DNA of 46,555 nt, taken from the NCBI GenBank assembly GCA_029547805.1, contig JAKPOP010000005.1:1-46555 (forward strand), read 5' to 3'. The stretch comes from Deltaproteobacteria bacterium. Its GTDB lineage: Bacteria; Myxococcota_A; UBA9042; DTJE01. The position numbers were made by a program, and so were the translations under genes. This document shows, piece by piece, positions 1 through 46,555 of this stretch. The notes under the pieces were generated by a model. The model saw only the letters and a program-made list of their open reading frames with translations, made no database searches and was not told the DNA's origin. Position 1 is the first letter of the stretch. Every line of letters begins with the position of its first letter.

Positions 1-130
1 TACGCCCTCCCTCCGTTTCCCCCGGCTGATTGCCCTGGTCCTCCCTCCGCTCGTCCCTCGTCATCTTTCTCATCTCCTTGAACCTCCTCCCTCGGGGTCA
101 TTACCCCAAGTTCGTGTCCAAGGAAATCGG

Positions 131-2350
131 GTGCAGGTCATGGACGACTCCCACTCCTCGTCGATGCGTTCCCTGATGGCCGACGGGGAGGAGGCCCGGC
201 AGATCCGTCAGCGGGCCGGGGAGTTCACGATGCTGCTGCTGAAGGCCATCACCCAGACGGGGACCTATTCCTCGGAGCACGTGCTGGCTCGCAACGCCAT
301 CGAAGAGATGTTCGCCCTCTTCCGGCAGTTGACCCAGCAGGCCCACGAACTGACCTACACCCTCGTCTCGACGATGGACGAGAAGGGGGTCGTGCTGGAC
401 GGTCTGCTGGATCAACCCATCGAGGTCGCAAAGACGTTCCGAGGCGTCCTCGGGGACCACTTCATCGCGAAGTTCCACGACTACTTCGTCCGAAACCGCA
501 TTGCATCCTTCACACTCAAGCGGGAGTTGACCCGGGAGGAACTGGAGGTCTTCCTGGAAGGCTGGACCCGCTGGGCGATGCAGGCCTCCCGGGAGTCCCG
601 GGAGGAGGGGGCACCGGACAGCCTGGTGGACCTGTTGGGCAGTCTGGGCCTCATGCACTGCACCGTCGTGGGCATGGACGAGGTGCTGGGGGGTGTCCGC
701 CACCTTCCATGGCCCGTGAAGATCGCCCTGTCGCGGCTTCGCAAGGACATCTCCCGCCTCCCGATGCTCCGGGAGGCGTCTCCGGACACGATCCGCGGGT
801 TGAAGGCCCAGGCCATCCGGGAGGTCATCCGCCCCATCCACCGGATCGAGACCCTCCGGGACATCCTGCTCAATGCCGATCTGGTCTCCGACGGTCTCCA
901 TGTCGCCATCGACCTCCCGGTGGAGAACGTGCTGGTCGCGGCGATGAAGCCCCGCCAACTGATGGAAGTGGCCGGGCAGATGCTGAACTACATCGATGAA
1001 TTGCGAAAACCGGCCCCCCGCCTGAATCTGGCCGGTCGGGACCCCCGGGCCTTCCAGCAGTCCCTGCTGGAGATCACCCGAAAGGCCCTGCGGCAACTGG
1101 GGGCGTCGGACCTCGTCCAGGAGGCCCGACCCCTGCTGATGACCGCCTATCAGGCGGAGATCCTGGCCTTCGCCGACCTGCCGCCCAGTGTCCAGAGCCA
1201 CATCAAGGCCGGCATGATGACCGACCGATTCCTCGAGAAGAGCAAGGAATACCTGGAGGACTTCGATCGCTGTGCCGACCCCAGGTCCTACCTGAAGTAC
1301 CTGAATGTCCTGGTGGTCGTCATCCCGGAACTGCTGGCCCGGAAAGAGAAGGACGTCCTGGTCGCCCTCTTCGGAGTCATCACGCGTCACGCCGCGGAGC
1401 CGGTCCCGCCGTTCCTCGGGAGGACTCGCTTTCTGGGGGATGCCCTGACCCACCTGGACAAGGGGTCCTTCCTGGACGACCTGATCCGCCTCACCGTATC
1501 GATGCCCAAGGAGGTTCGGGGTCCCCTGGAAGACGGGGTCGCCCTGTTCGGAGCCAATGCGGTGATCCCGGTGATCCGGCACCTGGCCTCCGCCGAGGAC
1601 CCCGGTTGCCGCAGGGCGCTGTGCTCGGTGCTGGTGAAGATCGGCAGGCCGGCCCTGGACCCGGTCCTCGACGAACTCAAGGCGCATCGCCACAACTGGT
1701 ATACGATCCGGAACCTGGTGGAGATCGTGGGACAGATCGGGGAGGCCCGGGCCACACCGATCCTGGTCCGCTACCTGGAGCACCCTCACGCGAAGGTCCG
1801 GGAGGCCTGCGTGACGGCCCTGGCACGCCTGGCGAGTTACGACGCGGAGAAGGACCTGCTGGGCCGAATGAACGACCCGGACGAGACGGTCGTCCGCCGG
1901 GCCATCGAGGCCCTGGGGGCGATCCACTCCGTCCACCCGCTGTTCCTGGAACGCCTGCAGGAGACCCTCCGGGGTCGGACCCATGCCGAGGACGAGCCAC
2001 CGGACCTGGTACAGATCGCGAGCCTTCGGGCCTTGATGGAATACGAGCGGATCGTTCTGCCCGACACGCCGGACTTCGAGGCCCTGCTGCTGGAGGCCCT
2101 CCGTCCGCCCAGATGGCGGACACTGCTTCCCGGTCGGATGGGGCTTCGACCCAAGAGCCCCGAGGTGGCCCAGCTGATGCTGGAGACCCTGGGGGTGATC
2201 GGGCGATCCCGGTCCCTGGAGGCTCTGGGGTCGGAGGAGTGGGTCGCTACCCTGCCGTCCCTGCTCCGGGAGACCGCCGCGGCCGCCCGACGGCGAATCG
2301 AACGGCGCCTGTCCGGTGTCGAGGTGTCCCCGGAACCGCCGACCGGGTGA
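131..2350 (+). CDS. HEAT-repeat domain protein, function unknown
   Basis: A 739-residue soluble protein with no signal peptide or membrane segment. Residues about 475-600 contain three or four HEAT/PBS-type helical repeats (for example around VIPVIRHLA and ILVRYLEHPHAKVREACVTA). The first 450 residues are helical and not recognised. HEAT repeats normally make protein-binding superhelices, so a scaffold or adaptor role is plausible but inferred. The GTG at 131 is preferred because an AAGGA ribosome-binding sequence ends about 7 bases upstream; an in-frame ATG at 140 is the alternative. It stands alone on the + strand and converges on the TRAP transporter operon with only 7 bases between the stops. 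Coding is clear from codon bias; function is not. Confidence 0.85.
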   Translation: MQVMDDSHSSSMRSLMADGEEARQIRQRAGEFTMLLLKAITQTGTYSSEHVLARNAIEEMFALFRQLTQQAHELTYTLVSTMDEKGVVLDGLLDQPIEVAKTFRGVLGDHFIAKFHDYFVRNRIASFTLKRELTREELEVFLEGWTRWAMQASRESREEGAPDSLVDLLGSLGLMHCTVVGMDEVLGGVRHLPWPVKIALSRLRKDISRLPMLREASPDTIRGLKAQAIREVIRPIHRIETLRDILLNADLVSDGLHVAIDLPVENVLVAAMKPRQLMEVAGQMLNYIDELRKPAPRLNLAGRDPRAFQQSLLEITRKALRQLGASDLVQEARPLLMTAYQAEILAFADLPPSVQSHIKAGMMTDRFLEKSKEYLEDFDRCADPRSYLKYLNVLVVVIPELLARKEKDVLVALFGVITRHAAEPVPPFLGRTRFLGDALTHLDKGSFLDDLIRLTVSMPKEVRGPLEDGVALFGANAVIPVIRHLASAEDPGCRRALCSVLVKIGRPALDPVLDELKAHRHNWYTIRNLVEIVGQIGEARATPILVRYLEHPHAKVREACVTALARLASYDAEKDLLGRMNDPDETVVRRAIEALGAIHSVHPLFLERLQETLRGRTHAEDEPPDLVQIASLRALMEYERIVLPDTPDFEALLLEALRPPRWRTLLPGRMGLRPKSPEVAQLMLETLGVIGRSRSLEALGSEEWVATLPSLLRETAAAARRRIERRLSGVEVSPEPPTG

Positions 2351-2357
2351 CCTGCCC

Positions 2358-3626
2358 CTAGCGTCCCGTCCAGTGCAACAACGCCAGGGAGAGTTCCGGC
2401 ACGTAGGTGATCACCAGCAGGGCCACCAGCAGGGTCCCCACGAAGGGAACCGCCACCCGGTACATCCGCGTCATGGGCTGGTTGAAGGCCAGGGAGGCCA
2501 CGCAGAGGTCGATCCCCGCGGGAGGCAGCAGGTAGGCCGTCTGCATGTTCGCAATGAAGATGACCGCCAGGTGCACGGGGTCGATTCCCACCTTGATGGC
2601 CACCGGGGCGATCAGGGGCACGATGACGATGGTTGCCGAGAGGATGTCCAGCATGCTCCCCATCATGAGCAGGAAGGCGTTGAGCGCCAGCAGGAAGGAC
2701 CACTTGCTGGTGAAGATCGAGGTGGCGATCCGGAACAGGTGGTCCGGAACCTCCGCATCCACCAGGTAGTTGGTCAGACCCAGGGCGCTTCCCAGGATCA
2801 GCAGCAGCGCGGCCACCAGCATCATGCTCTTCCGGAAGATCCGGGGCAGGTCTCGCCGAATCTGGAGGTCCTTGTAGACGAAGACCTCGACGATCACCAG
2901 GTAGAAGGCCGTGATCGCCGCCACCTCGGCCACCGTCACGAGTCCCCCGAAGATCCCCCCGAAGATGATCACGGGCACGAGCAGTTCCCACTTGGCCTCG
3001 TTCACCGCCGCGAAGAACTCCTTGGCACTGGAGGGGGTCCGCTTCGTCTGGGACCGGAGGGCGACGAACAGGCCCAGGGCCGCCAGGGCCAGCACGGTGA
3101 TGATCCCGGGGCCCAGGGCCGCCAGGAACAGGCGATTCACGTCGATGCCCGACACCATTCCATAGACCAGCAGCGGCAGCGACGGCGGGAACAGGAGCCC
3201 CATCGATCCGGCGGCGGTGGCCACCCCCAGGGAGAATCGCTCCGGGTACCCCTCCGACTTCAAGATGGGAAGAAACAACGCCCCCAGAGCGATGATCGTG
3301 ACCCCCGATGCGCCGCTGAAGGTGGTGAAGAAGGAGCAGGTGACGATCACCCCCAGCACGATGCCCCCCGGCAGCCATCCCAGTCCCGCCCGGGCCAGGC
3401 GCGCCAGGCGCTTCGGCGTGTTCGCCTCGGCCATGAGGAACCCGGCCAGCGTGAAGAGGGGAATCGTCAGCATGAAGGGATTGGCCGCCAGACGATACAT
3501 CTCCACGATGACCGCCTTCGTGTCGATCCCCTCCAGCGCGAAGAGCGACAGGGCCGCGCCGCCCAGCACCGTGAAGAGCGGTGTCCCGAACAATGCGAAG
3601 AGCAGAATGACGACCAGCAGTGCCAT
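2358..3626 (-). CDS. dctM: TRAP transporter large permease (DctM family)
   Basis: A 422-residue polytopic membrane protein, the usual DctM length. It begins with a hydrophobic helix (MALLVVILLFALFGTP) and carries family landmarks such as GSMGLLFPPSLPLLVYG and LLPPAGIDLC. DctM is the ion-coupled transport subunit of tripartite ATP-independent periplasmic (TRAP) transporters. The start at 3626 follows a strong GGAGGTGG sequence and shares one base with the dctQ stop (TGATG), so the two are probably translationally coupled. A longer reading to 3668 only adds residues out of the dctQ tail. It is the last gene of the tatT-dctP-dctQ-dctM operon. Confidence 0.93.
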   Translation of the reverse strand: MALLVVILLFALFGTPLFTVLGGAALSLFALEGIDTKAVIVEMYRLAANPFMLTIPLFTLAGFLMAEANTPKRLARLARAGLGWLPGGIVLGVIVTCSFFTTFSGASGVTIIALGALFLPILKSEGYPERFSLGVATAAGSMGLLFPPSLPLLVYGMVSGIDVNRLFLAALGPGIITVLALAALGLFVALRSQTKRTPSSAKEFFAAVNEAKWELLVPVIIFGGIFGGLVTVAEVAAITAFYLVIVEVFVYKDLQIRRDLPRIFRKSMMLVAALLLILGSALGLTNYLVDAEVPDHLFRIATSIFTSKWSFLLALNAFLLMMGSMLDILSATIVIVPLIAPVAIKVGIDPVHLAVIFIANMQTAYLLPPAGIDLCVASLAFNQPMTRMYRVAVPFVGTLLVALLVITYVPELSLALLHWTGR

Positions 3627-4603
3627 CAGGCCACCTCCCCCTGGCTGGCGTGCAGTTCCTCGCGCCACTGGACCAGTTCCGGGGATCGGACCCCGAGGCT
3701 CCAGAGGACCTCCAGCAGGCAGTCCAGCAAGAAGTGCCAGATCAACAGCCCGAATCCCACCGGGATGATCGCGATTCCGACCCAGACCGGGAGGCTCCCG
3801 TAGAACACGGCATCGGTCTCCGACTCGGAGGTCATGAACTTCCAGGCGGCCCGGGCCATCACGACGCAGACCGCGATGGCTGCGACGTCCAGCAGGATCG
3901 TGAGGCGATTGCGCCCCTCCTCGGGCAGGAGTCGCGACAGGGCGTCAATCTTGATGTGCCGCCGATGGCGGGTCGCGATGGCACCCCCGAAGAAGGCGAT
4001 CCAGAGGAGCAGGTGACGGGTCACCGTGTCGATCCAGCCGAAGTTCAGGAACTTCAGGACACGCAACAGCAGCGATTCCGGTTGGGCAGGGGGCGGAACC
4101 GCCAGCGTGTCGTGGTCCTGGACCCGCGCTCCTGAATCCGGCGTGGGGGCTGCAGTCGGGGCCGCCGCCGGGGCCGCCGCCGGGGCGGTCCCCTCATCGT
4201 CCTCCAGGTCCCCCGCGAAGTCCCCCCCCTGCTTCTTCGCCGCGGCCTGTCCGGTCCCCGCCGCCGGGGCCGCCGCCGGGGCGGCTTCCTCGTCGTCCTC
4301 CAGGTCCCCCGCGAAATCCTCCCCGGTCGGGGGGGGCCCGGCCGGCTTCGCGGAATCGCCGGACTCCCTGGTGCCACCGCCGACCTCGTCGGGAACGGCG
4401 ACCGGTGCGACGCGGTCCCTCTCGGAAACGCCCCCCGTCGATGACTGTGCCGCCCGGGCCTGCATCTTGAGCACGACCGGCGCCAGCAGATTGCGATAGG
4501 CCACGGAGTAGAGCGTCAGCAGCAGCAGCGCCGCCAGCGATGTCACCAGCAGGACGGACTCGACCCGCCCGATCAGGCGATCCAGGGCGAACAAGGGCTT
4601 CAC
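3626..4603 (-). CDS. dctQ: TRAP transporter small permease (DctQ family) with acidic Ala/Pro insert
   Basis: A 325-residue DctQ-type subunit; family members are usually about 160-200 residues. One membrane helix lies near residues 15-35 (ESVLLVTSLAALLLLTLYSV). The other helices come after residue about 190 (HLLLWIAFFGGAIATRHRRH, then the region ending GIAIIPVGFGLLIWHFLLD). Between them is an extra low-complexity region of about 120 residues rich in Ala, Pro, Asp and Glu, holding two copies of DFAGDLEDDE. GTG at 4603 is chosen as start because AGGAGGT sits 4 bases upstream and the first helix follows at once; longer readings run into dctP in another frame. DctQ pairs with DctM in the inner membrane. 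Confidence 0.9.
   Translation of the reverse strand: MKPLFALDRLIGRVESVLLVTSLAALLLLTLYSVAYRNLLAPVVLKMQARAAQSSTGGVSERDRVAPVAVPDEVGGGTRESGDSAKPAGPPPTGEDFAGDLEDDEEAAPAAAPAAGTGQAAAKKQGGDFAGDLEDDEGTAPAAAPAAAPTAAPTPDSGARVQDHDTLAVPPPAQPESLLLRVLKFLNFGWIDTVTRHLLLWIAFFGGAIATRHRRHIKIDALSRLLPEEGRNRLTILLDVAAIAVCVVMARAAWKFMTSESETDAVFYGSLPVWVGIAIIPVGFGLLIWHFLLDCLLEVLWSLGVRSPELVQWREELHASQGEVA
4165..4321. repeat. Imperfect 96-bp tandem duplication inside dctQ
   Basis: The block at about 4165-4225 recurs at about 4261-4321. The 19-mer CCTCCAGGTCCCCCGCGAA occurs at 4201 and again at 4297, giving a 96-base (32-codon) period that keeps the frame. It encodes the doubled DFAGDLEDDE plus Ala/Pro-rich sequence in the DctQ insert. 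Confidence 0.85.
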
Positions 4604-4650
4604 GTTGACCTCCTGGAATGGCCTTGGAACAGGAACCGGACCTCCGCCCG

Positions 4651-5670
4651 TCAGTTCCCCGACCGGACCCGGTCCCGCATCGCTTCCACGTCCTTCAGCA
4701 GCCCCGCGTCGAAGAACTTCCCCGTCAGCATCTGGCGCACCCGGGCCGCGATCCCCTGGAATCGATCCATCTCGCCGGGCTCCAGATCCACCACCTGCAT
4801 CCCCGCCTTCTTCATCTGGGACAGGGCCTCCTTGTTCTTCTTCTGGATCTCGGCGTTCAACCGGTCGTGATGCCTGCGAGAGATCTCCAGCACCTTCTTC
4901 TGGTCCTCGGGGGAGATCTGGTCCCAGACGGACTTGGTGACCACCGTGGCCCCGATCCCGATGCTGATGACCAGTTTCGTGACGTAGGAGACATACTTGT
5001 CCCACTGGAGGGACATCAGGCCCATCAGGGAGTTGTACACCCCGTCGATCATCCCCCGCTGCAGGGCCGGCAGCACGTCGGTCAGCGCCAGGGGCACCTG
5101 GGCAATCCCGGCGACCTCGAAGAAGGCCTTGCTGATGGGCTCGTCCTCCCATCCCCACATCTTGATCTGGTTGAAGGAGGCCAGGCTGCTGGCAGGCTTC
5201 TTCGTGAAGATGTAGGTGTAGCCCAGGTCCGACCAGCCCAGGATGACGAAGCCCTTCTGGTTCATCAGCCCCTGCATCCGGTCCTCCATCCGGGCCCGGG
5301 TCTTCGCCAGTTCCTCGTAGTCCTTGAACAGGAGCGGCAACTGCCAGACCAGCATCGCGGGCTGGATCATCTGGAGCCCCGTCCCGGTCAGGCCCCCGGC
5401 CTGCAGCTGTCCGGCCCGCATCTTGCGCACCATGTCCTTCTCGTCGCCCGAGACCATCCCCGGATAGAACTTGAACGACACCCGCCCCTCGGTGGCCTTC
5501 TCGACCTCCTCGTTCATGGCCGAGTAGGCGTTCATCCACGGGGAGCCCTTCGGGGCCACCGTGGCCAGCTTGATCACCACGGGGTCCGCCCGGAGGACGC
5601 CTCCCCAGGCCAACAACGCCCCGATCACGATCCCCTTCCCGACCGCCGACCAACCCCTAGAGTTCCCCAT
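4651..5670 (-). CDS. dctP: TRAP transporter periplasmic substrate-binding protein (DctP family)
   Basis: A 339-residue exported binding protein with an N-terminal signal peptide (about residues 1-28, cleavage near LRA-DPVV). The opening IKLATVAPKGSPWMNAY is typical of DctP/TatP-type proteins, as are the later WEDEPISKAFF and YNSLMGL segments. It captures an unknown solute, probably an organic anion, for DctQM. The second of two adjacent ATGs (5670) is preferred because GGAGGTGG abuts the first (5673). The start overlaps the end of the upstream TPR gene by 14 bases, indicating coupling. A 47-base gap separates it from dctQ. Confidence 0.92.
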   Translation of the reverse strand: MGNSRGWSAVGKGIVIGALLAWGGVLRADPVVIKLATVAPKGSPWMNAYSAMNEEVEKATEGRVSFKFYPGMVSGDEKDMVRKMRAGQLQAGGLTGTGLQMIQPAMLVWQLPLLFKDYEELAKTRARMEDRMQGLMNQKGFVILGWSDLGYTYIFTKKPASSLASFNQIKMWGWEDEPISKAFFEVAGIAQVPLALTDVLPALQRGMIDGVYNSLMGLMSLQWDKYVSYVTKLVISIGIGATVVTKSVWDQISPEDQKKVLEISRRHHDRLNAEIQKKNKEALSQMKKAGMQVVDLEPGEMDRFQGIAARVRQMLTGKFFDAGLLKDVEAMRDRVRSGN

Positions 5671-6703
5671 CATCCACCTCCTGCGATTCCGCTTCCTTCC
5701 CCTGTCCGCCCACCGGAGGACAGTCCTGGGACTCCTCGAAGAGGGAGGACGCCCTCTCTCGCCAACGCTTCGCCCATCGCCGGGTGACGTTGTTCATCAT
5801 CTGCTGCTCCGGCAGCAGGTCCTCCGGGGCCTCGAGGACCTCGTTCATCATCCGGCAGAAGAGTTCCCGGTCCTGGGCCTGCACCCCGTAGTAGCGCCCG
5901 TAGGCAAACCTGGTCACCAGGAACCTGCCCTGGGAGGCGGCGATGGCCTTCTCGAAGAAGGCCCGCCCCCGTTCCAGATCGCCCCCGTACATCGGCGCCC
6001 GCCCGGCATAGAGGGCCCCGCTCAACAGCAATGGAAGGCCGTAGAAATAGGTCGGGTCCAGTTCCACGACCCGGGCCATCAACTGCTCCACCCGAGGCAG
6101 TTCCGAGACACGCTCGGGATTGGCCGGGTCCAGGTTGATCCGGCTCACCCAGCCGAACGTGTACCAGAACAGGGCCCGGGCATCGGGTCGGTCCAGTTCC
6201 CCAAGAAGCCTCGCCGTCGCCTTCTCCGACGGACCTTCAAGGCCCTGGAGGACGTCCTGTTCCGAACGCCCGGCCCGGGTCAACATGCGCGCCGCATAGA
6301 CCTGGGTCCGACGATAGAGCCCCTGGGCCCGCTGCCGCAGGGCCTCGGCTCGCTGCCCCTGCCCCGCCGCCTCGGCGAGGTCCATCTCGTCCTCCAGGAC
6401 CAGCCAGGCGTAGGAACCGTAGCCCTGGGCCAGGGCATAGAGGAGATTCGGGTCGTAAGGGCTCGAAGCCAGCAGCACCTCCACGGTCTTGAGGTTGCCC
6501 GGCAACGAATCCCGGACCAGGTCCACATCCGGGTCCTCCATGATGGCCTGAAAACCATCCGCCAGGATGTTCCCGGTGTAGCCCAGTGCCCATTTCGTGA
6601 CGCCCTGGCATCCCGGCAGGGCCATCAGCAGGCAGGCCGCGAACAGGACCCGCCGGACCGGACCCCCGAGGCACCTCGCAACCCCCAGACGTCTGCTTCC
6701 CAT
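5657..6703 (-). CDS. TRAP-transporter-associated TPR lipoprotein (TatT family)
   Basis: A 348-residue lipoprotein: basic N-terminus, hydrophobic stretch and lipobox ALPGC with lipidated Cys at about 32. The rest is helical and TPR-like (NLLYALAQGYGSYAWLVLED, RTQVYAARML). This matches the TatT component of TPR-protein-associated TRAP transporters, described in Treponema pallidum, where TatT binds the TatP receptor. Being first in the operon and overlapping dctP fits a role in handing ligand to, or holding, DctP. A GAGGAGC ribosome-binding site precedes ATG 6703, and a promoter is predicted just upstream. Confidence 0.88.
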   Translation of the reverse strand: MGSRRLGVARCLGGPVRRVLFAACLLMALPGCQGVTKWALGYTGNILADGFQAIMEDPDVDLVRDSLPGNLKTVEVLLASSPYDPNLLYALAQGYGSYAWLVLEDEMDLAEAAGQGQRAEALRQRAQGLYRRTQVYAARMLTRAGRSEQDVLQGLEGPSEKATARLLGELDRPDARALFWYTFGWVSRINLDPANPERVSELPRVEQLMARVVELDPTYFYGLPLLLSGALYAGRAPMYGGDLERGRAFFEKAIAASQGRFLVTRFAYGRYYGVQAQDRELFCRMMNEVLEAPEDLLPEQQMMNNVTRRWAKRWRERASSLFEESQDCPPVGGQGKEAESQEVDDGEL

Positions 6704-6730
6704 CGTTGCTCCTCGTTCGGGTCCCCGTCG

Positions 6731-6760
6731 AGGCTAGCCGAGCCGGACACGGCGCGTCAA
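6731..6760 (-). promoter_or_regulatory. Predicted sigma-70-type promoter of the TRAP operon
   Basis: On the minus strand TTGACG (6760-6755), an 18-base spacer and TAGCCT (6736-6731) precede the TatT start, giving a leader of about 20 bases. It lies in the 129-base gap downstream of the EF-G gene. Pattern match only. Confidence 0.5.
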
Positions 6761-6832
6761 TCGAATTCGCCGGTCAGAAAGCGGCCCTTGGACGCCTCGC
6801 CGCGAAGACTATTCCCTCCCGAGCGTTCCGCG

Positions 6833-8884
6833 TCATGCCACGTCGTAGCGCTCGAAGACCATCGTGAAGGCACCCCGTCCCTGGGTCGCGGAACGGAGTT
6901 CGGTGGCATAGCCGAACATCCTCTCGATGGGAGCGGTGGCCCGGATCCACTTCACCAGCCCCCGGTCTTCGAGGGCCTCGATGACCCCGCGGCGAGCCTG
7001 GAGGCCTCCCAGGACCTCTCCCATGTACTCCGGCGGACAGACCACCTCGATGCGCCCGATGGGCTCCATCCGGGCGGTCCCGGCCGCACCGCAGACCTCC
7101 TTCACGGCGTTCATCGCGGCGATCTTCACCGCGGTGTCGTCGATGCCGTAGCCCTCGCGTCCCTCCAGGCCCAGCAGCGTCGCCGTCACGTCCGTGATGG
7201 GCAGGCCGTTGAGCACGCCTCCTTGCAGCGCCTCCAGGACCCCGGTCGCCGCCGCCTCCCGGAGGGCCGGCGATGCCTGGACCTCGGCGGCGCCCCGGAC
7301 GGAGTTGCCGGTCCCCCGGGGGGCCGGTTCCACCCGCAGGCGCAACCGGGCGAAGACCCGTGCCTCGTCGGCGTCGATCTCGCAGACGCCCTCGCCCTCG
7401 GCGGCCCGGAGCACCGTCTCGGCATAGACCACCTGGGGCCGCCCGACCCGGACCGGCAGCCGGAAGTCCCTGCGGATGCGGTCCGCCACGATGTCCAGGT
7501 GCAGTTCCCCCATTCCGGACATCACCGTCTGACCGGTGTCCGGATCCTCCCGGAACCGGAAGGTCGGGTCCTCGTCGGCGATGCGCCGGAGCGTCATCTC
7601 GAGGCGCTCCCGGTCCCCCTGGACCTCGGCCTCGATGGCCATCGAGATGACCGGGTCATAGGCCCGGATCGGTTCCAGCAGGATCGGGTGGGCCGGGTCG
7701 CAGAGGGTCTCGCCGGTCCCAGTGACCTTGAGGCCCAGCACCCCCACGATGTTCCCGGCGCCGACCTCCTCCAGGCGCTTCCGGTCCCTGGCGTGCATGA
7801 GGAAGATGCGGCTGAACTTCTCCTGGATCCTCCTCCCGGGATTGAAGGCGTCGTCCCCCTCCCGAATGCGGCCCGAGTAGATCCGGAGATAGGTCAGGCG
7901 GCGCCCCTCATCCACCACCTGCACCTTGTAGACGAGCGCACAGAACGGGGCCGCAGGGTCGTGCGGTCGCTCCACCACCTCCCCGGTCTGGGGATGGGTG
8001 CCCCGGACCGGCGGGATGTCCAGGGGCGACGGGAGCCAGTCCACCACCCCGTCGAGGACCGGCGGAACTCCCCGATTGCGCAGCGCGGACCCGCAGAGCA
8101 CGGGAACCACCTTCCCGGAGATGCAGGCCCGCCTCAACACCTCCTGGATCCGGTCCCCGGGCACCTCCTCCCCGGCCAGATACCGGTCCGCAACCTCCTC
8201 GTCGAAGTCCGCCAGCGCCGCGACCAGTTCCTCGCGAGCCCGTTCCGTCGCGTCCCGGAGTTCCTCGGGCACCCCCTCCTGCACCTCGGTGTCCCGCGGG
8301 TCCTGTCCGTCCCACAGCAACGTCCGCCGACGGACCAGGTCCACGACTCCCCGCAACGACGACTCCGTCCCGACGGGGATCTGCACCGGGAGGATCGTCT
8401 GGGAGAAGTGGCTCCGCATCGAGGCCACCGCGGCATCGAAGTCCGCCCCCACCCGGTCCAGTTTGTTCACGAAGGCGATCCGGGGGACGCCGAACCGGTC
8501 GGCCTGGTGCCAGACGGTCTCGGACTGGGGCTCGACTCCGCTGACGCCGTCGAAGACCACCACGGCCCCATCCAGCACCCGGAGCGATCGTTCCACCTCG
8601 ATGGTGAAATCCACGTGCCCGGGGGTGTCCACCAGGTGCACCTCGTGGTCCCGCCACTCGAACGAGGTCACCGCGGAGGTGATCGTGATGCCACGCTCCT
8701 GTTCCTGGACCATGTAGTCCATCACCGCCTCACCGTCGTGGACCTCCCCCATCTTGTGGGTCTTCCCGGTGATGAACAGCAGACGCTCGGTCAGCGTCGT
8801 CTTCCCCGCGTCGATGTGCGCGATGATGCCGATGTTCCGGATCCGCCGCATCGACCGGTGACTGGTCCGATCCCGTTCCCCCAT
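6833..8884 (-). CDS. fusA: Elongation factor G (translocation GTPase)
   Basis: A 683-residue EF-G, close to normal length. GTPase motifs are intact: AHIDAGKT (G1, residues 22-29), RGITITSA (switch I/G2), DTPGHVDF (G3, about 87) and NKLDR (G4, about 139). Domains II-V follow, with MSGMGELHLDI marking domain III. It drives ribosomal translocation in the cytoplasm. The start is set by GGGAG upstream of ATG 8884; earlier in-frame codons lie upstream of the predicted promoter. No rpsL, rpsG or tuf is adjacent, and the N-terminus (TTLTERLLF, EAVMDYM) differs from common housekeeping forms, so this may be an EF-G paralogue. Confidence 0.93.
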   Translation of the reverse strand: MGERDRTSHRSMRRIRNIGIIAHIDAGKTTLTERLLFITGKTHKMGEVHDGEAVMDYMVQEQERGITITSAVTSFEWRDHEVHLVDTPGHVDFTIEVERSLRVLDGAVVVFDGVSGVEPQSETVWHQADRFGVPRIAFVNKLDRVGADFDAAVASMRSHFSQTILPVQIPVGTESSLRGVVDLVRRRTLLWDGQDPRDTEVQEGVPEELRDATERAREELVAALADFDEEVADRYLAGEEVPGDRIQEVLRRACISGKVVPVLCGSALRNRGVPPVLDGVVDWLPSPLDIPPVRGTHPQTGEVVERPHDPAAPFCALVYKVQVVDEGRRLTYLRIYSGRIREGDDAFNPGRRIQEKFSRIFLMHARDRKRLEEVGAGNIVGVLGLKVTGTGETLCDPAHPILLEPIRAYDPVISMAIEAEVQGDRERLEMTLRRIADEDPTFRFREDPDTGQTVMSGMGELHLDIVADRIRRDFRLPVRVGRPQVVYAETVLRAAEGEGVCEIDADEARVFARLRLRVEPAPRGTGNSVRGAAEVQASPALREAAATGVLEALQGGVLNGLPITDVTATLLGLEGREGYGIDDTAVKIAAMNAVKEVCGAAGTARMEPIGRIEVVCPPEYMGEVLGGLQARRGVIEALEDRGLVKWIRATAPIERMFGYATELRSATQGRGAFTMVFERYDVA

Positions 8885-8914
8885 TGTCGGGCTCCCCTCC
8901 CCGGGCCGCGGCGC

Positions 8915-8923
8915 ATTATGCCA
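8915..8923 (-). promoter_or_regulatory. Predicted extended -10 promoter of the EF-G gene
   Basis: The minus strand reads TGGCATAAT, an extended -10 element (TGn plus CATAAT) about 30 bases before the start codon. No convincing -35 was seen. It lies in the divergent region 8885-9096 shared with the PHP lipoprotein gene. Confidence 0.45.
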
Positions 8924-9029
8924 CGAAGACCCCTTCCGGACACCCTCTCGGATCCTGGCGGACTCCGGAGTGCCCGCTCGCGGCCCGTGTCCCGGAGGGG
9001 CCTCCCGGTTCCTTGTTTGCTTCCTGGTG

Positions 9030-9058
9030 CTGGCATTCTGGCGCCATTCCGGTAGCAT
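9030..9058 (+). promoter_or_regulatory. Predicted promoter of the PHP-domain lipoprotein
   Basis: CTGGCA (9030-9035), a 17-base spacer and TAGCAT (9053-9058) lie about 40 bases upstream of the start codon. The elements resemble others in this window (TTGGCA, TTGCCA; TAGCAT, TATAAT). Confidence 0.45.
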
Positions 9059-9096
9059 TGCGCGACGATTGCGCGCCCCATTCCCGGAGGGAGGCC

Positions 9097-10788
9097 ATGA
9101 ATCGCAGGTTCTTGCTGGTTCCCCTGGCGCTGGTGCTGGCTTGTGGCGGAGGATCCTCCGGGACCTCCGACACCGGGACGGACCACCCCACCCCCGATGT
9201 TCTTTCCGACGAAGGTGCCCCGCCGCCCGAGGACCCCGGCGTCGCCGATCGCGACGGAGACCTCCCGGAGGACGCCACCGAGGACCCGGGAATCAGGGAG
9301 ACGGGGCCCGTCGAGGACGTCCCCGCCGACTCGGGGCCCGAGACGGTGGTGCCCCCCATCCCCTTCGGGGCCGAGAATCGCGGCTACGTCGAGCGGCGGG
9401 CCATCGTCCACCTCCACTCCCAGTGGTCCCACGACGGTTGCTTCCCGGACCACGAGGGGATCGATCCGTCCCTGTTCCGGGTCTGCGAGGACGAGCACCG
9501 ACTGGCCCCCTGCCAGAACGGGATCTCCCTGGTCTTTCAGACCGACCATCCGGGCGACGTCCGGGATGCGACCTTCGAGGAGGCCCTTCACTACCGTCCC
9601 GAGGAGGGGGACACCCTGGTGCTGGACAGCCAGGGGCGGCCGGTGGCGAACCGGGTCTCCTGCCCCGAGGGCAGCCTGGTCCCGTCCTTCCTCTACTTCG
9701 TCGGGTGCGAGGGGAACAAGAACATGCCCATCGGCCTCTCGGCCCCGATCCCCCCGGAGGTCTTCTCGACGTCCTACCACGACGACGTTCCCCTGGGGCA
9801 GGTCCAGGCGGCCATCGCCCAGGTCCACGCCCAGGGCGGCTACGCCTTCGTGAACCACCCGGAGGAGACGGCCATCTCGGTCCAGCGCCTGGCCGAGGCC
9901 CCGGTGGATGGAATCGAGATCTTCAACGTCCATCCCATGCTCATGGACGCCCTCGTCTCGGGGCTGGACCGCTTCCTGCTGGTGGACCGCTTCATGGAGC
10001 CCGGGCGGCAGGTCCCGGACCCGGACCTGGCCCTGCTGCTGCTGCTCCAGCCGGTGGCCGAGGACCCTCGGAAGTTCGACGCCGTCGCGCCCCAGGTCCG
10101 GATGACCGCCTTCGGGGCCACGGACATCCATCGGAATGTGGAAATCCCCTCGCTGTGCTCCGACCTGGAGTCCTGCGAGCCCTTCACCAGCGACTTTCCC
10201 TACATGGCCCAGACGCTGGTCTCCGGGGGACCAGTGCCCCTCTCCGACGGGGACCGGTTCGATTCCTTCGGCCGTTCCTTCCGGTGGTTCGCGAACCGCG
10301 TCTGGCTGCATGCAGACCGGGCCGAGGACCCCGACGAGGCCCGAAACGCCGTGGGCCAGGGACGGCTCTACGTGGCCTTCGACCTGGTGGGCAGCCCCGA
10401 GGGCTTCGATTTCTTCGGAGTCCGGGAGGGTCAGCCGGTGGAAATGGGGCAGGAGGTCGCGGCGGAACCGGGCGTGGATCTCTACCTGCGGACGCCGACC
10501 CTGATTCCTCCCCCCTGGGGAATCACGGGAGTCGATCCATCGACCTATGGCACCGCCCGGATGACGACCCGGGTGATCCGGGCCACCGCCGATGGAGCCT
10601 CGGTGGTGGCCACCATCGAGGGACAGGGGCGGACCTGGACCCTGGCCAATGCCCCCGCAGGTTCATGGCGCGTCGAGGTCGACGTCGTGCCCCTGCACCT
10701 GGCGGACTCCCTGGACGCCCCGGGCCTGGAGGGCGTCGCCGAGGCCTCCTACCCCTACCTCTACAGCAACGCCCTCTTCTTGCGATGA
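9097..10788 (+). CDS. PHP-domain lipoprotein (predicted surface metallo-hydrolase)
   Basis: A 563-residue lipoprotein: signal peptide, lipobox LVLAC (Cys 16), then an acidic Pro-rich linker to about residue 85. The body has PHP (polymerase and histidinol phosphatase) metal-ligand motifs in order: HLHSQWSHDG (about 105), FQTDHP (about 147), FVNHPEE (about 251) and GATDIHRN (about 340). PHP enzymes are metal-dependent phosphoesterases; here the domain is exported and probably surface-attached, so the substrate is unknown. A GGAGGGAGG ribosome-binding site precedes ATG 9097; longer in-frame readings pass through the promoter region. It is followed by its own intergenic region, so it is probably monocistronic. 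Confidence 0.85.
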   Translation: MNRRFLLVPLALVLACGGGSSGTSDTGTDHPTPDVLSDEGAPPPEDPGVADRDGDLPEDATEDPGIRETGPVEDVPADSGPETVVPPIPFGAENRGYVERRAIVHLHSQWSHDGCFPDHEGIDPSLFRVCEDEHRLAPCQNGISLVFQTDHPGDVRDATFEEALHYRPEEGDTLVLDSQGRPVANRVSCPEGSLVPSFLYFVGCEGNKNMPIGLSAPIPPEVFSTSYHDDVPLGQVQAAIAQVHAQGGYAFVNHPEETAISVQRLAEAPVDGIEIFNVHPMLMDALVSGLDRFLLVDRFMEPGRQVPDPDLALLLLLQPVAEDPRKFDAVAPQVRMTAFGATDIHRNVEIPSLCSDLESCEPFTSDFPYMAQTLVSGGPVPLSDGDRFDSFGRSFRWFANRVWLHADRAEDPDEARNAVGQGRLYVAFDLVGSPEGFDFFGVREGQPVEMGQEVAAEPGVDLYLRTPTLIPPPWGITGVDPSTYGTARMTTRVIRATADGASVVATIEGQGRTWTLANAPAGSWRVEVDVVPLHLADSLDAPGLEGVAEASYPYLYSNALFLR

Positions 10789-10849
10789 GTCCCGGTCCCC
10801 GGCCCCCGCACCCCCATGGATGCCCCCTGCTCGTTGGTCCTCGCTGAAA

Positions 10850-10878
10850 CCGGCAGAGCCATGGCTTTCGGATATAAT
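10850..10878 (+). promoter_or_regulatory. Predicted promoter of the YqaA-like gene
   Basis: A perfect TATAAT (10873-10878) with CCGGCA 17 bases upstream (10850-10855) lies about 30 bases before ATG 10908. Confidence 0.55.
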
Positions 10879-10907
10879 TGCGCGCCTCGTTGCCGGAAGG
10901 GAGGACC

Positions 10908-11642
10908 ATGGCCGAACCTGTCACGACCCCGGCGGTGCCCTGGTGGCGCCTGCCGATGACCTGGATGAAGGGCCTCTATCACTGGGTGCTCCACTGGGCG
11001 GACACCCCCTACGGGGCCATTGCGCTGGCGATCCTGGCCTTCGCCGAATCGTCCTTCTTCCCGATTCCTCCGGACGTGCTGCTGATCGCACTGGTGCTGG
11101 GCCGGCGGGAGAAGTGGTTCCGCTACGCGGTGATCTGCACGGTGGGGTCGGTGCTGGGCGGCGCCTTTGGCTGGTGGCTGGGCCACGAGTTCTTCGGGGT
11201 GGTCAACGGCATCCTGGCCTGGCTCGTGGGTCCCGAGTCCTGGTACGGCCGAGGGGGGCCCGGCACCGAGGTGGTCACCCTGTCCGGCTACGACTTCTAC
11301 CGCCATCTGGCCGGGTCCGGAGCCGAGGGCCCCACCTCCCTGTTCCTGAAGGTGAAGGACCTCTATGACCAGAACGCCTTCCTGGCGGTCTTCGGCGCCG
11401 CCTTCAGCCCGATCCCGTACAAGGTCTTCACGGTGGCCGGGGGCTACTTCGCGATCCCCATGGAGACCCTGCTCGTGGCGTCCCTGATCGGGCGGGGCAT
11501 GCGGTTCTTCGCCGTGGCCATCCTGCTGTGGCTCTTCGGTCCGCCCATGAAGCGCTTCATCGACCGCTACTTCGACTGGCTGGCCCTGGCGTTCCTCGTG
11601 CTGCTGGTCGGGGGCTTCGTGGTGCTCAAGAAGGTCCTCTGA
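10908..11642 (+). CDS. YqaA/DedA-family membrane protein
   Basis: A 244-residue inner-membrane protein with several hydrophobic helices. The segment AESSFFPIPPDVLLIALVLG is the hallmark of the YqaA branch of the DedA (SNARE-associated) family, and FGAAFSPIPYKVFTVAGGYF is the second conserved re-entrant motif. DedA proteins are implicated in lipid-carrier flipping and envelope homeostasis. A roughly 50-residue hydrophilic loop (about residues 105-150) separates the halves. The start follows AAGGGAGG; a strong -10 (TATAAT) lies about 30 bases upstream. It converges on mutS2 with 21 bases between stops. Confidence 0.88.
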   Translation: MAEPVTTPAVPWWRLPMTWMKGLYHWVLHWADTPYGAIALAILAFAESSFFPIPPDVLLIALVLGRREKWFRYAVICTVGSVLGGAFGWWLGHEFFGVVNGILAWLVGPESWYGRGGPGTEVVTLSGYDFYRHLAGSGAEGPTSLFLKVKDLYDQNAFLAVFGAAFSPIPYKVFTVAGGYFAIPMETLLVASLIGRGMRFFAVAILLWLFGPPMKRFIDRYFDWLALAFLVLLVGGFVVLKKVL

Positions 11643-11663
11643 CACGGGGTCCGGCCCCGGCGG

Positions 11664-14114
11664 TCACAGCGCCAGCAGCACGAAGGTAACCCCCTCTCCG
11701 CCCTCGCGGGTCTCCCCGGGGCGGAACGATCGACAGTAGCGGCTCTTCTTCAAGTACTCCCGGATGGCCTTCCGGAGAGCCGAGGTCCCGATCCCATGAA
11801 TGACCAGGACCTCGGGGTCCTCTCGGAGCCATGCCTGATCCAGAAAGGCCTCCAGGGCCGCCAGGGCCTCGTCGGCCCGCATCCCCCGGACGTCGAGGGT
11901 GTTGGTCTCGGTCCGGATGAAGCCCCCCTCCCGGGACTCCGGTGGAGGCGGCGGTGGACGCGACGGCTCCGGTGGTCTTGGGGGATCCTTCCGGGACGGG
12001 CCGCCGACCGGAGGACCGGAAGAGGCCCCCGGATCCGGAACCCGCAGGTCCGTCCGTTTCACCGGGGTCCGGAGAAGGCCCACCTGCACGACACCGCGCT
12101 TCCCGTCCGGCGCCACCTCGACCACCCGTCCCACCGCCCGGAGGGGCACCACATAGGCCAGGGTCCCCTCCCGGAAGGACTCGGCCGGGAGCGGCTCGCT
12201 GGGCGCCCGCGTCTCCTCCTCCCGATCCATCTCCCGTCGAACCTCGCGCTTCCGCTCGGTCACCTGTTGCCGGCGGGCCTTCACGGTCTCCACGGCGGTC
12301 GGTTCGGCCATGCGCGCCTTCTCGGCCCGGGCCTGCCGGGCGATGGCCTCCAATTCCTCCTCCAGCCGCTTCATCTTCTGGAGCACCTCCCTTCGGGCCT
12401 CGTGGACCAGCCGGTCCGAGTCGTTCCGGATCCGGTGGAGTTCCTTCTCGTAGCGCCGCTTGTCCTCCGCCAGCCGACGCTTGAGGTCCTCCGTCTCCCG
12501 CTTCTCCTGCTCCAGGGCCGCCTTCAAGGCCCGCGCCGCGGCCAGGGCCTCCTCCAACTGCCGCTCCTGGTCCCCCACCAGGGCCCGGGCCCGGGCCAGG
12601 ATGTCCTCGGACAGCCCCACTTGCCTGGCAATCTCGAAGGGATTGGACTCCCCCGCCTCCCCGAGGGACAGGGAGTAATCTGGCAGTCCCGTCTTCGGAT
12701 CGAGTCCCATCCGGCCATTGCGGAATCGCGGGTCCTCGGCGCCCCGCCGCTTGAGGCCGTCGAAGTGGGTGGCCACGAGGCACTCGGCGCCCCGCTCCAC
12801 CAGGGCCTCGATGATGGCGATGGCCAGCGCCTCTCCGCGCCGGGGCTCGGTCCCCGTTCCCAGTTCGTCCAGCAGCACGAGCACCCGTCCCCGGGCTCCC
12901 TCCAGGGCCTCCATCACCCGGGAGACCTGCCCCGTGAAGGTGCTCAGGGCACGATCCATGCTGGTCGGGTCCCCGATCACCGTGAAGACCCGGGCGTACT
13001 CCGGCAGGACCGTCCCTTCCCGCACCGGGGGCAGGAGCCCGTGCTGGACCATCAGCACGCAGAGGCCCACGGTGGACAGGGCCACCGACTTTCCGCCGGC
13101 ATTGGGCCCCGAGAGGATCAAGGCGCCTCCCGATCCCCCGCCGGGCATCTCCAGGGAGGTCGGGACCACCGTGCGACCCAGGAGCAGCAGCAGGGGATTC
13201 CGGGCCTCGACCACCCGGAGCACCTCTCCACCGATCGTGGGCCGCCGGCCCCCCATCGCCCGGGCCAGACGGGCCCGGCCCAGGATCGCGTCCAGGCGCC
13301 ACAGGGCATCGGCGATCCGTGCCGCCGCCTCGGCCTGGCGCCCGATCAGCCGGGACCGATCGGCCAGCACCGCGTGCTCCTCCGCCGCGATGCCCTCCAG
13401 CACCATCTTGAGGTGGTTGTTCTCCTCCACGATGGACTGGGGCTCGATGAAGAGGGTCTGCCCGGTCTGGGAGGCCCCATGGAGGATGCCCACCACGAAC
13501 CGGTGGTCCTCGGCCTTCACCGGCAGGACGTAGCGGCCCTCCCGGATGGTGTAGTAGTCGTCCTGGAGCATCGGCCGGATTCGCTCGTCCCGGGTCATCT
13601 CCTCCACCAGGGCCTTCACGCGCCGCTGCAGCGTCAGGGCCCGCGCCCGGAGTTCCGCGAGCCGGGGCGATGCGTCATCCCGAATGCGCCCTTCCTCATC
13701 GAAGGCACCCAGGACGAACTCCGCGACGGTTCCCAGGTCCGGCAACGGCTGCACCAGCGCCGCGAGGCTCGGGGCCCGGAGGTCCAGGGCCATCAAGGCC
13801 CGCCGGGCCCTCGCACCGGCCTCGATCATCCGGGCGCAGGCGATCAGTTCCTGGGCGGACAGCACCGCCCCCTTCGCCGCCGCCTGGAACCGGGGAACCA
13901 TGTCCTCCACGCCGTCCAGGGACGGGCGGTCCGGGTGGTCCAGGAGCCAGAGGGCCTCCTCCACCAGCCAGAGTTCCCGGTCGATCTCCGGGAGGCCCCC
14001 TGCCAGTGGCGTCGCCTGGAGGACCCGCTCCCTCCCGCGCATCGTCTGGCAGAGATCGGCCGCCGCCTCCAGGATCCGGGGGAACTGGAGGTCCGAACGT
14101 GTCCGCGCGTCCAT
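11664..14114 (-). CDS. mutS2: Endonuclease MutS2 (MutS family ATPase with Smr domain)
   Basis: An 816-residue MutS2. The core/lever region (1-330) is followed by the ATPase: Walker A GPNAGGKS (about 337), Walker B VLVLLDELGTGTEP (about 411) and ATHFDGLK. A long charged coiled coil runs from about 515 to 640. A Pro-rich linker leads to a C-terminal Smr nuclease domain (LDVRGMRADEALAALE at about 738; HGIGTSALR). MutS2 acts on branched DNA to limit recombination and, in some bacteria, rescues collided ribosomes. AGGAGG lies 8 bases before ATG 14114. It sits 30 bases downstream of argF on the same strand, so the two are probably cotranscribed. Confidence 0.95.
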   Translation of the reverse strand: MDARTRSDLQFPRILEAAADLCQTMRGRERVLQATPLAGGLPEIDRELWLVEEALWLLDHPDRPSLDGVEDMVPRFQAAAKGAVLSAQELIACARMIEAGARARRALMALDLRAPSLAALVQPLPDLGTVAEFVLGAFDEEGRIRDDASPRLAELRARALTLQRRVKALVEEMTRDERIRPMLQDDYYTIREGRYVLPVKAEDHRFVVGILHGASQTGQTLFIEPQSIVEENNHLKMVLEGIAAEEHAVLADRSRLIGRQAEAAARIADALWRLDAILGRARLARAMGGRRPTIGGEVLRVVEARNPLLLLLGRTVVPTSLEMPGGGSGGALILSGPNAGGKSVALSTVGLCVLMVQHGLLPPVREGTVLPEYARVFTVIGDPTSMDRALSTFTGQVSRVMEALEGARGRVLVLLDELGTGTEPRRGEALAIAIIEALVERGAECLVATHFDGLKRRGAEDPRFRNGRMGLDPKTGLPDYSLSLGEAGESNPFEIARQVGLSEDILARARALVGDQERQLEEALAAARALKAALEQEKRETEDLKRRLAEDKRRYEKELHRIRNDSDRLVHEARREVLQKMKRLEEELEAIARQARAEKARMAEPTAVETVKARRQQVTERKREVRREMDREEETRAPSEPLPAESFREGTLAYVVPLRAVGRVVEVAPDGKRGVVQVGLLRTPVKRTDLRVPDPGASSGPPVGGPSRKDPPRPPEPSRPPPPPPESREGGFIRTETNTLDVRGMRADEALAALEAFLDQAWLREDPEVLVIHGIGTSALRKAIREYLKKSRYCRSFRPGETREGGEGVTFVLLAL

Positions 14115-14144
14115 CCCGCGAACCTCCTGAGGAGAGGGGGAGGG

Positions 14145-15128
14145 TCAGGCCCCGAGCGTGGCGACCATCACGGCCTGGATCGTGTGAACCCGGTTCTCGG
14201 CCTCGTCGAAGACCCGACTGGCGGGACCCTCGAAGACCTCGTCCTCGACCTCGCAGATCTCGGGGAACTGCTGCGCCAGGTCCGTTTCGTGATTGTGGAA
14301 CGCGGGCAGGCAGTGCAGGAAGACGGTCTCCCGGAGCCCCGTCGCCGACAGCATCTCCCGGGTGATCCGGTAGGGTCGCAACAGGGCAATGCGCTCGGGG
14401 ATCTTGGCCTCCTCGCCCATCGAGGCCCAGACGTCCGTGTAGAGGGCATGGGCGCCTCGAACCCCCTGGACCACGTCATCGGTCACCGTCACCCGACCGC
14501 CGGTCCCCTGGGCGACCTGTCGAGCCGCCTCCAGCACGTCGGCCCGCGGGTGGAGGGAGACGGGCGCCACGATCCGCACGTCCATGCCCATCTTCGCGCA
14601 TCCCACCAGCAACTCGTTGGCCATGTTGTTCCGGCCGTCGCCCACATAGGCGAGGGCCAGACCGCGCAGATTGCGCCCGAACTCCTCCTGCAGGGTCAGG
14701 AGGTCCGCGAGGACCTGGGTCGGGTGCCAGTCGTCGGTCAGGCCGTTCCAGACCGGGACGCCGGCGAAGCGGGCCAGTTCCTCCACCACCGCCTGTCGAA
14801 ACCCCCGGAACTGGATGCCGTCGAACATCCGTCCCAGGACCCGGGCCGTGTCCGCCACGCTCTCTTTCTTTCCGAACTGGATGTCGCCCTTGCCAAGGTA
14901 TTCGGGATGGGCCCCTTCCCGGATGCAGGCGGTGACGAAGGCGCACCGGGTCCGGGTGGAGGGCTTTTCGAAGATCAGGGCGACGGTCTTCCCTTCCAGG
15001 GCATGGCCACGCCCGCCGGACCGGTGCCGGGCCTTGAGAGTCGCCGCCAGGTCCAGCACCTCCCGGACCTCCGCAGGCGTGAAATCCAGCAGTTTCAACA
15101 GGGAACGTCCCTTCCAGGAACTTGCCAT
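14145..15128 (-). CDS. argF: Ornithine carbamoyltransferase
   Basis: A 327-residue enzyme of normal length that makes citrulline from ornithine and carbamoyl phosphate in arginine synthesis. Carbamoyl-phosphate site STRTRC is at residues 57-62. Further signatures are KESVADTARVLGRMFDGIQ, VWNGLTDDWHPTQVLADLLT and the ornithine-site loop FLHCLPAFHN near 270. An arcB-like catabolic role cannot be excluded from sequence, but no arcA or arcC is nearby. The start at 15128 follows GAGGAGG; the reading to 15191 adds unconserved sequence. It heads an argF-mutS2 operon and diverges from the kinase pair. Confidence 0.94.
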   Translation of the reverse strand: MASSWKGRSLLKLLDFTPAEVREVLDLAATLKARHRSGGRGHALEGKTVALIFEKPSTRTRCAFVTACIREGAHPEYLGKGDIQFGKKESVADTARVLGRMFDGIQFRGFRQAVVEELARFAGVPVWNGLTDDWHPTQVLADLLTLQEEFGRNLRGLALAYVGDGRNNMANELLVGCAKMGMDVRIVAPVSLHPRADVLEAARQVAQGTGGRVTVTDDVVQGVRGAHALYTDVWASMGEEAKIPERIALLRPYRITREMLSATGLRETVFLHCLPAFHNHETDLAQQFPEICEVEDEVFEGPASRVFDEAENRVHTIQAVMVATLGA

Positions 15129-15162
15129 GGGTGCCTCCTCGGGTTCCAGAAAAGCCGCCGGG

Positions 15163-15191
15163 AGCATGCCCGATCCTGACCCGGCAATCAA
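15163..15191 (-). promoter_or_regulatory. Candidate promoter of argF
   Basis: The minus strand has TTGATT (15191-15186), 17 bases, then CATGCT (15168-15163), about 35 bases before the argF start. The -10 is poor, so this is a weak call. Confidence 0.33.
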
Positions 15192-15214
15192 GCCGCCGAC
15201 CGGGTCCCGATCCC

Positions 15215-15233
15215 CGGCGGCATCATGCCGCCG
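15215..15233. promoter_or_regulatory. Perfect palindrome between divergent argF and kinase genes
   Basis: CGGCGGCAT-C-ATGCCGCCG is a 9+1+9 inverted repeat. It sits between the predicted argF -35 (15191) and the kinase -35 (15238), where an operator for either gene would be expected. No regulator gene is adjacent. Confidence 0.5.
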
Positions 15234-15237
15234 ATCC

Positions 15238-15267
15238 TTGACCCGAGGCGGGACGCCGGTCCAGAAT
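15238..15267 (+). promoter_or_regulatory. Predicted promoter of the tandem kinase genes
   Basis: TTGACC (15238-15243), 18 bases, then CAGAAT (15262-15267) lies about 35 bases upstream of ATG 15302. Confidence 0.5.
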
Positions 15268-15301
15268 CGGCGGTGCCGCGCTTCGGGGAGGTCCCTGGGC
15301 C

Positions 15302-16072
15302 ATGAACTTCCACATCGGGATCATGGGCAACCTGTTCTCGGGCAAGACGACCCTGATGACGATGCTGGCTCGGGACCCCTACCGGACCGACCTCTCGGAG
15401 ATCCTCGGCGGGGCCGAGATCCACACCTTCTCGGAGCGGGTGGAGAACGGCAGCCTCACGGATCAGTGCCTCGCGCTCTTCTACCAGGACCGGAAGGCCC
15501 ACATCTTCGCCACCGAGACGGCCTTCCTGCACATGCGGACGCTGCAGCAGCGGGAGATTCGCCACCTGATGACCCGGGAGAGTCGGGTCCCGGTGCTGGT
15601 CCTCGAGGACCGCCCCTTCCTGGATGGCCCCGAGGTCTTCGTGAAGCGCATGGTGGACGCCGGAGAGATGCCCCAGCCCCATGCGCGCCTCTACCGGACC
15701 CTGCTCCTGCAGACGCTCCAGACGGAACACATCCGTCTGCCGGACCTGACCGTCTATCTGCGGACCGAGCCGGATCAACTGGATCGCAGGCGCCAGAAAC
15801 GCACCGCCTCCGGGGATTCCTACGCCGCAGGAATCACCACGGACTATCTCCGGGAGATTCATCGCTGCTACGAGGACGTGGTCTGCCACTGGCCCCGGGT
15901 CCTGCTGGGCTACCGGGAGCATGCCATCGTGCCCCCCGATGCGGACCTGCTGGTGCTGCCGGCCGAGATCGACATGGAGGAACACCCCGACTACGTCCAC
16001 GTCGCGGCGGCGACGATCCGGGAGAAGGTGCGACGGATGGTCAGCGCCCGGAAGGCCTACTACCATGAGTGA
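15302..16072 (+). CDS. Deoxynucleoside kinase-like P-loop protein, first of a tandem pair
   Basis: A 256-residue cytoplasmic protein with a P-loop GNLFSGKTT (residues 9-17) and a dNK-type ERS-like motif (VLEDRPFLDGPEVFV, about 102). An Arg-rich lid region (RTEPDQLDRRRQKR) follows. The fold order matches the bacterial deoxyadenosine/deoxyguanosine kinase family, which phosphorylates deoxynucleosides for salvage. It is longer than typical members (about 205-220) and diverged around the substrate site, so specificity is unknown. GGGGAGG lies about 10 bases upstream of the ATG. Its last 8 bases overlap the next gene, a second homologue, suggesting the products work together. Confidence 0.82.
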   Translation: MNFHIGIMGNLFSGKTTLMTMLARDPYRTDLSEILGGAEIHTFSERVENGSLTDQCLALFYQDRKAHIFATETAFLHMRTLQQREIRHLMTRESRVPVLVLEDRPFLDGPEVFVKRMVDAGEMPQPHARLYRTLLLQTLQTEHIRLPDLTVYLRTEPDQLDRRRQKRTASGDSYAAGITTDYLREIHRCYEDVVCHWPRVLLGYREHAIVPPDADLLVLPAEIDMEEHPDYVHVAAATIREKVRRMVSARKAYYHE

Positions 16073-17048
16073 CCTGCGGAACATCCTGGAGGTCCGGGAG
16101 GACCCCACGATCCGGCGCCATCAGGTGGCCCATCGCCTGACCAGCGTGGAGCGCCGGCTGATGCGCCACTTCCTGGATCATCGGAGCCTGGTCGTCTGCG
16201 TGGGGAACATCGGTGCCGGGAAGTCATCGCTGGTAAAACTGCTGGCCTTCAATACCGGGATGAACGCCCTCTTCGAACTCCCCGACGAGGGGTTCGAGGA
16301 CCACATCCCGGAGAACGAGGCCCTCGTGAGCCTGCTGGCCACGGCCAAGCAGATGGTCCGGCGGACCCTCCGGGAGTACTACGGCGCCATTCACGACTTC
16401 GTGGCGATGCAGCAGCGGGGACTGGCCCCCGAGGACCCGTCGCTCGCGGAGGCCCGTCGGCGCCTCAACAAGGGGGCCCTGGACATCCAGCACGCCTACC
16501 TGGACCTGCGGCGAATGCAGCTGCTGGCGGTGCCTTCCTTGAGCCGGAGCACGGTGGTGGACGGGTCGCCGCTGGCGGATCGCTACGCCTTCTGCGAGGT
16601 GCTGCACCGGGACCTGGAGGTCCCCTACCTGAGCGCCGATGGACTCGAGGAGATCGACCGCCGTCTTCGGGAGGAGTTCCAGCCCCTGGTACGCCCGGAC
16701 CTCCTGATCCTGCTGGAGGGGCCCCTGCCGCTCTTGTTCCGGAACATCCAGGACCGGGCCCGGGGCGAGGAGGGCGCCGATCAGGGTCCCGAGACCGAGG
16801 TCCCCGAGGGGCTGGCCCGACTCGTCCGGGGGCTTGCGCGGCGCTACGGCGAGATGATCCCGGTGCTCCGCCGGGAGGGCTGGTACACCGGTCCCGTCTT
16901 GCGGATCGACGTCTCCCGCCTGGACTTCGTGTCCAACGTGCGGCACCTGATCGCGGTGTACGAGGCCGTCGAACACCTCCTGTCGACCGGGACCCAACTG
17001 CCCCTCTTTCCAGCCAACGAGAACGGGCGGGCCCAGCCCCCGCAGTAA
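16065..17048 (+). CDS. Deoxynucleoside kinase-like P-loop protein, second of a tandem pair
   Basis: A 327-residue protein with P-loop GNIGAGKS (residues 47-54) after a 40-residue N-terminal extension. The expected E/D-R-S motif reads VVDGSPLADRYAF (about 165), so the usual Arg is replaced by Gly. The C-terminal part (LRIDVSRLDFVSN) resembles the end of dNK proteins. ATG 16065 overlaps the end of the preceding gene by 8 bases; earlier in-frame codons lie inside that gene. In some Lactobacillus species tandem dNK genes encode a heterodimer, which would fit here. The altered motif could mean a regulatory or pseudo-kinase subunit. It converges with the GH5-like gene, 48 bases apart. Confidence 0.8.
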   Translation: MSDLRNILEVREDPTIRRHQVAHRLTSVERRLMRHFLDHRSLVVCVGNIGAGKSSLVKLLAFNTGMNALFELPDEGFEDHIPENEALVSLLATAKQMVRRTLREYYGAIHDFVAMQQRGLAPEDPSLAEARRRLNKGALDIQHAYLDLRRMQLLAVPSLSRSTVVDGSPLADRYAFCEVLHRDLEVPYLSADGLEEIDRRLREEFQPLVRPDLLILLEGPLPLLFRNIQDRARGEEGADQGPETEVPEGLARLVRGLARRYGEMIPVLRREGWYTGPVLRIDVSRLDFVSNVRHLIAVYEAVEHLLSTGTQLPLFPANENGRAQPPQ

Positions 17049-17096
17049 CACAGGAGTTCCCGACAGGCTCCCGGAGCGCTGCCCGACCACGGACCT

Positions 17097-19130
17097 CTAC
17101 CAGGAGGCCTGGCAACCCCCGCCTCGGCGCGATGGGACCGGATCGGCCAGGAAGCCGTCGTCCATGGTGGCCCCCTCGGGCACCACTCCCGGGTCGTCCT
17201 CCGGACCGACGTCCGCCAGGGCCGCCTCCGGAGCCAGATCCGGTCCGGCCTCGGCCGGAGGGAGATCGGGCCCTTCCTCCTCGGGCATTCCCCCAAGGTC
17301 CTCCGGGACCGGGATGTCCTGGTCCTCGGGCCCCGGTTGCGCGGGACACCGGATCCGCAGCAACAGGTCCCGGGTGAAGGCGGGAAGGTCCAGCCGGAAG
17401 CCCCCGGCCCCCGATTCCTCCAGGACCCCCGACTCGGCCTCCAGGGCCGGCTCGTGGACCCGCACGGCCGTCCATTCCCGACAGCGGCCCTCGATCCCGT
17501 CCAGACGCAGCGTCACGCCCTCGAAGACCGTCCAGGACCCCTCGGGGTCCCGATCCCAGTCCGACAAGGGGTCGTGCAGCCATGCCAGCAGGCCATCGGG
17601 CAGCCGCGATGCCGCCGTCCAGAGGCCTCCCGGGGGGCCTCCTTCAAGCCGGACCCCATCGGCGGTTCCCAGCACCCCCGTGACCTCCAGGCGTTCCAGG
17701 GCCCTCTGGCCCAGGTTCCAGCCCGCCAGGGGCCCCGGTTCCTCGAGCCAGGAGTCCCACCACCAGGACATCACGCCACCGGTGTACCCCAGCATCACGC
17801 TCCAGAGCGTCCCGTTGACCAGATGGACCGCCTCCTGGTCCCTCCGGTTCGCCTCCCCCAGGTAGTCGATCCCGAACTCGCCGACCACCACCGGCTTTCC
17901 GTATGCCAGGAGGGGTCCGGCAAAGACCTCCAAGGCGTCCCAGTAGGACTTCAGGTAGGTGTGCAGCTGGACCAGGTCATAACCCTCGAAGTCCCAGTCC
18001 TGATCCGAAAAGGCTGGCAGGGCGTAGGACGTCGTCACCAGATGGCCGTAGGGGTCCCATTGCCGCAGCAGGGAGACCCGCTCCCGACTCCAGCGGGAGA
18101 CGATCGCGGGGTCGTAGCCTTCGATCAGGTCCACCTCGTTCCAGAGTTCCCAGGCCAGGATCGCCGGCGAGTCACCGTAGCGGGCAACGAGATAGCGCAT
18201 CCGCCGGTCGAAGCCGTCCACCACGTCCGGGTTCGTGAAGAACTCCATCGAGGCCTGGCACGGGCCGCCGTTGGCCGCGTTCCAGGGGTTCTGCTCCCAG
18301 GAGGACCAGTGGGTGGTCTGGAACTGGGAGTGCTGCTGGAACACCAGTTGGAGCGCGACCCCCTGAGACTCGGCCAGTTCCAGGATGCGATCCAGGCGGG
18401 CCGCGGCCTTCTGGTTGTAGCGCCCCAGTCCCTCGTAGGCCCCCCCGTCGGCTCCCGCGAGCCACTCCAGCGCCGTTCCGTCGAAGGACGTCATCCATTT
18501 CCGGCTGAACCCCCCGGAGCAACGGGCGAACCACCGCTCGTAGTCCCCGGTCCCCTTCGGACCCATCCACCCGGCATTGAATCCGTACGGGACAAAGGGT
18601 CGCCCGTCCCGTTCCAGGGCGGGCCGCCCGTCCCGGACCGTCCGCCGGACATACGGATCGATTTCGTCTCCTGTCACGTTCAATGGTTGTGTCTCTACTT
18701 GCGAAGTGCCTTCGCCGGGAATCGTCACCTCGGCGGCCACCCGCCAGGTCCCCGGTCTCCGGGCCCGGAACCTCGCCCGGAAGGAGGCCTCGCCGTCCTC
18801 GATCCACCGCTCGCCGCCATCCTCGGTCTCCTCCCGGCGGAAGGGACGCATCCAGAAGGCCTCGACCGGAATTGGGGTCTCGTCGCCGTCCCGCCAGAAT
18901 CCCATCCGGACATGCACCTGGCGATCGTCGTTGGGGTCGGCGAAGGACCGGTCGATCCGGACCTCGTACTCGACCCGTCGGCCCGTGGACACGGGACCAC
19001 TCCCGTCGATCCGGACCACCTGGACCCCTGGGAAGGCCGTCACCGCCACGGGCGCCGCCAGCACTCCGAGGATCCCCCACCACCATGGGACGACGGGGGC
19101 CTTGAACCGGATTGAGGGGCTTCGGGTCAC
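17097..19130 (-). CDS. Exported GH5-like glycoside hydrolase with acidic C-terminal linker
   Basis: A 677-residue exported protein. A hydrophobic signal segment (about 13-32) is followed by an Ig-like region resembling DUF5060 (RVEYEVRIDRSF, 50-145). A TIM-barrel glycosidase follows: catalytic acid/base in ILAWELWNEVD (about 331) and nucleophile in VVVGEFGID (about 415). The substrate is unknown; beta-mannan or beta-glucan are family possibilities. The last 80 residues are Asp/Glu/Pro-rich and end RRGGGCQASW. GTG 19130 is chosen because GGAG lies 7 bases upstream and the codon overlaps the preceding stop (GTGA), implying coupling with the FAD protein. The tail lacks the membrane helix of a MYXO-CTERM. 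Confidence 0.85.
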   Translation of the reverse strand: MTRSPSIRFKAPVVPWWWGILGVLAAPVAVTAFPGVQVVRIDGSGPVSTGRRVEYEVRIDRSFADPNDDRQVHVRMGFWRDGDETPIPVEAFWMRPFRREETEDGGERWIEDGEASFRARFRARRPGTWRVAAEVTIPGEGTSQVETQPLNVTGDEIDPYVRRTVRDGRPALERDGRPFVPYGFNAGWMGPKGTGDYERWFARCSGGFSRKWMTSFDGTALEWLAGADGGAYEGLGRYNQKAAARLDRILELAESQGVALQLVFQQHSQFQTTHWSSWEQNPWNAANGGPCQASMEFFTNPDVVDGFDRRMRYLVARYGDSPAILAWELWNEVDLIEGYDPAIVSRWSRERVSLLRQWDPYGHLVTTSYALPAFSDQDWDFEGYDLVQLHTYLKSYWDALEVFAGPLLAYGKPVVVGEFGIDYLGEANRRDQEAVHLVNGTLWSVMLGYTGGVMSWWWDSWLEEPGPLAGWNLGQRALERLEVTGVLGTADGVRLEGGPPGGLWTAASRLPDGLLAWLHDPLSDWDRDPEGSWTVFEGVTLRLDGIEGRCREWTAVRVHEPALEAESGVLEESGAGGFRLDLPAFTRDLLLRIRCPAQPGPEDQDIPVPEDLGGMPEEEGPDLPPAEAGPDLAPEAALADVGPEDDPGVVPEGATMDDGFLADPVPSRRGGGCQASW

Positions 19131-21901
19131 GGGGAGTCTCCCAGAACGTCCAGCGGTGGCAACACCCCGAGGGGGTCCAGGTTCTCCTTCAAGGACGCGA
19201 GGATCCGGTCGAGTTCGGGCGGCTCGGGATCGCCCTGGAGCAGGGACTCCAGGTCCTCGGGGAAGCGGTGTCGTGGATCCCGGAGCAGCAGGCGGAGCGT
19301 GGCCCCCTGCTGCGACAGGTGGGTCACATGGGCCTGGGGACAGGAGGGATCCCGGTTCTCCCGGAGGGACTTCAAGGCGGTCCCCAGGCGATCCATGGGA
19401 AGGAAGCCCTCCAGGAAGGGCATCCGCCGTTCCGGCGGCCTGGGACGGCTCTCGGGCCGAATCGGCTCGGGGTCGAATCCCAGGGGGTCCATGACCTGCC
19501 GCAGGATGTCCAGGTCCGCCGAGACCTGGGATCGGGTGCCTGCCACCTGCACCACCACCCGGACCCGGTGAGGATGGGAGGTGTCGTCCGGGGACCGGAT
19601 GGCCAGCAGCACCCACTCGGGTCGCGCATCCCGCAGCAGGACGGTCCGGATCGCCGCCAGGGCCATCTCCGGGTCGTCGCCTCCGTAGGCCAGCATCTCC
19701 CGCACCGGGGGCTTGGGGAAGATGCGCATGCACGCTGCGGTGATGATGCCCAGACGGCCCCGGGTCCCCAGCAGCAGGTGCATGAGGTCCGGCCCAACCG
19801 ACCGCCGTGGTGCCGGCCTCTGCCGGAACACGGTGCCCTCGGGAAGCACCGCCGACAGCCCCAGGCAGTTTCGCCGCAGGGTCCCGTAGAGCGGACTCCC
19901 GGCGAAGGGGGGATAGTGGCTCAGCACGGTCCCGATCGTGCGATCGAGTTCCCGCCTGGGCGCGAATCCCAGCGTGAACCCCCGCTCCCGCAGGTAGTTC
20001 TCGACCTGCAGGAGCGTCATCCCAGCCTGGACCGTGATGGTCTCGGAAACGGGGTCGAAGTCCAGCACCTGGTCCAGCCGATCCAGGTGCAGCACCACCT
20101 CCAGGGGGTCCTTCCGATTCTTGCGGCCCGTCCGCGTCTCGGCCCGGTCCCCGGGCACCAGGCGCCAGCCGTTCCGCCGTGCCAGTTTCACCCAGTCCAC
20201 GACCTCCTCGGGGACCTCCGGGAACAGGCCTTCGGGCGGGCCGCTGCGGTCCTCCCAGGCCAGCAGGGTCGGAAGGTCCACCTGCATCGGCCGGTCCTCC
20301 TCCTCCCGGGCGGGCAATTCCACGACGGCGGGATGGACCTTCCCTGGATTCATCACGCCGTGGGGGTCCACGGCCCCCTTGAGGGACCAGAACAGGCGGC
20401 CGCCGCCGGGGTACTCCTCGGGAGTGAAGTCCCTCCGGAGCAGCCCCACGCCATCGTGGTGGCTCAGGGAGGCCCCGTTGGCCATCGCGGCCCGCAGGGC
20501 TGCATGGATGCACCGGTCGTAGAGGCCCAGCAGGCGGGTCCGATCCCGGAGGCTGCCAATGGCCGTGAAATCGCAGGCGCAACCCTCCCGACGCACGTGG
20601 TCGAAGGTGGTCAGGACCGTGACCTCCTGGACCAGGGCCTTTCGGGTCTGGTGGTAGATCCGGGGAACGTCCCGCCACATCCCCGCCACCTCGATGGCGT
20701 CGGCGTAGGCTGCCGGGCCGAAGGTGCCCAGGAGGTCCGCCGCCACCAGACGCCTGCGTCCGGCCCATTCCTCGGCCACGGGTGCCGCCAGTTCCCGGGC
20801 CGAGACCCGGGACAGGGTCTCCCGGGCTTCCGCCAGATCGAAGCGGGTCCTCCGCTCGTCCCCGGAAAAGGCGATCACCATCACGTTGCTCAGGGGCAAC
20901 AGGTCTGGCATCCGTTCCTGCGCCCAGGGCCGTCCCAGCAGCAACCGCACCACCAGCCGGGCCATCTGTCCCGGGACCTGGGGGATTTCTCCCCGGACCA
21001 GGCGCCGCAACACGCCCTCCAGCATCTTTCCGGGAGGCTCGGCCCCGCCGCCGGTCCCCTCCCTGGTCGTCCCGGTGCCCAGGTAGTCCAGCAACAAGGT
21101 CTCCCAGGGGTCGTGCAACCGCAGGATCGAGGGTCGGAGTCCTGCCTGGACCACCGTGCGCATCGCCTCGAGCCCGGCCTCCAGTTCGGTGAATCGGAAG
21201 GCTGTGGTCCGCCGCACCGGCGGCAGGGGGACGATGCGCAGGGTCGCCGCAACCACGATCCCCATCGTGCCTTCGCCCCCGAGCCACAGTTGGCGCCAGT
21301 CGGGCATGCCCAGCCCCCGATTCCGGGGACCTCCCAGCCGCAGGGGCTCCCCGTCGGGGAGGATCACGTCCAGGCCGACGGCCAGGTCCTCCATCTTGCC
21401 GTACCGGGAGGACTGGGCCCCTGCGGACCGGGTGGAAATCCATCCGCCCACCGTGGAGGTCTCCAGGGAACCGGGGAAGTGACCCAGCGTGTAGCCTCGG
21501 CGATTCAGTTCCGCCTCGAGCCGTGCCCCCGTGCACCCGGCCTCGACGCGCACCGTGCTGTTCAATGCGTGGATCGGCCCGATGCGGGACAGCCCGGAGA
21601 GGTCGATCACGATGCCGCCCGATGCGGGAACCGCCCCTCCGCAGAGACCCGTTCCGCCCCCTCGAGGCACGACCGGGACGCCGGCCTGGTGGCAAAGTCG
21701 CAGCACCCGGGCCACCTGGTCCCGGGTGTCGGGGAAGCAGACGGCCTCGGGACTCCAGTCGGGACGGGCGCGGCTCTGGTCCAGGAGAATCAGGCGGGTC
21801 CACCGATCCCGGGAGGCTCGGGCCAGGTCCCCGGGCCGCCGGGAGAATCCCGACTCGCCCAGGACAGACTTCAGTTCCTCCTCGAGCCGCTCCGGGATCA
21901 T
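19127..21901 (-). CDS. Double FAD-domain oxidoreductase, AGPS/glycolate-oxidase-like
   Basis: A 924-residue cytoplasmic protein built from two FAD_binding_4-type halves. The first (about 1-540) has the PP-loop VPRGGGTGLCGG (78-89) and SLETSTVGGWISTRSAG (145-161). It also has SHHDGVG near 480, where alkylglycerone-phosphate synthases carry SHHHG. The second half (about 560-924) retains ITVQAGMTLLQVENYL and GTRGRLGIITAA, but its glycine-rich loop is degraded (VPGDRAETRTG). It may be an ether-lipid synthase relative or a lactate/glycolate-type dehydrogenase; a fused second domain is unusual. GGAGG precedes ATG 21901. It is coupled to the downstream GH5-like gene. Confidence 0.85.
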   Translation of the reverse strand: MIPERLEEELKSVLGESGFSRRPGDLARASRDRWTRLILLDQSRARPDWSPEAVCFPDTRDQVARVLRLCHQAGVPVVPRGGGTGLCGGAVPASGGIVIDLSGLSRIGPIHALNSTVRVEAGCTGARLEAELNRRGYTLGHFPGSLETSTVGGWISTRSAGAQSSRYGKMEDLAVGLDVILPDGEPLRLGGPRNRGLGMPDWRQLWLGGEGTMGIVVAATLRIVPLPPVRRTTAFRFTELEAGLEAMRTVVQAGLRPSILRLHDPWETLLLDYLGTGTTREGTGGGAEPPGKMLEGVLRRLVRGEIPQVPGQMARLVVRLLLGRPWAQERMPDLLPLSNVMVIAFSGDERRTRFDLAEARETLSRVSARELAAPVAEEWAGRRRLVAADLLGTFGPAAYADAIEVAGMWRDVPRIYHQTRKALVQEVTVLTTFDHVRREGCACDFTAIGSLRDRTRLLGLYDRCIHAALRAAMANGASLSHHDGVGLLRRDFTPEEYPGGGRLFWSLKGAVDPHGVMNPGKVHPAVVELPAREEEDRPMQVDLPTLLAWEDRSGPPEGLFPEVPEEVVDWVKLARRNGWRLVPGDRAETRTGRKNRKDPLEVVLHLDRLDQVLDFDPVSETITVQAGMTLLQVENYLRERGFTLGFAPRRELDRTIGTVLSHYPPFAGSPLYGTLRRNCLGLSAVLPEGTVFRQRPAPRRSVGPDLMHLLLGTRGRLGIITAACMRIFPKPPVREMLAYGGDDPEMALAAIRTVLLRDARPEWVLLAIRSPDDTSHPHRVRVVVQVAGTRSQVSADLDILRQVMDPLGFDPEPIRPESRPRPPERRMPFLEGFLPMDRLGTALKSLRENRDPSCPQAHVTHLSQQGATLRLLLRDPRHRFPEDLESLLQGDPEPPELDRILASLKENLDPLGVLPPLDVLGDSP

Positions 21902-21934
21902 GGGGCCTCCGTTCGTGCCGTCGCCATGCGGCCA

Positions 21935-21940
21935 AGAATA
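21935..21940 (-). promoter_or_regulatory. Weak candidate -10 for the FAD/GH5 operon
   Basis: The minus strand reads TATTCT about 35 bases upstream of ATG 21901. No good -35 was found. The divergent gap 21902-22103 also holds TAGAAT (22065-22070) for the + strand gene. Confidence 0.3.
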
Positions 21941-22064
21941 CCCCAATTCCGGTCCCCTCCGTCCGACCGGACATCCGTTCGACGGGCCCCGACCCCCGAA
22001 CTGTCGCGCCGTCATTCCCCCGAAATCCTCCCTGTTGCCCCTCGCTTCCCTGCACCCTGCCCGC

Positions 22065-22070
22065 TAGAAT
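22065..22070 (+). promoter_or_regulatory. Candidate -10 of the Cys-rich lipoprotein gene
   Basis: TAGAAT lies 34 bases upstream of ATG 22104 and resembles other -10 elements in the window. The -35 is unclear. Confidence 0.4.
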
Positions 22071-22103
22071 CCCCTTCGGGAACCCCCGGGAAGGAGGTCG
22101 TCC

Positions 22104-24053
22104 ATGCGCCGTCCTGCCGCCATCCTGCCGGCCTTGCTGGCCCTGGCCGCCTGCCAGGGGACCCCCTCGCCCGGCCTCTCGGGCCTGGATCTCCCGCCTC
22201 CGAACGGGGACGACTCGTCGTCGGGGGACCGGGACTTCGCCGGGTCCGGGGAGTCGGGCCGGGACCCTGCGGAACCGGACGGAACCCCCTCGGAGGTCCC
22301 GCCCCCCGAGTGCACGACCTCGGACCAGTGCGACCTGGGCAAGGTCTGCGTGGACGGGCGCTGCGAGCCCGGCTGCCTCCAGGACCGGGACTGTCCCTCG
22401 GGCCGACACTGCCTTCCCGAGGCCCTCCCTCACGGCTACTGCGCCGAGTGCGTGACGGACCTCCACTGCCCCGACGGGCGCTGCCTGGAGGGGGTCTGCC
22501 GACGAGCCTGCATCCTGCAGCAGGACTGCGCAGGCCTCTCGGACGCGCCGGTCTGCGACCCCATCGTCGGGGCCTGCGTGGGCTGCATCGCGGACCAGGA
22601 CTGCGCCGCGGGTACCGTGTGCGAGTCCCGGACCTGTCGAACAGGTTGCCGGGGCGATGGGAGTTGCCCGGTCGGGATCTTCTGCGACCGAAACGTCCAG
22701 CCCTACGGGTTGTGCGTCCCCTGCGTGGTCGACGGCCACTGCGCCCAGGGCCTCCTGTGCCGGGACCACCGCTGCATCCAGGACTGCTCCCGGATTCCCT
22801 GCCCCTTCGACCGGCCGGTCTGCGTGCCAGAAACGGGAGAATGCGCCGAGTGCATGGGAACCGACGACTGTCCCGGGGGCAAGACCTGCATCGGCAACGC
22901 CTGCGTTGAGGGCTGCCTGTCGGACCGCGACTGCCTCGCGGGTCTGCACTGCACCGACGGATCCCCCGGGGAGTGCGTCTCCTGCACGGAAGACTCCCAC
23001 TGCTCCCCGGGCTGGCACTGCCTGGATCATGCCTGCATCGGACAGCAGTGCCAGCAGGACGGCGACTGCGGCGACGGTCGCTACTGCCATCCGGTGGTGC
23101 AGGTGTGCCTGGACCTGCCTCCGGGGGCCTGCACCACGGACCGGGACTGCGGGATCATCCCCGGGACCCAGATTGGCCGGAACTGCGACCCCCTGAGCCG
23201 GACCTGCCTGGCCGAGTGCCTTCCTGGCAAGGTCTGCATGGACTCCTCCCGGTTCTGCATCGACGGTTCCTGTTACGGCTGCCGGGCCAATGCCGACTGT
23301 CCCGGGACCCTCTGCAGCCCCCTGGATCGCGAATGCCGCAAATGCACCGACGATGGCGACTGCCTGCTGGCCGGATGGCACTGCGACAGCCGCACCGGGG
23401 CCTGCCATCCCTGCACCTGGGACGCCCATTGCTCCCCGGGGTATCACTGCCACCCGGAGAAGTTCCGCTGCGTCGAGTGCCTGACCTCCCTGGACTGCCA
23501 GGACCCGGAGCGGCCGGAGTGCAGCGCCGGGAACCTGTGCGTCGCCGCCTGTGCCGACGACTGCCGGGAAGGGGAGGCCCAGTGTGCGAAGACCTCCACC
23601 GGGGCCGTCGGAGTCCGGACCTGCGGGCGCTTCGATGGGGACCCCTGCCTGGAGTATGGTCCCGCCGTGGCCTGCCCGGCCGGGACCCTCTGCGGAACGC
23701 TTCCCGACGGTGGCACCGGCTGTCGCTGCGACGCCCCCTGCCCCGAGGGCGAATCCCGATGCACCACCGCCGGCGGCACCGCCCGCGAGACCTGCCGGAA
23801 GGTCGCCGCGTCGGGTTGCCTGGCCTGGGTCTCCGACCCCTGTCCCGAGGGGTCCGCCTGCAACGGAGGCCAGTGCCCCTGCACCGGCGAGTGCCGCTAC
23901 GGCGAGAGCCGCTGCGACCCCTCCCAGATCAACGTCTCCCTCTACTGTGGCCGTGGGGACAGTCCATGTCTGCACTGGATCCGGGTCCCCTGCGACACCG
24001 GTGCCTGGTGCAACCCCTCCACGGGCCAGTGCAACCCATCCGGCGGGGCCTGA
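22104..24053 (+). CDS. Cysteine-rich repeat lipoprotein
   Basis: A 649-residue lipoprotein: signal peptide, lipobox LALAAC (Cys 17), then a short acidic Pro-rich linker. The rest is a run of Cys-rich modules of about 35-45 residues with a recurring pattern such as CVDGRCEPGCLQDRDC or CDLGKVC, like the disulfide-rich repeats abundant in Myxococcota surface proteins. The even spacing of Cys pairs suggests a rigid extracellular rod. There is no catalytic motif, so an adhesin, structural or binding role is inferred. A textbook AAGGAGGT lies 5 bases before the ATG. It converges with the GH2-esterase gene, and a REP-like sequence follows the stop. Confidence 0.88.
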   Translation: MRRPAAILPALLALAACQGTPSPGLSGLDLPPPNGDDSSSGDRDFAGSGESGRDPAEPDGTPSEVPPPECTTSDQCDLGKVCVDGRCEPGCLQDRDCPSGRHCLPEALPHGYCAECVTDLHCPDGRCLEGVCRRACILQQDCAGLSDAPVCDPIVGACVGCIADQDCAAGTVCESRTCRTGCRGDGSCPVGIFCDRNVQPYGLCVPCVVDGHCAQGLLCRDHRCIQDCSRIPCPFDRPVCVPETGECAECMGTDDCPGGKTCIGNACVEGCLSDRDCLAGLHCTDGSPGECVSCTEDSHCSPGWHCLDHACIGQQCQQDGDCGDGRYCHPVVQVCLDLPPGACTTDRDCGIIPGTQIGRNCDPLSRTCLAECLPGKVCMDSSRFCIDGSCYGCRANADCPGTLCSPLDRECRKCTDDGDCLLAGWHCDSRTGACHPCTWDAHCSPGYHCHPEKFRCVECLTSLDCQDPERPECSAGNLCVAACADDCREGEAQCAKTSTGAVGVRTCGRFDGDPCLEYGPAVACPAGTLCGTLPDGGTGCRCDAPCPEGESRCTTAGGTARETCRKVAASGCLAWVSDPCPEGSACNGGQCPCTGECRYGESRCDPSQINVSLYCGRGDSPCLHWIRVPCDTGAWCNPSTGQCNPSGGA

Positions 24054-24060
24054 CCCCGGG

Positions 24061-24074
24061 CGGGGACAGTCACC
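24061..24074. repeat. REP-like element, copy 1
   Basis: CGGGGACAGTCACC lies 8 bases after the stop of the Cys-rich gene and just before the stop of the convergent gene. The identical 14-mer recurs at 45374-45387, also at a gene end. Confidence 0.5.
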
Positions 24075-24077
24075 GAA

Positions 24078-27000
24078 TCATCGCATCCAACCTTCTGTGT
24101 TCATTGCGCTTTCCGTGGATTCCGATCCACGTCCCGCTCCGCGTCGGGACGGTGTCACGGGCGGGTCCCCCGACACGATCCGCTCCGGGGCTCCCCCGTG
24201 CCAGAATCGGCCGATCACCTCGGGAAGGGTGAAGTCGCCATCCCCCCGGCGCCATCCCGGCGTGCGGCGGGTCACGTCGTGGAAGGATTCCCAGGACAGG
24301 AACCACCAGGCCTCCAGGTCCCGCGGCGGATTCCCCTCGGTCCCCGGGTCCGCCAGGAGCACGTCGGCCCACTGCCGCAGTCCGTACCGGACCTGAAAAT
24401 CTGCATCGTCCGGGTGGTTGTGGTAGGCCGCGAACGTCGGGTCCCGGAGGCTCTGGACCACCAGCACCGGCAGCCCCATTCCCCGGGGAGCCGGCTGGGC
24501 CAGCGCCGGGACCGACCATCGACCGAACAGGCAGTCCCCCGGATCCCCGCCGGATCGAATGCGCGCCTCCTCACAGACGGGGTTCATCCGAGCCTGGAAG
24601 AACCGGTGGGCCCCTCGGATGACCGCCTCGTCCCCCTCCTCGGCCATCATGACCCGGGCGTCGGGCTCGTCCCAGTCGTGCACCAGGAACCCGGCGTCCA
24701 GCATCACCTTCAGGTCCCCTCGGGCCGCCACGCCCGGCAGCAGGTCCGCCAGCACGTCGACCGTCGCCGCGGCCCCGAAGGCCCCCGACGAGGTCCCGTG
24801 GTACAGCACCCGGGTCCCCGGGGCGTCCACCATCCCGTAGCGGGCCGCCAGGGTCTCCGCCAGGGCCTGCACCGCCAGCCGTCCCGAGAAGAACCAGCCC
24901 TCCTCCGGGCTCATGATCACCGGAATCCGGCGGGTCCGGGTGCCGGCCCAGAAGTCCGAGGAGCAGTACCAGGCAAAGACCAGGTTCGCCTGGGCAAACT
25001 CCGGGTTCTCGGCGGGGTCGGGGTCCAGGATGCCCCCGCACTCGTCGTCCGGGACCTGGGTCTCCCGGTCGCCGTAGGGCGGCGCCCCGGAGAGGTCGGG
25101 GGTCCGGAGGCACGGCACCGCCGCCTCCTCGCAGAAGCCTCCTCCCCGGAGCGAGACCACGTAGTCCCGGGAACCGGTCGGGGAGACCCGGATGCGGAAC
25201 GCGAAGGCCGAACCATCGTTGCAGAGGGCCATCCCGTGGCGTTCCGGGTCCCGGACGGCCGGCACCACGACCTCGTACCGGGCCGGGTCCTCGATTCCCC
25301 GACGACAGGCCGTGACGTCCCGCCCGAGGCAGTCGTCGCGGCAGGGCGCCTCTCCGCCGGGGGCGAAGGACGCCCCCAGGTCCTCGCAGGGAACCGGTGG
25401 ACCATCGCAGACCTCGCCGGGGTCCCGGACGCCATCCCCGCAGGACGGTTCGACGGGCCTCCGGATGCCCCCGGGGTCCGAGAAGGCCCGGGCCACGACG
25501 TGGAAGGCCTCCTTGGGACGCCGCCACAGGTCCACCAGGCCCTTCAGGTTCGTCCGGTCCACCGGCGGCGGTTTCGCGGTGTCCTGGCGCCACTGCATCC
25601 GGAAGTCCGCCAGGACCCAGGGCATCACCCCCCGGATCCAGGGCCGGTCGGCGAAGGCCCCGAGGTGCCGCCGGTGGAACCAGGCCTGGTACTCCTCGCT
25701 GAAGGAGTGGGCGTCGGTCGGCTCCTCCCCCGGTGCCCGGAACTGTCGGCGCCCCAGCAGGGCGTCCGCGCCGTACTCGCTGACCAGGAAGGCCTTGTCG
25801 GGCCAATGCATCAGCGCCCGGTCCAGGATGTCTCCCAGGTCGGTCGTCTCCCCCTCGTACCACCCGGCGTACTCGTTGATTCCGATGATGTCCACGGGTG
25901 CCTGCCCCGTGTCGAAGGGGGTATAGGACACCAGCGGTTCCGACAGCGACGCCATCATTGTCGGTCGGGTGTCATCCAGGGCCCTGACCGCCTCCACCAG
26001 GGACCGCACGAACGGCTCGGCATCGGGGACGAAGGTCCAGATCTCGTTCGCGACACTCCAGACGAGCACGCCCGGTCGCGGCTGGTCCCGAACCACCATG
26101 CGCCGCAGGGCGCGACGGGCCGCGTTGACCAGCACCGGGTCCTGGAGTTGCGGCTCCTCCCACTGGTAGACCGGGACCTCCTCGGCCAGGCCGATCCCGG
26201 CCCGTTCCATGGCACGCAGGGTCCGGACGTCGTTCGGGTAGTGGGCCCCCCGGAGGAAATCCACGTGGAGGGCCTTCAACAAGTCCACGTCCTGTCGAGT
26301 CCCCTCCGGGTCGAAGACCGGGCCGTGGAGGGGGTGGTCCTCGTGGCGGTTCATGCCGTGCAGGAACACGTCCCGGCCGTCCCGCCACAGACGGCCCTCC
26401 CGGACCTCGAAGGACCGGAAGGCCACGTCGTAGAGCCGTCGGTCCCGTCGCCCCTCGTCGTCCTCCAGCAGCACCTCCAGCGTCCAGGGGGCCCAGGCTT
26501 CCTCCGGCAGGCGTCCCCGATTCGGGTCCGGGACCGTCGTATCCAGGGCCAGTCCCCCCCGGAAGTCCGCCGGGAGGGCCACCGGGCCGAAGACCCGCTC
26601 GACGTCGCCTCGGCGGAGCAGTCGGGCCGTGAATCGCGTCTCCGCCCCGGGTCCCACCGTCTCCAGGAAGACCTGGGCCCGGAAGACGCCGGTGGCCGGA
26701 TCGGCCCGGACCTGAACCCGGGTCACCGCCCGATCCAGGGCGCCACAGACCGACACGGGCCGGATGAGGCCGCTCCAGGGCATCCAGCCGTGCAGTCCCT
26801 GGTGAAAGGACAAGGTGCAGGGAAGCGTCCTGGGCCCCAGGCGGCTGTCCACCCGGACCACCAGCAGGTTCGGGCCGTCCCGGGACACGAAGGGCGTGAC
26901 GTCGAAGGAGAATGGCAACCACGGAAGGTCCTCGTGGCCCACCTCCTGGCCGTTCCAGAAGACCCGGACTTCCCGAAAGGCGCCGTCGAACCGCAGAATC

Positions 27001-27515
27001 CACCTCGGGACGTCGCCATCGAGGGGCGGCAGGGTCACGGCGTACCACCCCACCCCCTGGCGGTCGAAGAGGTCCGGCAGCCCGACGTCCCAGGCCGCCG
27101 GCACCGGGATCTCCCGCCATGGACGCCGGTCGGTCTCCGGGAGGAACCACCCCTCGGCGAGGCCGACCTCCTCGGGGTCGAACCGAAAGCGCCACATTCC
27201 CCCGAGCGCCCCGATGGCCTCCAGCAGCGCGGCCTGGCCGGGACACTCCCCACCGTCCCAGGCCGTTTCCGCCGGCCGGGTCCCGGCCATCACCGGATCC
27301 TCCTCCGGGGCCAGCAGGGTCACCCCTTCCGGCAGTGGGGCCCCCTCGTCCCCACCCGCGTCTCCCGGGAGGTCCTCCAGGACCCCTTCCCTGCCCCGGT
27401 CCTCCGAGGCGGTATCATCCGCGAGGTCCGGTCCCCCCGCGCCTCCCCCGTCACCGCCGCAGCCCCAGAGGGCTGCCACCCCAATCGCGACTGCGACCCA
27501 CCGCTTCGCCGACAC
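24078..27515 (-). CDS. GH2 glycosidase fused to pectin-acetylesterase/Notum-like esterase, lipoprotein
   Basis: A 1145-residue lipoprotein: lipobox LWGC (Cys 19) and an acidic Gly/Asp linker. A GH2 sugar-binding domain and immunoglobulin-like domain (about 90-370) are followed by a GH2 TIM barrel: acid/base in LVWSVANE (about 485), nucleophile in FLVSEYGAD (about 577). A Cys-rich linker starts SCGDGVRDPGEVCDG (about 692). A pectin-acetylesterase/Notum-like alpha/beta hydrolase follows: RGGGFCEEA (about 788), Ser in YHGTSSGAFGA (about 903), possible His in ESFHDV (about 1075). It could cleave a beta-linked sugar and an acyl ester on one glycan. GTG 27515 follows AGGAGG; codons further upstream lie in the promoter. 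Confidence 0.87.
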   Translation of the reverse strand: MSAKRWVAVAIGVAALWGCGGDGGGAGGPDLADDTASEDRGREGVLEDLPGDAGGDEGAPLPEGVTLLAPEEDPVMAGTRPAETAWDGGECPGQAALLEAIGALGGMWRFRFDPEEVGLAEGWFLPETDRRPWREIPVPAAWDVGLPDLFDRQGVGWYAVTLPPLDGDVPRWILRFDGAFREVRVFWNGQEVGHEDLPWLPFSFDVTPFVSRDGPNLLVVRVDSRLGPRTLPCTLSFHQGLHGWMPWSGLIRPVSVCGALDRAVTRVQVRADPATGVFRAQVFLETVGPGAETRFTARLLRRGDVERVFGPVALPADFRGGLALDTTVPDPNRGRLPEEAWAPWTLEVLLEDDEGRRDRRLYDVAFRSFEVREGRLWRDGRDVFLHGMNRHEDHPLHGPVFDPEGTRQDVDLLKALHVDFLRGAHYPNDVRTLRAMERAGIGLAEEVPVYQWEEPQLQDPVLVNAARRALRRMVVRDQPRPGVLVWSVANEIWTFVPDAEPFVRSLVEAVRALDDTRPTMMASLSEPLVSYTPFDTGQAPVDIIGINEYAGWYEGETTDLGDILDRALMHWPDKAFLVSEYGADALLGRRQFRAPGEEPTDAHSFSEEYQAWFHRRHLGAFADRPWIRGVMPWVLADFRMQWRQDTAKPPPVDRTNLKGLVDLWRRPKEAFHVVARAFSDPGGIRRPVEPSCGDGVRDPGEVCDGPPVPCEDLGASFAPGGEAPCRDDCLGRDVTACRRGIEDPARYEVVVPAVRDPERHGMALCNDGSAFAFRIRVSPTGSRDYVVSLRGGGFCEEAAVPCLRTPDLSGAPPYGDRETQVPDDECGGILDPDPAENPEFAQANLVFAWYCSSDFWAGTRTRRIPVIMSPEEGWFFSGRLAVQALAETLAARYGMVDAPGTRVLYHGTSSGAFGAAATVDVLADLLPGVAARGDLKVMLDAGFLVHDWDEPDARVMMAEEGDEAVIRGAHRFFQARMNPVCEEARIRSGGDPGDCLFGRWSVPALAQPAPRGMGLPVLVVQSLRDPTFAAYHNHPDDADFQVRYGLRQWADVLLADPGTEGNPPRDLEAWWFLSWESFHDVTRRTPGWRRGDGDFTLPEVIGRFWHGGAPERIVSGDPPVTPSRRGAGRGSESTESAMNTEGWMR

Positions 27516-27547
27516 GCGATCCTCCTGGGACCTGGGCACTGGGCCTC

Positions 27548-27576
27548 TATCTACCCCACCGCAGGACCGGGAGCAA
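27548..27576 (-). promoter_or_regulatory. Predicted promoter of the GH2-esterase gene
   Basis: The minus strand has TTGCTC (27576-27571), 17 bases, then TAGATA (27553-27548), about 35 bases before GTG 27515. A 6-bp inverted repeat GGGAGC/GCTCCC (27569-27588) overlaps the -35. Confidence 0.5.
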
Positions 27577-27729
27577 CGGAGCGCTCCCCGATTCCCGACC
27601 CGCGCCGATGGCTCCCGTTCCGCCCGCTGCCTCCTCGACGCAGGCCTCGGACCGAGACCGTGGTGCCTCGGCTTGGGGGGCATCGGCGACCCCGGATGAC
27701 CGGACCTCTCGAACCCCGTCGGAAAGGGC

Positions 27730-27758
27730 TTGACGCGTCGCGGCAGAAGTTGCAGCAT
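27730..27758 (+). promoter_or_regulatory. Candidate promoter of the acyltransferase-lipase gene
   Basis: TTGACG (27730-27735), 17 bases, then CAGCAT (27753-27758), about 57 bases upstream of ATG 27815. The -35 is good and the -10 weak. Confidence 0.4.
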
Positions 27759-27814
27759 CCCTTTCCAGTGGGCGATGGACGCCCGTGGCAACCCCCTGGA
27801 GTCGGGAGGACCGG

Positions 27815-29455
27815 ATGGAAAAGTACGAACTGATGAACAAGGCCCTGATGCCCGTGGACCAGATGCTCGGCGTGGGACTGGAGGCCCTGCAGAAGGCGGG
27901 CCTCTACGGCCCCCTGAAGCAGAAGGTCACCGAGACCTCCAAGCAGATCCTGCGCGCCTCCTTCCAGAAGCAGTACCAGCTGGAGGTCATCGGCGAGGAG
28001 AACATCCCCGAGACTGGCGGCTGCATCATCGCCTCCAACCACAAGTCCTGGCTCGACGCCCAGGTCCTGGGCGTCGCCACCCGTCGCCGGCTCTTCTTCG
28101 TCGCGAAGGCCGACTTCAAGGAATGGCCCCTTCTCCGCCGCCTGATCGACCTCTTCGATGGCATCTATGTCCGTCGCGGCGGTGACCAGGAGGCCCTCGA
28201 GGCCATCTCCCAGGCCGTCCGGGACGGCAAGGCCGTCGTGATCTTCCCCGAGGGGACCATCCCCGGGGAGGAGGACGTGCCCCGCTGGGAGGTCGAGAAG
28301 GACACGGGCCTGCTCCGAGGCAAGACCGGCGTCGTGCGCATCGCGATGGCGACCGGGGCCCCGGTCATCCCGTGCGGCCTCTCGGGCACCGGTCAGGCCT
28401 TCCCTCCCGAGGCCTACCCCCGCCTCCAGGTCTTCCCCCCGCTGCCGAAGCCGGCGCCGGTGACCATCCGATTCGGCAAGCCCCTCTATTTCCGCAAGCC
28501 CGAGGACCAGGAAATCACCCGGGAGTTCCTGGCCGCCGAGACCAAGAAGGTCATGCTGGCCATCTCGGCCCTGGTGGACCACACCCGGGACTACGTGCCC
28601 GTCATGGTGCCCATCGTGGATCGCACGGAGCCCACCGCGATTCCGCGCTATGCCTACCGCCGCTCCCCCGAACGCCTCAAGAAGGGCCAGAAGGCGCCCC
28701 TCGGCGTGCTGGTGATCCACGGCTTCACCTCGGACATCCACTGCGTCGATCCCCTCGTGAAGCCCCTGGACGACGAGGGACTGCCGTATCGCTTCCCGGT
28801 TCTCCGAGGCCACGGGACCCGCTACCAGGACATGGACGGGGTCACCCACCGGGACTGGTACGAGGATGCCGAAAACGCCCTGCTGGACCTCTACCAGGAG
28901 GTCGAGAAGGTCCTGGTGATCGGCCACTCCATGGGGGGTCTGGTGGCCCTGGAACTGGCCGCCCGGCACCGGGACAAGGTCGTCGGCGTCGTCCCTGCGG
29001 CCGCCGCGCTTCGCTTCAAGGACCCCCTGGCCTTCCTGACCCCCTTCGTGGCCCGGTTCGTGAAGTGGTGGCCGTCCCCGAACGCCTACGTGGATGACAC
29101 CCTCCGGAAGCGCGAGAACCGGAACTACCCGAAGTTCGCCACCAGCGCCTTCGCGTCCCTCTGGGAGTACTCCCAGCAGGTGGAGAACCTCCTGTCCTTC
29201 GTGAAGGCCCCGGCCCAGATCCTCCACAGCCGCAAGGACCAGGTGGTGTCCCCCGTCGCCTCGGAGATCATCTACGAGAAGATCTCCTCGAAGGAGAAGG
29301 ACCTCGTCTGGTTCGAGAAGAGCGGCCACGAGATGTTCCTGGACCTGGAGGCCCAGGACGTGGTCCAGGCAGTGATGACCTTCGTTCGCCGGATCCGCGC
29401 CCAGGTCCAGGCAGATCGCGGCGGCACGCGTCCGGTCGCCAGCCAGGGGGCCTAG
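27815..29455 (+). CDS. PlsC-type acyltransferase fused to alpha/beta-hydrolase lipase
   Basis: A 546-residue fusion. Residues about 55-260 form a 1-acylglycerol-phosphate acyltransferase domain with NHKSWLD (HX4D, 75-81) and FPEGT (144-148). Residues about 295-530 form a monoacylglycerol-lipase/carboxylesterase-like hydrolase: IHGFT, nucleophile elbow GHSMGG (about 369), Asp in SRKDQVV (about 475) and His in SGHEMF (about 504). One chain could remove and re-add acyl groups, a lipid-remodelling cycle; this is inferred. No signal peptide is seen. GGGAGGA lies 4 bases before ATG 27815. Its stop TAG shares the palindrome CTAG with the stop of the convergent DUF192 gene. Confidence 0.88.
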   Translation: MEKYELMNKALMPVDQMLGVGLEALQKAGLYGPLKQKVTETSKQILRASFQKQYQLEVIGEENIPETGGCIIASNHKSWLDAQVLGVATRRRLFFVAKADFKEWPLLRRLIDLFDGIYVRRGGDQEALEAISQAVRDGKAVVIFPEGTIPGEEDVPRWEVEKDTGLLRGKTGVVRIAMATGAPVIPCGLSGTGQAFPPEAYPRLQVFPPLPKPAPVTIRFGKPLYFRKPEDQEITREFLAAETKKVMLAISALVDHTRDYVPVMVPIVDRTEPTAIPRYAYRRSPERLKKGQKAPLGVLVIHGFTSDIHCVDPLVKPLDDEGLPYRFPVLRGHGTRYQDMDGVTHRDWYEDAENALLDLYQEVEKVLVIGHSMGGLVALELAARHRDKVVGVVPAAAALRFKDPLAFLTPFVARFVKWWPSPNAYVDDTLRKRENRNYPKFATSAFASLWEYSQQVENLLSFVKAPAQILHSRKDQVVSPVASEIIYEKISSKEKDLVWFEKSGHEMFLDLEAQDVVQAVMTFVRRIRAQVQADRGGTRPVASQGA

Positions 29456-29982
29456 CGCCGCACCTCGGGCAGCGGTGGGTCGAAGCGCACCCGCGACCCC
29501 GGCCCGATGCCCGCCCTCCGAGCCCCGAACGCCGGGACCTCCAGCACCATCCGCGCAGCCCCCTCCACGGTCCTCGGGTCCAGCGTCAGGGGCCTCGCGT
29601 TTTCCACGACCCCGACCACCTGCCCGTCCGAGGCCACGAAGATCATGTCCAGCGGCACGTAGGTGTTCTTCATCCAGAAGGTCTGGGGTTCCTCCCGGGG
29701 GAACACGAAGACCATGCCCCGATCGGCCCCCAGTTCCCGCCGGAACATCAGTCCCCGTTCCCGCTGGTCGGGGGTCGATGCGACCTCCACGCGAAAGGAC
29801 ACCCGCCTGCCGTCGGGGTTCTCGAAGACCGCCAGGGTCACCGGCAGCGACGCCTCCTGGGTCCGTTCCTGAGAGGTCGTCCCGGCATCCGGGGACTCGA
29901 CGCCTCCCCCATGCGCCCCGCGGCAGGCGTTCCCCGAAGCCGCCCAGAGGGCCAGGGCCACCCAGGGAACGAGCCGCTTCAT
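29452..29982 (-). CDS. DUF192 family exported protein
   Basis: A 176-residue protein with an N-terminal signal (MKRLVPWVALALWAASGNAC), possibly a lipoprotein though the lipobox is not classical. The body is the DUF192 fold, with the signature FWMKNTYVPLDMIFV and VVGVVENARPLTLDP. The family is widespread in exported proteins with no settled function. ATG 29982 overlaps the stop of the kinase gene (ATGA), so the two are coupled. It ends in the CTAG shared with the convergent gene. Confidence 0.87.
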   Translation of the reverse strand: MKRLVPWVALALWAASGNACRGAHGGGVESPDAGTTSQERTQEASLPVTLAVFENPDGRRVSFRVEVASTPDQRERGLMFRRELGADRGMVFVFPREEPQTFWMKNTYVPLDMIFVASDGQVVGVVENARPLTLDPRTVEGAARMVLEVPAFGARRAGIGPGSRVRFDPPLPEVRR

Positions 29983-30650
29983 CGCCCTTCCTCGGGAGAA
30001 CTGCCCCAGCCCGGGACCGGGGGCAGCCCACTGACCGCCCGCTCGATCGCCTCCAGCACCTCCGCCTGGTGCACCAGGTCCGACACGTAGTCCAGGCGGT
30101 CGGTCCGGAGAATCACCGTCGGGGACTCGGTCCAGCGCAGAAACCATCGGTCGTACATGCGATTCAACTGACGCAGGTAGGCGTCGGGGATCGACTGCTC
30201 CTCCGGGCGCCCCCGGATGGCGATCCGGGCACGAATGGACTTCAGGCCGCACCGCAGGTAGATCAGGAGGTCGGGGGGCCGGAGGGTCGTCACCAGCGTC
30301 CGATACATCTGCTGGTAGGTCTCCCACTCCCGTGGGGGCAGAACCCCCATCCGGGCGAGGTTGGCCGCAAAGATCTCCGCGTCCTCGTAGATGGTCCGGT
30401 CCAGCAGCACCGCCCCAGGATGGGCCTCGGCCTGCCGGTGCAACGCGAACTTTCGCACCAGGAAGAAGATCTGGCTGTGGAAGGCCCACCGGGGCATGTC
30501 CTGGTAGAAGTCCCGGAGGTAGGGATTCTCGTCGTTCGGTTCGTAGAGGGGATCGATCCGGAAGTGGCGGGTCAGGAACTCCACGAGCGTGGTCTTCCCG
30601 GCGCCGATGTTGCCGGCCACGGCGATGCAGCGGGCAGGTCCGATCCTCAT
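29979..30650 (-). CDS. Deoxynucleoside kinase (deoxyadenosine/deoxyguanosine kinase family)
   Basis: A 223-residue cytoplasmic kinase of canonical length. P-loop GNIGAGKT (13-20), substrate-site LYEPNDENPYL (around 35-44), dNK motif LLDRTIYED (82-90) and Arg-rich lid RARIAIRGRPEE are all present. It transfers phosphate to deoxynucleosides for dNTP salvage. It is a closer match to the family than the pair at 15302-17048. ATG 30650 is preferred: the TACAAT -10 element lies about 25 bases upstream and overlaps the alternative ATG at 30674. The ribosome-binding site (GGGGGACG) is weak. It is followed by the overlapping DUF192 gene. Confidence 0.9.
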   Translation of the reverse strand: MRIGPARCIAVAGNIGAGKTTLVEFLTRHFRIDPLYEPNDENPYLRDFYQDMPRWAFHSQIFFLVRKFALHRQAEAHPGAVLLDRTIYEDAEIFAANLARMGVLPPREWETYQQMYRTLVTTLRPPDLLIYLRCGLKSIRARIAIRGRPEEQSIPDAYLRQLNRMYDRWFLRWTESPTVILRTDRLDYVSDLVHQAEVLEAIERAVSGLPPVPGWGSSPEEGR

Positions 30651-30672
30651 GCCGCGTCCCCCGGACGGCCCC

Positions 30673-30701
30673 ATTGTAGGGGCCTCAGGTCCGTTTGGGA
30701 A
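30673..30701 (-). promoter_or_regulatory. Predicted promoter of the kinase-DUF192 operon
   Basis: The minus strand has TTCCCA (30701-30696), 17 bases, then TACAAT (30678-30673), leaving a leader of about 15 bases to ATG 30650. Confidence 0.45.
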
Positions 30702-30720
30702 TCGCCAGAGAATGTTTCTG

Positions 30721-30747
30721 TTTGCTACACCGTTCCATTTTGCTACA
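30721..30747. repeat. Paired direct repeat TTTGCTACA, 18-base period
   Basis: TTTGCTACA occurs at 30721-30729 and 30739-30747. The linked motif ACCGTTCCAT occurs at 30729-30738 and 30763-30772. The spacing is nearly two helical turns. The site is about 185-210 bases upstream of the predicted sigma-54 start, and 43-75 bases upstream of the kinase -10. Confidence 0.6.
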
Positions 30748-30903
30748 TTCCTGCCAAACCGGACCGTTCCATACCGGAATCTCCCAGGAATCCGAGGCAC
30801 CACGGCTCGCACGGCCTTCGCGGATCGCCGCAGCCGTTTCATTCCGTGACACCCCGTGGACCTCGCATGTCCAGAACCATGCGTATTTCCGTCGTTTTCA
30901 TCC

Positions 30904-30919
30904 TGGCACGGACCATGCA
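30904..30919 (+). promoter_or_regulatory. Sigma-54 (RpoN) promoter upstream of the NtrC-type regulator
   Basis: TGGCACGGACCATGCA matches the -24/-12 consensus TGGCACG-N4-TTGCW at all but one position, with GG and GC correctly spaced. The predicted start of transcription is near 30931, giving a leader of about 170 bases to GTG 31101. Confidence 0.7.
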
Positions 30920-30985
30920 TTTTACCCCGTTGGTTCTACTGAATTCGCTCCTTCAACTCCTCTGTTTCTTTCTTCCCTCATTCAG

Positions 30986-31018
30986 TCCCCCGCCGGACCG
31001 TTTCGGCCCGGCGGGGGA
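30986..31018 (+). promoter_or_regulatory. Strong GC hairpin in the regulator leader
   Basis: TCCCCCGCCGG (30986-30996) and CCGGCGGGGGA (31008-31018) form a perfect 11-bp stem with an 11-base loop. No T-run follows on either strand, so it is not a standard intrinsic terminator. It lies between the sigma-54 start and the regulator ORF. Confidence 0.65.
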
Positions 31019-31100
31019 CGCGCATCCTCTGTCTGCGATCCGGGCATCGTCCAGGTCGGGAATCGGGTAGACTCTGGGTCGGCCCTCGCGGGAGAGCCTC

Positions 31101-32591
31101 GTGAAGATCCTGGTGGTCGATGACAACGCCTCGATGCGCACGGCCCTCCAGTCCAACCTCACCAGCCAGGACTACGAGGTCCTGCTGGCCAGCACCGGCA
31201 TGGAGGCCATCGAGGCCGTCGAGGCGGGCTTCGACGGGGTCATCCTGCTGGACCTCCAGTTGCCGGACCTGAACGGCCTGGAGGTCTTCCGTCGAATCCA
31301 GGGGATCTCCAGCGAGACGCCCGTCATCTTCATCACGGCCTCGACCAACATGGACGTTGCCGTCGAGGCCATCCGCCAGGGGGGCTTCGACTTCCTCTCG
31401 AAGGGCAAGGACTTCTTCGCCCGACTCCCGGTGTCGGTGAAGAACGCCGCCGAGCGCCTCCGCCTGAAGCAGCAGGTCACGACGCTCCAGGGCCGCTACC
31501 AGCGCCCCTTCTCCCGGATCCTGACCCAGTCCAGCCGGATGATGCGGGTCGTGAGCACCCTCGAGTCGATCGTGAACTCGACGGCGGCAGTGCTCATCGA
31601 AGGAGAGAGCGGCACCGGCAAGGAGGTCATCGCCCGGGCCATCCACCAGGAGGGCAACCGTCGCTCCCGCCCGTTCATCGCGGTGAACTGCGCCGGGATC
31701 CCCGAGACCCTGCTGGAAAGCGAGATGTTCGGTTACGAGAAGGGGGCGTTCACCGGGGCCACGAGCCGCCGGATCGGAAAGTTCGAGGCCGCCGACGGCG
31801 GGACCCTGTTCCTGGACGAGGTCGGGGAACTGCCCAGGGCCCTCCAGGCCAAGCTGCTCCGGGTCCTGCAGGATCACGCCTTCCAGCGGGTCGGAGGAAC
31901 CGAGACGATCCAGGTGGACGTGCGCATCCTCTCGGCGACGAACCGGGACCTGCGAAAGGCCGTCGCCAATGGCGAGTTCCGGGATGACCTCTACTACCGG
32001 CTGGCCGTCTTTCCGGTGCGGTTGCCGCCCCTCCGGGAGCGTCCCGAGGACATCCCCTTGCTGGCCCATCACTTCCTGGTGCGGTTCCGGGAGGAGGAGA
32101 AGAAGACCATCCTCGGCCTGAGCCCCGAGGCCATCGACCTGCTGCTCCAGCATCCCTTCCCCGGCAACGTCCGGGAACTGGAGAACGTGATCCGCCACGC
32201 AATCATCGTCGCGGACGGCCCGGAACTTCAGCCCCAGGACATCCGCATGGCGCTGCGCCTGGGCCCGGGCGAAGACGAGTCGCCCCGGCAGGGGCCACTG
32301 ACCACCCGCCGAACGATCCCGTCGGGCGGCGCGCTGGAGGAGTCCCTGGCGGCCCTGTTCCCCGACGAGGCATCCCTGGTGCCCCTGGACCTGCTGGAGG
32401 AGGCCTATCTGCGGCAGGCCCTGGCCGCCACCGGGGGGAACACGAGCCGGGCGGCCCGGGCCTTGAAGGTAGGCCGGACCACCATCTATCGGCGCCTGGG
32501 ACGACCCGACGATTCCGCCATGGTCTCTGACACCCGGGAGGACGAACGAACCCCTTCCTCCCGTTCAGCGGACGAGGGGAGGACTCGATGA
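31101..32591 (+). CDS. Sigma-54-dependent response regulator, NtrC family
   Basis: A 496-residue activator. The receiver domain (1-120) has VDD at 6-8 and the phosphoacceptor Asp in [10 protein letters not shown] (51). The AAA+ domain has Walker A GESGTGKE (about 168), the sigma-54 contact loop GAFTGA (about 214) and Walker B GTLFLDEV (about 233). A C-terminal Fis-type helix-turn-helix ([20 protein letters not shown]) binds enhancers. No sensor kinase is adjacent, so it is an orphan here. GGGAGAG precedes GTG 31101. The sigma-54 site upstream suggests autoregulation or regulation by a relative. Its stop overlaps the GH92 start (ATGA). Confidence 0.94.
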
Positions 32592-35110
32592 ACATCATGG
32601 CATGGTCGCTCGGCGCCTTGCTGGTCCTGGGGCTATCTCGATGCGGCGGCGACGGAGGCGGGCAGCGTGCAGACCAGGGCCTCCCGGACCAGGATGCCAT
32701 GACGGCGGACGTCCCGGTGACCCCTCCGGACCTCCTGGACCTCCCGGGCTCCGACGATGCCTCCATCGACGATGCGGTCGAGGACGCGCCTGGAGACCTG
32801 GCCGTGGAAACCGGAACGGACACCCCCGAGGACCTCCCGGACGCCCCCGGTCCGGACGCGACTCCCGGGCCTCCCTACTGGCGCCACGTGAACCCCTTCA
32901 TCGGCACCGGCGGCGAACTGGCCAACGTCGGCAGCGCCCTTCCCGGGGCCACGGCGCCCTTCGGCCTGGTGAAGGTCAGCCCCGACACCCGGACCGCCTA
33001 CGGGGCCTCCCAGTTCCAGCACTGCGCGGGATACCACTACGAGGACGACCTGATCGCCGCATTCACCCACAACCACCTCCACGGGACCGGCGCTCCGGAC
33101 TACGGCAACATCGGCATCATGCCCGTCACGGAGATGACCCCCTCCAAGGTCCAGCCCTTCGGGATGGTCGCCCCTTTCACCCACGAAGGCGAGGAGGCCT
33201 CTCCGGGCTACTACGCGGTGACGCTGCTGGACCCGGCGGTGCGCGTGGAACTGACGGCGACGACCCGCTGTGCCCATCACCGCTACACCTGGATCGGGGG
33301 GACCGACCGGGGCATCCTGGCGCTGGACCCCACGACCAAGCTCTTGAGCGGCCACAGCATGGGTGGCGAGGTTCATGTGCTGAACAACGGCCGGACCATC
33401 GAGGGCTGGAATCACGCCACCGGAGACTTCTCGGGTCGCTACGGCGGGTTTCCCATCCACTTCACTCTGTCCGTCGACCGGGATCCGGTCTCCTTCGGAA
33501 CCTGGTTGGACGGCCTCCTGGAAGAGGGCCGGTCCTACGTGGCCACTTCCAAGGACCCCGCCCACTTCGGGGCGTGGCTGGTCTTCAACACGGCGACGGA
33601 CCCCGTGGTCGAGGTCCAGGTCTGCCTCTCCTATGTCGATCTGGACGGCGCCCGGAACAACCGACGCGCCGAGATGCCCGTCTTCGACTTCGAAGGGACC
33701 AGGGAGGCCACTCGGGAGGCCTGGGAGCGCGAACTGGCGCGGATCGAGGTCCAGGGGGGCACGCCGACGGAGTGGCGGAACTTCTACACGGCAATCTACC
33801 ACGCCCTCCAGATGCCCACGATCTGGAGCGACGCCGACGGCCGATTCCGGTCCTTCGACCGCGACTCCCTGACTCCTCACGTGGCGCCGGACTGGACCTA
33901 CTACACCGACATGTCCCTCTGGGACACCTTCCGGACCGCCCACCCGCTCTACCAGTGGGTCTGGCCGGACCGCCAGCGGGACATGCTCCGGTCCCTGGCG
34001 GTGATGATGGCCACCGGAGGCTGGACGCCCCAGTGGCCGATGGGGGCCGGGGACACCGGGAGCATGATTGGCCAGCACGCGGCCAGCGTGTTCGGGGACT
34101 GGGTCGCGAAGGGGATGTCCCTCGCGGACCTGCAGGCCGCGGGCATTCCGGGTACCGACCCCGACGGAATCTGGACCGTGCTCCGAAGGAACGCCGACGG
34201 GCCGGCCCAGGGCCCCGGGGCCTACGGGAACCGGGACTGCATCGAAGACGTGCTGGCCCTGGGCTACTGCCCCTCGGATCGCCACGGGGAGAGCGTCTCC
34301 CTGACGCTGGAATACGCCTTCAACGACTTCTGCATGGCCGAAATCGCCCGCTCCCTGGGTCAGGGGGACGACGAGAACCGCTACCGGGAGCGCGCCGGGT
34401 ACTGGCGCAATCTCTGGCACCCCGAGACCGGCTTCTTCCGACCCCGGCTGGCCGACGGAACCTTCGACCCGGCCCCCTTCGACCCCACCGAGTGGAACCT
34501 GGGACGGGGACACTACGTCGAGGGAAGCGCCTGGCAGTGGACCTGGTTTGTTCCCCACGACCCCGCCGGCCTCCGGGAGGTCTTCGGCGGCGACGAGGCC
34601 TTCCGGGACCGTCTCCGATTCTTCATGGAGTCCTTCATCGGGGACTTCGACTTCCTGATCCCGTCCAACTACTACTTCCAGGGCAACGAACCGGACCTCC
34701 ATGCCCCCTTCCTGGCCACCGAGGCTGGCCGCCCGGAGTGGACCGAGCGGTGGTCGCGCTTCATCCTGGACTCCTGCTACCGCGACGAGCCGGGGGGGCT
34801 CATCGGCAATGACGACGGAGGAACCCTGGCGGCCTGGTACGTCTTCGCCGCCATCGGGCTCTACCCATGGCCCTGCCTGCCCCACTACACACTGACCGCC
34901 CCGATCTTCGACCGGGTCACAGTGCACCTGCCGTCGGGAGACCTCCGGATCGAGGCCCCCGGGGCCGCCGGCCGACGAGACCTCTTTGTCCAGGCGGTGC
35001 GTTGGAACGGCACACGGCTGTCCGACCGCCGGATCGACCACCGGGACCTGGCCCGCGGCGGCACCCTGACCTTCGAGATGGGATCAGGGGCCCTGGAGTC
35101 GGGTCAGTAG
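32588..35110 (+). CDS. GH92 family exo-alpha-mannosidase, lipoprotein
   Basis: An 840-residue lipoprotein: signal peptide with Cys 19 (LGLSRC), then an acidic Asp/Pro linker to about residue 95. The GH92 N-terminal domain opens VNPFIGTGG and continues LPGATAPFGLVKVSPDT and HNHLHGTGAPDYGN. The C-terminal domain has HYVEGSAWQWTW (about 645), the proposed general-acid region GNEPDLHAP (about 699) and NDDGGTLAAWYVFAAIGLYP (about 741). GH92 enzymes are calcium-dependent and trim alpha-linked mannose. GGGGAGG lies 6 bases before the ATG. Overlap with the NtrC-type gene implies co-expression. Its last 27 bases overlap the convergent CPBP gene. Confidence 0.93.
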   Translation: MNIMAWSLGALLVLGLSRCGGDGGGQRADQGLPDQDAMTADVPVTPPDLLDLPGSDDASIDDAVEDAPGDLAVETGTDTPEDLPDAPGPDATPGPPYWRHVNPFIGTGGELANVGSALPGATAPFGLVKVSPDTRTAYGASQFQHCAGYHYEDDLIAAFTHNHLHGTGAPDYGNIGIMPVTEMTPSKVQPFGMVAPFTHEGEEASPGYYAVTLLDPAVRVELTATTRCAHHRYTWIGGTDRGILALDPTTKLLSGHSMGGEVHVLNNGRTIEGWNHATGDFSGRYGGFPIHFTLSVDRDPVSFGTWLDGLLEEGRSYVATSKDPAHFGAWLVFNTATDPVVEVQVCLSYVDLDGARNNRRAEMPVFDFEGTREATREAWERELARIEVQGGTPTEWRNFYTAIYHALQMPTIWSDADGRFRSFDRDSLTPHVAPDWTYYTDMSLWDTFRTAHPLYQWVWPDRQRDMLRSLAVMMATGGWTPQWPMGAGDTGSMIGQHAASVFGDWVAKGMSLADLQAAGIPGTDPDGIWTVLRRNADGPAQGPGAYGNRDCIEDVLALGYCPSDRHGESVSLTLEYAFNDFCMAEIARSLGQGDDENRYRERAGYWRNLWHPETGFFRPRLADGTFDPAPFDPTEWNLGRGHYVEGSAWQWTWFVPHDPAGLREVFGGDEAFRDRLRFFMESFIGDFDFLIPSNYYFQGNEPDLHAPFLATEAGRPEWTERWSRFILDSCYRDEPGGLIGNDDGGTLAAWYVFAAIGLYPWPCLPHYTLTAPIFDRVTVHLPSGDLRIEAPGAAGRRDLFVQAVRWNGTRLSDRRIDHRDLARGGTLTFEMGSGALESGQ

Positions 35111-36130
35111 TGCCAGCAGGACATTGCTGAGGGCGTGGACCAGAATGGAGCCGGCGGTGGAGTCGGTCCGCTCTCGGATCCAGCCGAAGAGCAGCCCCGG
35201 GAAGAACACGGCCAGACGAAACGGCGCGGGGATCAGCACCAGGTGGGAGAGGGCGAAGAGCCCCGAGGCCAGGAAGACCTCCGGGCCGATGGCAGCCCCG
35301 AAGACCCTGACGCGGCGCCGGAAGGCCTCGGCCAGCCTCCGCTGCACGAACCCCCGATAGAAGACCTCCTCGGGAAGAGCGACCCCCAGCAGGTGGGTCC
35401 AGGCCAGCACCCAGACCCAGCGATGGGAACGTCCCACGTCCAGCGGCCCTTCGGCCACCACCGCCCTCCCCTGCTCCCCCAGACGCATGGACGTCCCCGG
35501 CGGCGCATGGAGGAACGCCGGACCCGGTCCGATGGGGCATCGGATGCCGAGGTCCTTCCCAATCGTGCCCGAGGTCGCGAGGCCTTCCGAGTTCGGGACC
35601 CGGAGGACCCGTCCCCCCTGCCATCGCAAGCCCTCGGGGGACCCCTGGCACCCTTCCAGGCGCACCTCCAGGTCCCGGGAGGTCCGATTCCAGACCGTCA
35701 GCCGCCCTGCCTCCCCGAAGACCCACAGCGCCTCCTCCCGGTCCCATCGCCAGGGGGCCCCCTGGAGGTCCGTCGGGAAGTCCGCCAGTCGGGAAAGGTC
35801 CCACCGCATGGGCCGGCCCTCGACCACCGTGGACCATCCGTGGAACAACAGGGCGTAGGGCGGAAACACGACCAGGGCGACCACCAGCCCGACCTTCAGG
35901 GAAGACCGGATCCTGCCCGAACCCGACAACCAGGCCTCCGGCTCCCGGCCGCGAATCCGGGCCAGGACCCACGGGGAGAAGAGCAGCCAGGCCGACGGCA
36001 GGGTGACCCGGACCTCCTGGACCCATCCGGGAAGGGACAGCGGCACGAGGCTCAGGGCCAGGAGGACCAGACCGACGCCCCAGAGGGCCAGCACGTCGAT
36101 CCACAAGGATCGGGAACGGTCAGGGGGCAT
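35084..36130 (-). CDS. CPBP-family intramembrane protease with an inserted domain
   Basis: A 348-residue membrane protein. N-terminal helices (about 10-100) are followed by about 130 residues of predicted extracytoplasmic, beta-rich sequence. The C-terminal CPBP core has the catalytic ALPEEVFYRGF (about 251), FALSHLV and SILVHALSN. CPBP glutamic proteases include CAAX prenyl proteases and the proposed myxosortases that process MYXO-CTERM proteins, one of which lies at 41240-43261; this link is inference. It overlaps cvpA by 11 bases at its start and the GH92 gene by 27 bases at its end. The ribosome-binding site is weak, so coupling to cvpA is likely. Confidence 0.85.
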   Translation of the reverse strand: MPPDRSRSLWIDVLALWGVGLVLLALSLVPLSLPGWVQEVRVTLPSAWLLFSPWVLARIRGREPEAWLSGSGRIRSSLKVGLVVALVVFPPYALLFHGWSTVVEGRPMRWDLSRLADFPTDLQGAPWRWDREEALWVFGEAGRLTVWNRTSRDLEVRLEGCQGSPEGLRWQGGRVLRVPNSEGLATSGTIGKDLGIRCPIGPGPAFLHAPPGTSMRLGEQGRAVVAEGPLDVGRSHRWVWVLAWTHLLGVALPEEVFYRGFVQRRLAEAFRRRVRVFGAAIGPEVFLASGLFALSHLVLIPAPFRLAVFFPGLLFGWIRERTDSTAGSILVHALSNVLLALLTRLQGP

Positions 36131-36662
36131 GGTCGCGCCCCGCTTCCCGCAGGCGGACCTCCCACTCCTTGAGGGTCCGGGGCTGGATCAGGTCCGCCAG
36201 GCGGCCCGCGGGCCACTTCCGGACCTGGGCGGCCACCCAGGATCGGTCGGTGTCGAGGCCCTGGTAGTGCATCCCGGAGGCGATCTCCGAGGACAGCATC
36301 ACCGAGACCAGGAACCATGCCAGCACGGCCCCCTTCACGGCCCCAAGGGCCATCCCCAGCAGCCGGTCCAGCACCGAGAGGGCCGGGGCGGTCCGGCGAA
36401 AGGCCGCCACGCTGACCCGCGCGCCGATGTCCAGGACCAGCCAGGCCAGCAGGAAGATGGCGAAGGGGAAGACGACCTCCCGGGCCGAGGGACTCGACGA
36501 CAACAGGTTCGGGAAGAGCCGCTGGGCGGGACCGGCCAGGGCGATGGCCGCCAGGGCCGATAGGCCCATCACGAGCAGCCGCAACACCTGCAGCAGGAGG
36601 CCCGTGAAGATCCCGAAGAACGCGAACAGCACGACTGCAGCGAGGGCCATGTAGTCCAGCAT
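36120..36662 (-). CDS. cvpA: CvpA family membrane protein
   Basis: A 180-residue protein with four hydrophobic helices, starting MLDYMALAAVVLFAFFGIFTG and including LDRLLGMALGAVKGAVLAW, the CvpA family pattern. CvpA-type proteins are inner-membrane proteins linked to colicin V export and to bile-salt or envelope stress. ATG 36662 lies 10 bases after the TMTC-like gene stop and the end overlaps the CPBP start by 11 bases. The reading to 36824 lies within the TMTC-like gene and is rejected. Confidence 0.85.
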   Translation of the reverse strand: MLDYMALAAVVLFAFFGIFTGLLLQVLRLLVMGLSALAAIALAGPAQRLFPNLLSSSPSAREVVFPFAIFLLAWLVLDIGARVSVAAFRRTAPALSVLDRLLGMALGAVKGAVLAWFLVSVMLSSEIASGMHYQGLDTDRSWVAAQVRKWPAGRLADLIQPRTLKEWEVRLREAGRDHAP

Positions 36663-36672
36663 GGGGCGAAGC

Positions 36673-38286
36673 CTACCGCGAGGCGGGGGGATTGGCAAGG
36701 CGCTCCTCGATGCGCCACTCCAGGTCCCGGAGGCGCCGATCCTCCGGGAAGGCCCTTCGGGCCCGCTGGACCAGGGAGCGGGCCTCATCGATCCGACTGC
36801 GACGGGCCAGGAACGTCGCCGCATGGAAGAAGGCGTCGGCCCCGGGGGTCTCCTGCAGCGCGATGGCGAACTCCCGTTCGGCCTCCTCCGGATGCCCCTG
36901 GAGGTCCCGGGTCGCCGCCAGCAGCGCCCGGGCCTCGGGATGCCGGGGCCAGAGGGTCACGGCGGCCCGGGCATGGGCCTCGGCAGCCACCAGATCCCCT
37001 TCGTTGAACCGCACGGTGGCCACGTTGTAGTGGACCTTCGCGCTCTGGGGCGCGTATCGCAGCCCCGACTCGTAGAGGCTCCTGGGGTCCCGCCAGTCCA
37101 GATTGCGCTGCTGCACCGACAGGGCGTTGAGGACCAGCCAGGTCCCGGCCAACGCGCGGGCAAGCCAGGGGCGGTCCAGGTGGTCATTCAGCCACTCCAT
37201 CCCGACACCGGCCGCCAGGGCAAGGCCGATGGCCGGGACGTACCAGAGGCGCTCGCCGTAGATCGTGGGCCCCAGGATCACCAGGTTGCTGGCCGGCAGA
37301 AAGACCCAGAAGGCCCAGGCGAGCCCCGCGGCCACCCTGGGGGACCGGCGCCGCAACAGCCACGGGGCCGCCAGAAAGCCCAGGAAGACCGCCAGCCCGG
37401 CCCAGGCCCATCCGGCCAGGACGTCTGCCGGTCCGCAGGCCTGGGCGCTACAGTCGTAGAGCCGCCGGAAGGGGTCCACCAGTCCCAGGACGTAGCGGGT
37501 CAGGAAGACCCGGGCGGCCCCGAGGGTCCGGGAGACGACCTCGGCCTCCCAGAGGGGATTGGACAGGGGGTCCGCCGGATGGGTCACGAGCCCTCCCAGG
37601 GCCTGGGATCGCAGCACCAGATACCCGGCGAAGAGGAGGCCATGGACCGCCAGGCGATCCAGCCGGACCCGGCGTCCCTCGACGGGCAACAGCAGGTCCA
37701 GCGAGGCCCAGGCCAGGGGCAGCATCACCGCCGATTCCTTGGACCCCAGGGCCACGGCGAATGCGACGGCCTCCAGGAGGATCCCCCAGGTGCCCGGCCG
37801 CCGGTGCGCCAGCGTGCCGACCAGCGCCGCGGCCGCCAGCACCAGATCCGCCCGGCCCACGATCCCCTGCACGGCCTCGGAGGGCGCCGCGAGGGTCGCG
37901 AAGATCAGGCCGCCCCACCAGGCGGCCCGATCCCCCACCAGGCGCCGCCCGACCCACAGCACCAGGGCCGTGACCAGGGCGTGCCAGACCCAGTTGATCG
38001 CGTGGAACGGCGCCGGGGTGAGGCCAAATACCCGAGCGTCCAGTGCCAGCATGGTCAGCACGACCGGCCGGTAGGATCCGATGGACCGTTCCGGCGGCTT
38101 GCCCCAGAAGTCCCGGGTCCAGGCCTCCACCAGAGGCCGTTCCCCGTTCACCACCGGGTTCTCCAGCAGAGCCGGCACGTCGTCGAAGACGAACCCTGCC
38201 GGGATGGCCCCCCCGTAGACCGCCAGGGCCACCAGCACCGGCGCGCCCCACGTCAGTCGCCTGCCCCAGCCCCGCACGCCGCCCAT
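36673..38286 (-). CDS. TMTC-like GT-C glycosyltransferase with TPR repeats
   Basis: A 537-residue polytopic membrane protein. The first loop has FVFDDVPALLENPVV (acidic DD pair at 35-36) and then RDFWGKPPE...SYRP. This arrangement is characteristic of GT-C transferases of the TMTC (transmembrane and TPR-containing, O-mannosyltransferase) type. About ten helices continue to residue 370. TPR repeats fill about 395-530 (AKVHYNVATVRFNEGDLVAAEA, AEREFAIALQ). In animals TMTC proteins O-mannosylate cadherins; a protein or lipid acceptor here is unknown. First gene of the TMTC-cvpA-CPBP operon. No clear ribosome-binding site precedes ATG 38286. Confidence 0.82.
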   Translation of the reverse strand: MGGVRGWGRRLTWGAPVLVALAVYGGAIPAGFVFDDVPALLENPVVNGERPLVEAWTRDFWGKPPERSIGSYRPVVLTMLALDARVFGLTPAPFHAINWVWHALVTALVLWVGRRLVGDRAAWWGGLIFATLAAPSEAVQGIVGRADLVLAAAALVGTLAHRRPGTWGILLEAVAFAVALGSKESAVMLPLAWASLDLLLPVEGRRVRLDRLAVHGLLFAGYLVLRSQALGGLVTHPADPLSNPLWEAEVVSRTLGAARVFLTRYVLGLVDPFRRLYDCSAQACGPADVLAGWAWAGLAVFLGFLAAPWLLRRRSPRVAAGLAWAFWVFLPASNLVILGPTIYGERLWYVPAIGLALAAGVGMEWLNDHLDRPWLARALAGTWLVLNALSVQQRNLDWRDPRSLYESGLRYAPQSAKVHYNVATVRFNEGDLVAAEAHARAAVTLWPRHPEARALLAATRDLQGHPEEAEREFAIALQETPGADAFFHAATFLARRSRIDEARSLVQRARRAFPEDRRLRDLEWRIEERLANPPASR

Positions 38287-38313
38287 CGCCGACCGCTTCC
38301 CAGGCCCCGGTCG

Positions 38314-38344
38314 ATCCTAGCCTCTTTTCAACGGTTCCTTCCAA
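38314..38344 (-). promoter_or_regulatory. Candidate promoter of the TMTC-cvpA-CPBP operon
   Basis: The minus strand has TTGGAA (38344-38339), 19 bases, then TAGGAT (38319-38314), about 30 bases before ATG 38286. The spacer is longer than optimal. Confidence 0.38.
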
Positions 38345-38353
38345 CGCTATCTT
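38325..38353 (+). promoter_or_regulatory. Candidate promoter of the hydrolase-like lipoprotein
   Basis: TTTTCA (38325-38330), 17 bases, then TATCTT (38348-38353), about 28 bases before ATG 38381. It overlaps the divergent promoter. Confidence 0.42.
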
Positions 38354-38380
38354 GTGCCTGTCGCTTGCCAGGCGAGGAAG

Positions 38381-40003
38381 ATGCGACCCGTCCACTCCTG
38401 TCGGCGTTTCATCGGATGGATGGCCTGGGTGATCCCGGTCTGCGGGGTCTCCTGCGACCTCTCCTCCTCGGACCCCCTGCCGGAGGACTACCTGGCCGCC
38501 GTGACCCGATCCTACGAGGTCTCCTGGAACGACCTGGCCACCGGTCCCGGCGGCGAGGCATTGCCCGTGCGGGCCCTCAGTGCCGTGGAGGCCTCCTCGA
38601 AGGTCCAGGGGTCCGACACCCCGCTGGTGCTGGCGCAACGCATGGGTGCCAAGGCCCTGTCCCTGCCCCGTGGCCTGGGATGCGACCTGGCCCTCTCGAG
38701 CATCTTCCCGGACCCGACCAACGACCCGGGGGATGCCCGGGCCTACCAGTGGGAGTCCCTCCGGGACCACCTCCGGGAGACGGCCGCCCGGGGCATGGTC
38801 CCCATCTGGCAGACTCTCTACGACATCGGAGAGGACTCCTGTGCCGTGGACCCCGCGGGACCGGCGACGGCCACCCACCGCATCGGGGACAGCCAGACCT
38901 GGTCGGCCGTGGTGGGGCTGCTGGCCCGGTGGGTCAACGGGGCCCTGAACCCCTACTACTCCGACGTCGCGAAGGCCCGGCTGGAGGCCCTGGGCCTCTA
39001 TCCCGCCTATGCCGAGTTCCTCCCGGACGCCTTGCGACTGGGGGGCTACCAGAACGCGGGTGTCAGCGGCGTGATCGGACTCTACCGCCCCTGGTTCCGG
39101 GCCATTCATGACGCCTTCCTGGAGGAGACCGCCCCTCGAATCCTGGCCCGGGTCGCCCCGTCGTTGCCCATCGCATCCGAAGCAGAGATCCAGGACCCCA
39201 CGTCCCCGGTGGGGGCCTTCCTGGAACTCCTGGCCACCGATGCAACGATGGCCCCGGAGGTCTTCGGGGTCCTCTCTCGGGCCCGATCCCCCAATGCCCA
39301 CGCAACGATCCTCCGGGATCTCCGGACCGCCCTGGACCAGAAGGACCTCAAGTCCGTCCGCCTGGCCGACATGGGCATGGCCCTGGACCCGGACCTCTGG
39401 AAGGACCTGGCGCCCCTCTATCCCACCCGGGCCCAGCGGTCGGCCCTCTTCGCCGCCTACGGGGCGATGGTGCGCATGCAGGAACAGGACCTCCTGACCC
39501 TGCTGATCCCCGAACGCTGGAGCGGCCCCAAGACCTCCTCGACGGCCATTGTCGGTGAAGACCTGTTCCAGGAAGACGACGGACGCACCCTGCCGGCCTA
39601 CGCGGCCCTCCAGGTCTTCGCTCGCCTGGACCAGGGTGCCGGGTTGCGGCTCCGGGTGCTGGACGTCACCGAGGACACGACGACCTCGACGCCGTCGGAC
39701 TCGCTTCGGGTGCTTGCCGCTCGGACCTCCAACGGAGGGGTGACCCTCGTCGTGGCGGCCCTGCCGCCTCTGGAGGAACCCCGCCCGGCGATCCGCATGC
39801 GCTACGACCTCACGGTGAAGGGGCTGGCCCAGGCGCCGAACGGCTGGGTCATCACCCGGTGGGTGGTGGATTCGACGACGGTGGGGCTCAAGGGCCCTGC
39901 GGAGCAGAGCGGCATCACGCCCGTCGATGGCACGGTCCGGGTGATCCGGGAGATCCTGGGCCCGGCGATCCACCAGATCGAACTGGCCCCGAAGTCCCCG
40001 TAG
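38381..40003 (+). CDS. Lipoprotein of unknown function, weakly TIM-barrel glycosidase-like
   Basis: A 540-residue lipoprotein with a signal peptide and likely lipobox GVSC (Cys 25), followed directly by a folded domain without a long acidic linker. Segments such as GMVPIWQTLYDIGED (about 138) and a C-terminal beta-rich part (LRVLAARTSNGGVTLVVAALP) resemble the layout of GH39-like hydrolases with a beta-sandwich, but no certain catalytic pair was found. I do not recognise the family. ATG 38381 follows GAGGAAG closely; GTG 38354 is an alternative that would precede a less typical signal. It converges with the HD-GYP gene with one base between stops. Confidence 0.75.
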   Translation: MRPVHSCRRFIGWMAWVIPVCGVSCDLSSSDPLPEDYLAAVTRSYEVSWNDLATGPGGEALPVRALSAVEASSKVQGSDTPLVLAQRMGAKALSLPRGLGCDLALSSIFPDPTNDPGDARAYQWESLRDHLRETAARGMVPIWQTLYDIGEDSCAVDPAGPATATHRIGDSQTWSAVVGLLARWVNGALNPYYSDVAKARLEALGLYPAYAEFLPDALRLGGYQNAGVSGVIGLYRPWFRAIHDAFLEETAPRILARVAPSLPIASEAEIQDPTSPVGAFLELLATDATMAPEVFGVLSRARSPNAHATILRDLRTALDQKDLKSVRLADMGMALDPDLWKDLAPLYPTRAQRSALFAAYGAMVRMQEQDLLTLLIPERWSGPKTSSTAIVGEDLFQEDDGRTLPAYAALQVFARLDQGAGLRLRVLDVTEDTTTSTPSDSLRVLAARTSNGGVTLVVAALPPLEEPRPAIRMRYDLTVKGLAQAPNGWVITRWVVDSTTVGLKGPAEQSGITPVDGTVRVIREILGPAIHQIELAPKSP

Positions 40004-40004
40004 G

Positions 40005-41057
40005 TCAGCGGCTCAGGCGCACCTCGACGCCCCGATCCGTCCGCTCGCTGATGCAGACCCACAACGCGCCGCGATAGACGACCACCCGCAGGTAGGACAC
40101 GTCCTTGGGAGGCCGGTGCAACAGCAGCCGGACTTCCAGGTGATGTCCCACTGGGGTTCCCTCCCGTCCCCGCACCATCGCGAAGGAACCCGGGGCAAAG
40201 GTCTCTGCCAGGGGCATCCGCAGGACGTGCCGGGCGACGTTGACCGCCGATTCCCGTCCCAGGCTCGTGCGCTCCAGGCGCTGCACGAGGTCCCGCAGCA
40301 CCGACTCCCCGTCGGTGCGTCCTGCCAGCGGCAGGTTCGGGTCGTGGGGTCCGATGATCTTTCGCAGCAGGTCCCGGGCCCGCTGCAACTCGACGCCCAG
40401 CACGCTCATCACCTGGAGGGTCCGGGCGCCCGCCTCGCCCCCAACGCGGCTTGACTCCCCCTGCCAGACCGACTCGAACAGGGACACGAGTCCCGGGTCC
40501 AGTTGGGTCCCTGCCATGCCCCGCATGATCTCCAGGGCCTCCTTCGGGCTGAAGGCGGGGTGGTCCACCCGGTAGGGCCGCCGGGAGGTCAGGGCGTCGA
40601 AGACGTCGGCACAGGCGATGATCCGGGCCTCCAGGGAGAGGTCGATGCCCCGGACTTCTCCGGGGGGATAGCCGCCGCCGTTGTAGTGCTTGTGATGCCA
40701 GCGGATTCCCTCGGGCTCCACGTACTCCAGCGGGACGGGCAGATGCTCGATGCCCAGTTCAGGGTGCCGGCGCATCTCCTGCCACTCCCAGTCGTCCAGG
40801 GGCCCCTGCTTGTTGAGGACCCGGGGATCCACGAAGGTCTTGCCGTAATCATGGAGCATCGCCGTGATCTCGAGTCGCCGGATCCGCGACGCCCCGAACC
40901 CCGTCAGTCGCGTGGCCAGAAGGGCCGACCAGTGAGCCACCCGGACCGAGTGCTGCTGCGTGATGGGGTCGTGGTCCTCGCAGTTGCGCCGGGCGACCTC
41001 GGCCGCCGCCCGGACCTCCAGGAACCGATCCTCCGAGATGTGGGACCAGCCACCCAT
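40005..41057 (-). CDS. HD-GYP domain protein (predicted cyclic-di-GMP phosphodiesterase)
   Basis: A 350-residue cytoplasmic protein. The HD domain starts near residue 30 (QQHSVRVAHWS), with the metal-binding HD of MLHDYGK at 69-70. HHKHYNGGGYP at about 116-126 corresponds to the HHExxDGxGYP signature, with Lys-His in place of Glu-Arg/Lys. DVFDALTSRRPYR follows. The C-terminal 120 residues are of unknown type. HD-GYP enzymes degrade cyclic-di-GMP, controlling motility and surface behaviour; the altered signature may affect activity. ATG 41057 is chosen because GAGGGC and a promoter lie just upstream; the start at 41114 would sit on the -35. Confidence 0.87.
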   Translation of the reverse strand: MGGWSHISEDRFLEVRAAAEVARRNCEDHDPITQQHSVRVAHWSALLATRLTGFGASRIRRLEITAMLHDYGKTFVDPRVLNKQGPLDDWEWQEMRRHPELGIEHLPVPLEYVEPEGIRWHHKHYNGGGYPPGEVRGIDLSLEARIIACADVFDALTSRRPYRVDHPAFSPKEALEIMRGMAGTQLDPGLVSLFESVWQGESSRVGGEAGARTLQVMSVLGVELQRARDLLRKIIGPHDPNLPLAGRTDGESVLRDLVQRLERTSLGRESAVNVARHVLRMPLAETFAPGSFAMVRGREGTPVGHHLEVRLLLHRPPKDVSYLRVVVYRGALWVCISERTDRGVEVRLSR

Positions 41058-41084
41058 CCTGCCCTCGTTGGCTCCACGAGGATC

Positions 41085-41114
41085 ATTGTCGGCCCATCGG
41101 CGGCCTTTTCGCAA
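41085..41114 (-). promoter_or_regulatory. Predicted promoter of the HD-GYP gene
   Basis: The minus strand has TTGCGA (41114-41109), 18 bases, then GACAAT (41090-41085), leaving a leader of about 20 bases to ATG 41057. Confidence 0.48.
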
Positions 41115-41232
41115 GCCGCGACGGCGGCCGTGCGTTCCCGTCGGCCGGGACCCGTAAACACCTTCGCGGTTCCGGGTCCGGACGCCGTCGGCCTCGGGCC
41201 ATCAGGACATCGGGTGAAACGAGCACCCGGGG

Positions 41233-41248
41233 CCCCGGTTCACCGGGG
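41233..41248 (-). terminator. Palindrome over the matrixin stop codon, possible terminator stem
   Basis: CCCCGGT-TC-ACCGGGG is a 7-bp perfect stem that overlaps the stop codon. It is followed on the minus strand by only short T runs, so termination is uncertain. Confidence 0.3.
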
Positions 41249-43261
41249 ACGCCGTCGCCGAAGCGTCGCCAGGCCCACCAGGGCGATTCCCCAGCCCCAC
41301 AGGTCGCCCAGGGTTGCCGCCGGGCCCGCGACACACCCCCCTCCGCTGGCCGAAGGGGGCGGCGGCGTGCCCGGATCGGTGGAGGGACTGCCCTCGTCGG
41401 GGGGATTGTTCCCTGCGTCGGACTCGCCACCCCGGTCCTCCTCCCCGCCGGTCTCCGGAGCCGCACCGGTGTCGTCGGTGGGCAGCACTTCGGGCGGCCC
41501 GGACTCGGGGGGCCCGCAGATCTCCCCGAACTCGGCCACCACGTGACAGGTCCAGTCGTTGGGGCACCATCCCCCCACGCAGGCCTGGGTGCAGAGTTGC
41601 CCGAAGTCCCCCCCGAACTCCACACAGAGGGCCGTCGTACAATCGGCGTGAACGGAACAGGCCTCCCCGGTGGGGGTGCGGTTGGGCATGCAGGCGCCCC
41701 ACTCGGTGCTTCCGAAGGAGACGCAGGATGTCCCCTCGGGGCACTCCCAGGTGGCCAGTTCGCAGGAACTCCGACAGTAGGACCGCCCCAGGGTCGGCGT
41801 CCAGACGCACCAGCCGCTCCGGCACTCCTGCTGCTCGGCGCACTCCTCGCCATCGGCCTTCTTGCCGTCACCGGGGATGCAGGCTCCCAGGCCCCCGCCC
41901 AGGTCCTTGCACCAGTAGCCGGCGTAGCAGAACGGGCTGGCCGGGTCGCAGCGGAGTCGACAGCGGGTCGTGTCGCCCTCCTCGCTGTAGCAGAGGCCCG
42001 ATTCGCACTCCTCGTCGGCCAGGCACTCGACGTCCAGTTTCTTCTTGGGGACCGGGACCTGGTCTTTGGGATAGCAGCCGCCGGTGCTGCTGGCCGACAC
42101 GCTCCAGCAGGCCTCGTTGGGACCGCACTGGTTCCCGTCCCGGGTGCAGGAGACCCGGCACGTCATCCCGCTGCCGTCCGGGGCCGGGAAGCAGAACAAG
42201 GTGGAGCAGTCGTAGGACCTGCTGCAGGGCTCGCCCACGGGGATTTTCTTGCTGCCGGGCATGCAGACGCTGGCCGTCTCACCCTGGGGGACCTCGCAGT
42301 GGAACATGTCGGGGCAGTTGTCCGCCAACGGGTCGCAGGTGGTCGTGCAGATCAGCGTCCCGGCGTAATAGTTTCGGCAGGTGAGCCCCTGGACGCAGTC
42401 CGTGTTGGTGTTGCACGTCCCGCCCATCTCCACCGAGTTCGGCGCCGTGCCCCCACCGCCCTGGCAGTAGCCGTTCTGGCAGTAGATCTGCCCGACCTCG
42501 TACTCCTCCCCGGTCCGGGAGTTGTGCCCCACGACCTTGGGGCACTCGCTGTTCTTCGTGCAGGTGTAGTACTGCCCCTCCGGGTAGAGGAAGCAGGCCC
42601 CCAGCTGGTCGTCCCGGGACAGGGTGGCCGATCGCCCCTGGGGGTCCACCGCCGGGGCCATCGTCGGCGGGTCTGTCACGCTGGCTCCCGACAGGACGTG
42701 CTGGAGCCCGAAGAGGTGACCGATTTCGTGGATCGCCACGCTCTTGCAGTCCATGTCGTTGTTCCAGTACCCGATCGTCCCGGTCAGGTTCCACTGGTAG
42801 TTGCGACCGTTGAAGGCGATGTCCGACTCGGTGATGGTCCCCCAGTTCCAGGTCCCGTTGGTCATCGTCACGCCCAGGACCTGGGACCCGAAGGTCCAGG
42901 AGGAGTCGTTGATCCAGACCAGTTCGTTCTGGCCATTCTGGTAGACGTTGTAGGAGGACGACATTGGAAGCACCCGCTTGTTGGTCGTCGTCCCCAGCTC
43001 CAGGAAGGCCAGCCGCGAGCAGTCCACCGCCTCCCAGTCCCGGAACGAGTCCCGGATGCACTGCTGGGCCTGAGACGCCGTCAGCCCGTTGGTCCCACCC
43101 GCGTCCAGGTAGTAGGAGATGGGCAGCGACCCCCAACGCACGATGGTCCCTTTCAGCGTGTCGTCGAGGGTCTCGATCCCGAAGGCCCGGACCGGGGCCG
43201 GGGCCGAGGCCAGCCAGAGACAGCAGGCGATGGCAGCAAAGATGCCGCGAGAGGTCTTCAT
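41240..43261 (-). CDS. Matrixin-like metalloprotease with Cys-rich repeats and MYXO-CTERM tail
   Basis: A 673-residue exported protein. A signal peptide ends near PVRA-FG; the catalytic domain (about 25-230) follows at once, with zinc site HEIGHLFGLQH (about 172-182) and a Met-turn PTMAP. Cys-rich repeats (about 240-560) and an acidic linker lead to GGGC, a membrane helix (DLWGWGIALVGLATL) and RRRRP, the MYXO-CTERM sorting pattern for surface attachment in Myxococcota. No cysteine-switch propeptide is seen. GGGAGGTGCCCG precedes ATG 43261, and the start overlaps the preceding stop (ATGA). The substrate is unknown; metzincins cleave extracellular proteins. Confidence 0.9.
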   Translation of the reverse strand: MKTSRGIFAAIACCLWLASAPAPVRAFGIETLDDTLKGTIVRWGSLPISYYLDAGGTNGLTASQAQQCIRDSFRDWEAVDCSRLAFLELGTTTNKRVLPMSSSYNVYQNGQNELVWINDSSWTFGSQVLGVTMTNGTWNWGTITESDIAFNGRNYQWNLTGTIGYWNNDMDCKSVAIHEIGHLFGLQHVLSGASVTDPPTMAPAVDPQGRSATLSRDDQLGACFLYPEGQYYTCTKNSECPKVVGHNSRTGEEYEVGQIYCQNGYCQGGGGTAPNSVEMGGTCNTNTDCVQGLTCRNYYAGTLICTTTCDPLADNCPDMFHCEVPQGETASVCMPGSKKIPVGEPCSRSYDCSTLFCFPAPDGSGMTCRVSCTRDGNQCGPNEACWSVSASSTGGCYPKDQVPVPKKKLDVECLADEECESGLCYSEEGDTTRCRLRCDPASPFCYAGYWCKDLGGGLGACIPGDGKKADGEECAEQQECRSGWCVWTPTLGRSYCRSSCELATWECPEGTSCVSFGSTEWGACMPNRTPTGEACSVHADCTTALCVEFGGDFGQLCTQACVGGWCPNDWTCHVVAEFGEICGPPESGPPEVLPTDDTGAAPETGGEEDRGGESDAGNNPPDEGSPSTDPGTPPPPSASGGGCVAGPAATLGDLWGWGIALVGLATLRRRRPR

Positions 43262-43848
43262 CGGGCACCTCCCGCCGGAGCGGCCTTCTTCGCCCGGATC
43301 ACGGCTCCCCGCAGTTCCTCGAGCGACAGGTCGTCATCGAGGGCGCCGCCCTCCAGATGCATGGGCCTTCCGGCCGAGTCCGGCACCAGCCGCAGCAGGT
43401 CCACCCGGCGCACGGCCCGGGGGACGTCCCCCACGTCCCGGCGGACCGTGAACTTGCCCTCCGACAGGCCCATCGGGATCCAGCCCACGGACGTGCGCTC
43501 CAGCAGCAGCACGACCTCCTCTCCGGGATCGAAGCCCGGCATCCCGTGGACATTCCGGAACCCGGCCGCATTCTGGCCTCCTGGAAGCGCGAGGCGCAGC
43601 ACCGGAGAGGTCGGCTGGCCCTTCATCACCTCCAGCACGTCCAGGACCACGACCGTATGAGTCGGCATCCCCTGCTCGTCCGTGGCGATCTGGACCTCCC
43701 GGACCTGTCCCCGTACCACGAGGTCCGCCCGGCGTGCCATCTCCTCCAGCGGCAGTTTCAAGACCGTCGTCGCTCCCGCCGTCAGCGGCAGCGCCAGGAT
43801 CGTCCACCCGACGATCGCTGCCGGGAGGCTCCTCGTTCCCTTGAGCAT
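43258..43848 (-). CDS. Small exported protein, partner of the matrixin
   Basis: A 196-residue protein with a signal peptide (cleavage near AGA-TTV). The body is beta-rich: LPLEEMARRADLVVRGQV, LPGGQNAAGFRNVHG and GEEVVLLL. The mature part has no Cys. I do not recognise a named family. Its stop overlaps the matrixin start (ATGA), and it is the first gene of that pair, so it may help fold, inhibit or cap the protease; this is inferred. ATG 43848 is preceded by AGGAGTGGAG and a good promoter. Confidence 0.8.
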   Translation of the reverse strand: MLKGTRSLPAAIVGWTILALPLTAGATTVLKLPLEEMARRADLVVRGQVREVQIATDEQGMPTHTVVVLDVLEVMKGQPTSPVLRLALPGGQNAAGFRNVHGMPGFDPGEEVVLLLERTSVGWIPMGLSEGKFTVRRDVGDVPRAVRRVDLLRLVPDSAGRPMHLEGGALDDDLSLEELRGAVIRAKKAAPAGGAR

Positions 43849-44125
43849 GTCTCCACTCCTGTACCGGGAATGCCCCGGCCGTGATGCTGCGTGAATCTTA
43901 TGGAACCGACCACAGGATTCAAGTCGGAATATGCCCTGGGTGGGGCCGGAGCCTCCCCCGTAGGTACGCTCACGGCACGGACGGTCGGTTCCGGCGCGGC
44001 GGGGTGTCGACCACGCGGCGATGGAAGCGGACGGAAACTGCCTCCCCGGGAACGGCCGGGCCAAGCGGCCGTCCGGGCGAACCCGTTGGAAAGGCCTTGT
44101 CCAGGCGACCTCGGGTCGAAGACCC
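43849..44125. other. Intergenic region of 277 bases
   Basis: Besides the promoter at 43895-43922 it holds an inverted repeat ACGGCCG (44052-44058) / CGGCCGT (44066-44072). That could end the upstream minus-strand gene, but no T-run follows. No coding signal was seen. Confidence 0.5.
43895..43922 (-). promoter_or_regulatory. Predicted promoter of the small partner-matrixin operon
   Basis: The minus strand has TTGAAT (43922-43917), 16 bases, then TAAGAT (43900-43895), about 45 bases before ATG 43848. Confidence 0.5.
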
Positions 44126-44479
44126 TCAGCGCTTCTTCTTGGCCTTGGGCTTCTGTTCCTCTTCGGCCTCCGGGGCCGCCTCCTGCGCCTCGGCCGGGGC
44201 GTCCTCGACAGGGGGGACCTCCTCCGGAGCCGGGGCGGTCTCCTTGCCCGAGGCCTTCGCCGGCGGTTCCTCGAGGCCCCGGAGACCCGCGATGAGCCGG
44301 TCCAGCATGCCGTGGCCTGTCAGCAGGAGCCCCTGGATCAGCCGTTCCAGTTCCGGCTGATCGTAGGTCTTCTGGTCACCCAGGCCGGCCCGGGCCAGGG
44401 CCTCCCCCAGCACGGTCCTGGCCGAGTAGTAGTCGAACCGCTGCTCGAACAACGCGAGAACCGCATCCTTCCTTGCCAT
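44126..44479 (-). CDS. Small protein with acidic Ala/Pro tail, unknown function
   Basis: A 117-residue protein. Residues 1-70 are helical (MARKDAVLALFEQRFDYYSA, LERLIQGLLLTGHGML). The rest is Ala/Pro/Glu-rich and ends in a basic cluster (KPKAKKKR). No signal peptide. AGGAGG lies 9 bases before ATG 44479, and a promoter match lies upstream. The mixed acidic/basic tail suggests a disordered region that may bind protein or nucleic acid. I do not recognise the family; coding is supported by ribosome-binding site, promoter and bias. Confidence 0.7.
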   Translation of the reverse strand: MARKDAVLALFEQRFDYYSARTVLGEALARAGLGDQKTYDQPELERLIQGLLLTGHGMLDRLIAGLRGLEEPPAKASGKETAPAPEEVPPVEDAPAEAQEAAPEAEEEQKPKAKKKR

Positions 44480-44514
44480 CGGAAAAGGCCTCCTGGTCCT
44501 AGGAGAGTGGTCCT

Positions 44515-44544
44515 ATGCTAGAACAGCCTTTGCTCGGCTGGCAA
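44515..44544 (-). promoter_or_regulatory. Predicted promoter of the small acidic-tail gene
   Basis: The minus strand has TTGCCA (44544-44539), 18 bases, then TAGCAT (44520-44515). The same bases read on the + strand give TATGCT (44514-44519), a possible -10 for the divergent phosphatase gene. Confidence 0.5.
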
Positions 44545-44560
44545 GCGCGGGGAGGCAGCG

Positions 44561-45403
44561 GTGTCTTTACGACCCGACGAGGCGCTGGAGAGGGACCTGT
44601 CAGGAGCCGTGCAAACCGTGTCCGACTGGGTGGTCGGGTCATGGCAACGGCTCCAGGTGGTCGAGGCGCCGGGCAAGGCGGCGGACCGGGACAACCCGAC
44701 GACCGACCTGGACCAGCAGGTCGACGCCCGGCTTCGGTCGTCATTGCTGGCCGTCTTTGAGGCCCGAGGAATCCGTCCCTGCTGGCTCAGCGAGGAGTCG
44801 GCCGATTCCCCGTCCCGCCTGGGGGCCGACGACGTCCTGATCGTGGACCCCATCGACGGGACCCGGAATCTGGTGGCCGGTCGGCCCGAGGCCAGCATCA
44901 GCATCGCCTGGTGGCACCGTGGCGACCTCCGGTGGGCCCTCGTCCGGCACCCCTTCCTGGACCAGACCCTGACGGCCTGGGCCGGGGGCGGCACCTGCCT
45001 GAACGGCCGTCCCGTGCATGTCCTCGACGCCCGGTCCCTGGACGGCATCCGGCTGCTGGTCTCCCGGCACGAGCACCGCCAGGGCCTGCTGGCCCCGCTG
45101 GAGGGACGGGTCCCGATGGAGCCCGTCGGTTCCGCCGCCTACAAGATCGCCTGTGTGGCCGGCGGCCTCTGCCACGGCACCTTCACGGTCCATCCCCGCA
45201 GCGAATGGGACCTGGCCGCCGGGGCCCTGCTGGTCCGGGAGGCCGGCGGCGTGGTCACCGACGCCCTGGGCAGACCCCTTCGGTTCAACCAGCCCGACGT
45301 GGTCCGTTCCGGGGTGGTCGCCGCCGGGCCTCGCCTCCATCCCCTGCTGCTGGACCTCGTCGCCTCCCTCCCCCGGGGACAGTCACCTGTTGGCCCGACC
45401 TGA
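44561..45403 (+). CDS. Inositol monophosphatase family phosphatase
   Basis: A 280-residue cytoplasmic phosphatase. Metal-binding motifs are SEES (about 74), LIVDPIDGTRNLVAG (about 95-109) and EWDLAAGALLVREAGG near 225. The family includes inositol-1-phosphatase, CysQ (3',5'-bisphosphate nucleotidase) and fructose-1,6-bisphosphatase types; the sequence does not settle which. GTG 44561 is the start, with GGGGAGG 5 bases upstream. The C-terminus carries a REP-like repeat, so its last residues (PRGQSPVGPT) may be dispensable. It diverges from the small acidic-tail gene. Confidence 0.88.
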   Translation: MSLRPDEALERDLSGAVQTVSDWVVGSWQRLQVVEAPGKAADRDNPTTDLDQQVDARLRSSLLAVFEARGIRPCWLSEESADSPSRLGADDVLIVDPIDGTRNLVAGRPEASISIAWWHRGDLRWALVRHPFLDQTLTAWAGGGTCLNGRPVHVLDARSLDGIRLLVSRHEHRQGLLAPLEGRVPMEPVGSAAYKIACVAGGLCHGTFTVHPRSEWDLAAGALLVREAGGVVTDALGRPLRFNQPDVVRSGVVAAGPRLHPLLLDLVASLPRGQSPVGPT

Positions 45404-45416
45404 CTGCCTGTCCCCG
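45374..45416. repeat. REP-like inverted repeat, copy 2, possible terminator
   Basis: CGGGGACAG (45374-45382) and CTGTCCCCG (45408-45416) form a 9-bp stem across the phosphatase stop, followed by GTTTT at 45421-45425. The left arm extends to the 14-mer CGGGGACAGTCACC shared with 24061-24074. Confidence 0.5.
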
Positions 45417-45524
45417 CCTGGTTTTCCTGCATTCCCAGGACGAACGCGGGGTCGGTCTGGCGCCGGGGCGGGGTCCGATCGTCCAGCGAATCGAATGAGG
45501 GGGAAGACGTTGAGAACGGGGCCA

Positions 45525-45872
45525 TCACTTCGCAGGTCGGCGGGCCTGATGGGACGCAGCGGATCCGCTTGATCGGCGAGTGTCCTGGGGCAGTTCGAGC
45601 ACCTTCTCATCGGGGCGGACGAAGCCCAGGTCCTCCCGGATGCCATGCTCGAGGACCTGCGGATTGCGTCGGAGGCCTTCCAGTTCCTGTTCCAGGCGTT
45701 GCTTTTCCCGCTCCCTGGCTGCAGTCCGCATCTGGAGCAGGTCCCGCTGGTTCTCGACCTGTTCCAGCCCGTCCTTGCCGGGGCCGAAGTAGTCCGACGC
45801 CACCACGATGCCCATCAAGGCCAGCACCGCCAGCACGACGATGGTCTGCAGAATGCGGAACACCCATCTCAT
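45525..45872 (-). CDS. ftsB: FtsB/DivIC-type septum formation protein
   Basis: A 115-residue bitopic membrane protein: short cytoplasmic start, one helix (ILQTIVVLAVLALMGIVVA, about 7-25), then a coiled coil (about 35-70, EREKQRLEQELEGLRRN). The family motif IREDLGFVRPDEKVLEL follows. FtsB works with FtsL and FtsQ in the divisome. GGAGG lies 8 bases before ATG 45872 and a promoter is predicted. The tail (about 95-115) is basic and unconserved. It converges on the phosphatase gene with a 121-base gap that shows no coding signal. Confidence 0.88.
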   Translation of the reverse strand: MRWVFRILQTIVVLAVLALMGIVVASDYFGPGKDGLEQVENQRDLLQMRTAAREREKQRLEQELEGLRRNPQVLEHGIREDLGFVRPDEKVLELPQDTRRSSGSAASHQARRPAK

Positions 45873-45902
45873 GTCCCCGGCCTCCTGCTCCAGGCTCCTG
45901 AC

Positions 45903-45932
45903 TGGATAGCATCATTGTCACCGATCTGCCAA
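45903..45932 (-). promoter_or_regulatory. Predicted promoter of ftsB
   Basis: The minus strand has TTGGCA (45932-45927), 18 bases, then TATCCA (45908-45903), about 30 bases before ATG 45872. Confidence 0.48.
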
Positions 45933-46154
45933 ATTCCCGTTCGGGCCTTTTTGGGGGCCCTTCCGACGCGGTGGATTGTTCACTGGCCCGGTGGCTTTCC
46001 GGGGGGGGCGTCTGCCTCGGATCTGCCTCGGGGTCCCGGGGTCCGGGGCGGGACTGCAGCCGGCTGACCCATCCCCTCAAAATGGGAGACTCCCACCGAG
46101 GTGGATTCGGGAGGCTCAATGAGCATTAACACCTGGAAATTTCTACATAAATGC

Positions 46155-46183
46155 TTGACAAGGCGCGCGCCATATTGGATCAT
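46155..46183 (+). promoter_or_regulatory. Predicted promoter of the transposase gene
   Basis: A perfect TTGACA (46155-46160), 17 bases, then GATCAT (46178-46183). Transcription would start near 46190, leaving a short leader to ATG 46213. Confidence 0.5.
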
Positions 46184-46212
46184 TTCATTGTCATTTCATG
46201 GAGTTGACAGCG

Positions 46213-46555
46213 ATGTCATCGCAGCGGATCGCGGCCTTCATCGAGCAGGTCTTCACGGGGTTTCAAAAGAAGCGACAACAGACCCTGGCGGTGCTGGTTG
46301 GCGCGCTGGTCACGGTGGGAAAGGTCGGAGTGGCGTCGTTGGGACGGGCGATCCGGTCCAGGGTCGCACCGAAGCACCGCATCCAGCAGGTGGACCGGTG
46401 TCTGGCCAACGACAAGATCCAGGTGGTGGAGTGGTGCGCGGCCCTGCTGGCGATGGTCGTCGGGGAGCGACGATCCATCCGCATCGCCATCGATTGGACC
46501 AAGGTCGGGCCGTGGCCCGTGCTGGTGGCTTCGGTGGTCATCCAGCGCCGGGGCA
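46213..46555 (+). CDS. Transposase, N-terminal part, probably IS4-type DDE
   Basis: An open frame of at least 114 codons beginning MSSQRIAAFIEQVF and running off the window end, so no stop is seen. A Lys/Arg-rich N-terminus (KKRQQTLAVLVGALV) and KHRIQQVDRCLAN precede RIAIDWTKVGPW (about 90-101). Its Asp 94 would be the first D of the DDE triad, as in IS4-family transposases. ATG 46198 in the same frame is an alternative start, but a GGAG (46200-46203) and the predicted transcription start favour 46213. The antisense frame at 46263-46541 is a shadow. Confidence 0.72.
   Translation, partial: MSSQRIAAFIEQVFTGFQKKRQQTLAVLVGALVTVGKVGVASLGRAIRSRVAPKHRIQQVDRCLANDKIQVVEWCAALLAMVVGERRSIRIAIDWTKVGPWPVLVASVVIQRRG

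Follow-up and report, generated by a model that had tools for sequence, protein, structure and literature searches.

A predicted lipoprotein joining a GH2 hexuronidase-type domain to a PAE/Notum-type esterase domain in one uncultured Myxococcota family

We identified, in a 46,555-nucleotide stretch of DNA (the window), a gene for a predicted lipoprotein that carries a GH2 glycosidase domain, a six-cysteine module, and a PAE/Notum-type esterase domain on a single chain (Table 1). This fusion is a new combination of two well-known families and is conserved in one uncultured Myxococcota family. We hypothesize, leaning modestly toward this reading, that the protein works in two steps, which would be the deacetylation of acetylated glycans followed by release of their terminal beta-uronic acid.

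Table 1. Features of the fusion gene and its neighbors (window positions).
Feature	Position	Strand	Basis or remark
GH2-Cys module-PAE lipoprotein gene, 1145 aa	24078..27515, stop included	-	open frame, Pfam
Shine-Dalgarno AGGAGG, 5 nt ahead of GTG start	27521..27526	-	sequence
Signal peptide with lipobox LWGC, predicted lipidated Cys19	27459..27515	-	sequence
Acidic Gly/Asp/Glu-rich tether, residues 20-85	27261..27458	-	dN/dS 0.5, fast evolving
GH2 domain, residues 86-685: sugar-binding, immunoglobulin-like, TIM barrel; NxK hexuronidase type	25461..27260	-	Pfam, alignment, model
GH2 general acid/base Glu491 (WSVANE)	26043..26045	-	alignment to AqGalA 7vqm
GH2 nucleophile Glu580 (VSEYG)	25776..25778	-	alignment to AqGalA
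NxK motif Asn656-Leu-Lys658	25542..25550	-	alignment
Six-Cys module, residues 692-737	25305..25442	-	sequence, relatives
PAE/Notum (CE13-type) alpha/beta-hydrolase esterase domain, residues 746-1115	24171..25280	-	Pfam, alignment, fold match
Predicted nucleophile Ser909 (GTSSG)	24789..24791	-	aligned to GSSAG of NOTUM 4uzj
Predicted triad Asp1025 (QSLRD)	24441..24443	-	alignment of 26 PAE domains
Predicted triad His1079 (SFHD)	24279..24281	-	alignment of 26 PAE domains
Divergent neighbor, acyltransferase and alpha/beta hydrolase fused in one protein	27815..29455	+	adjoins fusion within genus only
Convergent neighbor, 649-aa Cys-rich lipoprotein, many short Cys repeats	22104..24053	+	no Pfam match; conserved within genus

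The gene is a single open frame from GTG at 27515, behind a strong ribosome-binding site, to the stop at 24078 (1145 codons), and its third-position GC is high throughout, the linker included, in the manner of coding periodicity. Three Pfam domains score above cut-off in this one frame, as expected from the preliminary description, which had placed a GH2 and a PAE/Notum enzyme on one chain: PF02837 at residues 103-255 (E 1e-10, 42.2 bits, cut-off 28), PF02836 at residues 370-639 (E 1.2e-28, 100.6 bits, cut-off 21), and PF03283 at residues 753-950 (E 8.6e-23, 81.4 bits, cut-off 26.6). The same description had called the product a surface lipoprotein, and this agrees with a signal peptide closed by the lipobox AALWGC19, the hallmark of bacterial lipoproteins, and with a lipobox-like cysteine at a similar site in three relatives (L020, L021, and L022). 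Compared with a genus relative, dN/dS is 0.20 in the GH2 domain, 0.24 in the linker, and 0.21 in the PAE domain, against 0.5 in the tether; both halves are under purifying selection.

The same fusion runs uninterrupted in a second genome of the genus (G001, 81% identical) and in a genome of another genus of the family (G003, 52%). In a third genus (G008) it is split by a contig end only, and the missing part of the PAE domain lies at the start of a second contig. In a fifth genome, a 540-codon N-terminal fragment extends as far as the available sequence does. Fusion-bearing genomes thus represent three genera of one Myxococcota family. An artificial join or frameshift, which the preliminary description had named among the findings that would undo it, is ruled out by these intact relatives. 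More broadly, every genome involved is a draft or metagenome assembly, and an artefact joining two genes has been weighed accordingly; we give it next to no probability, given an uninterrupted frame in three separate assemblies with an identical junction and a conserved linker. The genes that flank the fusion are common to genus members only and are unrelated outside the genus, indicating that the fusion has stayed whole in differing gene neighborhoods. Synteny was dropped as a clue to substrate, being conserved within the genus only.

PAE domains are common in the phylum, occurring in 201 of 377 sampled Myxococcota genomes as opposed to 4 of 395 Bacteroidota genomes. The CE13/Notum family is best known from plants and animals. 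A domain search for the same GH2 and PAE order, as had been proposed, found it in the window's family and in no other genome among the 377 Myxococcota; likewise, none of the PF03283 matches of the 395 Bacteroidota genomes was a fusion, as judged by frame length. Plasmid records offered no place covering 80% of the query, and eight PAE frames of other Myxococcota, most of them long, contained no second Pfam domain. A wider contig scan, made with two GH2-based peptide patterns only, returned five loci, three of which are known fusions from the same assemblies as G001, G003, and G008 (identical contig numbers and positions). The suggestion that this architecture had not been described agrees with our searches of a part of the open-access literature, in which we found no description of a GH2-CE13 fusion.

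The preliminary description had also pointed to a disulfide-rich spacer between the two enzymes. Six cysteines are indeed present at residues 692-737, but the module is not peculiar to the fusion: it lies just upstream of the PAE domain in a close relative that lacks GH2 (L101 of genome G376) and in tandem copies in an otherwise unrelated protein of the family (L060). In the PAE tree, the fused domains fall in a seven-row clade (99/100) together with GH2-free proteins, and the nearest non-fused relative by tree path is L101, the exact sister being unsettled in the tree. In the simplest history, a pre-existing Cys-module-PAE lipoprotein would have gained a GH2 domain behind its signal peptide and ahead of the Cys module.

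In the GH2 half, Asn490-Glu491 and Glu580 align to the acid/base and nucleophile positions of AqGalA and are invariant in the alignment, which includes Bacteroidota GH2s. The NxK residues Asn656 and Lys658, the loop-8 arginine (Arg639, placed by sequence), and the tyrosine of NEYxGWY do not vary in the alignment either, although two of its Bacteroidota GH2s are distant (24-25% identical). In GH2 beta-hexuronidases, NxK binds the carboxylate of the substrate, and the motif sets these enzymes apart from beta-galactosidases (PMC12243196). The domain scores 158.8 bits against NF007538, the beta-glucuronidase equivalog, whose cut-off is 544 bits, and by this sequence measure it is a distant relative of the equivalog, not a member. 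An AlphaFold model gave a GUS-type fold for the GH2 part, with blocks mostly at pLDDT 70-90, and all 50 fold matches listed for the modelled half were glucuronidases, galacturonidases, or hybrids of both. They include human GUS at Z 31.9 (549 residues aligned, rmsd 3.0) and, at Z 30.9, the E. tayi galacturonidase; rows no more than 1 Z apart count as tied, and the list for the whole model covers residues 15-625 of the modelled stretch. Both catalytic glutamates that a working GH2 site would need are present by alignment, in a half that models as a GUS-type fold. The half is a predicted beta-hexuronidase-type domain, with glucuronic and galacturonic acid both candidate sugars.

The Ser-Asp-His triad of the PAE half (S909-D1025-H1079) looks complete in the alignment, as the preliminary description would have it, in a domain whose model has a pLDDT of 45. 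Among 26 Myxococcota PAE domains, the Ser909 column holds serine in 24 (not in L080 or L086), the Asp1025 column aspartate in all 26, and the His1079 column histidine in 25 (not in L080). L080 (G184:C639), in which GTEAG replaces GxSxG and the catalytic histidine is absent, is a probable inactive paralog. Two structure predictions drew on few relatives and were poor, with pLDDT mostly 25-60 over the PAE part in the first and a mean of 45 in the second. In a separate observation, a viral contig (IMGVR_UViG_3300042691_025708; L123 2968-3765, plus strand) encodes a 265-aa PAE-like protein with CNDG, YCSSD, and GSSAG, directly after phage tail-type genes and ahead of an amidase-like frame, possibly a tail-associated deacetylase.

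Motifs NxxxDxxQ and HCQ, which characterize plant PAEs (PMC5465549), are not found in the fusion PAE, where QSLRDPTF and FHDV stand instead, and the clade of the fused domains lacks the Asn and Gln that flank the catalytic Asp in plant PAEs and Notum. Given the absence of these residues, the substrate may differ from that of plant PAEs or Notum. The PAE half might, like animal Notum, remove a longer acyl chain, or it might act on proteins with lipid or acyl modifications or on glycolipids of the envelope. A sequence search of solved structures with the PAE half returned Notum only, as did the significant Foldseek matches of the weak model, and both plant PAEs and other polysaccharide esterases of CE13 are missing from the PDB matches; the absence of plant PAEs may simply mirror what has been solved, and coupling to a hexuronidase points toward a glycan. 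We consider such a Notum-like role quite improbable.

No operon or glycan-utilization locus surrounds the fusion gene, which stands alone, and the link to a substrate is thus genome-wide only. GH28 is present in five of five fusion-bearing genomes (one of these a fragment) as compared to two of eight other family members (Fisher p 0.016, and 0.03 if the fragment is left out; small numbers, uncorrected for phylogeny), and a GH88-family protein is present in four of the four fusion-bearing genomes searched for GH88/GH105. In the window's genome, the closest solved relatives of this protein are GH105, and it shares its chain with a heparinase II/III-like domain that is similar to alginate lyases. 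A search of four genomes for the common uronate isomerase UxaC found none, so that use of released uronate would need another route.

That GH88/GH105 frame (L129 2997-6569, minus strand; G000:C22:73000-80000) is a lipoprotein-like frame of 1191 aa, with the heparinase II/III-like domain at 488-659, whose nearest solved match is an alginate lyase, and GH88/GH105 at 862-1185. It is a second one-chain fusion of uronic-acid-degrading steps in the window's genome; G001 also has a long frame at the counterpart locus, and G003 and G008 have short GH88 frames. The window itself also encodes a predicted secreted glycosidase of the alpha-mannosidase family GH92 (32699-35110, plus strand, about 803 aa) and a protein predicted to be secreted that matches a GH5-type domain weakly (17097-19064, minus strand; PF00150, below cut-off).

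In homogalacturonan and rhamnogalacturonan I, GalA carries acetyl groups at O-2/O-3 (PMC5465549). Together with the GH28 and GH88/GH105 genes, this favors acetylated pectic or similar uronic-acid glycans as the target. Acetylated bacterial polysaccharides are a serious rival to pectic glycans: prey cells or sludge biofilm could supply an exopolysaccharide or capsule with acetylated uronic acids as the target. At least one MAG that carries the fusion is apparently from a sludge digester, and Myxococcota are described as abundant in activated sludge with many predators among them (PMC11821767, PMC10196010). With the GH28 and GH105-like genes favoring pectic material, we regard a bacterial target as somewhat unlikely.

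For the favored two-step reading, we infer enzyme activity, substrate, and the cooperation of the two sites. The protein would be anchored as a lipoprotein on the surface, or facing the periplasm, and both of its active sites would work. Its C-terminal PAE domain would strip O-acetyl groups, presumably acetyl rather than longer acyl, through its Ser-Asp-His triad, and the N-terminal GH2 domain would then free a terminal beta-linked glucuronic or galacturonic acid by the retaining two-Glu mechanism. Deacetylation probably comes first, because acetyl groups would block an exo-acting pocket with hydroxyl-reading residues. With one lipid-anchored chain, the two reactions would take place at a single site on the cell surface, and the likeliest substrates would be pectic side chains, or other glycans with uronic acids, that carry acetyl groups and occur in sludge-type habitats. 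The concerted attack on a decorated glycan proposed in the preliminary description is plausible, and NxK narrows it to uronic-acid glycans; the concerted part of that proposal remains our inference.

Both enzymes may instead be active on different substrates, with fusion providing co-expression and co-localization only. Close PAE relatives without GH2 (L101, L102, and L092), GH2 paralogs without PAE (L016), and a flexible tether and Cys module suggestive of beads on a string are consistent with such independence. Retention of the fusion in three genera, in differing gene contexts and with both halves under selection, fits a shared pathway better, and we judge independence unlikely. Returning to cooperation, a more specific and only tentative form is that a Notum-type esterase clears acetyl groups from a terminal uronic acid, which then passes to the hexuronidase on the same chain, within a wider habit of the family of fusing consecutive uronic-acid-degrading steps. 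If the sites cooperate, the protein would be a compact means of attacking glycans on which acetyl groups obstruct exo-hexuronidases, and it would offer a bacterial role for a CE13/Notum-type domain that can be put to the test. The fusion also shows that enzymes for successive steps of uronic-acid processing have been joined in a lineage-specific way in an uncultured group.

Among known systems, the Myxococcota lipoprotein L101 shares with the fusion a signal peptide, the same six-Cys module, and a PAE domain, but has no GH2 between signal peptide and module. GH2 beta-hexuronidases, a group that takes in subfamilies GH2_2/3/4/8 and is represented here by the GUS enzymes of E. coli and human, AqGalA 7VQM, and Eisenbergiella tayi GalA 6NCW, share with the fusion protein the domain order, NE acid/base, SEYG nucleophile, NxK, and fold (Z about 31), whereas the fusion protein is 20-27% identical to them over the structural alignment, is a lipoprotein, and bears a C-terminal esterase. 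Plant PAEs and Notum of CE13 (PF03283) share with it a PF03283 match above cut-off, GxSxG, the aligned Asp and His, and the CNDG and YCSSD motifs; in contrast to these, the fusion PAE belongs to a Myxococcota clade without NxxxDxxQ, is preceded by a six-Cys module, and is joined to a GH2 domain.
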